52,127 nt of DNA from Desulfurivibrionaceae bacterium (GTDB lineage: Bacteria > Desulfobacterota > Desulfobulbia > Desulfobulbales > UBA5123): assembly GCA_030145325.1 (NCBI GenBank), contig JAQYVW010000016.1, positions 1 through 52,127 of the forward strand. The letters are read 5' to 3'. The translations under genes and the position numbers were made by a program. The notes beneath the pieces were generated by a model, which made no database searches, was not told the DNA's origin, and worked only from the letters and a program-made list of their open reading frames with translations. Below, piece after piece: positions 1 through 52,127 of the stretch. Numbering within the stretch: position 1 is the first letter of the stretch; each line of letters begins with the position of its first letter.

Positions 1-171
1 GGGGGCGTGGCTAATTCTCCCAATATGAGCGTAATTTTAACTGTTTGCAGGGTGCCGGAGATGAAAGGCATCGTTCTGCGAAACATACATTGGTATGTGA
101 GCAGGGCGATAACGCGGCAGATTCGGTACCCTGTGAGCAGTTACCTTAAATTTTAGGAGTGCAAAAGGATA
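1..171. other. Left edge, upstream of the SGNH hydrolase
   Basis: Frame 1 on the plus strand is open from the first base to a TAG at 154-156, which would be the last 51 codons of a gene entering from the left. The peptide has no motif I recognise, so I do not call a gene. The AGGAG-like bases at 156-160 and the AAAGGA just before position 172 can serve as ribosome binding sites for the next gene. Confidence 0.3.
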
Positions 172-702
172 ATGGCCAATCTTTTCTTTATCGGTGACTC
201 GATGATTGAGTTCTTCGACTGGCAGCGACGTTTTTCCACTCACCGGGTTGTCAATCTCGGGCGATCCGGGGAAACCACCTCCGAACTTCTCGCCAGACTG
301 CCAGGTATTTTGCGTCTGCAGCCGCCTCCTGATTGGCTTTTGCTGATGATTGGCACCAACGATGTCTGTATGGAAAACTTCTCCTTCCCAGCCGTCCATG
401 CGCAGATTATCACGGCCTGCCGTCAGCAACTGCCGACAACGATCATCACTGTTAACAGCCTCTTACCCTTGCTGCTGCCATATCTGTCTCGCGATGTTGT
501 TCCCCGGTTGAATGACATCCTGCGAGAGCAGAGCGTGCAGCAAGGAGGGCATTTTCTTGATGGGTATGCAGCCCTTACTGACTCCGCCGGTCTTCCTCTG
601 CCCCATGTCCTTGCCGACGATGGCGTCCATCTTGAAGAACATGGCTATCAGCTTTGGGCTGACGAGGTGGAAAAACAGTTACAGGTCAGCTATGTATCTT
701 GA
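172..702 (+). CDS. SGNH/GDSL-type esterase or lipase family hydrolase
   Basis: This 176-residue protein has the block layout of SGNH hydrolases: FIGDS near the N-terminus (nucleophile Ser10), the block II glycine in NLG (Gly30), block III GTND (61-64, oxyanion-hole Asn63), and block V with DDGVHL (Asp150, His153) completing the catalytic triad. The family cleaves esters, thioesters or acyl groups; the substrate cannot be read from sequence. No signal peptide is visible, so a cytoplasmic location is likely. The start at 172 has AAAGGA a few bases upstream. Its last codons overlap the next gene's start by 11 bases, which suggests co-transcription and perhaps translational coupling with the secretion-type ATPase, but no functional link is known. 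Confidence 0.85.
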   Translation: MANLFFIGDSMIEFFDWQRRFSTHRVVNLGRSGETTSELLARLPGILRLQPPPDWLLLMIGTNDVCMENFSFPAVHAQIITACRQQLPTTIITVNSLLPLLLPYLSRDVVPRLNDILREQSVQQGGHFLDGYAALTDSAGLPLPHVLADDGVHLEEHGYQLWADEVEKQLQVSYVS

Positions 703-2500
703 CGACGACACCTATTTGCTTAATTTGCTTCAGCAGCACCGCTTGCTTTCCGCTGGGCAGCGCAAGCTGATTGTTGCCAGCAAAGCGAAGCAGAGGCAGG
801 TTTTGATCAAGATGCGGGGGGGACGTCCTGGGGGCAAGAAAAACGGTTCTCCCGTTGATGCCGTGACCTTGGTCGATATCATTACCTCTTTTAATTTGGA
901 GTTGCCCGGCAAGAAAGCCACCCTGCTCACCGAAGAGGATATTATGCGCGCGGTGGCTGCTGATCTGAAGCTGCCGTTCAAGAAGCTTGATCCTTTGGAC
1001 CTCGATCTTGAGGTGGTTACCAAGACCATCCCCAAGTCCTTTGCGCTTAGTCATCTATTGTTGCCTTTTGCGGTAAAAAACGGCGTCTTGGAAGTGGCTA
1101 TGTGCGACCCCGCCAAGCAGGAGGTGCTGGCGGATATTGAGCGGGCCAATCAGGTGAAGGTGAAGTCCTATCTCACCACCAAGAGTGATATTCTGAAAAT
1201 ATTGGCTGAGTTTTTTGGTTTTCAGTCGTCGATCTCCGCTGCCGAGTCGCATTTGGCCAATCCCCTGGCTGATCTTGGTAATCTTGAACAGTATGTGCGC
1301 ATCTCTTCTTCCAGCGAGATCGCCTCTTCGGATAAGCATATTACCTCCGCCGTGGATCATCTTTTCTGCTACGCCTTTGAGCAGCGGGCCAGTGACATTC
1401 ATCTTGAGCCAAAGCGTCAGGACAGCCATGTCCGGCTCCGCATAGATGGGGTTTTGCACACTATCTATAAGTTGCCGAAGGTGGTTCATGCGGCGGTTCT
1501 TTCCCGGATTAAGACCCTTTCGCGCCTTGATATTGCAGAAAAACGGCGGCCCCAGGATGGTCGGATCAAGGTTGATCGCGAGGGTAAGGAGGCTGAGATC
1601 CGGGTTTCCACCATGCCGGTGGCTTTTGGCGAAAAGGTGGTGCTGCGAATTCTTGATCCAGATATCCTTTTTCAGGATGTGGCCGGGGTGGGTTTTTCTC
1701 CTCGCGATCTTGCCCTCTACCGTTCTTTTTTAGCTTCGCCGCATGGGATTGTTCTGGTTACCGGCCCCACCGGCAGCGGTAAGTCCACCACCCTTTATTC
1801 CACCCTGAAAAGTATCGCCAGTCCGGAAAAGAATATTGTCACCGTTGAAGATCCGGTGGAGATGGTGCACGAGGAGTTCAATCAGATCTCGGTGCAGCCG
1901 CAGATCGACGTTACCTTTGCCAATATCCTTCGCACCATTCTTCGCCAGGACCCGGATATCATCATGATCGGCGAGATCCGCGATTTACCCACCGCCTCTC
2001 ATGCGGTGCAGGCTGCACTCACCGGGCATCTGGTGTTTTCCACTCTCCATACCAATGACGCCATCTCTTCGGTGAGCCGTCTCCTTGATCTGGGTGTCCA
2101 GCCCTTTATGATTGCCTCTGCTCTGCTGGGGGTGGTGGCGCAACGGTTGGTGCGAACCATCTGCCCGCATTGTGTGGAAGAGGTTGTGGTTTCCGCTCAG
2201 GTCTTGCGCGGCTATGGGTTGCCGGTAAGGGATGAGGAGGATGTGGTTCTCAAACGTGGTAAAGGTTGTCGGCAATGTCGACATACCGGTTATTTGGGAA
2301 GGTGTGCGGTTTTTGAGCTTTTTGGGGTCACCGAGAAGATACGGCCCTTGATTGCCCATGGCGCCAGTGAGGATGATCTGCGGCAAGCAGCAAGTGCGGA
2401 AGGGATGACCACCTTGCGTGATGACCTCTGGCGGAAGATCCAGGCTGGGGTCACCACTTGCGAGGAGGCTTTGAGGATTATGGGCGGTGGCGCGGTGTGA
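692..2500 (+). CDS. GspE/PilB-family secretion or type IV pilus assembly ATPase
   Basis: The protein is 602 residues from the ATG at 692. The reading frame is open further upstream, but that part lies inside the SGNH gene and looks non-coding. An N-terminal MshEN-like region (about 55-175) precedes the ATPase core: Walker A GPTGSGKST (358-366), Asp box EDPVE (386-390), Walker B in DPDIIMIGEIRD (420-431), and the His box around TLHTND (451-456). A tetracysteine zinc site follows (Cys491/Cys494 and Cys526/Cys529), as in GspE and PilB. Such hexameric ATPases on the inner face of the membrane drive pseudopilus or pilus assembly. No other pilus or type II secretion gene is in the window, so which machine it serves is open. 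Confidence 0.93.
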   Translation: MYLDDDTYLLNLLQQHRLLSAGQRKLIVASKAKQRQVLIKMRGGRPGGKKNGSPVDAVTLVDIITSFNLELPGKKATLLTEEDIMRAVAADLKLPFKKLDPLDLDLEVVTKTIPKSFALSHLLLPFAVKNGVLEVAMCDPAKQEVLADIERANQVKVKSYLTTKSDILKILAEFFGFQSSISAAESHLANPLADLGNLEQYVRISSSSEIASSDKHITSAVDHLFCYAFEQRASDIHLEPKRQDSHVRLRIDGVLHTIYKLPKVVHAAVLSRIKTLSRLDIAEKRRPQDGRIKVDREGKEAEIRVSTMPVAFGEKVVLRILDPDILFQDVAGVGFSPRDLALYRSFLASPHGIVLVTGPTGSGKSTTLYSTLKSIASPEKNIVTVEDPVEMVHEEFNQISVQPQIDVTFANILRTILRQDPDIIMIGEIRDLPTASHAVQAALTGHLVFSTLHTNDAISSVSRLLDLGVQPFMIASALLGVVAQRLVRTICPHCVEEVVVSAQVLRGYGLPVRDEEDVVLKRGKGCRQCRHTGYLGRCAVFELFGVTEKIRPLIAHGASEDDLRQAASAEGMTTLRDDLWRKIQAGVTTCEEALRIMGGGAV

Positions 2501-2622
2501 TCTCGTTTTTTTTTGCTGGATGTGGTATGGTGCTTGCCATCAGTCGGTTCCTTGTCCGTCTTTTTTAGGGCAGGGGCCTTTTTGTTTGTATTTACGTTTA
2601 AAAATGATTTTACGGAACCTTT

Positions 2623-3090
2623 ATGGCAAAACCGATGTCTGAAAAGGTAGTGGCCACCAACAAGAAGGCCTATCACGATTACTTCATTGAAGAGGTGATC
2701 GAGGCCGGGATGGTCTTGAAGGGTTCTGAGGTCAAATCGCTCCGGGTTGGTAAGATTAACATCAAGGAAGGTTACGCCCAGATCAAAGACGGCGAGGTTT
2801 TCTTGTACAATGTTCATATTTCGCCATACCGTTTTGCCACTTATGATGTTCCCAATCCGATCCGGGTCAGGAAGCTGTTGCTATCCAAGCAGGAGATTCG
2901 TAAGCTGATCGGTAAGGTTAAAGAAAAAGGCATTGCCTTGGTGCCGGTGAAAATCTATTTTAACAAAGCCGGTAAGGCAAAACTTGCCCTGGGTCTGGCC
3001 AAAGGCAAGAAGCTCTACGACAAACGAGCAACCTTAAAGAAAAAAGAAACCGATCGCGAGATGGAACGAGCGATCAGTAAATACAAATAG
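2623..3090 (+). CDS. smpB: SsrA-binding protein SmpB
   Basis: At 155 residues this is the standard SmpB length. It carries the conserved N-terminal NKKAYHDYFIEE segment, the KGSEVKSLR region, the NVHISPY stretch of the OB-fold core, and a basic C-terminal tail (KKKETDREMERAISKYK) that enters the ribosomal mRNA channel. SmpB binds tmRNA, delivers it with EF-Tu to stalled ribosomes and is essential for trans-translation. Its own RNA partner, ssrA, begins on the base after the stop codon, so the two products of the rescue system are encoded back to back. The gene is intact. No convincing promoter was identified in the 120 bases upstream. Confidence 0.98.
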   Translation: MAKPMSEKVVATNKKAYHDYFIEEVIEAGMVLKGSEVKSLRVGKINIKEGYAQIKDGEVFLYNVHISPYRFATYDVPNPIRVRKLLLSKQEIRKLIGKVKEKGIALVPVKIYFNKAGKAKLALGLAKGKKLYDKRATLKKKETDREMERAISKYK

Positions 3091-3444
3091 GGGGGCGATA
3101 CGGCTTCGACGGGGATAATGAAGCTCAGACTGCATGCCGAGGTCTCTACTTGCTCGTAAAACAGTAGAACTAAAGATAGTTGCAGACGACTACTCTTACG
3201 CTCTGGCAGCATAGCCAGCGTTCCCCCAATCCGATCCCGCGGGATTGGGATGGAACGTCGACTAGCGGGATAGCCAAGGGGAAGCGCCAGCCGGCCCCAA
3301 GGCGAAACAAAGGCAGGATAGCGCACGAAAACACTTTGTCTCGGAGAGGTTTCGGGCGCGATAAGAATTTAATCGAGAACAAGCATGTAGACGTTTGATG
3401 TGGACTATTTTCGGACGCGGGTTCAACTCCCGCCGCCTCCACCA
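3091..3444 (+). ncRNA. ssrA: tmRNA (transfer-messenger RNA)
   Basis: The 354-nt mature RNA starts GGGGGCGATACGGCTTCGAC and ends CGCCTCCACCA. Its ends pair as a 7-bp acceptor stem (GGGGGCG with CGCCTCC, one G-U), and a T-arm CGGG-TTCAACT-CCCG sits at about 3418-3432 with CCA encoded. The resume codon GCA is at 3182; the frame reads ADDYSYALAA followed by TAG at 3212-3214, a typical degradation tag ending in ALAA. The RNA rescues stalled ribosomes and tags the nascent chain for proteolysis. The first base lies directly after the smpB stop. The 3' end appears to serve as the attachment site of the adjoining island. Confidence 0.97.
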
Positions 3445-3478
3445 ATTGTTAGTCCGGCACTGTCCGGTAAAGTACAGT

Positions 3479-3512
3479 AAGCCCGCTTTCCATAAGGATC
3501 GCGGGCTTTTTT
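3479..3512 (+). terminator. Rho-independent terminator of ssrA
   Basis: AAGCCCGC (3479-3486) pairs with GCGGGCTT (3501-3508), followed by a T-run. The whole tmRNA trailer (3450-3515) resembles the trailer after the tRNA-Ser genes at 40110-40178. Confidence 0.85.
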
Positions 3513-3548
3513 GTGTCCGGGGTCATCCGAAGGGAACCATTGGCATCC

Positions 3549-3584
3549 GGGGGCAACTGGGGTGGCGGTGAGTTGTGTTGCCCC
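3549..3584. repeat. GGGGGCAACT-type repeats near the left island end
   Basis: GGGGGCAACT occurs at 3549-3558 and GTTGCCCC, its inverted core, at 3577-3584, just before the integrase stub. The same motif recurs twice near the other island end (15914-15923 and 15926-15934). The placement fits arm-type sites of a tyrosine integrase; that role is an inference. Confidence 0.35.
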
Positions 3585-3624
3585 AGGGTAGTGCTAATAT
3601 TGTTAGGATTGAAAGTAAACCCTT

Positions 3625-3720
3625 ATGTCGCAGACACTTACAGACGCAGCTGTTCGCAACGCCAAGCCCGTTCGTCTTTTTGATGGTGGCCAACCTGACC
3701 AAGTTCCAGGCTTGGCATGA
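3625..3720 (+). pseudogene. Truncated tyrosine (P4-type) phage integrase, N-terminal stub
   Basis: ATG at 3625 opens a 31-codon frame that begins with TLTDAAVRNAKP and continues to RLFDGG before losing similarity and stopping at 3718. That opening is characteristic of the N-terminal domain of P4-family integrases, normally about 400 residues. The arm-binding, core and catalytic domains are all missing. It sits about 180 bases downstream of the ssrA 3' end, the place where such integrases usually lie after inserting into tmRNA or tRNA genes. The similarity appears to break at about 3685, where another frame carries the next gene remnant, so this looks like a deletion junction. Confidence 0.65.
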
Positions 3721-4036
3721 AGGTTAGAAAAACTTCGCCCTGACCGAGTGGGACGCCAAGATCCTGCTGGTGGAGATCATGACTCAAAGCATCATCCCGC
3801 CCAGCAATTTTGGACGGTTCAATGATCTTTACTTCGGAGGGGTGTACGATCCGACCCTTTGGGGATTTCATGAAGACGTAACCGACGTGCTGCGCGACAA
3901 GAATTTGCTGACCTTGCCCAAGAAAAACAAGATGCTGAACGGGGTGTTGAACACCTATATGGCCGCCAGCTTTAACGATCCGCCTTCACCGCTAGGCGAG
4001 TTTTATGAGAGGCGACACCTGCTGTTTCACAACTAA
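3683..4036 (+). pseudogene. Remnant of an unrecognised gene, interrupted by an in-frame amber codon
   Basis: The frame starting at ATG 3683 has TAG at 3725-3727 but otherwise stays open to 4034-4036. The last 88 codons (from GTG 3770) form a continuous open frame with ordinary composition, including NFGRFNDLYFGGVYDPTLWG and a C-terminal YERRHLLFHN. I do not recognise the family. The upstream part overlaps the integrase stub in another frame, which suggests the 3' end of a cargo gene was joined to the integrase 5' end by deletion. Translation from GTG 3770 into a short protein cannot be excluded. A terminator hairpin follows at 4066. Confidence 0.45.
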
Positions 4037-4065
4037 TCATGTCCGCTAATACCATCAACGTCATT

Positions 4066-4099
4066 AAGCCCGCCATGGTTCGCCCTGGCGGGCTTTTCC
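4066..4099 (+). terminator. Rho-independent terminator after the left-end remnant
   Basis: AAGCCCGCC (4066-4074) pairs with GGCGGGCTT (4087-4095), followed by TTCCTTT. It shares the AAGCCCGC core with the terminators after ssrA and tRNA-Ser. Confidence 0.7.
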
Positions 4100-4285
4100 T
4101 TTGTGGGGGTAACCCCGAATAAAGAGCAGAAACGGAAGTATCAAAGACCAGAGGCGCTGAAAGAGATCCTTTGTCGTGAATTATACGGGAAGAAATTCGT
4201 TTTTAGTGCGGACACCATATCACCTTTGGGGAGTGGCTTGGCAATGACCTTACGGTTAGGAATGGCAGGGAGTTCAGGGTAATTT

Positions 4286-4385
4286 GTGCCGAGTGTGGAT
4301 ATTGAAGGAATGGCGAGGCATGTGTGACTTTTGTCTGGGCCTGAGAATCTGTTTGGCCATGGTTCAAATCTTGGTCCCGGCACCA
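4286..4385 (+). pseudogene. Class II tRNA-like sequence (decayed tRNA-Leu-like), left copy
   Basis: The segment begins GTGCCGAG and ends CCCGGCACCA; the ends can pair over about 7 of 8 positions. Between them are a GGAATGGC D-loop-like stretch, a possible anticodon hairpin around GACTTTTGTC, a GGCC/GGCC variable arm and a GGTTCAAATC T-loop. The length near 100 nt and the long variable arm suggest a tRNA-Leu or similar class II ancestor. The T-stem no longer pairs well, so it is probably not a functional tRNA. It may be an attachment-site relic. Confidence 0.4.
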
Positions 4386-4389
4386 GCAT

Positions 4390-4429
4390 AAAAAAGGCAT
4401 CACAGCAACTTAGCTGTGATGCCTTTTTT
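4390..4429 (+). terminator. Strong hairpin terminator after the left tRNA-like sequence
   Basis: Perfect 17-bp arms, AAAAAAGGCATCACAGC (4390-4406) and GCTGTGATGCCTTTTTT (4413-4429), with a 6-base loop. The A and T runs on both sides would allow termination in either direction. Confidence 0.85.
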
Positions 4430-4491
4430 ATGCTATGGTCGTTTGGTGATCTTTTTTTACGGCTAGAAACTCTCCTGCCCTGTTCTCAAAA

Positions 4492-4743
4492 CCATCATCA
4501 CCCCTTCTATGACACCTGGCAAGCTTTGATCTCTTTTTCCACAATAAACGATGACCTCAGTTTAGTAGAAAGGTGATATCTGCTTGTCATGATTATTAAA
4601 AAGAGTTAGTTGTTGATAGTCTTTTGTTTGTTAAAGTGTGCGGTGCTACCGTTTAGTTCTAGCGAAAAATCGAGATAAAATCCCTCGCCAGCCAAAACAC
4701 GGTAGGAGCAGTGGGTTTATTCATGGTCAAGGGAAGTTGACGC
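4492..4743 (+). promoter_or_regulatory. Upstream region of the restriction-modification block
   Basis: No gene is evident. TTGTTG (4610-4615) and TAAAGT (4632-4637), 16 bases apart, are a weak promoter candidate. AAGGGAAG just before the ATG at 4744 is a good ribosome binding site for hsdR. Confidence 0.3.
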
Positions 4744-7542
4744 ATGACGAAAACTGAGTCACAAACCCGCGTCGAGCTGATAGATAAACAGCTGGCGAGG
4801 TCTGGTTGGAATGTCAAAGACCCCACGCAAGTGGTGGAGGAGTATGACATCCAGGTGGGGCTCCCGGTTGGTGTTGCTGAGCCTCGTACTCCCTACGAAG
4901 GTCACCAGTTCAGTGATTATGTTTTGTTGGGTAAAGACCGCAAACCGCTCGCCGTTGTTGAAGCCAAGAAGTCTAGCAGAGATGCCGCCATTGGCCGCGA
5001 ACAAGCCAAGCAATACTGTCACAACATCCAGAAGCAACTCGGCGGTGAACTGCCGTTCTGCTTTTATACCAACGGCCTCGACACCTATTTCTGGGATCTG
5101 GACAACTATCCGCCGCTCAAGGTCGTGGGTTTCCCCACCCGCGATGATCTCGAACGTTTTCAATACATCCGCCGCAACCGCAAACCGCTTACTCAAGAAC
5201 TGATTAACACCTCTATCGCAGGCCGCGATTATCAGATTCGTGCTATCCGGGCAGTGCTGGAAGGGATCGAAAAAAAGAAACGTGATTTCCTGCTGGTAAT
5301 GGCCACCGGCACCGGAAAAACCCGGACCTGTATTGCCATGGTGGATGCGTTGATGCGCGCCGGTCATGCCGAAAAAGTACTTTTCCTGGTAGACCGCATA
5401 GCCCTCCGGGAGCAGGCGTTGGACGCTTTTAAGGAACACCTGCCCCATGAGCCGCGCTGGCCCAACAAAGGCGAAAAACTCATCGCCAAGGATCGCCGTA
5501 TCTATGTATCCACCTATCCCACCATGCTCAATATTATCCGGGATGAGTCACAGTACCTCTCTCCGCACTTTTTCGATTTAATCGTCATCGACGAGAGTCA
5601 CCGTTCCATCTATAATACCTACGGAGAAGTACTCGATTATTTCAAAACCATCACCCTGGGCCTTACCGCCACGCCCACCGATATTATCGACCACAACACC
5701 TTCAAGCTTTTTTACTGCGAGGATGGACTCCCTACCTTCGCCTATACCTTCGAGGAGGCGGTCAACAATGTGCCGCCTTACCTGAATAGTTTCCAGGTAA
5801 TGAAAATCCAGACCAAGTTCCAAAAGGAAGGCATCAGCAAACGTACAATCTCCCTGGAAGACCAGAAAAAGATGATTCTGGAAGGCAAGGAAGTCGCAGA
5901 GATCAACTTCGAGGGCTCGCAGCTGGAAAAGAAGGTCATCAACAAAGGCACCAACACCTTGATCGTCAAGGAATACATGGAAGAGTGCATCAAGGATCCC
6001 AACGGTGTACTGCCCGGCAAGACTATCTTTTTCTGCTCCTCAAAGGCACATGCCAGGCGCATGGAAGAAATTTTCGACAAACTCTACCCACAACACAACG
6101 GCGAACTGGCCAAGGTGCTGGTTTCAGAAGATCCTCGCGTCTACGGAAAAGGTGGGTTGCTCGACCAATTCACCAATAATGATATGCCTCGGGTGGCTCT
6201 CAGTGTGGATATGCTCGATACCGGCATCGACGTGCGTGAGATCGTAAACCTGGTCTTTGCCAAGCCGGTATATTCCTATACCAAGTTCTGGCAGATGATC
6301 GGGCGCGGCACCCGTCTCCTGGAAGCCGCTAAACCAAAACCATGGTGCACCGAAAAGGATGTCTTCCTTATCCTGGATTGCTGGGACAACTTCGAATATT
6401 TCAAGCTCAAGCCCAAGGGTAAGGAACTGAAACCGCAACTGCCTTTACCGGTGCGTTTGGTCGGCCTGCGCCTCGATAAAATTGAAAAGGCTCATGATAG
6501 CGGCCACCAAGAGATTGCCGAGCGCGAAATCGTTAAACTCCGAAAACAAATTGCCGACTTGCCGCCCGGTTCCGTAGTAATCAAAGAGGCTGCCACCGCC
6601 TTGCATCGCCTTGAAGAAGAAAACTTTTGGATCACTCTCAGTCATCAGAAATTGGAATTTCTGCGCGCAGAGATTAAACCTTTGTTCCGCACGGTCTCGG
6701 AAGCTGATTTCAAAGCGATGCGTTTCGAAAAAGACCTGTTGGAATTCTCCCTGGCTCGCTTGAACGAAAACAAAGAACAAGCCGAGACCTTGAAAGACGG
6801 CTTAGTCGAGCAGATCAGCGAACTGCCTCTCAGTATCAACTTTGTAAAGGCCGAAGAATCGTTGATTCGGGCCGCCCAAACCAATCACTACTGGGCCAAG
6901 ATCGACGAAGACGCCCTGGATGAACTGACCGAAAAACTCGGCCACCTGATGAAGTTCCGCGAGCAAGACACCGGCCCCGGCCCGACCAACCTCGATCTGA
7001 CCGATACCTTGCACCACAAAGATTGGGTGGAATTTGGCCCACAGCACGAAGCCGTCAGTATTTCACGCTACCGGGAAATGGTGGAGGCCCTGATCGTTGA
7101 ATTAACCGAACACAATCTCATTCTGGAGAAGATCAAGAACGGCCAGCAGGTCAGCCCGGTTGAAGCCGACGAATTAGCCGAACTGCTCCACTCGGAACAT
7201 CCGCACATCACTGAAAACTTGCTCCGCCAGGCTTACAGAAATCGCAAGGCCCGCTTCATTCAGTTTATCCGTCATATTCTCGGCATCGAAATACTGAAAA
7301 GCTTCCCGGAAACAGTGGCCGAAGCCTTCGACCGGTTTATTCAACAACACACCAACCTTTCCAGTCGACAGTTGGAGTTCCTCAACCTGTTGAAGAACTT
7401 CATCATCGACCGTGAAAAGGTAGAAAAGAAGGATCTGATCAACGCCCCCTTCACCGTGATCCATCCCCAAGGGATCCGTGGCGTTTTCAGCCCGTCCGAA
7501 ATTAACGAAATATTGCTCCTCACGGAGAAACTGGCAGCGTAA
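4744..7542 (+). CDS. hsdR: Type I restriction endonuclease subunit R (EcoEI-like)
   Basis: The 932-residue protein combines an N-terminal PD-(D/E)XK nuclease (Asp58, then Glu73-Ala-Lys75 in VVEAKK) with a superfamily 2 helicase motor: Walker A ATGTGKT (187-193), DESH (283-286), LTATP (307-311), and motif VI QMIGRGTR near residue 517. A helical C-terminal part follows. HsdR translocates DNA with ATP and cleaves far from the recognition site in complex with HsdM and HsdS. The size and the RDYQIRAIR entry to the motor fit the EcoEI (type IB-like) subgroup. All motifs are present, so it should be active. It is the first gene of the defence block, 40 bases ahead of hsdM. Confidence 0.95.
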   Translation: MTKTESQTRVELIDKQLARSGWNVKDPTQVVEEYDIQVGLPVGVAEPRTPYEGHQFSDYVLLGKDRKPLAVVEAKKSSRDAAIGREQAKQYCHNIQKQLGGELPFCFYTNGLDTYFWDLDNYPPLKVVGFPTRDDLERFQYIRRNRKPLTQELINTSIAGRDYQIRAIRAVLEGIEKKKRDFLLVMATGTGKTRTCIAMVDALMRAGHAEKVLFLVDRIALREQALDAFKEHLPHEPRWPNKGEKLIAKDRRIYVSTYPTMLNIIRDESQYLSPHFFDLIVIDESHRSIYNTYGEVLDYFKTITLGLTATPTDIIDHNTFKLFYCEDGLPTFAYTFEEAVNNVPPYLNSFQVMKIQTKFQKEGISKRTISLEDQKKMILEGKEVAEINFEGSQLEKKVINKGTNTLIVKEYMEECIKDPNGVLPGKTIFFCSSKAHARRMEEIFDKLYPQHNGELAKVLVSEDPRVYGKGGLLDQFTNNDMPRVALSVDMLDTGIDVREIVNLVFAKPVYSYTKFWQMIGRGTRLLEAAKPKPWCTEKDVFLILDCWDNFEYFKLKPKGKELKPQLPLPVRLVGLRLDKIEKAHDSGHQEIAEREIVKLRKQIADLPPGSVVIKEAATALHRLEEENFWITLSHQKLEFLRAEIKPLFRTVSEADFKAMRFEKDLLEFSLARLNENKEQAETLKDGLVEQISELPLSINFVKAEESLIRAAQTNHYWAKIDEDALDELTEKLGHLMKFREQDTGPGPTNLDLTDTLHHKDWVEFGPQHEAVSISRYREMVEALIVELTEHNLILEKIKNGQQVSPVEADELAELLHSEHPHITENLLRQAYRNRKARFIQFIRHILGIEILKSFPETVAEAFDRFIQQHTNLSSRQLEFLNLLKNFIIDREKVEKKDLINAPFTVIHPQGIRGVFSPSEINEILLLTEKLAA

Positions 7543-7582
7543 AGCGCCAGCCCATTAGCCGCAAAACCAAGAGATTTAAACA

Positions 7583-9259
7583 ATGCTGCAAAACAACCCT
7601 GAATTGAAAAGTAAAATAGATCAACTCTGGAACAAGTTCTGGAGTGGCGGCATCTCTAACCCGCTTACAGCTATCGAGCAGATTACCTACCTGTTGTTTA
7701 TGAAGCAGCTGGACGAGTTGGATCATAAAAAGCAGGCCGATGCCGACTTTACCGGCGAGGGCTATACGCCAAAGTTCAAAGGGACTTGGATTCCGCCGGA
7801 ACACCGGGATAAATCAGAAAACGATCAAAAGCCCTTTGCCATCGAAAGACGCACATTGCGTTGGAGCGAATTTAAACATTTCCATGCCGAGGAGATGCTC
7901 CAGCATGTGCAGAATAAGGTCTTTCCCTTTCTCAAAGATCTCAACGGCTCGCAATCCAACTTCACCCACCACATGAAGAACGCGGTATTCATCATCCCCA
8001 AACCTGCTCTGCTGGTGGAGGCGGTGAAAACCATCGACGAAATTTTCAAAGTGATGGAGAAAGACTCCCAAGAAAAAGGCCATGCCTTTCAGGATATCCA
8101 AGGCGATGTCTATGAAATGCTGCTGTCGGAGATCGCCAGCGCTGGTAAAAACGGCCAGTTCCGCACCCCGCGTCACATCATCAAACTGATGGCCGAGCTG
8201 GTGCAGCCGAAGCTGGGCCACCGCATTGCCGACCCGGCTTGTGGTTCCGGAGGTTTCCTGTTGGGAGGCTACCAATATATTGTCACCCAACTGGCCCTGA
8301 AACACGGTGCAAAAGATCTGACCGCCGATGAAGACGGCTTCCTGCGAACCTCCATTTCAGCCGGGCTCAACGAAAAGACCCAGGCGATTCTCAACAACTC
8401 CTTATTCGGCTACGATATCGACAGTACCATGGTGCGCCTGGGGCTAATGAACCTGATGATGCACGGCATCGACGAGCCGATGATCGATTACAAGGACACC
8501 CTGAGCAAGAGCTTCACCGAGGAATCCGAGTACGACATCGTCATGGCCAACCCGCCCTTTACCGGCAACATCGACAAGGGCGATATCAACGAAAATTTGT
8601 CACTCTCTACCACCAAGACCGAACTGCTCTTTGTCGAAAACATCTATCGTCTTCTGAAAAAAGGCGGCACCGCTTGCGTTATCGTGCCACAAGGGGTGCT
8701 CTTCGGCTCCGGCAAGGCCTTCAAAAATCTGCGTCAATTACTGGTGGAGCGCTGTGACCTCAAGGCCGTGGTTAGCATGCCCAGCGGCGTATTCAAACCC
8801 TATGCAGGGGTCAGTACCGCCATTCTGCTCTTCACCAAGGTCTGGGGCCCCAAGGACAAGGTTAGTCAACCGGCCACGGAGCATGTCTGGTTTTATGAGA
8901 TGACAGCCGACGGCTATTCCCTGGATGACAAACGTACCAAGCAGGAGGGATATGGCGACCTGCAGGATATTGTTGCTAAGTATCACGCCCGCAATCCTGA
9001 AACCGACACCGATCGCAAGATTACGGAAGAAAAAAAATGTTTCTGTGTTCCCCGCGCCGAGATCGAGGCTGAGGGCTATGACCTCTCTATGAGCCGCTAC
9101 AGGGAGGATGTCTTTGAAGAGGTTGTCTATGAAGCCCCAGCGCTGATTCTGGACAAACTGCTGAAGGCAGAAGTGGGCGACGTAAAAGAGGAGGATCTGG
9201 CTACGATCCGGAGCGGTATCGTGCGGGAGTTGCTGGAGCTGCGGGGGATGATTGAATGA
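7583..9259 (+). CDS. hsdM: Type I restriction-modification DNA methyltransferase subunit M
   Basis: This 558-residue protein has an N-terminal helical domain of the HsdM_N type (start to about 170) and an N6-adenine methyltransferase domain with the AdoMet-binding DPACGSGGF motif near residues 217-225 and catalytic NPPF near 323-326. HsdM pairs with HsdS to methylate adenine at the bipartite target and protect host DNA. Both key motifs are intact. The start at 7583 follows hsdR closely. The stop overlaps the rhuM start by four bases (ATGA, 9256-9259), so the two are translationally coupled. Confidence 0.95.
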   Translation: MLQNNPELKSKIDQLWNKFWSGGISNPLTAIEQITYLLFMKQLDELDHKKQADADFTGEGYTPKFKGTWIPPEHRDKSENDQKPFAIERRTLRWSEFKHFHAEEMLQHVQNKVFPFLKDLNGSQSNFTHHMKNAVFIIPKPALLVEAVKTIDEIFKVMEKDSQEKGHAFQDIQGDVYEMLLSEIASAGKNGQFRTPRHIIKLMAELVQPKLGHRIADPACGSGGFLLGGYQYIVTQLALKHGAKDLTADEDGFLRTSISAGLNEKTQAILNNSLFGYDIDSTMVRLGLMNLMMHGIDEPMIDYKDTLSKSFTEESEYDIVMANPPFTGNIDKGDINENLSLSTTKTELLFVENIYRLLKKGGTACVIVPQGVLFGSGKAFKNLRQLLVERCDLKAVVSMPSGVFKPYAGVSTAILLFTKVWGPKDKVSQPATEHVWFYEMTADGYSLDDKRTKQEGYGDLQDIVAKYHARNPETDTDRKITEEKKCFCVPRAEIEAEGYDLSMSRYREDVFEEVVYEAPALILDKLLKAEVGDVKEEDLATIRSGIVRELLELRGMIE

Positions 9260-10314
9260 CCGGGCAGGACTACGAAAAACACGGAATGGAATTATCCAAG
9301 GGTGAAATGCTCGTCTACCAAACCGACGATGGCCGGATCAAACTGGATGTCCAGCTCCAGGACGAAACGGTCTGGTTGACCCAGGCGAATCTGGCGGATT
9401 TGTTTCTGGTCAAGCCCCAGAACATCACCATGCACCTGAAGAACATCTATGCGGAAGGAGAATTGGCGGAAAAGGCAACTTGTAAGGAATTCTTACAAGT
9501 TCAAAAGGAGGGTAATCGTCAGGTAGAACGGAGCAGAAAATTCTATAATCTAGATGCGATTATTTCGGTGGGCTATCGGATCCAGTCGCAGGTAGCCACC
9601 CGCTTCCGAATCTGGGCCACCCAGCGGTTGAAGGAGTACCTGGTCAAAGGCTTCACCATGGACGATGAACGCCTCAAGGAATCTGGCAACAGCCGCTACT
9701 TTGAGGAGCTGCTGGCCCGTATCCGCGACATCCGGTCCTCGGAAAAGATCTTCTGGCGCAAGGTGCTCGATATCTACGCCACCAGCATCGACTACGATCC
9801 CCACCCCGAAAGCTCGCAACTCTTTTTCAAGCAGGTACAGAACCAGATGCACTGGGCCGCCCATGGCCACACCGCCGCCGAGTTGATCTATAGCCGCGCC
9901 GATGCCGGTCAGCCCAACATGGGGGTGACCAACCATCCCAGCCATAAGCTGCTGAAACGGGACGTGGAAGTGGCCAAGAACTACCTGAACGAAGAGGAGT
10001 TGAATATCCTCAACCGGATGGTGACTGCCTATCTCGAAATGGCGGAGTTACAGGCCTTGAATCGCACCCCGATGACCATGGAGGACTGGGCTGAACGTCT
10101 GCATCAGTTCCTGACCATGACCGGCCGGGAACTGCTGACCCACGCCGGGACGATCAGCCATGATTCGGCCATGGACAAGGCCCATGCCGAATATGAGAAA
10201 TTTCGTTTGCATCAACTGGAAGAACCCACCGAGGTGGAAAAACATTTTGTCGAGGCTGAGGAAGAGTTGAAGCGGATTGAGAAGGGACGGACACGGGGTG
10301 ATGTGGATGAATAA
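9256..10314 (+). CDS. RhuM family protein (virulence-RhuM domain) embedded in the type I locus
   Basis: The 352-residue sequence shows the features of RhuM proteins: an N-terminal part with DETVWLTQANLADLF and ITMHLKNIYAEGEL resembling a winged helix, then RKFYNLDAIISVGYRIQS and FRIWATQRLKEYLVKGF, then a helical C-terminal half. RhuM genes are commonly carried between hsdM and hsdS; their molecular role is not established, and the name comes from a Salmonella pathogenicity-island gene. Methionines at 9256 and 9286 are both possible starts; 9256 gives the ATGA overlap with hsdM. No nuclease or methylase motif is visible. Confidence 0.85.
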   Translation: MTGQDYEKHGMELSKGEMLVYQTDDGRIKLDVQLQDETVWLTQANLADLFLVKPQNITMHLKNIYAEGELAEKATCKEFLQVQKEGNRQVERSRKFYNLDAIISVGYRIQSQVATRFRIWATQRLKEYLVKGFTMDDERLKESGNSRYFEELLARIRDIRSSEKIFWRKVLDIYATSIDYDPHPESSQLFFKQVQNQMHWAAHGHTAAELIYSRADAGQPNMGVTNHPSHKLLKRDVEVAKNYLNEEELNILNRMVTAYLEMAELQALNRTPMTMEDWAERLHQFLTMTGRELLTHAGTISHDSAMDKAHAEYEKFRLHQLEEPTEVEKHFVEAEEELKRIEKGRTRGDVDE

Positions 10315-10395
10315 ACACGGAAGGCACGAAAAGCTTTGGATTGGTGCAAGGGGTGGAGTTGTGCGGGAGTTGCTTGCTTGGCTGGGGATAATTTG

Positions 10396-12027
10396 ATGAT
10401 ACTTACAACAAAAGCTATTGGGGAACTGTCTCAGTACATTAGAACGGGCAAGACCCCCCCCACGAAAAATGATGCTTACTTTAACGGGGAGATAGCTTGG
10501 TATACACCAGGAGATCTAGATGGGACTATTTTTGTCGAAGAGTCATCAAGGACATTAACAACATTGGCACTTGAAGATCGTAAAGCCGTCCTCTTTGAAA
10601 AAAATACTGTCCTCCTGTCGTGCATAGGAGATATTGGAAAAGTTGGACTAATATCTAAACCAGCAAGTTCGAATCAGCAAATTACAGGTATTAAACTTTG
10701 TAAAGAAATTGACCCGCTATTCTTTGTTCTATGGTGTAAAAAGCACAAAAAATTACTTGAGAGTAAAGCGAAAAAAGCTGTAGTTCCTATCTTAAACAAT
10801 AGCATTTTGTCAGGAATTAAAATTTCTTTCCCGGAGGAGCTCGACGACCAAAAGCGCATTGCCCATCTGCTCGGCAAGGTGGAAGGGCTGATCGCCCGGC
10901 GCAAACAACACCTGCAACAACTGGACGACCTGCTCAAAAGCGTCTTTCTGGAGATGTTCGGCGACCCGGTACGGAATGAGAAGGGATGGGATTCATCCCC
11001 CTGCACAGAGGTTGTTTTAGATATACAGTCGGGCACCAGTTACGGTGGCGAAGAAAAAAATGTTTTGGACAGTGATGATTTAGGTGTTCTCAAAATAAGC
11101 GCAGTGACCCAAGGTTTTTTTAATCCCAAAGAGTTCAAAGCGGTCAAGAAATCCATTATCAAAAGGCCTCCGAGATTGGTGCGAAAGGGGGACTTTCTTT
11201 TTAGTCGAGCAAATACAATAGAATTAGTGGCAGCCTGCTGCATAGTGGATTCCGATTATCCATATCTTTTTCTTCCTGATAAGCTGTGGGTCTTTACTTT
11301 GGCTGAATTTGTTGCGCCGCAATATTTAAATTTTTTGCTGAAAAATGAGAATTTCCGCAACCAAATCAGGAAGAAAGCAAGTGGTGGGCATGATTCAATG
11401 TTGAATATTTCCATGAAGAAGTTTCGGTCATTGGTTATCCCTGTGCCGCTTAGAACCCTCCAAAATCAATTCGCCGACATCGTTGAAAAAGTCGAGAGCG
11501 TCAAATCCAGATACCAGCAAAGCCTTACCGAACTGGAAAACCTCTATGGATCCTTAAGCCAGAAGGCATTCAAGGGCGAGCTGGATTTGTCCCAGGTGGT
11601 TGTACCCATAGAACAGGCGGAAATCACGGAAGAGGTGGAACCCCCTGCAACGGCTATCACTGAAACAGATTCCAAACCATCCATTGAGTTGCCAGCGCCG
11701 GATAGCCTTGGCAGTTTTTTCCATGCCAAAGGCCGCAAGGCTCTAATAGGTCAATGGCTTGAAGCCTACCTTGGACAATCTGGGAACACGTCTTTCTCCG
11801 CTCAGCATTTTATGGAGACAGCCCAGCAAAGGATGTTGGAGTTGCTGGACGATCAAGATCAAGAGCCTGAATCGTCCCTCACCGTGGATTATGAATTTTT
11901 TCAGTTTGGTTCGGCAGGTTATGACCAACTCAAGGAGTTGGTCTTTCAGGCGTTGGCAAGCGGTCGCCTGACACAGGTCTATGACGACGCCGGGAACCGC
12001 GTGCAGATCCTCGCGGCCAGGGGGTGA
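10396..12027 (+). CDS. hsdS: Type I restriction-modification specificity subunit S
   Basis: From the ATG at 10396, preceded by GGGGATA, the protein is 543 residues. It has two target recognition domains (about 1-150 and 200-360), each followed by a helical spacer: QKRIAHLLGKVEGLIARRKQ in the middle and QNQFADIVEKVESVKSRYQQ near residue 365. About 130 further residues after the usual end (KAFKGEL) include a Pro/Glu-rich linker and a compact tail. HsdS sets the bipartite DNA target of the complex. The recognition domains are visibly AT-richer than the spacers and neighbouring genes, the pattern expected when such domains are exchanged. The frame is open upstream of 10396 but lacks a good start. 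Confidence 0.92.
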   Translation: MILTTKAIGELSQYIRTGKTPPTKNDAYFNGEIAWYTPGDLDGTIFVEESSRTLTTLALEDRKAVLFEKNTVLLSCIGDIGKVGLISKPASSNQQITGIKLCKEIDPLFFVLWCKKHKKLLESKAKKAVVPILNNSILSGIKISFPEELDDQKRIAHLLGKVEGLIARRKQHLQQLDDLLKSVFLEMFGDPVRNEKGWDSSPCTEVVLDIQSGTSYGGEEKNVLDSDDLGVLKISAVTQGFFNPKEFKAVKKSIIKRPPRLVRKGDFLFSRANTIELVAACCIVDSDYPYLFLPDKLWVFTLAEFVAPQYLNFLLKNENFRNQIRKKASGGHDSMLNISMKKFRSLVIPVPLRTLQNQFADIVEKVESVKSRYQQSLTELENLYGSLSQKAFKGELDLSQVVVPIEQAEITEEVEPPATAITETDSKPSIELPAPDSLGSFFHAKGRKALIGQWLEAYLGQSGNTSFSAQHFMETAQQRMLELLDDQDQEPESSLTVDYEFFQFGSAGYDQLKELVFQALASGRLTQVYDDAGNRVQILAARG

Positions 12028-12033
12028 TGACGC

Positions 12034-13827
12034 GTGAAGCTGTTGCGCCTGAAAATTACCGATCCGAAAGGTTTTCGCAGCCTGCAAGCGGGCTTCGAGC
12101 ACTACTTCCGTACACCTTGGTCAATCGACAATGAGTTGCGGGGAGGAGAAGGCTTTGCGCCGTTTGTCTGCGCTGGCCCCAACGGCAGCGGCAAGTCGAA
12201 TCTGCTGGAGGTGCTGGCGGCGATTTTCTATCACATGGAGTGCATGTATCTCGAAAACCTGCCGGATAGCTTTCTCTATGACGAGCGGGATAATCCAAAT
12301 GGCTTTACCAGCGATAGAGGTATTCCAGATGGCTTTGAAATCGAATATCTCATTCAGGCAAAAGATGCCCTAAAGGTTAAGGGTTTGAATGGGCAAGCCC
12401 ATGTCAAAATCGTTAAAGGTTCAGGAGAAACGCCAAAGTGGTTTTTGCTCAACCATGAAGACCACGACGGCGAGGTGGAGATGACCATCGGTCAAACCCT
12501 TGGACGCCAGCTTTTGCCGGAATACATTCTGGGTTATTCCTCCGGCGAAAATGAAATCCTCAGCCTGCCGTTTTTCAAAATGCGCTTTATCCAATTTGAT
12601 GAATACTGGCAGGCATTGAAAAACCAATTGCCGTATCCGGGGCGGCCGGAAACCAGACTGGCCTATCTTGACAGCGGTTTTAGTCAGGCGATTCTACTCT
12701 GCAATCTGCTGTTCCAGGCCGCGGACACCCTGAAGCCGTTCCAAGAGGATGTCGGAGTTGAGGATCTAAAGGAATTTCGCCTCATTATCCGGCGCAGCAT
12801 TAAAATTGAAGAGAACCAAATCCAGGAGTTCGGTAGTCAGAACCAATTCAAGCGCGAGACAGTCGAGGAGATTGTCAAAAACAATCCGGCACTCATTGAG
12901 ACGAACTCCGAGGACGGGGAGAAACGCTATCGGGTCAACCTGATGGAGCTTCTGGAGGGTGCCGATAAATCAGACAAACTAGTCAGCCGCCTAAAACGCT
13001 GCGCCACCTGTGCCTATGTGGATGATGCCACTGATACCCTCTATCTCGACTATTTTGTCAACGAGGCAACAAGACGAGCCTTCAAAGAGAACTTCGAGCA
13101 ATCGCCCATCGCCCTCTTTCAGGCCTTCCAGGTTTTGCTGACCCTCAATCTCTACTCCGTCAGCGAGGCGCTGAAGGACGACCTCTACCAATCTGACAGC
13201 CACTATGTCAGCGAAACCGTGCCGACATTGGCCTCGGATGAACGTATCATGCGTTTCAAGTTTGTGAAGTTCACCAAGGTAGGCGTTGAGCAACCGGTGA
13301 CGCTCAAGGGCCTCTCCGATGGTGAGCATCAACTCCTGCACACCCTCGGCCTCTGCCTGCTGTTCAAAAACACCAACAGCCTGTTTCTACTCGACGAGCC
13401 GGAAACCCACTTCAATCCTGACTGGCGCTCGAACTTTGTCACCCGTCTGCACCAGTGTTTCGAGGGCTCGGACGATACCCATGAAATGCTGGTCACAACC
13501 CACACCCCTTTTCTGATCTCCGACAGCAAACCTGATAAGGTGCTGGTTTTCAAAAAAGACAAAAAAACCAGGGTAATCAGCGTCAACGAGCCGGGTTACA
13601 ATACCCTAGGGGCGTCTATCAACAAGATCACCATGAACACTTTCGGCAAGCGTGAAACCATCGGTGGTCATGCCAAGGCAATTCTTGAGAAGTTCAGGGA
13701 GCGTTCAAAAGATGATCATGAGGATAAAGAACAACTCCTCGTCGAGATCAACCACCGGCTGGGCGACTCAGTGGAAAAGGTGCTGCTGATCAAGACCATC
13801 CTTGACAGCATGGAGACCAAGGGCTGA
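12034..13827 (+). CDS. Restriction-system-associated AAA/ABC-type ATPase (PtuA-like)
   Basis: This 597-residue protein starts at GTG 12034, six bases after hsdS. It has an ABC-ATPase head of the SMC/RecF/OLD type: Walker A GPNGSGKS (48-55), a signature-like LKGLSDGEHQLL near residue 425, Walker B FLLDEPETHFN (Asp454-Glu455) and a switch THTPF (His490). The central part is mostly helical. There is no Toprim domain, so it is not an OLD nuclease by itself. Paired with the overlapping HNH gene it matches the two-gene arrangement of Septu (PtuA ATPase plus PtuB nuclease). The assignment as a Septu relative is inferred from domains and order; similar ATPases are annotated next to restriction loci. 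Confidence 0.85.
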   Translation: MKLLRLKITDPKGFRSLQAGFEHYFRTPWSIDNELRGGEGFAPFVCAGPNGSGKSNLLEVLAAIFYHMECMYLENLPDSFLYDERDNPNGFTSDRGIPDGFEIEYLIQAKDALKVKGLNGQAHVKIVKGSGETPKWFLLNHEDHDGEVEMTIGQTLGRQLLPEYILGYSSGENEILSLPFFKMRFIQFDEYWQALKNQLPYPGRPETRLAYLDSGFSQAILLCNLLFQAADTLKPFQEDVGVEDLKEFRLIIRRSIKIEENQIQEFGSQNQFKRETVEEIVKNNPALIETNSEDGEKRYRVNLMELLEGADKSDKLVSRLKRCATCAYVDDATDTLYLDYFVNEATRRAFKENFEQSPIALFQAFQVLLTLNLYSVSEALKDDLYQSDSHYVSETVPTLASDERIMRFKFVKFTKVGVEQPVTLKGLSDGEHQLLHTLGLCLLFKNTNSLFLLDEPETHFNPDWRSNFVTRLHQCFEGSDDTHEMLVTTHTPFLISDSKPDKVLVFKKDKKTRVISVNEPGYNTLGASINKITMNTFGKRETIGGHAKAILEKFRERSKDDHEDKEQLLVEINHRLGDSVEKVLLIKTILDSMETKG

Positions 13828-14927
13828 TGTTGTTCCCATACTCATATGTTCCTCACCAGATGGAGAGAATGCAGGAGTTTATTGACTTCATTTTTTATGA
13901 GGTATGGTGCGATGCTCCCGACAGCGGCCCGTACAGTATTGATTTGTTTGATGGCAATACTGAGCTTAGGGATTTAATAGTATCTTTCCATTATTCAGAA
14001 GCAAAAGGGGCGTATTTCTTTAATGGCCAAGTAGAGCGCATTTACAGTTGTTTCGCCGTGCTGACCCCGACACAGATCGATCAGCTTCAGCAATGGTATC
14101 AGGCCAATAATGACATCGAAAAAGTTTGTGCCAATGACCCGGCTACGCACATTGCCCGCTATGCCGATATCCTTGTTGTGCACCAGGAACTAGGTGAGCA
14201 GCTCGCCGTTTTTTTCAAAGGACTTTATTCACAGCAATTAATTGGCCTTGCCGCGCTGCGGCAGAAGATCGGCGATATCGACGAACACTACAAAGCATTC
14301 ATGGGCGCGAACAAGACAGGTAAGTGTCCATTTTGCGGCATTGCTGACATGCAGGGCGTCTACCACTCAACCCGAGAAGCCTACGACCACTATCTGCCCA
14401 AAGGGCTCTATCCGTTTAATTCGATCAATTTCCGCAACCTCGTTCCGGCGTGTCATCATTGTAACAGCAGCTACAAGACCAGCAAAGACCCCGCATATAT
14501 GCCGAAAGACCCGGCAGGGTCAACAGATCGTAGGAAAGTTTTCTATCCCTACGCAAATCCTGCTCACAACATAGAAGTGACAATTGAGTTCAACAAGCCG
14601 GACGTCGACCACCTCGCACCTGATGATATACAGATTTCCTTCGGACCACCTGCCTTAAACGAGGAAATCGAAACATGGAAGGATGTGTATGGTATCGAGG
14701 AAAGGTACCGAGGGAAATTGCTAGATGGTGATGGGAAGGCGTGGCTCGCAGAAGTTTTAGATGAATGGAGATGGAAGGATGACAGTGCGGGAAAAGAAGG
14801 TCGGGGTCCTGATGAATACCTCCGGGATCTAGATCGGCATACGACAAAGTCCCCATTCACCGGCACCAACTTTCTTAAGAAGGCCTTTTTGGATGGCTGT
14901 CAAAAAGTAGGGTTGTTTGATGAATAA
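13827..14927 (+). CDS. HNH endonuclease (PtuB-like), partner of the ATPase
   Basis: The 366-residue protein has a zinc-supported HNH domain: CPFC (167-170), DHYLPKGLYPF (from 187, with His188 the likely catalytic base), then NLVPACHHCNSSYK (Cys209 and Cys212). About 165 residues precede the HNH domain and have no recognised motif, which seems long for a PtuB-type protein. The start overlaps the ATPase stop by one base (TGATG), a strong sign of co-translation. HNH nucleases of this context cut DNA or RNA once the ATPase senses infection; the target here is unknown. Domain call is firm; the Septu label is an inference. Confidence 0.85.
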   Translation: MLFPYSYVPHQMERMQEFIDFIFYEVWCDAPDSGPYSIDLFDGNTELRDLIVSFHYSEAKGAYFFNGQVERIYSCFAVLTPTQIDQLQQWYQANNDIEKVCANDPATHIARYADILVVHQELGEQLAVFFKGLYSQQLIGLAALRQKIGDIDEHYKAFMGANKTGKCPFCGIADMQGVYHSTREAYDHYLPKGLYPFNSINFRNLVPACHHCNSSYKTSKDPAYMPKDPAGSTDRRKVFYPYANPAHNIEVTIEFNKPDVDHLAPDDIQISFGPPALNEEIETWKDVYGIEERYRGKLLDGDGKAWLAEVLDEWRWKDDSAGKEGRGPDEYLRDLDRHTTKSPFTGTNFLKKAFLDGCQKVGLFDE

Positions 14928-14969
14928 GCTCGAGATCCATCTTTTCTCCTTTATATTAAGGCTTAAACC

Positions 14970-15842
14970 ATGAACGAATCACATCCATTCTCAATCAAAA
15001 TTTTCGTCGCCAACGGTGATCCGGACGGGTTACGGGTTATTGAACGATCAAACTGGAACGGCAGGGCCTTGGTCTTTCCTCGCACACTTCTGCCGGAAGT
15101 AAAGACGCGAGAGGAGTTCGGGCGCACTGGAGTCTATCTATTGCTTGGCCCCCAAGAGGACGGAGAAGGCGAGCTTCTCTATATTGGTGAAGGTGATCCG
15201 GTAAGACCCAGGTTTGAAAGCCATTTTACTCAGAAGGACTTTTGGAATCGCGGCGTCTTCTTCGTTACTGGCCAAGAGGGAGCATTAAATAAGGCCCACG
15301 TACAATATCTTGAGGCGCGGCTGGTCGAACTGGCAAATGCAGCCAAGCGCATGACTCTTGATAATCAGAATAAACCGAATCGGCCCTCCCTCAACGAAGC
15401 CGATCAGGCCGACTTAGAGGTGTTTCTGGATCACATGCTCCAGATCCTCCCTTTGCTGGGGATTTCTGCCTTCGAGAAACCCACCTCGAACAAGAGCAGC
15501 AAGAAAAGCCATCTCTTCGCCCAGGCCAAAGGGCTAAAAGCTGAAGGTTATGAGTCCACCAGTGGCTTCGTTGTTTGCCAAGGATCTCAAGCTGCCCTCG
15601 AATCCGTACCCTCCATGAAAAATCACATTCGTGGCGTGTACGATCTGCGAGAGAGACTCATAGCCTCCGGTGTTTTAGCTCAAAAAGAGAAGTGCTATCA
15701 GTTTACCCAAGACTATAGCTTCAGTTCGCCATCCACGGCAGCGGCAGTCGTTATGGGACGAAGCGCCAATGGCCGGTTAGAGTGGAAAGACAAGTCCGGG
15801 CGTACGCTCAAATTAATTCAGGAAGAGTTGGCAGGTGGGTAA
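14970..15842 (+). CDS. GIY-YIG nuclease-fold protein with C-terminal DUF4357
   Basis: The 290-residue protein has a GIY-YIG core at about 52-125: GVYLLLG (54-60), YIGEG (71-75), Arg81 and a downstream Glu (Glu115 in YLEARL). The first motif is GVY and the second YIG, a common variant. The C-terminal part from about 245, with AAVVMGRSANGRLEWKD and an RTLKLIQEEL ending, matches DUF4357. GIY-YIG/DUF4357 proteins are frequent in restriction islands, but their role is not settled. It lies 42 bases after the HNH gene on the same strand and is the last gene of the block. The catalytic residues appear present, so nuclease activity is plausible. Confidence 0.85.
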   Translation: MNESHPFSIKIFVANGDPDGLRVIERSNWNGRALVFPRTLLPEVKTREEFGRTGVYLLLGPQEDGEGELLYIGEGDPVRPRFESHFTQKDFWNRGVFFVTGQEGALNKAHVQYLEARLVELANAAKRMTLDNQNKPNRPSLNEADQADLEVFLDHMLQILPLLGISAFEKPTSNKSSKKSHLFAQAKGLKAEGYESTSGFVVCQGSQAALESVPSMKNHIRGVYDLRERLIASGVLAQKEKCYQFTQDYSFSSPSTAAAVVMGRSANGRLEWKDKSGRTLKLIQEELAGG

Positions 15843-15983
15843 TGATTTTGAGCATGTTACTGATTTTAAGAGGGTTGTTTTAGGTTCAACAAAGAGTGTA
15901 CCAGCTGGGCGCTGGGGGCAACTTTGGGGGCAACAGCAAGTGTCGGCTCTGTAGTATTGTAATGATTACAAGTGTATAGTGCT
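15843..15983. repeat. Right island end with GGGGGCAACT-type repeats
   Basis: No gene is visible. GGGGGCAACT (15914-15923) and GGGGGCAAC (15926-15934) lie 12 bases apart in direct orientation and match the motif next to the integrase stub at 3549. They may be integrase arm sites, or the edge of an integrase gene that has been lost. Confidence 0.4.
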
Positions 15984-16009
15984 GTGGTTCAAGTGACGCC
16001 GCCCCACCA
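15984..16009 (+). repeat. Degenerate copy of the ssrA 3' end (putative second attachment site)
   Basis: GTGGTTCAAGTGACGCCGCC followed by CCACCA resembles the end of ssrA (3419-3444), sharing GGTTCAA, CGCCGCC and CCACCA with a few substitutions and a one-base gap. Like ssrA it is followed by a terminator hairpin. This fits a decayed att site delimiting a 12.6-kb insertion. Confidence 0.55.
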
Positions 16010-16020
16010 TTTTTCAATTA

Positions 16021-16059
16021 AATCGGCCACCCGGAAACACCAGGTGGCCGATTTTTTTG
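16021..16059 (+). terminator. Rho-independent terminator after the degenerate att copy
   Basis: AATCGGCCACC (16021-16031) pairs with GGTGGCCGATT (16043-16053), followed by a T-run. It may be what is left of a former tmRNA terminator. Confidence 0.8.
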
Positions 16060-16453
16060 TCAAAGCTTTGTCTGTTTTGTCACTGGCAGGCGCTTCGTAA
16101 TGCTGGCGAATATCTTCGCCTTCGACTCCCAAATGCCATGACGGTGGAATTGTTGGCAGCCAGTTGTGGGACAGCGAAGGTTTTCGGGATTTTTTCATTT
16201 CCAACCAGTCGCTACAGCGGAGTGGAACAAGCTCGGGAGGCCTGGCGGGTTATCTTTTGGGGCCAGCCGCTGAGCTCAATCGTTATAGATATTAAAGTAA
16301 TCCCTTACATGTATGACGATAATAAGGGGTAACCCTTAATTGAAGTAAGCATCATTGTCGTTTTCCTACACCCTCTACGTGCTCTCCCCAATTGCAGTCA
16401 GGCAATGCTTTCTGTATTATAGATTTTTGGCAAAATAAAGAATGGGGAAATAT
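16060..16453. other. Gene-poor stretch inside the accessory region
   Basis: Short open frames exist on both strands, for example 16057-16332 plus and 15989-16204 minus. None has a ribosome binding site, protein-like composition or a motif I recognise. It is probably decayed mobile-element DNA. Confidence 0.4.
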
Positions 16454-16585
16454 ATGGAATTCGTGCTGATGGTTATTGCGTTTGTCGGGGTGTTTGCGGT
16501 GATTATCGTAGGTGGGGTCATCTTGCTTGAAAAAGATCAACGAAGAATATTTAGACGCACCTTGGCAAGCAAACACCGCGATTAG
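16454..16585 (+). CDS. Small single-pass membrane protein (43 residues), unknown function
   Basis: ATG 16454 opens a 43-codon frame preceded by TGGGGAAA. The product starts MEFVLMVIAFVGVFAVIIV, a clear transmembrane helix of about 25 residues, and ends in a basic tail (EKDQRRIFRRTLASKHRD), so an N-out, C-in topology is likely by the positive-inside rule. An in-frame ATG at 16442 would add four residues. It lies immediately upstream of the right-hand tRNA-like repeat, in otherwise gene-poor DNA. The hydrophobic-then-basic design resembles small type I toxins and membrane regulators, but no antisense RNA or partner is evident. Confidence 0.45.
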   Translation: MEFVLMVIAFVGVFAVIIVGGVILLEKDQRRIFRRTLASKHRD

Positions 16586-16600
16586 GGTGAGGGTAATTTA

Positions 16601-16699
16601 CGCCGAGTGTGGATGTCGATGGGAAGGCAAATCCTGTGCGACTTTTGTCTGAGCCTGAAAATCCCTGTGTTCTTGGTTTAAATCCTGGTCTCGGTGCTA
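16601..16699 (+). pseudogene. Class II tRNA-like sequence (decayed tRNA-Leu-like), right copy
   Basis: CGCCGAGTGTGG opens the element and TCTCGGTGCTA closes it; GCCGAG pairs with CTCGGT including one wobble. A GACTTTTGTC core and a GGTTTAAATCC T-loop remain. The terminal CCA has become CTA, so this copy is more decayed than the left one and is unlikely to be a working tRNA. Confidence 0.4.
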
Positions 16700-16709
16700 G
16701 TATATTCAT

Positions 16710-16743
16710 GGCCTCTCAGCAAGTTAGCTGTGAGGCCTTTTTT
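16710..16743 (+). terminator. Hairpin terminator after the right tRNA-like sequence
   Basis: GGCCTCTCAGC (16710-16720) pairs with GCTGTGAGGCC (16727-16737) with one mismatch, followed by six T. It corresponds to the perfect hairpin at 4390-4429. Confidence 0.75.
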
Positions 16744-16877
16744 GTTCTGTGCTTGTTTGGCGATCTTTTCTTCCCTGCAAAACCATCCTTCCCTGTTCTC
16801 AAAATCAACGCTCCTTTAAAAAATGTTCTTTCTCTCCTTAATTACGGTAACCAAACATGACCGACAAAAAAAACACA

Positions 16878-16900
16878 CCTAGGACACCATATGTCCCAGG
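16878..16900. repeat. Imperfect inverted repeat
   Basis: CCTAGGACA and TGTCCCAGG are inverted with one mismatch around a 5-base centre. It may end transcription of, or regulate, an unknown flanking unit; no gene is adjacent. Confidence 0.4.
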
Positions 16901-16980
16901 TCTTACTTTATGATTTCTAAAAATAGACCGAACCAAGTGCCATGTGCCAATTAACACCAAAGCATGGCATAGTGGCTCTA

Positions 16981-17013
16981 TAACCCAGGTTCAACAAGGT
17001 TGAACCTGGGTTA
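16981..17013. repeat. Perfect 15-bp inverted repeat downstream of the hybrid kinase
   Basis: The left arm TAACCCAGGTTCAAC and the right arm GTTGAACCTGGGTTA are exact complements around a 3-base loop (AAG). No T-run follows on either strand, so it is not a classic terminator. It lies 74 bases beyond the 3' end of the kinase gene and may protect or terminate that transcript. Confidence 0.6.
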
Positions 17014-17086
17014 AAATCGAGAATCGGGTCAGGCTTGACTTGTGGGGTGTTTTGATAGGGTAACTAGTCACATCGGGAGTGAAATT

Positions 17087-20005
17087 TTATCTTTCCTGCA
17101 AAATTTTATACAGAGCCTGACTAAGGTCGTGAATCTTGTAAGGTTTGCTGACCATCCCGGCAAAGCCGTATTTTTGATAGTCGGCCATGATCGGGTCGTT
17201 GGCGTAGCCGCTGGAGACGATGGCTTTGGTGTTTGGATCCAAGGCCAGTAGTTTGGTGATTGCCTCTCGGCCACCCATGCCGCCGGGGATGGTTAGATCC
17301 ATCAAGACGGCGGCAAAGGGCTGGTTTTCTTCCATGGCCTGACGGTAGAGGGCGATTGCTTCCTCGCCGTCTCTGGCTGTTGTGGCCTCGTAGTTGAGAT
17401 GGGTCAACAGTCCGGTGGCGACATCCCTGATTATTTCCTCGTCATCCATGACCAGAATTCTACCTGAGCCCTGGTGGGTGGTGTTGTCGGTGATCGCTTC
17501 CTCGGCAAGTTGTTTGTTGCTGGCCGGCAAGTAGATATGAAAGGTGGACCCTGCCCCTGGTTGTGATGTCACGCTGATCTGCCCGTCGTGATTTTTGATG
17601 ATGGAGTAAGCCACGGCCAGGCCGAGGCCGCTGCCGTTGGCCTTGGTGGTGAAATAGGGGTCAAAGATTTTATCAAGTTGATCGGCATCTATTCCTTTGC
17701 CCTGGTCGGTGATGATGATTTCAGCATACTGTCCTGAGGGCAAATCAAGGCTGTTGTCCGTAGTAATTTGGATGTTTTGGGCGGAGATGTCGATGATGCC
17801 GCCGTTTTTCATGGCTTGCCGGCCGTTGATGACCAGATTGTTGATCACCTGGCTCAGTTGTCCTTCATCTACCTCCAGCAGATGTAGATCGGCGGCAATA
17901 TCGTAGCGGCAACTGACGTTGGCGCCGGTGAGGACAAATTTTGCTGCATCGCGGAGCAGGTTACCGATGGCGGTGACTTTTTTTACTGGTGCGCCGCCTT
18001 TGGAAAAGGTTAGCAGTTGTTTGGTTAATTCGCCGGCTCTGGTGGAGGCTTTCTCGGTGGTGGTAAGGATTTTTAGCAGTTTGCTATCGTTATGGGCGTG
18101 CAACATCGCCAGGGAGATATTGCCGACGATGACCGTTAGCAGGTTGTTGAAATCGTGAGCGATACCTCCGGCCAAAACCCCTAGAGAGTCAAGCTTCTGG
18201 GCTCGCAGTAATCGTTCTTCGGCGGCCTTCTTATCGGTTACGTCGCGGAAGATGCAGCGGGTAAGTGATGGTTTGTTGTCGACGTATTTGCAGTTGGCTG
18301 TTCCTTCCACGGTAATTTTATGGCCATCTTTGGCGATAAATGTCGCTTCGATCTGATCGGCTTTTCCCACGGAAAGCACCTGGGTGAAGGTGGCGTGGCA
18401 TCTATCTTGGCAATGGGGATCGATAATATCCTCTAGGGTAAGGTTGACTACTTCCTCTTCAGTGTAGCCCAAGGTATCGCGCCAGGCGCGGTTGGCGTAA
18501 AGAATCTTCCCGTCTGGTTGTACCATCTGGATCAGGTCGCTGGCACTTTCGATGAGGTCGCGGTAGCGTTCTTCGCTTTCCTTAAGGTTTCTTTCTGCCT
18601 GGAGTCGTTCACTAACGTCGGTGATGATGGCGATAAAACCGATGAGTTTGCCTGCCGGGTCACGTTTATAATCCCAGACCACTTCGACATTAATGTCTCG
18701 ACCGTCCTTGGTTCTGTTTAGGGAGATATAGGGGGTTGGTGGTGGTTGTTCCGCTACCAAATAAGCCAGGTGCTCTTGCAGGTTTTGTTGTTCGTGTTTG
18801 TCTGCATGGAGGGCCCAGATGGTTTTGCCGATCAACTCTCCCGGCCCATAGCCCAGGATCTTGTGGTGGGCCGGATTGCTGAGGGTGATAATGCCGTGAT
18901 TGTCACTTTCCTGGACGCCGTGGGGGATGGTGTCGAGAAGGGATTTGTAGCGGGCTCCGCCTTGTTGTTCCGCCTCCCTGGCTAGTTTGTGTTCTTCTGT
19001 TTTGAGCCGCAGGGAGTTGGTGGTGTTGAGGAGACGTTTTTCCAGGCGACCGATATGTAGAGAGAAGAGGAAAAAGATAATCAAGCCCAGCGCTGAGGCG
19101 CAGGCGATGATAATTAGGCTTACGCGTTTAAAAGCTGAATTCTGGATTGTTACGTCGGCGAGGATGAAGATATCGCCGATTCGCATATTGTTAAGATCGT
19201 TAATGGGTACCGAGCTGCAACGGTATTCTCTTCCCTGTAAATTTGTCTGGAAGGTGGGTTCACGATCACCTTGAGAGAGGAGGTGTTCTTCTTCTGTTCG
19301 CGAGAGGTTGGTCATGGTGCGGTCGATGACCAGATGGTCATGGCTCTCGTTGCTGGTGGTGGCGATGGGGGTAGCTATTGGTAGCCGTGATCTGTTGATT
19401 GAGGCAATGAGGTGGACGCCGAGGATGCTGCGCAGTTCTGGCAAAATCTGTCTGATGTCGCGGCCGATCTCCAGATATCCTGCCAGGTGACCGTTGATCA
19501 GCCAGGGGCGAACCACGCGCAGGGTGAGGGTGCCCAAGGGGCCGAGTTCAAGGCCGGAGGCGGTGGACTGTTGGCGGCTGGCTTGATCAAGGGTAAGGCG
19601 AGAAATAGTGTCGCCGTGAAAATCAGGTTTATGGGCCCGCAAAAAACAGGTTTTGTCCGGGTTGATGAAATAGAAATGGGATAGTTGGTATTTGCTGCGA
19701 ATTTGTTCGAAGATCGGGGCGGCAATTTTTTGTAGCTGTTCTCGGTTGCCGGTGATAAAGGCGGTTTGTAAATCAAGGTTGTTTTCAAGGTTATCCAGTT
19801 GGCTGGCGATAAAAAAAGTCTCTTCGTCCAGTTCTGCGGTGAAGAGGCTTTTCACGCTTTCCAAGTTGGTGTTGTTGGTGGTGTTAATGTGAACTTGGTG
19901 CATCCAGTTAATAAGAAGGAAGGTGATGGCGATAAAGGCACAGAAGGCAATGGCCAGCGGGATCAGGATCGGTTTTTTTATTTTTTCCGTCTGCTGGTTA
20001 TTCAT
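17087..20005 (-). CDS. Membrane hybrid sensor histidine kinase with two PAS domains and a receiver domain
   Basis: The 972-residue protein has a transmembrane helix at about 12-34, an extracytoplasmic sensor of about 250 residues containing FYFINPDKTCFLRAHKPDFHGD (dCache_3-like), a second helix near 285-312, PAS domains at about 355-465 and 475-595, then HisKA with [10 protein letters not shown] (His near 613). The HATPase domain has DQGKGI and GSGLGLAV near 785-800. A C-terminal receiver runs from about 848, with acceptor Asp near 900 (VLMDLTIPGGMGG). It would autophosphorylate and pass phosphate to its own receiver. No output regulator is adjacent. GAGGA precedes the ATG. The receiver closely resembles that of the kinase at 45897-48212, so they are paralogues. 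Confidence 0.93.
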   Translation of the reverse strand: MNNQQTEKIKKPILIPLAIAFCAFIAITFLLINWMHQVHINTTNNTNLESVKSLFTAELDEETFFIASQLDNLENNLDLQTAFITGNREQLQKIAAPIFEQIRSKYQLSHFYFINPDKTCFLRAHKPDFHGDTISRLTLDQASRQQSTASGLELGPLGTLTLRVVRPWLINGHLAGYLEIGRDIRQILPELRSILGVHLIASINRSRLPIATPIATTSNESHDHLVIDRTMTNLSRTEEEHLLSQGDREPTFQTNLQGREYRCSSVPINDLNNMRIGDIFILADVTIQNSAFKRVSLIIIACASALGLIIFFLFSLHIGRLEKRLLNTTNSLRLKTEEHKLAREAEQQGGARYKSLLDTIPHGVQESDNHGIITLSNPAHHKILGYGPGELIGKTIWALHADKHEQQNLQEHLAYLVAEQPPPTPYISLNRTKDGRDINVEVVWDYKRDPAGKLIGFIAIITDVSERLQAERNLKESEERYRDLIESASDLIQMVQPDGKILYANRAWRDTLGYTEEEVVNLTLEDIIDPHCQDRCHATFTQVLSVGKADQIEATFIAKDGHKITVEGTANCKYVDNKPSLTRCIFRDVTDKKAAEERLLRAQKLDSLGVLAGGIAHDFNNLLTVIVGNISLAMLHAHNDSKLLKILTTTEKASTRAGELTKQLLTFSKGGAPVKKVTAIGNLLRDAAKFVLTGANVSCRYDIAADLHLLEVDEGQLSQVINNLVINGRQAMKNGGIIDISAQNIQITTDNSLDLPSGQYAEIIITDQGKGIDADQLDKIFDPYFTTKANGSGLGLAVAYSIIKNHDGQISVTSQPGAGSTFHIYLPASNKQLAEEAITDNTTHQGSGRILVMDDEEIIRDVATGLLTHLNYEATTARDGEEAIALYRQAMEENQPFAAVLMDLTIPGGMGGREAITKLLALDPNTKAIVSSGYANDPIMADYQKYGFAGMVSKPYKIHDLSQALYKILQER

Positions 20006-20099
20006 GGTGACGGTCCTCGGTGAGATAGGGAGGGAGGGACATATGGCTCCGCAGAAGGTATTGGTGGCGCCGGGTTGGCTTGTTTGCGGTGCTGTTCAT

Positions 20100-20151
20100 C
20101 TAGTTTAGTAATTAATAAACTATTATACACTTAGTAGGTGGAGAAGGCCAA
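20100..20151 (-). promoter_or_regulatory. Promoter and operator-like repeat ahead of the hybrid kinase
   Basis: On the minus strand TTGGCC (20146-20151) and a perfect TATAAT (20122-20127) are 18 bases apart. TAGTTTA (20101-20107) and TAAACTA (20116-20122) form an inverted repeat over the expected transcription start, a good place for a repressor. Confidence 0.5.
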
Positions 20152-20171
20152 CGGAAAGCAGATTTGTTTGT

Positions 20172-20801
20172 TCAACCGGCTAGCAGGGAATGGGCAAAGG
20201 AGATCAAGGGCAGGATGAACTTGGGAATGATGCCGCTGTAAAAGAGGAGCAGGAGTAAAACAAAGCCGAATGGCTCCACCCGGCGCAAGGTGGGAGCCAT
20301 TTGCGGTGGCAGTAATCCTGCCAGTACTTTGCCGCCGTCCAATGGGGGGATGGGGAGCAGGTTGAAGACGGCGAGCATGATGTTGATCCAGGTGGAGGCG
20401 GCGAGCATCATCTGCAGGGGGGTGAGCAGGAAGATTGGCAGCAATGATCCGGTCAGCGTTAGTATTTTCAGTAGCCCGGCGCTAACCACGGCCAGCACCA
20501 AATTGGCGCCCGGCCCGGCCAGGGCCACCCAGAGCATATCGCGTTCCGGTCGTTTGAAGTAGCTGGGGTTAACCGGCACCGGTTTGGCCCAGCCGATATG
20601 CATGATGAAAAAAAGAATAGTGCCCAGTGGGTCAAGGTGTTTGAGGGGGTTTAAGGTCAGGCGGCCAGCCTGTTGGGCAGTGGGGTCGCCGAAGCTGTAG
20701 GCTACATAGCCGTGAGCCAGTTCATGCAGGGTGAGCGCCAGTAAGAAAGGTGGGGCGAGGATGGCGAACTCTTGGATGAATTGGTTGATGTTGCCGGTCA
20801 T
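20172..20801 (-). CDS. Site-2 protease family (M50) membrane metalloprotease
   Basis: At 209 residues this is a minimal, PDZ-less site-2 protease. HELAH (His26-Glu27...His30) sits in the first membrane helix, NPLKHLDPLG follows near 52, and LPIPPLDGG (Asp near 154) supplies the third zinc ligand. Five to six hydrophobic segments span the length. Family members cleave substrates within the membrane, but this compact group often lacks a known substrate. Its start overlaps the stop of the upstream tRNA nucleotidyltransferase fusion by four bases, so the two are likely translated together; the same pairing is common in related bacteria. The reason for it is unclear. Confidence 0.93.
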   Translation of the reverse strand: MTGNINQFIQEFAILAPPFLLALTLHELAHGYVAYSFGDPTAQQAGRLTLNPLKHLDPLGTILFFIMHIGWAKPVPVNPSYFKRPERDMLWVALAGPGANLVLAVVSAGLLKILTLTGSLLPIFLLTPLQMMLAASTWINIMLAVFNLLPIPPLDGGKVLAGLLPPQMAPTLRRVEPFGFVLLLLLFYSGIIPKFILPLISFAHSLLAG

Positions 20802-23449
20802 TTCTTGGCCTTTTGTTTCTTGTTAAGGGGATAGTAGCGCTGGATAAAAGCGATTTCTTCGGTGGGTTTTTTTATCTTTTCATCAAGTTTGGCGGCCAGC
20901 AGGCGGTCGAGGATTTTTTTGTAGAGGGGGCCTGCCTGGTAGCCCATTTTTTTAAGGGTATTGCCGTTGGTGTGGATGGTGACATGGCGCAACAGGGTGA
21001 CATATTGCGACACCGCTTTCTTGAGCCCGGTGAGTTTGCTGACGCTCATCAGGTGTAATAGTCCTTCCGGGCTTAGTTCCTTGAGGAGAAGATAGGTTTC
21101 ACTGGCCGATACGGTGCGGCGGCGAGTAAACCAGTTCTCCGCTTTTTTGGCCAAGATCTTTTCTTGCAAAATCTGGCGGCGAGTTCGTTCCGGTACCTCA
21201 AAGTGATCGCAGAAGGCGGTTGCCTGTTTGTTGGTGATGCGACTGAGGATGGCCAGGAGATATACCCGCCAGTAGTGGCAGGGCTCGTCCAGGTATAGCA
21301 AACGATGCCAGTCGATGCTGCTGGAGGTTTCCTCCAGGATGGCTTTCAGCCGTTGATCCAGTTTGAGGTTCGGGCTGATGAAATGGAGCAGGTTTAGCTC
21401 GGCCAGGCGATGGATAGCAGGCAGGGGTTGCGGTTCTTCCAGAATGATGCGCAGTTCGTTGAAAAAACGGCGGCCCTGGCAGCGGTTGAATAGATCCATC
21501 TTCACCGCGCCCTTGATCAGTCGTTCGGTGTGCTTGCCGATGGTAAAGCCCATTCGTTGTTCAAAGCGGATGGCACGAAAGATGCGGGTGGGGTCTTCCA
21601 CAAAGCTTAAGTTATGTAGAACCCGCAACTGTCGGCCTTTGAGGTCGTTTTGGCTGTTGAAAAAATCCACCAGTAGCCCAAAGCGGTCCGGGTTTAGGTG
21701 GATGGCCATGGCGTTGATGGTGAAATCGCGGCGGGAGAGATCAAGCTTGATGGAGCTCAGTTCCACGGTGGGCATGGCGGCCGGAAATTCGTAGTATTCC
21801 AGGCGGGCGGTGGCGACGTCGATCTTGTTGCCATCGGGGAGGACGACCACCGCCGTATTAAATTTCTCGTGGGTGCGGATCTCGCCCGCCAAGGCTTTGC
21901 CCAGGTGTTTGGCAAAGCCGATGCCGTTGCCTTCCACCACCACATCGATATCAAAATTGGGCTTGTGCAGCAGCAGGTCGCGGACAAAGCCACCCGCCAC
22001 GAAGGCGGTAAAATGGTTTTTCTCGGCCACCTCGCCGATGGTGCGCAGGAGCATGGTGGTCTCGCGGTTTAAGCTGGAGATGATCTGGGTGCTGAGGTTG
22101 CGATGTCGTTCGCTGGCCGAGTGGTTGGGGGCGTAAAGCATATCCTTGGGCATATGGGCCGGGTCGTCAATGAGCATGCTGAGCAGGTCGGTGCGGGTGA
22201 TGACCCCGACCACCTCGTGATTGTCAACCACGGGTACAAAGCGTTGCCGGTGCTCAATGAGAACCTCTTGGATGTCGGCCAGGGTGGCATCCGGCGGTAG
22301 GGTGATCGCTTCGGTGGACATGTATTCACTCACCGGCAGATCGCCCAAGCCGTGATGGATGGCTTTTTCCACCACCCGGCGCGAGATCAGGCCGAGGAGT
22401 TTCTTTTTATCCTCTAAGACCGGCAAGACCGTGATGTTGTAACGGGTAAGTAAGTGGTTGCTGGCGCTGATGGTGATCTCCGGCGAAACTGAAATCACCG
22501 GCGCGGACATCAGTTCGCGGGCCAGACTTTGGGGGCGGACATGTTTGTGGAGGAGGTGGAGGAGTTTTTCTTCGGCCTCGATGAGGGTAAGGCCGCGCAA
22601 GGTGGCGGAGGCTGCCGAGGCGTGACCACCGCCGCCAATCTCGCGGGCCAGTTTGCCCACATTCACTTCCGGCAGGCGGCTGCGGGCGATTAAGTAGATG
22701 CGTCCTGCCATGCTGGTCAGGGCGAAGAGGACATGGAGGTTTTCCATGACCATGAAGCGGCGCACCAGTACTGCCATTTCGTCCACATATTCAGGCAGGT
22801 TGACCTTGGCGATAACAATATCCAGTCCCTGGATAGTGTAGGTGGTGGCCGATTTGATCAGTTCATGGAGGTGGGCCACCTGGTGGCTGGTGAGTTCCTG
22901 GGCGATGAACTGGCTGATGGGATGAAGGTTGGCGCCCATTTCCAGCAGCCAGGCCATGGCGGTGAGATCGGTGGGGGTGGTGGTGTCGAAGGTGAAGGAG
23001 CCGGTATCTTCATAAATGGCCATGGCCAGCAGGGTGGCGTCTTCGGCGCTCACTGGAATCTTCCTTTCTCGGAAGATTTCGCAGAGGATGGTGGCGGTGG
23101 CGCCGGTGTTGCGGATAACCTCCAGGTCGCCGTGGAGGTCGCCGACGGTGTGAGGGTGGTGGTCGTAGATATGTAGTTCGATGCCAGGATTGTCTAGGCA
23201 TTGGGCGAAGTTGCCGATGCGGCTGGCTTGCCTGGTGTCCACCAGGATCAAGCGGCTGACCTGGTCAAGGGGGATGTCACGCAGGCGCAGAAATTGATAC
23301 GATTCCGGTAGTTGGGCAAAGTAGTCGCGAACGCTTTTTTCCTGGGAGCCAGCAAAGCATAAGCTGGCTTCGGGGTAGAGCTTCTTGACCATGACCATGG
23401 AGGCCAGGCCGTCAAAATCGGCGTTGAGGTGGGTGGTAATGACTTCCAT
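20798..23449 (-). CDS. Multidomain tRNA nucleotidyltransferase: DHH phosphoesterase, CBS pair, poly(A)-polymerase fold
   Basis: The 883-residue protein joins three modules. The N-terminal DHH/DHHA1 part has LNADFDGLAS, VDTRQ, and HIYDHHPHT near residue 95, with a GGGHASAAS motif near 272. Two CBS motifs occupy about 315-430. The class II nucleotidyltransferase/poly(A)-polymerase part begins near 480 with VAGGFVRDLLL and the metal-binding DID pair, followed by RRDFTINAMA and helical RNA-binding domains. This architecture is known from A-adding or CCA-adding tRNA enzymes in Aquifex and delta-proteobacteria. tRNA 3'-end maintenance is the likely role, with the DHH module possibly trimming small RNAs. 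tRNA genes here encode CCA, so repair is more likely than synthesis. Confidence 0.93.
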   Translation of the reverse strand: MEVITTHLNADFDGLASMVMVKKLYPEASLCFAGSQEKSVRDYFAQLPESYQFLRLRDIPLDQVSRLILVDTRQASRIGNFAQCLDNPGIELHIYDHHPHTVGDLHGDLEVIRNTGATATILCEIFRERKIPVSAEDATLLAMAIYEDTGSFTFDTTTPTDLTAMAWLLEMGANLHPISQFIAQELTSHQVAHLHELIKSATTYTIQGLDIVIAKVNLPEYVDEMAVLVRRFMVMENLHVLFALTSMAGRIYLIARSRLPEVNVGKLAREIGGGGHASAASATLRGLTLIEAEEKLLHLLHKHVRPQSLARELMSAPVISVSPEITISASNHLLTRYNITVLPVLEDKKKLLGLISRRVVEKAIHHGLGDLPVSEYMSTEAITLPPDATLADIQEVLIEHRQRFVPVVDNHEVVGVITRTDLLSMLIDDPAHMPKDMLYAPNHSASERHRNLSTQIISSLNRETTMLLRTIGEVAEKNHFTAFVAGGFVRDLLLHKPNFDIDVVVEGNGIGFAKHLGKALAGEIRTHEKFNTAVVVLPDGNKIDVATARLEYYEFPAAMPTVELSSIKLDLSRRDFTINAMAIHLNPDRFGLLVDFFNSQNDLKGRQLRVLHNLSFVEDPTRIFRAIRFEQRMGFTIGKHTERLIKGAVKMDLFNRCQGRRFFNELRIILEEPQPLPAIHRLAELNLLHFISPNLKLDQRLKAILEETSSSIDWHRLLYLDEPCHYWRVYLLAILSRITNKQATAFCDHFEVPERTRRQILQEKILAKKAENWFTRRRTVSASETYLLLKELSPEGLLHLMSVSKLTGLKKAVSQYVTLLRHVTIHTNGNTLKKMGYQAGPLYKKILDRLLAAKLDEKIKKPTEEIAFIQRYYPLNKKQKAKK

Positions 23450-23572
23450 GGTTATCGGTGCGGCCCTCTTTTTTTATCAGATCAGGTGGATACGCCCCAT
23501 AGTACCTGATCTGGAGGAGGGTTGGCAGTACAAATTTTGCGGTTATGGCTGCGGGCCGTTTTGGGGTTGCTT

Positions 23573-24457
23573 TTAGCCGCGCGGATGAAACTTCTGGTGC
23601 AGGGATTTGAGGCGGTCGCTGTCGACATGGGTGTAAATCTGGGTGGTGGCGATATCGGCGTGGCCCAGCATCATCTGCACCCAGCGCAGGTCGGCGCCGT
23701 TAGCAAGGAGATGGGTGGCAAAGGAGTGGCGGAGGATATGGGGGCTGATCTTTTTGTCGATGCCGTTGGTGCAGGCAAATTCGCGGATAATCTGCCAGAA
23801 GCGCAAGCGAGTCATGGGTTTGCCGCGATTGCTGATGAAGAGGAAATCGCTGCTTCGCTGCTTGAGCAGATACGGGCGACCTTCCTGCATGTAGCGGCCA
23901 ACTCGATCTCGGGCCTGTTCGCCGAAGGGCACCAATCGTTCCTTGGAGCCCTTGCCCAACACCCGCACAAAGCCACTGCCCAAGTTGAGGGCGGCGGTGG
24001 GCATGTTGACCAGTTCCGAAACTCGCATTCCGGTGGCGTAGAGCAGGTGCAGCATGGCGATGTTGCGGAGGGGGAGCGGCGCGGTTGCTTCGTGGCCGCT
24101 CAGGAGCAGGTCAACCTCAGCCACGGAAAGAACCTTGGGCAGGGGGCGGCCCGGTTTGGGCAGGTCAATGAGATGGGAGGGATCGGTTTGGATCAGGTTC
24201 TCTGCCAGCAGAAAACGAAAAAAAGCGCGCAAGCAAGAGATGCGGCGGGCGTTACTGCGGTGAGAAATACCTTGGTCGCGGCAATGGCTTAGGTAGCTAC
24301 GGATGTGGGTGGTGGTGATGTCGGCTGGAGAAATGATCTTCAGCTTGGCAATAAAGGAGAAAAAACCGGCCAGGTCGGCCTGGTAGGCGGCAAGGGTGTT
24401 TTCAGACAACCGCCGTTCGGCGGCAAGATAGTGCAGGAACAGGTCCTGAAAAGTCAA
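23573..24457 (-). CDS. xerD: Site-specific tyrosine recombinase of the XerC/XerD family
   Basis: This 294-residue protein is of normal Xer length. The N-terminal SAM-like DNA-binding domain (about 1-85) includes LAAERRLSENTLAAYQADL. The catalytic domain carries the Arg of ATGMRVSEL, Lys in GKGSKERLVP, HILRHSFATHLL (His-x-x-Arg), HADIATTQ, and the nucleophile Tyr in TTQIYTHV. Xer recombinases resolve chromosome dimers at dif. The extended pattern resembles XerD more than XerC, but I cannot exclude XerC. The only start near the N-terminal motif is TTG at 24457. It belongs to the core, not to the island at ssrA. An rpsU gene lies just upstream. Confidence 0.9.
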   Translation of the reverse strand: MTFQDLFLHYLAAERRLSENTLAAYQADLAGFFSFIAKLKIISPADITTTHIRSYLSHCRDQGISHRSNARRISCLRAFFRFLLAENLIQTDPSHLIDLPKPGRPLPKVLSVAEVDLLLSGHEATAPLPLRNIAMLHLLYATGMRVSELVNMPTAALNLGSGFVRVLGKGSKERLVPFGEQARDRVGRYMQEGRPYLLKQRSSDFLFISNRGKPMTRLRFWQIIREFACTNGIDKKISPHILRHSFATHLLANGADLRWVQMMLGHADIATTQIYTHVDSDRLKSLHQKFHPRG

Positions 24458-24505
24458 TAATGGTTGCGATCCGGTGACCTTTTTCAGGAGCCTGTTCCTC
24501 CTCGG

Positions 24506-24700
24506 CTAGCCTCTGGCCATACGAGAGCGAAGCTTGCGAAGTTTGCGCTGGGCTTCGGCAGCTTTGCGCCGCTTTTTGACGCTTGGTTTTTCATAGTATT
24601 CGCGACGCTTAAGCTCTTTTTTCATACCGTCGAGCTGCAGCTTTTTCTTCAACTGGCGGATGGCGTATTCGATGTCGCCACGTACTTCGACTTCAATCAT
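24506..24700 (-). CDS. rpsU: 30S ribosomal protein S21
   Basis: The ATG at 24700 gives a 64-residue protein starting MIEVEVRGDIEYAIRQLKKK, with the typical RREYYEKPSVKKRRKAAEA segment and a basic C-terminus. S21 sits on the 30S platform and helps mRNA initiation. AAAGGAAG lies 10 bases before the ATG; a TTG two codons earlier is less likely. A consensus-quality promoter precedes the gene at 24789-24817. The xerD start lies 49 bases downstream, so the two may be co-transcribed. Confidence 0.95.
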   Translation of the reverse strand: MIEVEVRGDIEYAIRQLKKKLQLDGMKKELKRREYYEKPSVKKRRKAAEAQRKLRKLRSRMARG

Positions 24701-24788
24701 ACTCAATCACTTCCTTTGGGTTGGAATTGGGTTTTAAAATTTGGTGTAACGATTATTCCCGGATCGCGACCAAAAAAAAGAATCACAA

Positions 24789-24817
24789 AATATAGAAGAT
24801 AGCCTTGGGTGTGTCAA
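24789..24817 (-). promoter_or_regulatory. Sigma-70-type promoter for rpsU
   Basis: On the minus strand TTGACA (24812-24817) is followed after 17 bases by TATATT (24789-24794). Both boxes are close to consensus at ideal spacing. The -35 box touches the last codons of the upstream FAD oxidase. Confidence 0.75.
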
Positions 24818-26226
24818 TTGTTTTCTTCGTTTTGTTTGGTGGCCGGAAAAATCTTGCCGGGGTTGAGGATGTTGCGGGGGTCAAAGAGTGTTTTGATGGA
24901 TTGCATGACGGCCAGGGTTTCCGCAGAGAGTTCCATGGGCAGGTAGTTGGCCTTCGTAATCCCCACCCCGTGCTCCCCGGAGAGGGTGCCGCCCAACTCC
25001 ATGACCTTGGCAAAAAGTGTCTGCTTGGCGTGTTCAGCCGCTGTCGCCTCGGTGGGGTTGTCGCGATCCAGCATGATATTAACATGGATGTTGCCGTCAC
25101 CGGCGTGGCCAAAGGTGAAGATGGGAATCTTGCTCGCGGTGGCCAGTTGTTCGGCGGTGGTTACCAGTTCAGGAATCCGGTTGCGCGGCACCACCACATC
25201 CTCGCTGACCTTGTGTGGTCGCAGGTTGAAGGCGGCTGGCGACACTCGGCGGCGGGCCGCCCAAAGTTGTTCGGCATCTTTGCTGTTGTGGGCCGTATGC
25301 ACCGCTAAGACCTGCTCGGCGTTTTGTAAAAAATCACGCAAGCGTTTGCTTGCCAAGGGGACGCTTTTCTGGTCGCCGTCAAGTTCGATGAGGAGCAGCG
25401 CCGCAGTGGTGGCCGGAATTGGCTCGGGGAATTGATCCGCCACCAGCTCGATGGCGGTGCGATCCATGTATTCCAGGGTGCAGGGGAGATGGTGGGCGAG
25501 GATCTCGCTGACCAGGGCCACGGCCCGATCAATGGAGTCCAGCAGCACCAGCAAGGTTTCTTTGGCTTCGGGCTTGGCGGTGAGCCGCAGAATGATCTTC
25601 GTGACCACCCCTAGGGTGCCCTCGGAGCCGACAAAGAGGCGAGTGAGGTCGTAGCCCACCACCCCTTTGGCGGTGCGAACGCCGGTGTTGATAATCCGCC
25701 CGTCCGGCAGCACCACTTCCAGGCCCAGCACATAGTCGCGGGTGACGCCATACTTGACGGCACTGGGGCCACCGGCACATTCGCCCACATTGCCGCCGAT
25801 GGTGCAGAATTTGAAACTGGCGGGATCGGGAGGGTAATAAAGGTTGTGTTCTGCAGCCTTGCTCCGCAAGTCGCCGGTGATTACCCCCGGTTCCACCACC
25901 GCCACTTGATTGGCGACGTCCATTTCGAGAATCCGGTTCATTCGGCTTAACCCCAAGACCAGGCCACCGGCAATGGGCAGCGCGCCACCGGTCATGCCGG
26001 TTCCGGCCCCGCGCGGCACCACCGGAAATGGCGTCGCCGAGGCCAGCTTCATAATCGCGCTTATTTCGGCAGTGGATGCAGGCAAGGCCACCGCCTCGGG
26101 GATGAATTCCTGGCCGGTGCCATCATAGGAGTAGCAGAGTAATTCTTCCTTGGCGGTGTGCAGATACTCTGCGCCGATGATCTTTTTAAGGGCGGTAATG
26201 GTTTTGCGATCCATGGAGGTTTCCAT
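24814..26226 (-). CDS. FAD-linked oxidase, GlcD / D-lactate dehydrogenase family
   Basis: The 470-residue protein has an FAD_binding_4 (PCMH-type) domain: PVVPRGAGTGMTGGALPI near 70-88 and GGNVGECAGGPSAVKYGVT near 140. The FAD-oxidase C-terminal domain carries FGHAGDGNIHVNIM and GGTLSGEHGVGITK. The family oxidises 2-hydroxy acids such as glycolate or D-lactate and passes electrons to an Fe-S partner or quinone. No GlcE/GlcF or LldE-type partner is adjacent, so the physiological acceptor is unknown and glcD would be over-precise. The start is taken at 26226; Met at 26214 is an alternative. Cytoplasmic, with no signal peptide. Confidence 0.92.
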   Translation of the reverse strand: METSMDRKTITALKKIIGAEYLHTAKEELLCYSYDGTGQEFIPEAVALPASTAEISAIMKLASATPFPVVPRGAGTGMTGGALPIAGGLVLGLSRMNRILEMDVANQVAVVEPGVITGDLRSKAAEHNLYYPPDPASFKFCTIGGNVGECAGGPSAVKYGVTRDYVLGLEVVLPDGRIINTGVRTAKGVVGYDLTRLFVGSEGTLGVVTKIILRLTAKPEAKETLLVLLDSIDRAVALVSEILAHHLPCTLEYMDRTAIELVADQFPEPIPATTAALLLIELDGDQKSVPLASKRLRDFLQNAEQVLAVHTAHNSKDAEQLWAARRRVSPAAFNLRPHKVSEDVVVPRNRIPELVTTAEQLATASKIPIFTFGHAGDGNIHVNIMLDRDNPTEATAAEHAKQTLFAKVMELGGTLSGEHGVGITKANYLPMELSAETLAVMQSIKTLFDPRNILNPGKIFPATKQNEENN

Positions 26227-26566
26227 TGCTGTAGATGGTGAAAAGGGGGCTGTGTGTCAGTCACTATACCACCGGCAAGGTTGAAAATCGAAGGATCCTT
26301 TAAGGTTTCATCCATCTCTGGTGGGGGTGTTTTTTGTTGAGACAGGCGGGCGATCATTACGAATAAATACCTTGAATTCTAACTACAGAACATTATATAA
26401 GACAACTTCGGGGGGATTGTTCTGGTCATACGGGGCGGTGGGTAAATTGCCATGGCTTGGTGGTGCATTCTGGACAATAGTAAATGCCAGATCGTGCGCC
26501 TGTCTCCCTGCTTATTGTCTGTCTATCCCTGTGGGATAACCACACCCTTGAGAAGTTGGAGTATAC
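26227..26566. other. Divergent intergenic region between the FAD oxidase and the SPFH gene
   Basis: About 340 bases without a credible gene. It must hold promoters for both flanking genes, but I see no pair of boxes good enough to call. AGTTGGAG lies just before the SPFH ATG at 26567 and can act as its ribosome binding site. Confidence 0.5.
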
Positions 26567-27661
26567 ATGGACGTGCCTGATCAAGAAGAAGCAAGCAGCA
26601 TTCGTGATAACATTGCCCGTAATTGGCCCCACCTTCGGCGGCGACTGGCTGTTCTCCTGACTTTTTTTCTTCTCCTCTCTCTGGTTCTCTGTGCCTATTT
26701 ATTCAATAGTATTTTCATTAATATCTACCCTGGCGAGGCAGGCGTTCTCTGGAAACGTTTCCACGGTGGTACAGATATGGAGTACGTTTATGATGAGGGC
26801 CTCCACGTCATCCCGCCTTGGAACAAGATGTATATCTACGACACCCGTATCCAGCATCGGCCTTTTCAATTCAAGGCTCTTTCAAAGGATGGCCTGCCGA
26901 TCACCTTCGAGGTCTCGGTGCGCTTCTTCCCCGATCGGGAGCATCTTCCCCAGCTGCATAAATTAGTCGGTCCTGACTATATTCTTAAGGTGGTAAAGCC
27001 CGAGGTTCAGGCCCATCTCCGTAAGGTGGTGGCCAACTACCTGCCGGAGGAGATCTATACCTCTGAGGGGTATCTGCTCCAGATCATCATGCAAGGGGCC
27101 ATGGGGGCCTTTGCCGAAAAATATATCAATCTTGATAATCTGCTCATTCGCAGGATGATTCTTCCCAAGACCATAGTTGAGGCCATAGAACATAAATTGG
27201 CTCGGCAACAGCATGTTCAGGAGTATACTTACCGCCTGCAGATTGCAGAAAAAGAGGCGCTGCGCAAGGCTATTGAGGCCGAAGGGATCAAGCGTTTTCA
27301 GGATATTGTCAAGTCCAGTGGTTTCTTCGATAAGTACCTTCAGTACAAGGGGATCGATGCCACCGTGGATCTTGCCAAATCCGACAATGCCAAGGTGGTG
27401 GTCATCGGTGGTGGCGACGGTAAGCTTCCTCTGATTATGAACATGGCCTCAACCCCGGCCCCTACAATTCCGGCCCTTCCTCCGGTGGCAAGTACCATGA
27501 AAAAGTCCGGCCCGGTTTCGCCGCCAACCCTCAAGGCCAAAGTAAAGCAGGCGGGAGTATTGGAACCGGAAAGTTCGTTTTTTTCCAGACTACAGAGTTA
27601 CCTGCGCCGAGGTAGTGCGCAGCTAACTCCCCCCGCGCCACCATCCCCCGGCAAGGAATAG
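26567..27661 (+). CDS. SPFH/band 7 (prohibitin-like) membrane protein
   Basis: The 364-residue protein has a basic N-terminus, one transmembrane anchor (LLTFFLLLSLVLCAYLF, about 29-45), then an SPFH domain with YPGEAGVLWKRFHGGT, DEGLHVIPPWNKMYIYDTR and SKDGLPITFEVSVRF. A helical region rich in Glu and Lys (about 205-250) follows, and a Pro-rich tail ends the protein. SPFH proteins form large membrane-bound oligomers that organise or protect membrane complexes. It is the first gene of a three-gene run, six bases ahead of the lipoprotein gene and then an ABC exporter. That setting suggests a scaffold role for those products. Confidence 0.88.
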   Translation: MDVPDQEEASSIRDNIARNWPHLRRRLAVLLTFFLLLSLVLCAYLFNSIFINIYPGEAGVLWKRFHGGTDMEYVYDEGLHVIPPWNKMYIYDTRIQHRPFQFKALSKDGLPITFEVSVRFFPDREHLPQLHKLVGPDYILKVVKPEVQAHLRKVVANYLPEEIYTSEGYLLQIIMQGAMGAFAEKYINLDNLLIRRMILPKTIVEAIEHKLARQQHVQEYTYRLQIAEKEALRKAIEAEGIKRFQDIVKSSGFFDKYLQYKGIDATVDLAKSDNAKVVVIGGGDGKLPLIMNMASTPAPTIPALPPVASTMKKSGPVSPPTLKAKVKQAGVLEPESSFFSRLQSYLRRGSAQLTPPAPPSPGKE

Positions 27662-27667
27662 CAGCAG

Positions 27668-28912
27668 ATGAGACAGTTTCAGAGAGTTGTTTTCCTCATC
27701 ATTGCCATGGTTCTCCTGATCATGAGCGGTTGTAACAACAAAACCTCGGTCAGTGAGATTGATAGCACTAGCTGGGCAGAGCAAATCAAGATAGCCAAGG
27801 TGGAATTCACTCCCGCCAAGCGGTTGGAGGTTATCACTTGGCACGACTACGTACCCCAGGAGGTCTTGGACCTCTTCACAAAGACATATGGCACCCAAAT
27901 AGTGCCGACTCTGATCAGCAGTAACGAGGAGATGTTCGATCTCCTTCGGAAAAACCCCAGCAAATATGATCTTGTCATGCCCTCTGACTATATGGTCATC
28001 AAGATGCTCAAGGCCGGTTTGTTGCGCCGACTTGAGCATGGCAACATTCCGAACATGGATTTGCTTGACGAAGACGTCCGTCGGCTAAGCTATGATCGGG
28101 GTCTCCTTTACACGGTTCCTCTCTCTCGCGATTGCATCGGTATCGCTTTTAACATCAAATACGTGGCTGGCATTCCTCGGAACTGGGGATTTATCATCGA
28201 ACAGCTTCGTAACGATTATCTTGCGTATCGGGGTGGGATCAGAAAGGAAATGCGCGTTGCCTTGGGGCTGGCTCTCATGCTTCGCGGCTACTCGCCTAAC
28301 ACCATTGACCCTGGGCAGATTGGTGAGGCTCGTGACCTGCTTATCGATACCATCAAGCGCCACGGGCTTAAGCTCACCGGCCCGCAAGGGGGGCGGCAGT
28401 TGATAAATAATAAAATCCTCCTCGGTTTGGTCTGGAACGGTACCGGTGCCTACGCTTTGGCCAATAATCCCGATGTTAGATTCTTGCTTCCCGAGGGTAA
28501 GGCGCTTGTCAATTATGATAGTATTGCCATCAGTGTCGAGAGTCAGCGGGCGCGAACAGCGGAACTCTTCATCGATTATATGTTGATTCCACAAGTTTCG
28601 GCGCGAATGAGCAACTATAATTATTTTGCCGGCTGTAACTCCGCCGCGTTGCCCTATGTCGAGAAGATTATTCGTAACGGGCCTGGCTTTATGTTTCCTG
28701 ATGAAGAGGATCGCCTGTTCTTGAAAGACCTGGGGGCAAATATCAAGCTCTATGAAGATGCCTGGAACCTGGTATTGCAAACCAAGACTCCAGATTCCTT
28801 GGTCGAGCTCCCTCTGCCCAAGGACGGGATCTTTAAGGGTGATACCCGGGGTGCTAATTTTACAAAAAAATTCATCGAAGAGATGGAAAAACCGAAGAAT
28901 GACAGCCCGTGA
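27668..28912 (+). CDS. PotD/PotF-like extracellular solute-binding lipoprotein
   Basis: This 414-residue protein begins with a lipoprotein signal, LLIMSGC, with lipidation at Cys22. The mature part matches polyamine-binding proteins of the PotD type: VITWHDYVPQEVLDLFTKTYG, KYDLVMPSDYMVIKM, and LYTVPLSRDCIGIAFN. Such proteins normally feed a PotABC importer, but no PotB/PotC permease is nearby. Instead the next gene overlaps by four bases (GTGA) and encodes an exporter-type ABC protein. About 75 residues between the lipobox and the binding domain are unusual for PotD. The ligand is unknown; a sensor or adaptor role is possible. Confidence 0.85.
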   Translation: MRQFQRVVFLIIAMVLLIMSGCNNKTSVSEIDSTSWAEQIKIAKVEFTPAKRLEVITWHDYVPQEVLDLFTKTYGTQIVPTLISSNEEMFDLLRKNPSKYDLVMPSDYMVIKMLKAGLLRRLEHGNIPNMDLLDEDVRRLSYDRGLLYTVPLSRDCIGIAFNIKYVAGIPRNWGFIIEQLRNDYLAYRGGIRKEMRVALGLALMLRGYSPNTIDPGQIGEARDLLIDTIKRHGLKLTGPQGGRQLINNKILLGLVWNGTGAYALANNPDVRFLLPEGKALVNYDSIAISVESQRARTAELFIDYMLIPQVSARMSNYNYFAGCNSAALPYVEKIIRNGPGFMFPDEEDRLFLKDLGANIKLYEDAWNLVLQTKTPDSLVELPLPKDGIFKGDTRGANFTKKFIEEMEKPKNDSP

Positions 28913-30567
28913 AAAACTATTTTCAATTTGTTAAAACAGAGGCTGGTCGGCTCAACCGAACCATGGTTTTGATGACGGTCACCGCCGGTATTGCCAACGG
29001 TCTGGCCGTTGCCACCGCCATCCAAACTGCCGCTAAGCTCAAGCCGGGAAGTCTTCATTTTAGTTCTTTTTTCCTCTTTGCCTCCTTGATGGGCCTGTTC
29101 TGGTTCTGCAAGCGTTATTCGATGAACGAAAGTACCAAGATGGTGGAAGAGGTGGTGCGTATCATCCGTCTTCGTATCCTGGGTAAGCTGAAAACCACCG
29201 ATCTCCTCGGTCTTGAGTCCATCGACAAGGGAATCTTCTATTCTGCGCTGGCCACTGACGCGGCAACTATTTCCTATTCAACCACTATTGCGGTTAATGC
29301 TGTTTCTTCGATGATCATGCTCACCTTCATCATTATTTATATCGGCGTGATGTCCTTCAAGGCTCTACTGGTAAGCGTCGGCATCGTCGGCCTGATGATT
29401 ATGCTCTACCTGCGCAACGAAAAACAGATTGCTGATTCCTTACAGAAATCAGCGGTTTGCGAAAACACCTTTATGGATAATTTGGGAGGGCTGCTCAACG
29501 GCTTTAAGGAGCTGAAGATGAACCGGCGCAAATACCAGGATTTCAGCCAGGGTGAACTTGATTCGGTGATCAATTCCTCCACCGATCTGCGCATCGACGC
29601 CGGGCTCAGGTTGAATGTCACCATCCTTCTCTCCCAGACCTTTCTTCTCCTTTCCATCGGCGGCATTCTTTTTTTGTTGCCCCAGATCGATAAAAGCGAG
29701 ATCCCGATCATCCCCAAGCTCATCGCGCTTATTATCTTCACCGCCGGTCCCATCGGTGATTTTGCCATGGCCATTCCGGCAGTCTCCCGGGCCGAAGCAG
29801 CGATCAATAATATTCGCAGCCTGGAGGAGCTTATCGACCAGGGCCAAAGTAAGAACGAACTGATCAGTGACGAGCAGGCCATCGAAGAGATGGCTTGGAG
29901 TAAGATAAACCTGGATGATATTTTCTTTCAGTTTCCTATTAAGGAAAACGGTCGAACTTTCAATATTGGGCCGATTGAATTGGAATTCCATCAGGGTGAA
30001 ATTACCTTTATTGTTGGCGGTAACGGCTCTGGGAAATCGACCTTTCTTAAGGTTCTCACCAGTCTCTACACCCCAAACCGTGGTCACATTCGTTTGGATG
30101 ACACCGAGGTTACGCCATACAACCGGGCCAGTTATCGCAATCTTTTCTCCACCATTTTTACTGATTACTATCTCTTCAAACGGCTCATCGGTATTGATCA
30201 ACCAGACTCCGAACTTGTCCGCAATCTTCTCTCCCAGATGGAATTGGCTGACAAGACCTCCATTGAAAACGGGGTGATTACCAACCGTGACCTTTCCACT
30301 GGTCAGAAAAAAAGGCTCACCCTGATCATCAGCGTCCTGGAGGACAAGCCGATCATGCTCTTTGACGAATGGGCCGCAGATCAAGATCCGGTCTTCCGCA
30401 AATTTTTCTATGATGTCCTCTTGCCGGAATTGAAGGCCAAAGGTAAGACCATCATCGCCGTCACCCACGACGACAACTATTTCTATGCCGCTGATCGGAT
30501 CTACAAGATGGAGTATGGCCGTTGTCTGCCTTACGACTACCGTGCTCAACAAAGACGCGAAAAATAG
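28909..30567 (+). CDS. Cyclic-peptide-type ABC exporter (SyrD/PvdE family), fused membrane and ATPase domains
   Basis: The 552-residue half-transporter starts at GTG 28909, inside the stop of the lipoprotein gene. A six-helix membrane domain (about 1-310) precedes the nucleotide-binding domain: Walker A VGGNGSGKST (near 368-377), signature LSTGQKKRL (near 462, the LSxGQ variant typical of SyrD/PvdE), Walker B IMLFDEWAADQDP (near 481) and a His switch in VTHDD. The family exports cyclic peptides and pyoverdine-type intermediates. No peptide synthetase is in the window, though a type II thioesterase faces this gene at 30712. Substrate unknown. The protein would act as a homodimer in the inner membrane. 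Confidence 0.9.
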   Translation: MKNYFQFVKTEAGRLNRTMVLMTVTAGIANGLAVATAIQTAAKLKPGSLHFSSFFLFASLMGLFWFCKRYSMNESTKMVEEVVRIIRLRILGKLKTTDLLGLESIDKGIFYSALATDAATISYSTTIAVNAVSSMIMLTFIIIYIGVMSFKALLVSVGIVGLMIMLYLRNEKQIADSLQKSAVCENTFMDNLGGLLNGFKELKMNRRKYQDFSQGELDSVINSSTDLRIDAGLRLNVTILLSQTFLLLSIGGILFLLPQIDKSEIPIIPKLIALIIFTAGPIGDFAMAIPAVSRAEAAINNIRSLEELIDQGQSKNELISDEQAIEEMAWSKINLDDIFFQFPIKENGRTFNIGPIELEFHQGEITFIVGGNGSGKSTFLKVLTSLYTPNRGHIRLDDTEVTPYNRASYRNLFSTIFTDYYLFKRLIGIDQPDSELVRNLLSQMELADKTSIENGVITNRDLSTGQKKRLTLIISVLEDKPIMLFDEWAADQDPVFRKFFYDVLLPELKAKGKTIIAVTHDDNYFYAADRIYKMEYGRCLPYDYRAQQRREK

Positions 30568-30711
30568 ACTTCTTCAAAGCTTCATTCGTCTCGGCGCAGG
30601 AAGTTGGCATTGGTCGATTATGATTGTTTTGCCCTCGCCTTAGATTCCTGTGACCCCGCGTAGCTGATCTGCAATGAAAATCCTATTTTTCAAGACACCA
30701 CAAGATCTTTT

Positions 30712-31395
30712 CTACGCCTCCAGTTCCTCTCTGAGGCAGCAGGTGATTTCGGCGATGGAGTCGAAAAGAAAAAAATGACCGCCATTGAAGGCATGGGATT
30801 GGAAAGTTTCGTTGGTCTCTGCCTGCCAGGAGTTTGCCTCTTCTTTGCTCATGTCGTCCCGACCGTAAAGAACCGTGATGGGAACTGGTTGTGGGGTGGG
30901 TTGGGGTGCGTATCCTTCCACGGCCTGGAAATCAAAACGCAACAGCTCTTCGAAATAATCCATCAACTCCGAAGAGTCCAGGAGCTGGGCAGGTACGCCG
31001 CCGTAACTGGTAACCGCCTGCCAGAATTCCTTGCCGGAAAGGTGGGCAATGGGTGCGGTTCTGCGAGACTGGGGCGCGGCGGTGCCGGAGACAAAAAGAT
31101 GCACCGGCATCGGTATTCTTTGGTGCCGACATTGATCGCAGATGGCATGGGCCAGCAATGCCCCCATGCTGTGGCCAAAAAGAGCCCATGGGGTTGTGCT
31201 GGATGGTGCCATGCGGTGGAGAAGATCCTTGGCCAGGGATTGCATGTCTGTCAGGGGATTTTCCCCGGCGCGGACACCGTGTCCCGGTAGGTCGAGACAG
31301 CAGACCTCCAGGTCTGGAGCCAGGGCCTCGGCCAAGGGGTGGTAGGCGTATGATGCCCCACCGGCATGGGGCAAGAGATACAGGGTTGTTTTCAT
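30712..31395 (-). CDS. Type II thioesterase (alpha/beta hydrolase, NRPS/PKS editing type)
   Basis: The ATG at 31395, preceded by AAGGAAGGA, gives 227 residues; an upstream in-frame start would add eight. The sequence opens LYLLPHAGGASYAYHPLAEA, with DLPGHG at 35-40, nucleophile elbow GHSMG (Ser76), acid region LYGRDD near 180, and the His of NGGHFFLFD near 210. This is the layout of GrsT/SrfAD-like thioesterases that clear mis-primed carrier proteins of peptide or polyketide synthetases. No such synthetase occurs here, but the gene converges on a cyclic-peptide-type ABC exporter 144 bases away. Catalytic triad appears complete. Confidence 0.9.
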   Translation of the reverse strand: MKTTLYLLPHAGGASYAYHPLAEALAPDLEVCCLDLPGHGVRAGENPLTDMQSLAKDLLHRMAPSSTTPWALFGHSMGALLAHAICDQCRHQRIPMPVHLFVSGTAAPQSRRTAPIAHLSGKEFWQAVTSYGGVPAQLLDSSELMDYFEELLRFDFQAVEGYAPQPTPQPVPITVLYGRDDMSKEEANSWQAETNETFQSHAFNGGHFFLFDSIAEITCCLREELEA

Positions 31396-31953
31396 AGTCC
31401 TTCCTTTTTGCAGCCCCATTGGGTTTCTGGCGCCTAGAAAAAGCAGGCCGAATAACCGGGAAACATCTCTACTTTGTCAAGTGGGGGGGGCAGGGGCCGA
31501 TCCTGGAAACGCCAGACGCATAACCCTTGCCAATAGCCTTTATCATAGGGCATGTCGAGTAAATGTTCATATTTTTGAGGATATAAAATTCCGTTGGTGG
31601 ATTGTTGACTCGAAGTTTTTAAAGAGTTCGTCCATAGATGGCTGTGGTTACAATTTGAAGCCGCTGTGGACCATGACTGTTAATGTGGGTAATAAAAAGA
31701 ACAACGATGATTAACCTCCCGAAATGGCCGCTTCCCTGAACGCATGCGGCAGACAGGCATTCTTGTTGTTTAGAAGCTTACCCTAGCGTTTTTTAGGTAG
31801 GAAATATGCGGGGGTATTTTTAGATGACTCATTTGTCTGAACAGGCTGAAACTGTAGGGTAATCTTGGTCTTCCGGTAAGGTCTTCGTTATGGAAGATGT
31901 GACGTATCTCAATAAAACTTCGCAAAAACAAAAAACTACCAACTTATTAACCC
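31396..31953. other. Intergenic stretch upstream of the DUF697 gene
   Basis: About 560 bases with no gene I can support. A 77-codon frame at 31481-31714 lacks a ribosome binding site and protein-like composition. The promoter of the thioesterase must lie in its left part; none is clear. Confidence 0.45.
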
Positions 31954-31982
31954 TTGCTTTCGTGTTAGGATATCTTTAATAT
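31954..31982 (+). promoter_or_regulatory. Predicted sigma-70-type promoter for the DUF697 gene
   Basis: TTGCTT (31954-31959) and TAATAT (31977-31982) are separated by 17 bases in AT-rich DNA. The leader to the GTG start would be about 85 bases. Confidence 0.45.
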
Positions 31983-32073
31983 ATATTAATTTTCATTTCA
32001 ATATAGAGATAAGGTGCATCTTGGCACATCCGGCTGGGACACTACAGAATAATCGTAAATGGAGGGCAGAACC

Positions 32074-32613
32074 GTGAGCGCCACACAAAAAAACGAGAAG
32101 GTTAAGGACGCGGAGGTTGCAGTCGAGGAGGTTGTAGTCGAGGAGGTGGAAGTTCTGTCCACCATTGACCAGGCAGACAAAATTACCCGTCAGTTCGTAC
32201 TTTGGAGTGCTGGTGGCGGTTTGATCCCGGTTCCCTTTGTGGACATTGCCGCTGTTTATGCTGCCCAGGTAACCATGGTCACCAAGATGAGCAAGGTGTA
32301 CGGGATTCCTTTTTCCGAGCACAAGTTTAAGAATGTTCTGATGCCACTCTTTGGTACCTTGGGGATTGTGCCAGCAGCCACCGGAATCCTTGCTTCGGCC
32401 ATTAAAGTCATTCCCGGCATTGGTAATCTGGTCAGTTCTCTCAGTCTGCCGGTGATGGCCGGGGCCATCACCTACGCCACGGGCTCAATTTTCGCTTCCC
32501 ACTTTGAGGCGGGCGGCACTTTGCTCGATTTCAATCCAGAAAAAATGAAGGAGCATTACAAGAAGCTCTTTGCCGAGGGCAAAAACGTAGCCAAAGACGC
32601 GGCCAGCGCATAG
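32074..32613 (+). CDS. DUF697-type membrane-associated protein
   Basis: I place the start at GTG 32074 because GGAGGG lies 8 bases upstream; an ATG at 32059 would overlap that site. The 179-residue product has an acidic Val/Glu-rich N-terminus (about 10-30) and then a DUF697-like domain with FVLWSAGGGLIPVPFVDIAAVYAAQ, a Gly/Ala-rich hydrophobic region (VPAATGILASAIKVIPGIGNL) and TYATGSIFASHFEAGG. DUF697 occurs in YcjF-type inner-membrane proteins, often tied to GTPases or stress regulons. No GTPase is adjacent. A small membrane protein follows nine bases later, probably in the same transcript. Confidence 0.8.
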   Translation: MSATQKNEKVKDAEVAVEEVVVEEVEVLSTIDQADKITRQFVLWSAGGGLIPVPFVDIAAVYAAQVTMVTKMSKVYGIPFSEHKFKNVLMPLFGTLGIVPAATGILASAIKVIPGIGNLVSSLSLPVMAGAITYATGSIFASHFEAGGTLLDFNPEKMKEHYKKLFAEGKNVAKDAASA

Positions 32614-32622
32614 GCGATTCTT

Positions 32623-32817
32623 ATGGTTTTGCCGATTACGCCATATTTGCTATATGTTGTTGTGGTCTTGGTCTTTTCCTGGTTTCTAGGGATGGTAGGG
32701 CGGAGCTGTAAGTTTGGTTTCTGGGATAATTTCTTGATTAGTCTGGTTTTTACCCCGATTGTAGGCTTGGTTGTTGTTCTTGCTCAGGATAGGCGGCCAA
32801 ATTCCAAGCAAGGATAA
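32623..32817 (+). CDS. Small two-helix membrane protein, unknown function
   Basis: This 64-residue frame starts nine bases after the DUF697 gene. It has two hydrophobic segments, YLLYVVVVLVFSWFLGMVG and FLISLVFTPIVGLVVVLAQ, joined by a basic/aromatic loop (RSCKFGFWDN), and a polar tail. The layout is that of an inner-membrane hairpin protein. There is no strong ribosome binding site, so expression may depend on coupling to the upstream gene. A strong terminator follows directly, which supports it as the last gene of the unit. Confidence 0.65.
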   Translation: MVLPITPYLLYVVVVLVFSWFLGMVGRSCKFGFWDNFLISLVFTPIVGLVVVLAQDRRPNSKQG

Positions 32818-32830
32818 TCGTCGATTTAAG

Positions 32831-32884
32831 CTCCGCCCACAAAAAAAGCCCGGCTTCTAGCCGGGCTTTTTTTTGTGGGCGGAG
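32831..32884. terminator. Large symmetric terminator after the DUF697 unit
   Basis: CTCCGCCCAC (32831-32840), an A-run and AGCCCGGC pair with GCCGGGCT, a T-run and GTGGGCGGAG (32875-32884). The inner hairpin GCCCGGC/GCCGGGC with its T-run is a textbook terminator; the outer arms extend the stem to about 24 bp and make it bidirectional. Confidence 0.9.
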
Positions 32885-32992
32885 GGGTTACTTTACTTGG
32901 GAAAGATGTTTTTTCTTTGGGCAAAAAAAACAAAGTTTGTTTCGGGTGTTATGGTTTTGTTCGAGATCAGGTAGGTGAGCTCACGGGACTAC

Positions 32993-33013
32993 GGGACTCT
33001 TTTCAAGAGTCCC
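32993..33013. repeat. Short perfect hairpin
   Basis: GGGACTCTT and AAGAGTCCC are exact inverted repeats around TTC. A T-run follows at 33020-33026. It may be a secondary terminator; no gene ends next to it. Confidence 0.45.
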
Positions 33014-33128
33014 TAGAGATTTTTTTAGGAAGTGGATAGGGCTAGCAAGGTATCAAGGTGTTGCGAGTATTTTATTTACTCATCTTGAAAGGTATACGAA
33101 GGATGGAGGCGATTCATGCTCTCCATAC

Positions 33129-33165
33129 GAAAAAAGGGAATCAGCTATAAATAGCTAATTCCCTT
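33129..33165 (-). terminator. Terminator of the tRNA-Lys/tRNA-Glu operon
   Basis: On the minus strand AAGGGAATTAGCTAT pairs with ATAGCTGATTCCCTT (one mismatch, 2-base loop) and runs into a T-tract. It lies 12 bases beyond the tRNA-Glu 3' end. Confidence 0.85.
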
Positions 33166-33176
33166 GTAACTTGCGG

Positions 33177-33254
33177 TGGCGTCCCCGACGGGATTCGAAC
33201 CCGTGCTGCCGGCGTGAAAGGCCGGTGTCCTGGACCTGGCTAGACGACGGGGAC
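33177..33254 (-). tRNA. tRNA-Glu (anticodon TTC)
   Basis: The minus strand reads GTCCCCG at the 5' end and CGGGGAC-G-CCA at the 3' end (7-bp acceptor, CCA encoded). The anticodon loop CTTTCAC contains TTC, and the T-loop is GGTTCGAATCC. It is 78 bases long with CCA. Six bases separate it from tRNA-Lys upstream. Confidence 0.97.
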
Positions 33255-33260
33255 GCATTG

Positions 33261-33336
33261 TGGTGGGTCGTGTTGGACTTGAACCAACGACTCTCTGCTT
33301 AAAAGGCAGATACTCTACCAACTGAGTTAACGACCC
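33261..33336 (-). tRNA. tRNA-Lys (anticodon TTT)
   Basis: The minus strand starts GGGTCGT and ends ACGACCC-A-CCA (CCA encoded, 76 bases). The anticodon loop CTTTTAA contains TTT, and the T-loop is GGTTCAAGTCC. It is the first gene of a two-tRNA operon with tRNA-Glu. Confidence 0.97.
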
Positions 33337-33357
33337 ATCCGGTACAGCAGAAGCCGT

Positions 33358-33386
33358 TATTTACAATAGACCTCTCTTCATGTCAA
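33358..33386 (-). promoter_or_regulatory. Promoter of the tRNA-Lys/tRNA-Glu operon
   Basis: On the minus strand a perfect TTGACA (33381-33386) is followed after exactly 17 bases by TAAATA (33358-33363), 21 bases before the tRNA-Lys 5' end. The rest of the gap up to 33623 shows no gene. Confidence 0.75.
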
Positions 33387-33623
33387 GGGAGTCTTTCCGC
33401 TTTTTTTATTTTGCCGCGAAAAAATGATTTTTGATAACCCGCAAATCCTTTCCAAACCGCCGCTCCGGTGATTGTTCGGTGTTGAAGGGGTCGGTGCCAT
33501 TTTGAAAGTCCTTGTCGAGCGGGCATGGGTTTGCTATATCTTCTCTGTTGTTATTGGTTTTTCTCCAAGCCTTTGCCGGACGGTTGAGGCTTTTCTCGTT
33601 ATTTATTTTAAGGATACGTTTCC

Positions 33624-34229
33624 ATGGGACTTTTATCCGGTTCGGCAACCTTTGTCCGCTATACGGTTGAAGGTGAGTTGCCAGCCAATTTTTGGGATTT
33701 TGCCGCCGAACGCCTCGCTTCATTTTCCTTTCGTGACATCGACGACTCCTACGAGGAGCGGTCTGTGGGCTGGGTGTCGGTTCTCAATATGTTCGACAAC
33801 ACTTTTGAATATGCCTCCTACGCTGCTGGTGATAATGTTGTCCTTACCTTGCGGGTGGATGAGCGCAAGATTTCCAATGCCGCTTTGAAGAAATTTACAG
33901 CCAAGGAAGAGGAACGGATCAAAAAGGAGCGGCAAGTGCCTAAGCTTGCTCGCAACCACCGTTTGGAGATCAAGGATAACATGAAGTTGATGCTCACCAA
34001 GCGGGCGGTGCCGATTCCGGCGGTGTATGACCTCTGCTGGAACCTTTCTGAAGGCACCTTGCTCTTTTTCTCCACCAATAAAAAAGCGCAGGAGGTGCTT
34101 GAGGAATATTTCAAGGAAACCTTCGGTCTGCAGTTGATGTTGCAGATTCCTTATCTCACCGCCGGTCATTTGCTTGACGAGGCTGGTGAAGAGCGGCTGG
34201 CTAATATCACCCCATCGATTTTTGTCTAA
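33624..34229 (+). CDS. RdgC-like recombination-associated protein (short form)
   Basis: The 201-residue protein begins MGLLSGSATFVRYTVEGELP, continues with SFRDIDDSYEERSVGWVSVLNM and LRVDERKISNAALKKF, and later has AVYDLCWNLSEGTLLFFSTN. This is the pattern of the short RdgC-like proteins of delta-proteobacteria; enterobacterial RdgC is about 300 residues. RdgC binds double-stranded DNA as a ring and modulates RecA. The short form's activity is inferred. The gene sits nine bases ahead of a 177-residue partner and upstream of gatB, radC and radA. Confidence 0.78.
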   Translation: MGLLSGSATFVRYTVEGELPANFWDFAAERLASFSFRDIDDSYEERSVGWVSVLNMFDNTFEYASYAAGDNVVLTLRVDERKISNAALKKFTAKEEERIKKERQVPKLARNHRLEIKDNMKLMLTKRAVPIPAVYDLCWNLSEGTLLFFSTNKKAQEVLEEYFKETFGLQLMLQIPYLTAGHLLDEAGEERLANITPSIFV

Positions 34230-34238
34230 GGATATCTA

Positions 34239-34772
34239 ATGGATCTTGTTGAACTGATAGAGGAAAAATATTTTCTGGGTCAGGAGTTTTTAACCTGGCT
34301 GTGGTTTAAGAGCGAAGAGCGCGGCGGCACGGTCTTGGTGCCGGGGCATGGCGACATCATCCTGGTTTTTGAAAAACATATCTTGCTGGAGTCCGGCGAG
34401 GGTGATTCCCATGAAAAACTTATCTGTCGTGGTTTGCAGTCAGAGCTAAAAGAAGCGCGCACCGGTTTGACCATGGGTAAAAAAGTGGAGCAAGCTCGTC
34501 TCCATCTGGTCAAGGGTGACTATGAGTACCATCTGACCCTGCGCGGGAGCATGTTGGATTTTTCCAGTGTTAAGCCGCCCAAGAGTATGGACGCAGATGA
34601 GTCCAACGATCCAGAGGCGGTAGCAGGGCGGATGTTGGATCGTATTGGTCTCTATGAAGAGTTGATCCGGATCATTAACGAACTGTTCAGGGTGTTTCTC
34701 GTCGTCCGCACAGGTACTGAGTGGGAAAGCGAGGTGGCTGCCATCCGTACCTGGATTCATAAGGCGGCGTAG
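34239..34772 (+). CDS. Hypothetical protein co-transcribed with the RdgC-like gene
   Basis: I do not recognise this 177-residue protein. It starts nine bases after the rdgC-like stop. The first half is rich in Trp, Leu and Gly (FLTWLWFKSEERGGTVLVPG) and predicted beta strands (DIILVFEKHILLESGEG, YEYHLTLRGSMLDF). The last third is helical (RIGLYEELIRIINELFRVFLVV, then EWESEVAAIRTWIHKA). There is no signal peptide or membrane segment. Tight spacing suggests a partner of the RdgC-like protein, but that is inference only. Confidence 0.75.
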   Translation: MDLVELIEEKYFLGQEFLTWLWFKSEERGGTVLVPGHGDIILVFEKHILLESGEGDSHEKLICRGLQSELKEARTGLTMGKKVEQARLHLVKGDYEYHLTLRGSMLDFSSVKPPKSMDADESNDPEAVAGRMLDRIGLYEELIRIINELFRVFLVVRTGTEWESEVAAIRTWIHKAA

Positions 34773-34818
34773 GGTAGCCCGGCAGCTGTTTTTTTGAGAT
34801 ATAGGAGCCAAGAAAAAA

Positions 34819-36252
34819 ATGGAATTTGAAACCGTCATCGGTCTGGAGATTCATTCCCAGCTCAAGACCGCCAGTAAGATTTTTTGCAATTGCACCACCG
34901 AGTTCGGCAACCCGCCTAATACCAATACCTGTCCAGTGTGTCTAGGGATGCCTGGGGTGTTGCCGGTGCTTAATAAAAAGGTGGTTGATTCGGCGATTAT
35001 GCTGGGCCTTGCCACCAACTGTGAGATCCGCCGCGAAAACGAGTTCGCCCGCAAGAATTATTTTTACCCGGATCTCCCCAAGGGGTATCAGGTTTCCCAG
35101 TTCGACAAACCCATCACCGAACATGGTTGGATCGAGATCGAGGTGGGCGGGAAGATAAAAAAAATCGGCATCACCCGTATCCATATGGAGGAAGATGCCG
35201 GCAAGCTGGTTCATGATGATCTTGAGCCGAAAAGCTATGTTGACCTCAATCGCACTGGCACCCCGCTGTTGGAGATCGTCAGCGAGCCGGACCTCCGCTC
35301 GCCGGAAGAGGCGGTGGCCTATCTCAAAAAACTGCACGCCATTGTCCGCTATCTCGATATTAGCGATGGCAATATGCAGGAGGGCAGCTTCCGCTGCGAC
35401 GCTAATATCTCCCTGCGGTTAAAGGGCGAAACCGAGCTGGGTACCCGTACCGAACTGAAGAATATGAACTCCTTTCGTAACGTTCAGCGTGCTTTAGAGT
35501 ATGAAGAGCGCCGCCAGCGTGATCTGCTCCTGGACGGCGAAAAAGTGGTGCAGCAAACCCTGCTTTGGGATCCGGCCAAGAACGCCACCGCCTCCATGCG
35601 CAGCAAGGAAGAGGCTCATGATTACCGCTATTTTCCCGACCCTGATCTGGTGCCAGTGGTGATTGATGATCAATGGATCGAGGCCATGCGCGCAACCCTG
35701 CCGGAGCTACCAGCGGCGCGCAAGGAGCGTTTTGTTGAGACCATGGGGTTGTCCGCCGAGGATGCTGAGGTGCTTACCTCTTCACGCGATCTCGCCGATT
35801 ATTTTGAGACTGCGCTGGCTGATTACGATAATGCCAAGAAACTCGCCAACTGGATCATGACTGAACTGATGCGGGAACTAAAGGGTGAGGATTCTCTCGA
35901 CCTTGGTCAATGCCCGGTATCGCCTGAAAATCTCGCCTCTTTGTTGGTGATGGTGGAGAAGGGAACCATTAGCGGTAAGATCGCCAAGACCGTCTTTGAA
36001 GAGATGCTGGCTTCGGGCACCGACCCGGAGACGGTGGTCAAGGAGAAGAATCTGGTTCAGATGAGCGACGAGGGCGAGCTGGTGACCATGGTGGAGGAGA
36101 TTATCGCTGCCAATCCTGGTCAAGTGGCTCAGTTCAAGGATGGCAAAACCAAGTTGATGGGTTTCTTCGTCGGCCAGTTGATGAAAAAGACCGGTGGGAA
36201 GGCTAACCCGGGGCTTGCCAACAAGTTGTTCAGTAAAGAATTGCATAAATAG
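34819..36252 (+). CDS. gatB: Aspartyl/glutamyl-tRNA(Asn/Gln) amidotransferase subunit B
   Basis: The 477-residue protein is standard GatB length. It starts [16 protein letters not shown], has the zinc-site cysteines ([13 protein letters not shown] followed by CPVCLGMPG), the kinase-type core with [12 protein letters not shown] and [27 protein letters not shown] and [18 protein letters not shown], and a C-terminal YqeY-like helical tail. GatCAB amidates misacylated Glu-tRNA(Gln) and Asp-tRNA(Asn). gatA and gatC are not in the window. All motifs are intact. The start lies 46 bases after the preceding gene, with AGGAGCC upstream. Confidence 0.97.
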
Positions 36253-36398
36253 GTTTCATACCCCTTATCCTTGGACTGGTTTTTTTGTTTCCGGCTGGCT
36301 ATTTGCTAACAAGCTGAGTTTTTCGGGCCTTATGAAATTATTTCGCTTCAAATGGCGCTCCTGTGGTTTGTCGTCGGAGAAGGGGGTCTTCTCTTCAC

Positions 36399-37118
36399 AT
36401 GAAACGCAATGAGCATAAAGGTAGTGGCCATCGGCAGCGGCTGCGCGACAAGTTTTTGGAGCGGGGCATCGATGCCTTTCGGGATGATGAGGTGCTGGAG
36501 TTGCTGCTCACCATGGGTACCCCGCGCAAGGATTGTAAGGAGGTCGCTCGGGCTGCCTTGGCTAAATTCGGTAGTCTGGCCGCGGTGCTGGCGGCAGAGC
36601 CGGCAGCCCTTAAGCTGGTGCCGAAGTTGGGCCCGAACAATATCTTCGCTATCCATTTCTTGCATGGGGTTGCCCGTCGTTATCTGCAACAGCGGTTGCG
36701 AGATAAAAAGTACCTCCGCTCTTCCCGCGAAGTGGCCGATTACCTGACCCACGCCATGTGTGACCTAAAGCGTGAGGTCTTTATGGCCATCTTCCTGGAT
36801 GCCGAACATGCGATCATTGAATCTCGCATTGTTAGCGAGGGCACCATTACCAGTAATACCATCTATCCCCGTGAACTAATTAAAGAAGCGCTGCAGTTTA
36901 ATGCCGCCGCCTTGGTGGTGGCACATAACCATCCTTCCGGCAACTTGACTCCATCTGTTGCCGACCGGCGGTTGACTCGTAACCTCTATCTGGCTTGCGC
37001 TTTGATGAATATCAACCTCCTCGATCATTTGATTATTGCCGGTACTGCCGCCCCGTACAGCTTTGCTGATCATGGCTTGATGGCAACCATCCGCGACGAC
37101 TGTGCCACTCTCTTATGA
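36399..37118 (+). CDS. radC: RadC/UPF0758 family JAMM-domain protein
   Basis: The ATG at 36399 gives 239 residues starting MKRNEHKGSGHRQRLRDKFL, the usual RadC opening. The frame upstream is open for 12 codons without a better start. A helix-hairpin-helix region precedes the MPN/JAB domain, which carries the metal-binding HNHPSG motif near 175-180 and Asp in VADRRLT. Despite the name, RadC's role in DNA repair is doubtful; the family is linked to recombination or DNA metabolism by context. The last four bases overlap the hemW start (ATGA). It sits in a cluster with rdgC-like and radA genes. Confidence 0.92.
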   Translation: MKRNEHKGSGHRQRLRDKFLERGIDAFRDDEVLELLLTMGTPRKDCKEVARAALAKFGSLAAVLAAEPAALKLVPKLGPNNIFAIHFLHGVARRYLQQRLRDKKYLRSSREVADYLTHAMCDLKREVFMAIFLDAEHAIIESRIVSEGTITSNTIYPRELIKEALQFNAAALVVAHNHPSGNLTPSVADRRLTRNLYLACALMNINLLDHLIIAGTAAPYSFADHGLMATIRDDCATLL

Positions 37119-38281
37119 GCGTTATCCACGCAGATCAATATCCGCAGCCTGCCGGACTCTATATCCATATCCCCTTCTGTGTTACCAAATGTGGCTATTG
37201 CTCCTTTACCTCTTATCCTTGCGCAGGAGCGCCGCCCCGTGATTATCTTGCTGCGGTGCTGAAACAGGCAGAGCTGATGGCCGCTCATCCCATGGTTCGG
37301 GATCGATGTTTTGGCACCATCTTTATCGGTGGCGGCACCCCCACAATTTATGATGGCGGGGAGTTGGCGCATTTGCTGCAGAACTGTCTTGGACTCTTTC
37401 GCTTTGCGTCCGCCCCGGAGATCACGGTGGAGGCCAATCCCAACACTGTTGATGCCAATAAGTTGCAAGAGTTGCGGGAGGCAGGGGTTAATCGTTTGAG
37501 TATTGGGGTGCAGGCGTTTTCGGATCGTTTGTTGCAGAAAATCCACCGTAGTCATACCTTGAACGATGCTTTGCTAGCGGTGAAGATGGCCCGGCAAGCG
37601 GGTTTTGATAACCTCAATCTTGATTTGATTTACGGTCTGCCGGAGCAAGATCTTTTCGATTGGCAAGAAAGCATTACCTTGGCCTTGGCGCAAAGGCCGG
37701 AGCATCTGTCTCTGTATGGGTTGTCGGTGGAAGAGGGGACGCCCTTTGCCCGTTTGGCTGAGCGTGGTGAGTTGTCCTTGCCTGATGAGGATACCGTTCT
37801 GCGCATGGAGAGTTTTGCTTATGGGCAATTAGCCCAGGCTGGGCTGTCCCGTTACGAAATCTCGAATTTTGCCAACCCTGCTAATCGTTGTCGGCATAAT
37901 GAAAATTACTGGCGCAACGGCAACTATCTTGGTCTTGGCGCGGCCGCCGTTTCCTGTTTTGAGCATCTCCGTTTTCGGCAGGTTGCAGAGCCGGGGAAAT
38001 TCGTTAAACTGATCAATGCTGGGCAACCGCCCTTTGTCGAGGTGGAATGTCTGCCGCCCGGCGCCGCTTTTCGCGAGACGGTGATCATGGCTCTGCGGAT
38101 GCTGGGGGGGATCGCGGTGGCAGAACTTGCCGAACGGTTTGGGGTTACCCCGCAGGATTATTATGGCCGGATCTTTATCCGCTTGCAAGAGCAAGGTTTG
38201 CTGGAGGTTGAGGAAGGTTTCTTGCGCCTCACCGCTAAGGCTTTACCTTTCGCCAATCAGGTTCTAGCTGAACTGGTGTGA
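37115..38281 (+). CDS. hemW: Radical SAM heme chaperone HemW
   Basis: At 388 residues it matches HemW. HIPFCVTKCGYCSF holds the CxxxCxxC cluster motif (Cys22, Cys26, Cys29) with the extra Phe before Cys29 replaced by Gly-Tyr. FIGGGTPTIY follows near 66, SIGVQAFSD and LDLIYGLPEQ further on, then a HemN_C domain. HemW binds heme and is thought to load it onto cytochromes or respiratory enzymes; older annotations call it oxygen-independent coproporphyrinogen oxidase. The histidine/tyrosine pattern of true HemN is absent. The start overlaps radC by four bases, indicating translational coupling. Confidence 0.92.
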   Translation: MSVIHADQYPQPAGLYIHIPFCVTKCGYCSFTSYPCAGAPPRDYLAAVLKQAELMAAHPMVRDRCFGTIFIGGGTPTIYDGGELAHLLQNCLGLFRFASAPEITVEANPNTVDANKLQELREAGVNRLSIGVQAFSDRLLQKIHRSHTLNDALLAVKMARQAGFDNLNLDLIYGLPEQDLFDWQESITLALAQRPEHLSLYGLSVEEGTPFARLAERGELSLPDEDTVLRMESFAYGQLAQAGLSRYEISNFANPANRCRHNENYWRNGNYLGLGAAAVSCFEHLRFRQVAEPGKFVKLINAGQPPFVEVECLPPGAAFRETVIMALRMLGGIAVAELAERFGVTPQDYYGRIFIRLQEQGLLEVEEGFLRLTAKALPFANQVLAELV

Positions 38282-38463
38282 GGGTAAAGATCCCGCGGCC
38301 CCCCCCCCTCTTCGCACGATCAGCCCGGCTCGTATGGCATCATGTTACGCTTCGCAGGACTGCTTGTCCGAACCTGGGGCACATCTGAATAGTTACGTTT
38401 TATTTTCTACCATGATATCTGCTAAGGGGTAAAATGGGCTTTTTTACGGAGAAATAATACCTA

Positions 38464-39822
38464 ATGGCTAAACCTAAAACTGCTTATCTCTGTTCCGGGT
38501 GCGGAGCCTCATTCAGTAAGTGGACTGGCCAATGTCCGGGCTGTAAGGAGTGGGATACCCTCAGTGAAACGGCAGTGACACCCACGGTAAAAAATAACCG
38601 TTTTGGTGGCTATGCCGGTACTCTGGCTGAGGTGCAGCCCATGTCGGCGGTGCGGATGGAAACTTCCGCCCGGCTGCATACCGGCCTCAAGGAGTTGGAT
38701 CGGGTCTTGGGCGGAGGTCTGGTGCCGGGCTCGGTGGTTTTGATCGGCGGTGATCCGGGGGTGGGGAAGAGCACCGGTTTATTGCAAGTTTGCTGCAATA
38801 TGAGTCAGCGGGTAAAAACCCTCTATGTCACCGGTGAGGAGTCGTTGGCGCAGATCGCCATGCGGGCGAAACGATTGGGCTTGCCTGATCAGGATCTGCT
38901 TCTCACCGCCGAAACCCAGGTGGAAGCGATCTGTGAGGCGGCAGCCCGCGAAAAACCGGAAGTAATGGTGATCGATTCCATTCAGACCATGCAGTCGGCT
39001 GATGTCCAGTCTGCGCCGGGTAGCGTCAGTCAGGTGCGGGAGTCTGCGGCTCGGCTTACCCTCTTTGCCAAGCAGAGTAATACCGCCATCTTTTTGGTTG
39101 GCCACGTCACTAAATCCGGTGATCTTGCCGGGCCACGGGTATTAGAGCATATCATCGACGTGGTCTGTTATATCGAGGGCGGCTCTGACAGTCGTTACCG
39201 GATCATGCGGGCGGTAAAAAACCGCTATGGGGCGGTGAACGAGCTGGGCGTTTTTGCCATGACCGAAACCGGTCTGAAAGAAATTGCCAACCCCTCGGCC
39301 ATTTTTTTGTCACGGTTGCCGGAGCCCATGTCCGGCAGTGTGGTGATGGTGGTCTGGGAGGGGAGTAGACCGCTGCTGGTTGAGATTCAAGCCCTGGTTG
39401 ATGATAGTCACGCCGAAAACCCTCGCCGAGTCACGGTGGGCCTTGAGCAGAACCGGCTGGCGATGTTGCTGGCCGTCCTGCATCGGCACGGCAATGTGGT
39501 CACCTATAATCAAGATGTTTTCATCAATGTGGTGGGTGGGGTGCGGGTCAATGAGACCAGCGTTGATCTCGCCCTGTTGATGGCCATTGTCTCCAGCCTG
39601 CGTGATCAACCCCTGCCGCAGGATTTGGTGATTTTTGGCGAAGTGGGTCTTTCCGGTGAGATTAGGCCGGTGCCTAACGGGCAGGAGCGGTTGCGGGAGG
39701 CGGCCAAACATGGCTTCAAACGCGCCATCGTCCCGCAGGGCAACGCTCCCAAGGCTGGAATAAATGGGATGGAGTTGCTGGCGGTGAGCAAATTAAGTGA
39801 GGCTTTGAACGCACTTAATTGA
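38464..39822 (+). CDS. radA: DNA repair protein RadA
   Basis: The 452-residue protein has all RadA parts: a four-cysteine zinc finger (Cys10, Cys13, Cys24, Cys27), a RecA-like ATPase with Walker A GDPGVGKST (96-104) and Walker B VMVIDSIQT, the RadA-specific KNRYG motif near 252, and a C-terminal Lon-protease-like domain (VNVVGGVRVNETSVDLALL) without proteolytic residues. RadA drives branch migration in recombination. The 180-base gap upstream contains a C-run and no gene. The tRNA-Ser promoter begins 39 bases after the stop. Confidence 0.97.
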   Translation: MAKPKTAYLCSGCGASFSKWTGQCPGCKEWDTLSETAVTPTVKNNRFGGYAGTLAEVQPMSAVRMETSARLHTGLKELDRVLGGGLVPGSVVLIGGDPGVGKSTGLLQVCCNMSQRVKTLYVTGEESLAQIAMRAKRLGLPDQDLLLTAETQVEAICEAAAREKPEVMVIDSIQTMQSADVQSAPGSVSQVRESAARLTLFAKQSNTAIFLVGHVTKSGDLAGPRVLEHIIDVVCYIEGGSDSRYRIMRAVKNRYGAVNELGVFAMTETGLKEIANPSAIFLSRLPEPMSGSVVMVVWEGSRPLLVEIQALVDDSHAENPRRVTVGLEQNRLAMLLAVLHRHGNVVTYNQDVFINVVGGVRVNETSVDLALLMAIVSSLRDQPLPQDLVIFGEVGLSGEIRPVPNGQERLREAAKHGFKRAIVPQGNAPKAGINGMELLAVSKLSEALNALN

Positions 39823-39860
39823 GCATTAACCACATTCCGCATGTTTACTGACCAACGTCG

Positions 39861-39889
39861 TTGACAGGCTCGTTTGGAATATGTTAAAG
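39861..39889 (+). promoter_or_regulatory. Promoter of the tRNA-Ser pair
   Basis: TTGACA (39861-39866) and TTAAAG (39884-39889) are 17 bases apart, 18 bases before the first tRNA-Ser. Confidence 0.6.
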
Positions 39890-39907
39890 ATGTTTTCGCA
39901 GTAACCC

Positions 39908-39993
39908 GGAGGAGTGGCCGAGTGGTTTAAGGCGGCGGTCTTGAAAACCGTTGTGCGAAAGTACCGTGGGTTCGAATCCTACCTCCTCCGCCA
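39908..39993 (+). tRNA. tRNA-Ser (anticodon TGA)
   Basis: GGAGGAG at the 5' end pairs with CTCCTCC before G-CCA. The anticodon loop CTTGAAA contains TGA. The long variable arm and 86-base length are typical of serine tRNAs, and the T-loop is GGTTCGAATCC. CCA is encoded. Confidence 0.97.
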
Positions 39994-40018
39994 TATTACA
40001 TAAGACAAGAGCAGCAAC

Positions 40019-40106
40019 GGAGAGATGACCGAGAGGCCGATGGTGCTCGCCTGCTAAGCGAGTGTGGGGCAACCTACCGAGGGTTCGAATCCCTCTCTCT
40101 CCGCCA
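40019..40106 (+). tRNA. tRNA-Ser (anticodon GCT)
   Basis: GGAGAGA pairs with TCTCTCC before G-CCA. The anticodon loop CTGCTAA contains GCT. The variable arm TGTGGGGCAACCTACC is long, as expected, and CCA is encoded (88 bases). It follows tRNA-Ser(TGA) by 25 bases, so both come from one transcript. Confidence 0.97.
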
Positions 40107-40140
40107 AGATCTAGTCCGGAGCAATCCGGGGATGACCATG

Positions 40141-40178
40141 AAGCCCGCAGCCTGCAAAGGTTTGCGGGCTTTTTTTTT
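40141..40178 (+). terminator. Terminator of the tRNA-Ser pair
   Basis: AAGCCCGCA (40141-40149) pairs with TGCGGGCTT (40163-40171) before a T-run. The trailer resembles that of ssrA, including TAGTCCGG about 30 bases upstream. Confidence 0.85.
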
Positions 40179-40323
40179 GTCTGGGGAGAGCCAAGGAAAT
40201 TAATTGGTAATGGGGTGAGTCCTTCTTTTTGAAGAAGGAGCAAGATTGTCAAGTTGTCTGGCCGAGAGAAAAGGGGTAATCAAGGAGACAGGATTAGCTT
40301 TTGGGAACGATTGGCATAAAAAA

Positions 40324-40357
40324 CCTTATTATTATGTTGCGCGTGATAATAATAAGG
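40324..40357. repeat. Perfect 12-bp inverted repeat upstream of the SDR-like gene
   Basis: CCTTATTATTAT (40324-40335) and ATAATAATAAGG (40346-40357) are exact complements around a 10-base GC-rich loop. A second hairpin, GCTGCTT/AAGCAGC, lies at 40391-40410. Together they could form a structured leader of the SDR-like gene. The rest of 40179-40447 shows no gene. Confidence 0.5.
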
Positions 40358-40447
40358 GGTTGTCGAGCATGAAATCGCTTTGAAAGCCGTGCTGCTTATG
40401 GAAAAGCAGCGCTCGATATCAATATGGTCAGGGAGCACTGTGCACCA

Positions 40448-41146
40448 ATGAACACTTCATTAAAAAACAAAAAAATACTCATAGTCGGTGGTAGTTCTGG
40501 TCTCGGTATTGCTGTTGCGAAACATGCATCGGGACTTGGAGCCAAAATCGTTATTGCGTCGCGGAATGCATCAGAAAAACATGGTGCTTTAGGTGAGGCT
40601 GTTGGTCATAATATTGAAACATATTCCTTTGATGTTACATCTCAAGGTGAAATATCAACAGCTTTAAAAAAAATAGGGGATATTGATCATCTTGTTATTA
40701 CCGTCAGGCCCAATATAAATCCTGCACCATTTGAGACGATAGATATAAAACTAGCCAAAGAGGCATTTGAAACCAAATTCTGGGGGCAATACCAGTTAAT
40801 CCAACAAGCTCTAAAAGGAATTAACCGAAAAGGAAGCATTGTTATGACAACTGGTATCGCAGGAGAAAAGATTTTTAATAATTTTTCAACAATGGCCATA
40901 ATAAATAGTGCCACCGAAACATTGTGTAGGTCCTTAGCAATAGAGCTGGCCCCCATAAGAGTCAATGTTGTTAGTCCAGGTTTTGTTGCACCGAAGCCAG
41001 AAGCAGTGGAAGAATACGCAAAGAAGTTCCCCCTGAAAAAGATTACTACCGCAGAAAAAGTAGCTGAAACGTATATATATTTAATGGAAAGTTCCTACAC
41101 GACTGGAACATCTGTTGTAATAGATGGTGGGGCAAGATTAATATAA
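40448..41146 (+). CDS. SDR-fold protein, probably lacking the catalytic Tyr and Lys
   Basis: From ATG 40448 the protein is 232 residues. It has the Rossmann motif GGSSGLGIAV near residue 15, an NAD(P)-binding pattern, and the conserved RSLAIELAPIRVNVVSPGF near 160-180. Where SDR enzymes have Tyr-x-x-x-Lys, this sequence reads MAIIN, so both residues are replaced, and the catalytic Ser region reads TTGIAG. It may bind a nucleotide without doing normal oxidoreduction. Its DNA is much AT-richer than the neighbours and it sits just after tRNA-Ser genes, which suggests horizontal acquisition. An ATG at 40424 is an alternative start. Confidence 0.8.
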   Translation: MNTSLKNKKILIVGGSSGLGIAVAKHASGLGAKIVIASRNASEKHGALGEAVGHNIETYSFDVTSQGEISTALKKIGDIDHLVITVRPNINPAPFETIDIKLAKEAFETKFWGQYQLIQQALKGINRKGSIVMTTGIAGEKIFNNFSTMAIINSATETLCRSLAIELAPIRVNVVSPGFVAPKPEAVEEYAKKFPLKKITTAEKVAETYIYLMESSYTTGTSVVIDGGARLI

Positions 41147-41325
41147 GGCCCCCTATTTATAAAACAAATGCCGACTGCTTAACCCCGCCGATTTTATTGG
41201 GGGGGCTCGAAGTTGTTTACCATCGCCAACTCTTTCCTTGCCTGGTTGGCGGCGGGTGATGTTTGACAATGGTGGTTTTTGAAAGAGATGCTGTCCTTTC
41301 AAAAACTATCTTTACTTTTTCTCCT

Positions 41326-41419
41326 GGGAAGTGATAGCCTAACTCTAAAGAGGGAGAGCCTAACCTTACATCTAAAACGGCAGCCGTAACGCTCGTATAC
41401 TTAACGTGAGGCTATTCCC
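41326..41419 (+). ncRNA. Candidate structured RNA (unnamed)
   Basis: GGGAA and TAGCCT (41326-41340, separated by GTGA) pair with AGGCTATTCCC (41409-41419), closing a 94-base element with a 4-base bulge. Inside are a CTCT/AGAG hairpin and two direct AGCCTAAC copies. A terminator follows four bases later. I do not recognise a known riboswitch class. It could be a small RNA with its own terminator. Confidence 0.3.
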
Positions 41420-41422
41420 ACG

Positions 41423-41458
41423 AAAGCAGGGTCGATTATTCGGCCCTGCTTTTTTTTG
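41423..41458 (+). terminator. Rho-independent terminator in the gap before the hybrid kinase
   Basis: AAAGCAGGG (41423-41431) pairs with CCCTGCTTT (41444-41452), followed by further T. It would end transcripts from the SDR-like gene or from the candidate RNA above it. Confidence 0.85.
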
Positions 41459-41613
41459 TGAACGGGATGGGGATCGGGGCGAAAGCAACGGCAAGGGCAG
41501 GCGAGAGATGATGATTTTCCATGGTGTTTATATCTGGAAAATTCTTCTATCAGCCATTGCCTTTTTATTGTAAATGAGTCTTAATGCCTATCTGCTGATT
41601 GGTGGGGATATCT

Positions 41614-41663
41614 TTTGTAACCAAGATTTTTTTTTGGTATACATAAAAAATCTTGGTTACAAA
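41614..41663. repeat. Perfect 19-bp inverted repeat upstream of the hybrid kinase
   Basis: TTTGTAACCAAGATTTTTT (41614-41632) and its exact complement (41645-41663) flank a 12-base centre, TTTGGTATACAT. The T/A runs lie at the inner ends, so it does not read as an ordinary terminator. It could be an operator or the ends of a tiny element. No gene is seen elsewhere in 41459-41789. Confidence 0.6.
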
Positions 41664-41789
41664 GTTGAGCTTTGCAGGGGGGGCTTTCCCCGCCCCGCGC
41701 CTCTATCTAGAGGTGAGAGAACGATAAACGTTTATTAGTCCCGCACCTTGACTCGGCCTTTTGGGGGCGTTGGAAATCTAGGGCTTAAT

Positions 41790-44624
41790 ATGAAAAAAAT
41801 TCTTCTCGTCGACAACAGTACTTTCTTTCTGCAACTGCTAAACAAATTTCTGACGGCTGAAGGGCATCATGTGCAATGTGCTCCGGATGGACTGGCCGCT
41901 TTGGATGTTCTGAAGAGCTATCAACCCGATGTTATCTTCATTGATATGGTGATGCCCAGGATCAGCGGCGACCGTTTGTGTCGCGTTATTCGTAACATGC
42001 CTGGCATGCAAAGCATCTGTTTGGTGATCCTCTCTGCCACCGCCGCAGAAGAAAAATTTGATTTCGCATCTTTCGGAGCTGATGCCTGCATTGCCAAGGG
42101 TCCTTTCAAGGATATAAAAAGGCATGTCTGCTCGGTTTTGACCGGCCTGGATAGTGACCGTATGGAAGAGTTGTCCCATAAGGTCATTGGCACCGAGGAA
42201 GTTTATCGTCGGGAGATCACCGAGGAACTGCTTTCTACCAAGAATCACTTTGAAATCACCCTGCGGAATATCTCCGAGGGGTTTCTCGAATTGTCCAGCG
42301 ACCATCGAATCATCTACGCTAACCTGGCCGCCGCTGCAATGTTTGGTCACCAGGAAGAGGCGTTGTTGGCCACCGTTTTTGCGGATCACTTCTCTGGTGA
42401 TGATCGGCAGCAGGTGCTCGATCTGTTTCAGGATTCAGGGGAAGGCGAGTCTAGTCTTGGTGAACAGACTCCCCTAATGCTCAACAGCCGTTACATCTTG
42501 ATGCATGTGTTGCCGGTGGTGGACCAGACCGAGCGATCCCTGATCATCATCATTAGCGATATTACCCAACGCAAACAGGTTCAACAGGAGCTTGTCTGTC
42601 ACCGCGACCACTTGGAGGAATTGGTTCAGGAGCGGACAGTGGAGTTGATTCGGACCAACGAGGCGCTTAGGGAACAGATTGCCAGGCGAGAGGAGAGTGA
42701 GGAGGCCACCATTCTTGCCTATAATGAACTCACTCAGATCTTTAATGCCTCCAGCGACAGTATGCGGGTTATGGATACCCAAGGCATGATTATCAGGGTC
42801 AATAAATCCTTTGCCGAACTTGCCGGGGTCACCCCTGATGAGGCCAAAGGACAGCATTGCGCCGCCTTGTTTCGCTGCCCACATTGTCATACCGACCTTT
42901 GTTGCATCAATTTGCTTCTGAATCATGGCGAGCCTGTGGAGTCAGAAGTAGCGCATATCGCCCCCGATGGCACCACCGTTTATTATCTCGTCACCACCGC
43001 CCCCATGTATGATCCCAGCGGTGGCTTGATCGGGGTGGTGCAGAATTTAAAGGATATCACCCTTCGCAAACAAGCGGTGGAGGAGATCCGTAGGGCCAGG
43101 GATGATTGGGAGCGCACCTTTAAGGGTATCGGCGATATTGCCACCATTCAAGATAAAGATATGCGTATTCTGCGGGTTAATCAGGCGGCTTGCCTGGCTC
43201 TCAGTCTGCCCCCGAAGGAGATCGAGGGTAAGTTTTGTTATGAACTCTTTCAAGGGGGGATGACGACGGGGCCTTGTTCTGGCTGTCCGGCAGTGATGGC
43301 CATTAACGATGGTCTGGCGCATAGCGCTGAAATTTATCACCCCAACTTGGAGAGGGTATTTCTTGTTTCGGCATCGCCTGTTTTCGATGACCAGGGCAAG
43401 GTGATGGGCGTCGCTCATTTTGCCAAAGATCTCACTGAAATGAAAGAACTGGAGCGTCGGCTGCGTCAAGCCCACAAGATGGAGGCCATCGGCACCTTGG
43501 CTGGAGGTATTGCTCATGACTTCAACAATATCCTTACCGCCATCATGGGTTACACCATCTTGGCCATGGCCAGTACCGATAAGGATAGTGCCCTGTACAA
43601 AGATCTTCAGGCCATTAAGCTTGCTGGCGGTAGGGCGGGGACATTGGTGCAACAAATTCTTTTATTCAGTCGCCAGGACGATTTGCAGCGGCGGGCGATT
43701 CTTATGGCTCCGCTGGTCAAGGAAGCGTTGAAGATGATGCGGGCGACGTTGCCGGCAACCATCGATATTCAGACAGAAATAGCCGATGAAGAGGCGGTAA
43801 TTCTCGGCAACCCCATTCAGATTCACCAAGTCTTGTTGAACTTGTGTACCAACGGTGCCCAGGCGATGGGTGCTAATGGTGGTATTTTGCGGGTGGTGCA
43901 GAGCATTGTAGACATTGCTGACGGATCATCTGACCAAGAAGATGGGATTACTCTGCCAGCTGGTACCTACCTCAAGCTTACCGTTGCCGATGACGGCTAC
44001 GGTATTTCAGCGGACAATCAGGATCGCATTTTCGAGCCTTACTTCACCACCAAAGAGGCAGGTAAGGGAACCGGCCTTGGTTTGGCCATGGCCCATGGCA
44101 TCATACTCAGTCATGGCGGCCAGATCATGGTTGACAGTGAGATCGGTAATGGTACCACCGTTCACGTTTTTTTTCCTGTTATCAACGACAAGGTGAAGGT
44201 GGTGGATGAGGTGACTGTATCTTCTCCGGCACCAGGCCACGAGCGTATTTTGTTGGTGGACGATGAACCGATGGTTCTGGCGGTGGTGTGTCGACTTTTG
44301 CAAAGCTTGGGTTACGAAGTGGTGGACGAGAATGATTCCAGGAAGGCGTTGGAGCTATTCCGTAGTCAACCCCGGGGTTTTGATCTGGTGATTACAGACA
44401 TGACCATGCCCAAGATGACCGGCGCAGAATTGGCCGAACAGATGTTGGCCCTTCGTTCCGATCTGCCGATAATTATCTGTACCGGTTATAACGAAACGAT
44501 CAATCAAGATATGTTGCGCAACCTGGGCGTCAAAGGGTATGCCATGAAACCATTCGTCCACGAAGAGATTGCTTTGCTTATTCGCCAGGTGCTTGATGGA
44601 GCAGAGGAAGACGAAGCTCGCTGA
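41790..44624 (+). CDS. Soluble hybrid histidine kinase: receiver, three PAS domains, kinase core, receiver
   Basis: I use ATG 41790 because MKKILLVDNS is the natural start of a receiver domain; the frame upstream opens only with TTG. The 944-residue product has a receiver with acceptor Asp52, PAS regions at about 155-265, 320-430 and 450-560, and HisKA with [10 protein letters not shown] (His near 575). The HATPase domain has DDGYGI and GTGLGLAM, and a second receiver from about 818 has Asp near 869. PAS2 and PAS3 carry Cys-rich stretches (RCPHCHTDLCC; GPCSGCPAV), which could bind metal or sense redox. No membrane helix is present. A two-receiver layout implies a multistep phosphorelay. Confidence 0.92.
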   Translation: MKKILLVDNSTFFLQLLNKFLTAEGHHVQCAPDGLAALDVLKSYQPDVIFIDMVMPRISGDRLCRVIRNMPGMQSICLVILSATAAEEKFDFASFGADACIAKGPFKDIKRHVCSVLTGLDSDRMEELSHKVIGTEEVYRREITEELLSTKNHFEITLRNISEGFLELSSDHRIIYANLAAAAMFGHQEEALLATVFADHFSGDDRQQVLDLFQDSGEGESSLGEQTPLMLNSRYILMHVLPVVDQTERSLIIIISDITQRKQVQQELVCHRDHLEELVQERTVELIRTNEALREQIARREESEEATILAYNELTQIFNASSDSMRVMDTQGMIIRVNKSFAELAGVTPDEAKGQHCAALFRCPHCHTDLCCINLLLNHGEPVESEVAHIAPDGTTVYYLVTTAPMYDPSGGLIGVVQNLKDITLRKQAVEEIRRARDDWERTFKGIGDIATIQDKDMRILRVNQAACLALSLPPKEIEGKFCYELFQGGMTTGPCSGCPAVMAINDGLAHSAEIYHPNLERVFLVSASPVFDDQGKVMGVAHFAKDLTEMKELERRLRQAHKMEAIGTLAGGIAHDFNNILTAIMGYTILAMASTDKDSALYKDLQAIKLAGGRAGTLVQQILLFSRQDDLQRRAILMAPLVKEALKMMRATLPATIDIQTEIADEEAVILGNPIQIHQVLLNLCTNGAQAMGANGGILRVVQSIVDIADGSSDQEDGITLPAGTYLKLTVADDGYGISADNQDRIFEPYFTTKEAGKGTGLGLAMAHGIILSHGGQIMVDSEIGNGTTVHVFFPVINDKVKVVDEVTVSSPAPGHERILLVDDEPMVLAVVCRLLQSLGYEVVDENDSRKALELFRSQPRGFDLVITDMTMPKMTGAELAEQMLALRSDLPIIICTGYNETINQDMLRNLGVKGYAMKPFVHEEIALLIRQVLDGAEEDEAR

Positions 44625-44947
44625 GATGTGGAGGGATGGTAGAGCTATCTTTATGGGTGGGGGCTTGGGCAAGGTGCCCACTCTTTAATCATGTTGCCAA
44701 GTTTCCTTCCTCTGCCTGACTCAAGGCCGTTAAGATCACCATTCGAATAAAAAATGCAGGATGGTTGGTTGCCTGGCCTTTATTATCCATAGCAATGATA
44801 TGGATAATAAAGGCGTATTGCCATTTGCAAGAAATCCCGACAATTAATAGTTATACTTGAGAGCAATTATTAATTGTACCTTGTGTTGAGGGACATGTTT
44901 TGGCTATGATGATAATTCGTTTATTTGCCAAGGGAAAAGGTGTTTGT
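44625..44947. promoter_or_regulatory. Upstream region of the PstS-like gene with two inverted repeats
   Basis: A perfect 16-bp inverted repeat lies at 44776-44791 and 44799-44814, with left arm GCCTTTATTATCCATA. A second, ACAATTAATA (44840-44849) with TATTAATTGT (44868-44877), brackets a -10-like TATACT (44852-44857). No clear -35 is seen. This arrangement suggests repressor control of the PstS-like gene. Confidence 0.45.
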
Positions 44948-45808
44948 ATGTGTTTTGTCATCGGTAAATCAGTTAACCGTTCACCCCTGATCTTTTGCAC
45001 GATTTTTTCTTTGCTGTTGCTTGTGCCTGTGTCCACCGCTTTCTGTTCGGGCCTGAAGAGTTTTAAGGGCACCAGAGGGTCTCTGCTCATTGCTGGTGGC
45101 ACTGCGCATTTACCGGTGATGTCCGAACTTGCCCGCAGGATCCATGAGAGTAATCCGCAGGTCAATATTTCAGTAAGCGGCGGCGGTTCCTCGGCTGGTA
45201 TTGAGAAGGTCGGGGAAAATATTGTCGATATTGGCAACAGTGGTCGCTTGTTGACCAAGGACGAAGCCGCTGCCTATGCCCTTACCTCTATCCCCTTTGC
45301 CATTGACGGCATCGCGGTGGTGGTTCATCCAACCAACAAGGTTTCCAGCTTGTCCAGCGAACAGGTGCGGAAGATTTTTATTGGTGAGATCCGTAACTGG
45401 CGCGAAGTCGGCGGTGAGAATGAGGAGATTCATCTCTATGGCCGCAAGTTGGGGAGTGCTACTCGCAAGGTTTTCCGGGAAAAGATCCTTGGGGCAGATG
45501 ATTTTGCTGCCAACAGCAAGGTGGTGGATGCCAACAACGCTATGAAGGTTATCGTATCCTGGGATTTGCAGGCAATCGGTTATCTCAGTATCGGCCATCT
45601 GGATGCCACCAAGGTCAAGGCGGTTATCCTCGACGGAATTATCCCTAATCAGGCCAACTCCACCAATTCAAGTTACAAGATCTCCCGGCAGCTCTACATG
45701 TATATCTCCGAGACCCCTACCGCTCTGACTCGATTATTTGTCAACTATGTTCTCGGAAGTGAAGGCCATGACGCCATCGTCGCTGCCGGTTATATTCCCT
45801 TACATTAG
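44948..45808 (+). CDS. PstS-like periplasmic phosphate (or anion) binding protein
   Basis: The ATG at 44948, preceded by AAAAGG, gives 286 residues and a clean Sec signal (FCTIFSLLLLVPVSTAFCSG). The mature protein matches the PstS family: LIAGGTAHLPVMSELARRI, VSGGGSSAGIEKVGENIVDIGNSGR, IPFAIDGIAVVVHP, IFIGEIRNWREVGG, and GRKLGSATRKVFREKILG. Such proteins bind phosphate or related anions. No PstCAB genes are nearby; a membrane hybrid kinase follows 88 bases later. The pairing suggests it presents its ligand to that kinase, which is inference. An upstream ATG at 44900 is possible. Confidence 0.88.
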   Translation: MCFVIGKSVNRSPLIFCTIFSLLLLVPVSTAFCSGLKSFKGTRGSLLIAGGTAHLPVMSELARRIHESNPQVNISVSGGGSSAGIEKVGENIVDIGNSGRLLTKDEAAAYALTSIPFAIDGIAVVVHPTNKVSSLSSEQVRKIFIGEIRNWREVGGENEEIHLYGRKLGSATRKVFREKILGADDFAANSKVVDANNAMKVIVSWDLQAIGYLSIGHLDATKVKAVILDGIIPNQANSTNSSYKISRQLYMYISETPTALTRLFVNYVLGSEGHDAIVAAGYIPLH

Positions 45809-45896
45809 AGGTTTGCGCTGTCGCAATGAGCGAGGCGCGTCTCTCCATTCCCCTATCCATCACCCCTGACTGGGGATGAGGAGATTTCTGGCCGTC

Positions 45897-48212
45897 ATGT
45901 CTAACCGATTAATTGATAAGTTTGCCGTCAGGGTTATTTTGCCCATCGCGGTGATACTGCTTATTCTTTGCGGATTGTTGTACTTTTTTCTGTACCGATC
46001 AGCCGTTGACTTTGCCAATCAGCAACAACAGATGCATCTCGATTATCATCAGAAAGATATTTACGATATGATCAGCCGTTCGTATGGCAGCATTTCCTTG
46101 GCGGAGGCAGATGATCAGTCGGTAATTCTGGTCAAGAAAGCTGAGACCATCAGCGAAATTGATATCTATTTTAAAACCTATGGGTTGATCGGTAAGATTA
46201 CGGAAAATAATCGTCTGCTCTATTCGTTCAATGTGCCTGGCAAGGGGCCGCAAGCAACACTACAGCTTGCCGACATCCCGGATAAATTTTCCGCAGTGGT
46301 TGTTTTTCCGCAATGGCAGTGGAAAGTCCTCGTGGGGCAGGATCCAACCACCTTTGAAGTTTTTACTGATCAAGCACGTACGACCATGGTGGCGCTATTA
46401 ACTGCATTTGCATTGTTGACGGTGGCTGTTCTGTTGCTGCTGTGGTTATCGGTAAAGAAGCCCATTGCGAGAATAATCGGGCAAATTAAACAAAACACCC
46501 CGCCAGACTATAGCGGGGTTGAGGAGTTCGAGTTCCTGAGTAATACCATCGCTGCCGACATGCAATGGCGAAAAGAGTATGAGCGTCTTCTTGTCCAGGG
46601 CAGGGATGAACTCGAAGTTGTTGTCCAGCAACGAACCGAGCAGTTGCAGGCCGAGGTGGAAGAGCGTAAACAGACCGCTGAGCAGCTTTTTGCCGAAAAG
46701 GAGATGCTGGCAGTGACCCTGCTCAGCATCAGTGATGGGGTCATTACCACCGATACCCGCGGCACCATTGTTATGCTTAACAAGGTCGCTGAAGAATTCA
46801 CCGGCATGGCCATGGGAGAAGCGGTGGGGCGGCCCATCAGCGAGGTGCTTGAATTATTCTGCGAAGAGAGCGGTACTCCTTGTCGGAATAAGGTTCATGA
46901 CGTGTTGGCGACAGGGGAGGCGGTTGGTATTACCCCGGGGGTGCTTCTGAAGGGCAAGGATGGCACCTTGCGTAACGTTGCCGACAGCTGTGCGCCGATC
47001 CGAGACCGGAATAATGAGATGGTTGGGGTGGTATTGGCCTTCCGTGATATGTCCGAACTCAATAAATTGGAAGAAGAACGTTTCAAACGGAAGAATTTGG
47101 AGTCCATCGGTTTCCTGGCCGGGGGCATCGCTCACGATTTTAACAATCTCCTCACCGTCATCAGCGGTAATATTGATCTTGCCGCCTATGCTGCCGATGG
47201 GGATCGAGCATCCCAAGGTAAGCTGTTGGAAGAGGCGGCCAAGGCAACAGGTAGAGCTGCGGGATTAACCCAGCAACTGCTCACCTTTGCTCGAGGCGGC
47301 GCGCCGGTGAAAAAAACAGCTCATCTCGAAGAGATTGTCCGCGAGTCAGCCGGATTTATTCTGCGTGGCAGTAAGGTTGATTATTCTTTTGGTGCGGACC
47401 CCGACCTCTGGCCGGTTACTGTGGACACGGGTCAGATCAGTCAGGTAATTCAGAATCTGGTTCTTAATGCCAGCCATGCCATGCCTGGCGGCGGCACTGT
47501 AGATATCGTCTGCCGCAATCTGGAGTTTGCCGATAACGACGGTCAGCCGTTACCGGCGGGTAAATACGTCCAGATTGAGGTGCGGGACAGCGGCATCGGT
47601 ATCCCGGACGAGTATATCGATAAAATCTTTGATCCATACTTTACCTCCAAGGCCATGGGGGAGAAGAAGGGGACCGGTCTCGGTCTTTCCATCGTCCATT
47701 CCGTGGTCACCAAGCACGGCGGCACTATTCAGGTGCAATCGCAACCGGGAAGTGGCACTACCTTTACCGTCTTTCTGCCAGTTCTGGGCCTGGGCGAGAT
47801 TGACCAAGGCAGTCGCAAGGAAGAGTTGGTAACCGGTCATGGGTTTGTTCTCGTGATGGATGATGATCAGATGGTGCGTGATCTTACTCGGCAGATGCTT
47901 GTTCAACTGGGGTATGGGGTTGTGGCCACTTGTGATGGCGCGGAGGCCATTCAGCGTTACCGGGAGCTGCAAGAGAGTGGGCGGTCTGTGGATGCAGTGA
48001 TCATGGATCTGACTGTGCCGGGCGGGATGGGAGGCGAAGAGGCGGCGGTTAAATTGCTGGAAATCGACCCCCAGGCCAAGATCATTGTCGCCAGTGGCTA
48101 TGCCAATGGTCCGGTGGTGGCTAACTTTCAGCAGTATGGGTTTGTCGGCGCGGTGGAGAAACCTTTTACCTTGGCCAAGTTGAGCCGGGTGGTGAGTGAT
48201 ATCCTTAGCTGA
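45897..48212 (+). CDS. Membrane hybrid sensor histidine kinase with PAS and receiver domains
   Basis: The 771-residue product from ATG 45897 has two membrane helices (about 10-33 and 160-185) around a periplasmic loop of about 125 residues, a linker helix, a PAS domain (about 255-385), HisKA with [10 protein letters not shown] (His near 412), a HATPase with DSGIGI and GTGLGLSI, and a receiver from about 650 with Asp near 702. GAGGAG lies 13 bases before this start; ATG 45876 would add seven residues. It follows the PstS-like gene and may sense through it. Kinase core and receiver closely resemble those of the minus-strand kinase at 17087-20005. Confidence 0.92.
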
Positions 48213-48277
48213 CGGAGCCCTCCATTCACGGATAACTTCTTGGCGTGACCTGCTGTCTTAGGCCGATCCGCTTGCCG

Positions 48278-48460
48278 ATGTTTAGGCCGCCGATCCCCTT
48301 TGTTAATGAACCTGATGAAGAGGAAAAGGTTGCTGAGCTGGCACCTCAGGAGCAGGTCTATATTGCCCCCGAGATGCTTGCCGCCGCTGAATTTATTCTT
48401 TCCCGGCTGGAGAATTATAGAAAAAGGGTCAAGTCAGCCTTTGAGCTGTTTTTAGCTTGA
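48278..48460 (+). CDS. Small acidic hypothetical protein
   Basis: ATG 48278 opens a 60-codon frame after the kinase stop; the frame is open back to about 48245. The product begins MFRPPIPFVNEPDEEEKVAE and ends in a helical YIAPEMLAAAEFILSRLENYRKR. No ribosome binding site is obvious and I do not recognise it. Composition (an acidic linker, then an amphipathic helix) is protein-like, so a real short gene is plausible. Confidence 0.4.
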   Translation: MFRPPIPFVNEPDEEEKVAELAPQEQVYIAPEMLAAAEFILSRLENYRKRVKSAFELFLA

Positions 48461-48514
48461 GGGTGTCTTGAGGTTGGATCTGCTAAGGGGGAAAGCTAAT
48501 AGCTGATTTGACCC
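48426..48514. repeat. Long-loop inverted repeat between convergent genes
   Basis: GGGTCAAGTCAGC (48426-48438) and GCTGATTTGACCC (48502-48514) are inverted with one mismatch. It lies between the small acidic gene and the flavoprotein gene on the other strand, a likely shared termination zone. Confidence 0.4.
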
Positions 48515-48527
48515 TCTGCCGCTAACC

Positions 48528-49130
48528 TCAAGAGATTTGCATGGTGCTGGCGACTTCGGCCATCCGGCGGCCAAGATTCTGGGCGGTGGCGATTCCAACC
48601 GTGTCGTTCTCGTAGCCATCGGGGTGGTTGCCCCAGGCCGCCCCACCGAAATGATCGCCGTCGCCGATAATGATCATGTCGTGGATCATCATTGCCGCGT
48701 GCACTGCCTGAATAGTCAACTCCTGACCGCCGTTGCGGGAGCCGCCCACCGCAATGGCTCCGCCAAGCTTGTTCTTGAACATGAAGCCATTGCGCCGAAA
48801 GAGAACCGTTCGGTCGATAAACGCCTTGGCCTGGCTGGACATGGAGCCCATATAGACCGGGGTGGCGAGGATGATGCCCACAACTTCCGGGTCGGCCAGT
48901 TTGGCAATAAGCGGTTGGTAATCATCTTCCTGACTGCAAAGCACCCCTTTTTTACAGGCGTCACAAGCAATGCAGCCGTTGACGTTGAGTCCGGCGAGCT
49001 CAATCAGTTCCACCTCCAGGTTTTGCCCAGCTTCCTCTGCCGACCCCTTGGCCGCCTGTAGGCACTGCTCTGTTAAAAATTTGCTGGATTTGTTTTTTCT
49101 CGCACTTGCCACTACACCGATAATTTTCAT
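48528..49130 (-). CDS. Iron-sulfur flavoprotein-like NAD(P)H:FMN reductase family protein
   Basis: The 200-residue flavodoxin-fold protein starts MKIIGVVASARKNKSSKFLTE, where the FMN phosphate binds. It carries a compact cysteine motif (Cys53, Cys56, Cys59, Cys65) like the 4Fe-4S site of archaeal and clostridial iron-sulfur flavoproteins. FMN-binding loops follow: ATPVYMGSMSSQAKAFIDR and GGSRNGGQE. Proteins of this type transfer electrons between ferredoxin and other acceptors and are common in anaerobes. AGGAAAGAG precedes the ATG. It lies downstream of the hydrogenase-like genes on the same strand, about 170 bases away, so a link to them is possible but unproven. Confidence 0.88.
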   Translation of the reverse strand: MKIIGVVASARKNKSSKFLTEQCLQAAKGSAEEAGQNLEVELIELAGLNVNGCIACDACKKGVLCSQEDDYQPLIAKLADPEVVGIILATPVYMGSMSSQAKAFIDRTVLFRRNGFMFKNKLGGAIAVGGSRNGGQELTIQAVHAAMMIHDMIIIGDGDHFGGAAWGNHPDGYENDTVGIATAQNLGRRMAEVASTMQIS

Positions 49131-49299
49131 GGTTTCTCTTTCCTTGTTTAGTGATGTTTTTGATTTCGGGGAGCACTCCTTTCTCTTACTCTAAATTGCC
49201 GACCTTTTGCATAAGGGTGTCGTGAAAAAGTTTGATTTTCGTCGCCTTGCTTGGATTATGGGTAATTTACCCATCCCCTTGCGCCCTCTTCCGTCTTTC

Positions 49300-51276
49300 C
49301 TACCAGACCGAAACAAACACCAACAACGCCAGTAGGGCCATGGCGGTATAGAGCAGATAGAGGCCGACCATGCCGTGTTGGATGGCGCGGCGGAGGTGGC
49401 CGGTAGCCTCAACGATGTTGGTCATGGCAGGGCGGAGCAGGAGGTCGAGGACGGTGTCCGGGGTGTGGGTGGCGAAGGGTTCCTTGCTGGGGAAGGGGGT
49501 TGTTTGGGTGGGTGTTTTGATTCTGGTGCGTAAGGCCCAGGAGAAGAAGTTGACGGTCAACTCGGCAAAGGAGGTGGCGGTGTAGCGGGCGCGGAGCAGG
49601 GGGAGGCTGTAGCCGCAGCCCCAGGTGGTGGTTTGGGGGATTTTTTTGTCTTTTTTGGGCCGCAAGGATAAGAATCCAGCCGTAACGAGGATGAGCAGAA
49701 CCACGGCGATGCGGCTGATGTTTTCAGCCGGGGCCAGGTTGGCAAGGTCGGCGGTTGCGGTGATGGTGGCGTTGCCCAGCCAGGTTGAGGTGGCGTTGGC
49801 GAGGAGCGGCAGCAGGGTGGTGGGGGCGAGGCCGATCCAGGTGCAGGCTGCGAAGAGGATGGCCATGGGCAGGAGCATGGTCAGCGGTGGTTCGTGGCCC
49901 GGTCGCTCAGCCTTTGGCGCGCCCAGAAAGGAGAGGCCGAAAACCTTGGCAAAGCAGAGCAGGGCCAGGCCGCCGGTCATGGCTAGTCCCGGCAGAGCGA
50001 GGAGGGCCAACGGCGGGATCGGGGCCGAAACCTTGGCGGCTTGGAAGAGTCCGAGATAGACCAACCATTCACTGACAAAGCCGTTCAAAGGCGGCAGGCC
50101 GCAGATGGCCACGGCGCCGCCGAGGAAAAAGAGGCCGGTGAGGGGCATGGTGCGGAGCAGGCCACCGTAATCGGTGAGTTTTCTGCTGCCGGTGGCGTGA
50201 ATCATCGCTCCAGCGCTTAAGAAGAGCAATCCTTTAAAGAGGCCGTGGTTGATGACATGGAGCAAGGCTCCGGCCAGCCCCAGGGTGACCATGGCCGGGA
50301 TATGGTAGCTGCGACCCAGTAGCGCCGTGCCGATTCCCAGGAGGATGATGCCGATGTTCTCAACACTGTGAAAGGCGAGGAGTCGTTTGATATCGTGTTG
50401 GGCAATGGCAAAGACCACCCCCATCAGCGCCGAGATCAGTCCCAATCCCAGAATTGTCCAGCCCCACCAGGGCGGGATAACTGCGAAGTAGCCGGTGACC
50501 CGGATAATGCCGTAGATGCCCACCTTGATCATCACCCCGGACATTAGGGCCGAAACATTGCTGGGGGCGGCGGCATGGGCGCCGGGTAGCCAGACGTGCA
50601 GCGGCATCAATCCCGCCTTGAGGCCGAATCCCAGCAGAGCCAGAAGGAAGATGATGGTGGCGGTGGCGGTGTTGCTGTCCAGGGTTGCGGCCAGGGGCAA
50701 CAACGGGGTGCTGTGGATAGTGCCAAGAAGAGCGAACATCCCGAACAGGGCCAGAGTACCGGTGTGGGTGGCGGCAAGATAGATGAATCCGGCTCGCAAT
50801 GGTTCTTCATCGGAGCGATCGCTGACCACCAGGAAGAAACCGGCCAGGGCCATCACTTCCCAGGCAAAAAGGAAAAGAACGCTGTTGTCGGCCACCAGTA
50901 CCAAGATGATTCCGGCGGCCAGCAGGGGGTAAAAGGCGCGCAGCCAACTGCCTGAACCGGGATGTTTGGCCACCGGCCAGTAGCCTTCAGCGTACAGGCT
51001 GCCCGCAGCGGTGACCAGCAGGGCCGGATAGATGAAGATGGCGCTGAGGCTGTCCAGGTGAAAGGCCAAGCCGCCGCCTGGTACCGACCAAGGTAGAAAC
51101 AGGGAGGCTGCTGCCGATTTCATCAGGATTAAGGTGGTGGCAACGATCCCCAGCAGACAGCCGGTCAGCATGAGGGTCAGGGTGGCCAAGGGCCAGAATC
51201 GTCCGCCCCGTCGGCAGGCGATGCCGGTGAGTGACGAGAGGAGGATAATGGTGACAGACGTTAAGAACAGGGTCAT
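49300..51276 (-). CDS. Proton-conducting membrane subunit, HyfB/NuoL-like (Mrp/complex I antiporter family)
   Basis: The 658-residue protein has about 14-16 membrane helices. The proton_antipo_M core includes FLFAWEVMALAGFFLVV, LLALLGFGLKAGLMPLHVWLPGAHAAAPSNVSALMSGV and KRLLAFHSVENIGII, followed by LHVINHGLFKGLLFL. Conserved charged residues in the helices (Glu of WEVMAL, Lys of GLKAG, His of LHVWLP) are in place. The profile is closer to HyfB/HycC-type subunits of group 4 hydrogenases than to NuoL/M/N. GAGGAGG precedes the start at 51276. It lies 70 bases downstream of a ferredoxin-NuoB gene, as in energy-converting hydrogenase operons. Confidence 0.88.
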   Translation of the reverse strand: MTLFLTSVTIILLSSLTGIACRRGGRFWPLATLTLMLTGCLLGIVATTLILMKSAAASLFLPWSVPGGGLAFHLDSLSAIFIYPALLVTAAGSLYAEGYWPVAKHPGSGSWLRAFYPLLAAGIILVLVADNSVLFLFAWEVMALAGFFLVVSDRSDEEPLRAGFIYLAATHTGTLALFGMFALLGTIHSTPLLPLAATLDSNTATATIIFLLALLGFGLKAGLMPLHVWLPGAHAAAPSNVSALMSGVMIKVGIYGIIRVTGYFAVIPPWWGWTILGLGLISALMGVVFAIAQHDIKRLLAFHSVENIGIILLGIGTALLGRSYHIPAMVTLGLAGALLHVINHGLFKGLLFLSAGAMIHATGSRKLTDYGGLLRTMPLTGLFFLGGAVAICGLPPLNGFVSEWLVYLGLFQAAKVSAPIPPLALLALPGLAMTGGLALLCFAKVFGLSFLGAPKAERPGHEPPLTMLLPMAILFAACTWIGLAPTTLLPLLANATSTWLGNATITATADLANLAPAENISRIAVVLLILVTAGFLSLRPKKDKKIPQTTTWGCGYSLPLLRARYTATSFAELTVNFFSWALRTRIKTPTQTTPFPSKEPFATHTPDTVLDLLLRPAMTNIVEATGHLRRAIQHGMVGLYLLYTAMALLALLVFVSVW

Positions 51277-51346
51277 TGTTTTCCTCCTCGTTTAATTGTG
51301 AATTACTCTTATGGTGCTGAATATCGCATTTATTTTCTCTTTACCC

Positions 51347-52102
51347 CTAACCCCTCTTTCCCAACATCCGCAGCAACCCATCCAGGGTGGTGTAAGGATG
51401 CGGCGGGCAGCCGGGGATAAAGAGGTCCACTGGTAAGAGGTTGGTGATGCCGTTGTGGACTTCGGCTTCGTCGCGGTACGGGCCGCCGCCGATGGCGCAG
51501 GCTCCGGCGGCAATAACCAGCTTGGGGGCAGGCATTGCTTCGTAGGTGGATAGGAGGGCGGCGTGCATGTTTTCGGTGACCGGGCCGGTGATAATGAGGC
51601 CGTCGGCGTGGCGGGGTGAGGCGACGAACTGGATACCGAATTGGCCGAGATCATAGACCAGGGTGCCAAGGACGTTGAGATCTGCCTCGCAACCGTTGCA
51701 GCCTCCGGCTGAGACTTGGCGAAGTTTGAGCGAGCGGCCAAAGAGCGAGAGCATCTTCTTGTTCAAGGTCTTGGCCAGTCGTGGCCCTTCCTGGGCCATG
51801 AGCAGATCCTCGCGGCTGGAGGCGGCTAGCCGGTAATCGTTGCTGAAGGTTACTGCTCCGTATGGGCAGACTTTGCAATCGGCGCAGAACAGACAGCGAC
51901 CCAGGTCGATATTTGGCCCTTTTTCGGTGCGGATCATGGCCCCGTGGGGGCAATTCTTCACGCAATCATCGCATTGGGCCACACATTTACCAGCATTGAG
52001 CAGCGGCACGCCCCGGAACCGTTCCGGCATTTTGGGTTCCTGGCGCGGGAAACCACTGGTGCGGTAACCCTGCCGCAGTCGTTCGCGAATTATGGAAAAC
52101 AT
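51347..52102 (-). CDS. Ferredoxin-NuoB fusion subunit of a group 4 hydrogenase or related complex
   Basis: The 251-residue protein joins two domains. An 8Fe-8S ferredoxin part (about 35-90) has two four-cysteine motifs, Cys40/44/47/51 and Cys70/73/76/79. A NuoB/HycG-like small subunit follows with the 4Fe-4S ligands Cys135 and Cys138 (GGCNGCE), Cys202 and Cys232 (PGCPP). The usual order of one cluster type per protein is thus merged. GGAG lies nine bases before the ATG at 52102. The large subunit that would show whether nickel is bound is beyond the window, so hydrogenase versus hydrogenase-related (Ehr-like) cannot be decided. Confidence 0.9.
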   Translation of the reverse strand: MFSIIRERLRQGYRTSGFPRQEPKMPERFRGVPLLNAGKCVAQCDDCVKNCPHGAMIRTEKGPNIDLGRCLFCADCKVCPYGAVTFSNDYRLAASSREDLLMAQEGPRLAKTLNKKMLSLFGRSLKLRQVSAGGCNGCEADLNVLGTLVYDLGQFGIQFVASPRHADGLIITGPVTENMHAALLSTYEAMPAPKLVIAAGACAIGGGPYRDEAEVHNGITNLLPVDLFIPGCPPHPYTTLDGLLRMLGKRG

Positions 52103-52127
52103 GATCTTTCACTCCTGGGTTATACAA

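Follow-up and report, generated by a model that had tools for sequence, protein, structure and literature searches.

A probable natural-product export module combining an ABC exporter, a prohibitin-type SPFH protein and a tethered binding protein in a Desulfurivibrionaceae bacterium

The window analysed here is the whole of contig C15 (52,127 bases), taken from a genome that is 97.8% complete in 168 contigs. In it, the gene for a PotD-like lipoprotein lies between genes for an SPFH protein and an ABC exporter. Binding proteins usually serve as import receptors, and the question is what such a protein might do beside an exporter. The three genes are tightly packed, with 6 bases between the SPFH and lipoprotein genes and a 4-base GTGA overlap shared by the lipoprotein and exporter genes; the open reading frames, strand, spacing and order given in an earlier note on this DNA were exact on re-check. 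The trio that it described is real, and what it overlooked is the link to NRPS/PKS genes together with two more genes of the set, for a thioesterase and a DUF697 protein (Table 1).

Table 1. Genes of the putative export module in the window
Product	Position	Strand	Features
Prohibitin-type SPFH/Band_7 protein	26567..27661	+	364 aa; one N-terminal transmembrane helix; SPFH domain ~residues 53-230
PotD-like (SBP_bac_8) periplasmic binding protein	27668..28912	+	lipobox MSG-C; C-terminal extension ~40 residues
TIGR01194-type ABC exporter	28909..30567	+	552 aa; GTG start; fused transmembrane and ATPase domains
Type II (external) thioesterase, NRPS/PKS accessory type	30712..31419	-	PF00975 E=8e-40
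DUF697 (PF05128), small membrane-hairpin-like protein	32059..32613	+	E=1.3e-12

Recurrence of the gene set

The thioesterase and DUF697 genes are counted as part of the set because both recur in relatives. Roughly half of the related modules have the thioesterase, and the DUF697 protein of the window is 73% identical to that adjoining the same trio in two other genomes (G518 and G434). Exporter, module-type SPFH and DUF697, the combination used to recognize a module, occur together in the window. Elsewhere on the contig, positions 4744-15842 hold a type I restriction-modification island in a single run (HsdR, HsdM, a RhuM-family protein, HsdS, an AAA ATPase and a DUF4357 protein), and just upstream of gatB, positions 33624-34229 encode a 201-aa protein that matches RdgC in part, with a 177-aa protein without a Pfam family coming next.

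Conservation was surveyed in a phylum sample of 395 genomes (exporter counted at E<=1e-60, SPFH subfamily at at least 188 bits) and a class sample of 258 genomes searched with the exporter. A close exporter was detected in 10 genomes of the phylum sample, nine of which have the exporter and SPFH genes side by side on one contig. The module-type SPFH protein occurs in 11 genomes, that is, in 10/10 with the exporter and 1/385 of the others (Fisher p=5e-19, with relatives not independent and kinship uncorrected). For both samples together, SPFH lies within 2.5 kb of the exporter in 14 of 17 exporter genomes, and 13 of these 14 also have a gene with a binding-protein fold; the exporters of G471, G537 and G213 have no adjacent SPFH. 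On contig C52 of the last genome (L114:2256-6559), DUF697 and SPFH are found with a 914-aa fusion of Peripla_BP_6 and SBP_bac_5, with no exporter adjoining. Pairwise identities of exporter and SPFH are correlated across 21 loci (r=0.93, Mantel p=0.0005), across 16 pruned loci (r=0.85) and across 12 loci at one per family (r=0.47, p=0.006), a correlation to which common host descent can contribute.

Three genomes of the same taxonomic order, in two families (G518, G448 and G434), have SPFH, PotD-like protein and exporter in the gene order of the window, with DUF697 beside them. Identities to the window proteins are 63-71% for SPFH, 55-57% for the binding protein and 74-80% for the exporter. The binding-protein query had missed these orthologs because they lie outside the phylum sample, and it was the exporter query against the class sample that brought them up; in the phylum sample that query returned only ordinary PotDs with at most 33% identity and no exporter within a 1.5 kb flank. 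In all three genomes ~100-330 bases separate the exporter from a large NRPS/PKS gene; the window itself showed no NRPS/PKS within ~20 kb of the trio or anywhere in the 52-kb contig. Two more genomes (G520 and G602) combine exporter, SPFH, DUF697 and NRPS/PKS with another type of binding protein; G602 adds a phosphopantetheinyl transferase identified by Pfam, and G520 an ORF similar by look only.

Exporter, SPFH partner and biosynthetic neighbours

The exporter matches TIGR01194, the cyclic peptide export ABC transporter family, with 321.1 bits over positions 17-546 (curated NCBIfam cut-off 286.2), which bears out the type first assigned to it. A tree of exporters places PvdE, YojI and the siderophore-linked exporters in a clade of their own (100% support), all of them without SPFH, and the SPFH-linked exporters fall outside it together with a few that lack SPFH; one sequence with 34 stops (G471a) was disregarded. 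On a Vibrio harveyi plasmid (L118), genes for a solute-binding protein and for two subunits of a permease come directly after a TIGR01194 exporter, so that export and import genes form one run.

The SPFH protein has a Pfam Band_7 match above cut-off (E=2.8e-26, 93 bits), and its nearest solved relatives are prohibitins (E=5.6e-19). A hydrophobic stretch at about residues 28-47, read from the translation, marks the N-terminal membrane anchor. Within the phylum sample the module-specific subfamily is sharply bounded, with 11 matches of at least 188 bits and the next match at 142. Since its neighbours are conserved in relatives, the SPFH protein belongs to the same unit as the lipoprotein and exporter, as the earlier note had proposed. 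A role as HflK/HflC was considered and rejected, the genome having a separate tandem Band_7 pair on contig C163 that fits HflK/HflC.

Similar genes are also carried by plasmids. Exporter, prohibitin and DUF697 are found in Skermanella mucosa, Azospirillum brasilense, Azospirillum argentinense, Rhodobacteraceae SC52 and Tistrella mobilis (pTM3), usually with a thioesterase and NRPS or PKS as well, and Caballeronia NK8 has the same genes less tightly grouped; these loci were picked because both genes matched and show breadth, not frequency. On pTM3, thioesterase, prohibitin, exporter and DUF697 adjoin a bimodular NRPS and a PKS/NRPS run. A single CAAX-protease gene is present on the plasmid, ~65 kb away from the module, a position that would suit didK. 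The record is unannotated, but the gene set (type II thioesterase, bimodular NRPS start gene, NRPS/PKS run, CAAX protease) matches the published did genes of the Tistrella mobilis didemnin cluster (PMC10811503), and the locus is therefore very probably that cluster. Assignment to tistrellabactin was dropped, as the tistrellabactin cluster is on plasmid 2. A plasmid of Azospirillum Sp7 has an exporter-SPFH-exporter run (L070:8000-24000) accompanied by genes for an SBP_bac_3 protein, DUF697 and a reductase-like product, and the 35 kb read there contained no recognized NRPS.

The genome of the window has biosynthetic genes of its own. Contig C7 carries AMP-PCP-KS-AT-MT-KR-ACP, then TubC_N-C-A cut at the contig end, with one condensation domain, and contig C40 a PCP-TE end piece; the two could be parts of one short assembly line, which would presumably make the product of the module. 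NRPS/PKS genes adjoin the module in relatives, whereas in the window genome they sit on other contigs of a fragmented MAG, so that an NRPS-type peptide is only a presumed substrate of the window exporter. At the end of contig C125 (L056:2579-3352) there is a radical-SAM protein 57% identical to KamA-like proteins, which in four relatives (G112, G193, G079 and G338) sit between thioesterase and NRPS. Because the contig stops within this gene, parts of the genome's own cluster may lie on more than one contig.

The binding protein and its possible roles

The lipoprotein is PotD-like by SBP_bac_8 (E=2e-7), by the NCBIfam PotD profile (E=9e-30) and by polyamine binders in the PDB (E~1e-31). Its scores of 103.7 and 86.1 bits fall far below the PotD and PotF equivalog cut-offs (582 and 636). 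The C-terminal extension of ~40 residues ('...LPLPKGGFFRGD...NF...') is common to the PotD-like module clade and absent from the ordinary PotDs compared. An AlphaFold prediction from a 3-row alignment had a mean pLDDT of 40 and was discarded.

Among the loci compared, the PotD-like type fills the slot in the window and the three genomes with its gene order. Peripla_BP_6/ANF proteins are found there in G167, G323 and G602, ABC_sub_bind proteins (PF04392), often in two copies, in G112, G193, G079, G338, G300 and G520, SBP_bac_3 on the Azospirillum Sp7 plasmid, and, in G045, a 224-aa lipoprotein that matches no known family. The filling of one position by unrelated families is the strongest clue that the exporter benefits from a periplasmic binding protein. 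It is not essential to exporter and SPFH, since no binding-protein gene was seen in six of seven alpha/betaproteobacterial loci. In several clusters a small secreted protein or lipoprotein (163-224 aa, no Pfam family) is encoded between exporter and SPFH (L050:8829-9319, L110:11596-12099 and L045:5157-5831), and is regarded as a further module part of unknown family.

The conserved set adjoins NRPS/PKS synthesis genes, so the trio probably forms a complex dedicated to the exit of a natural product, and its membership of a natural-product export module is very likely. The reading preferred here, at a probability of roughly 0.55, is that the locus exports an NRPS/PKS product and that the binding protein works with the exporter, in capture and hand-off or in immunity. 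The exporter would carry the finished or nearly finished product over the inner membrane. The SPFH protein, held by one helix, would form a ring or cage at the membrane, where it rather probably brings the exporter and its partners together; DUF697 would be an additional membrane component, and the thioesterase would keep the synthase clean. More tentatively, the tethered binding protein may be an export-side acceptor that receives the product leaving the exporter, prevents its re-entry or damage to the cell and hands it on towards the outer membrane. Bolder still is the suggestion that four unrelated binding-protein families were independently recruited as such acceptors, with an SPFH cage holding ABC exporter and tethered binding protein; if true, the usual import-receptor role of binding proteins would be reversed.

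Immunity or sensing is a less likely role, in which the lipoprotein would sequester product returning to the periplasm or report its level, and would take nothing over from the exporter. This is consistent with a lipoprotein that is tethered, has a divergent pocket and lies next to a natural-product exporter, and also with its absence from some clusters, which would be expected of an optional immunity gene. Three of the four PotD-like module proteins have a lipobox; in the fourth (G518) an uncleaved-looking N-terminal hydrophobic anchor replaces it, so that only tethering is kept. However, the 4-base overlap with the exporter gene, kept in all four PotD-type genomes, and the recruitment of four families at the same place better fit a role tied to the exporter.

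It is improbable that the binding protein recaptures the exported product (e.g., in a metal-loaded form) for a permease elsewhere. Other TIGR01194 exporters do adjoin a solute-binding protein and FhuB siderophore re-import genes, and the Vibrio plasmid offers a similar case with permease subunits. In those cases the permease is alongside, whereas none adjoins the window trio, nor does any TonB receptor or siderophore gene; moreover, the exporters of the re-import cases belong to the clade without SPFH. No PotBC-like permease was found in the window genome, and no second PotD-like protein. All seven of its PF00528 permease domains belong to other systems (Opp, Pst, a molybdate/tungstate-like set and two amino-acid SBP-permease fusions for polar amino acids), each with its own apparent binding protein. 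The pairing of lipoprotein and exporter without an import permease is thus real, and a PotABC set elsewhere that uses the lipoprotein, which the earlier note had named as a possible refutation, is missing from this genome. Among ordinary PotDs, 19 of 29 have a multi-helix neighbour by a crude hydrophobicity rule that is indicative only.

Polyamine binding, with the exporter under polyamine control or itself exporting polyamines, is very improbable, even though polyamine receptors are the nearest solved relatives. The residue numbering and pocket roles used here are those of PotD (E171, W255, W34, Y37, S83, Y85, W229, D257 and D168). The Glu171 equivalent is V/F/F/F in the four module proteins and E/D in 27 of 31 ordinary PotD relatives; the Trp255 equivalent is N/A/T/T, against W in 25 of 31. 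In the window protein E171 is replaced by V, W255 by N and D168 by E, a pocket that departs from the polyamine pattern while W34, Y37, S83, Y85, W229 and D257 are kept. The module clade as a whole keeps four of the five aromatic positions checked (W34, Y37, Y85 and W229 equivalents), plus S83 and D257, and some amine ligand is therefore still possible. The loss of two pocket residues in all four proteins, the lack of a PotBC-like importer, the peptide type of the exporter family and the non-polyamine families in the slot of other lineages all argue against polyamines. From the earlier interpretation, then, exporter type, missing permease and SPFH membership stand, and polyamine sensing falls. 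Chance adjacency of three unrelated genes is scarcely credible: the trio is absent from two same-genus genomes searched, but the identical gene order in three further genomes from two families (where rare co-occurrence would have spoken against the unit), the co-occurrence statistics and the correlated divergence all oppose it.

Relation to known systems

To our knowledge, the exit of large NRPS/PKS products from Gram-negative cells and the function of bacterial prohibitins are both poorly known. The exporter-prohibitin-DUF697 set with a swappable binding protein would offer a concrete link between the two, a marker for natural-product cluster mining and a possible case of binding proteins in export. 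Tistrella mobilis, which probably has the set beside its didemnin genes and in which knock-outs have been made before, is suited to testing SPFH and DUF697.

The open-access literature yielded no account of DUF697 in such modules or of their binding-protein slot, and nothing on SPFH with NRPS or with a cyclic peptide transporter; prohibitin with NRPS gave one paper (PMC12016528). The exporter-prohibitin pair had been noted once and in passing, in Thalassobaculum sp. OXR-137, where it lies beside a 95-kb NRPS/PKS cluster (PMC12016528). That account concerns one genome and mentions no binding protein, DUF697 or wider survey. The Tistrella pTM3 region differs from the window module in that no binding-protein gene was seen there.

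Each part of the module has well-known relatives. The exporter is above the curated cut-off of the family of PvdE, SyrD and YojI, and NRPS genes usually adjoin it in module relatives; the sampled PvdE, YojI and siderophore exporters, unlike it, form their separate clade without SPFH, DUF697 or a tethered binding protein. HflK/HflC and mitochondrial prohibitins share with the module SPFH the arrangement of an SPFH domain after a single N-terminal helix, but the module has a single protein, in a natural-product locus. The spermidine/putrescine receptors PotD and PotF are ~30% identical to the lipoprotein over the core fold, from which it differs in its two lost pocket residues, its C-terminal extension and its partner, an exporter in place of PotABC.
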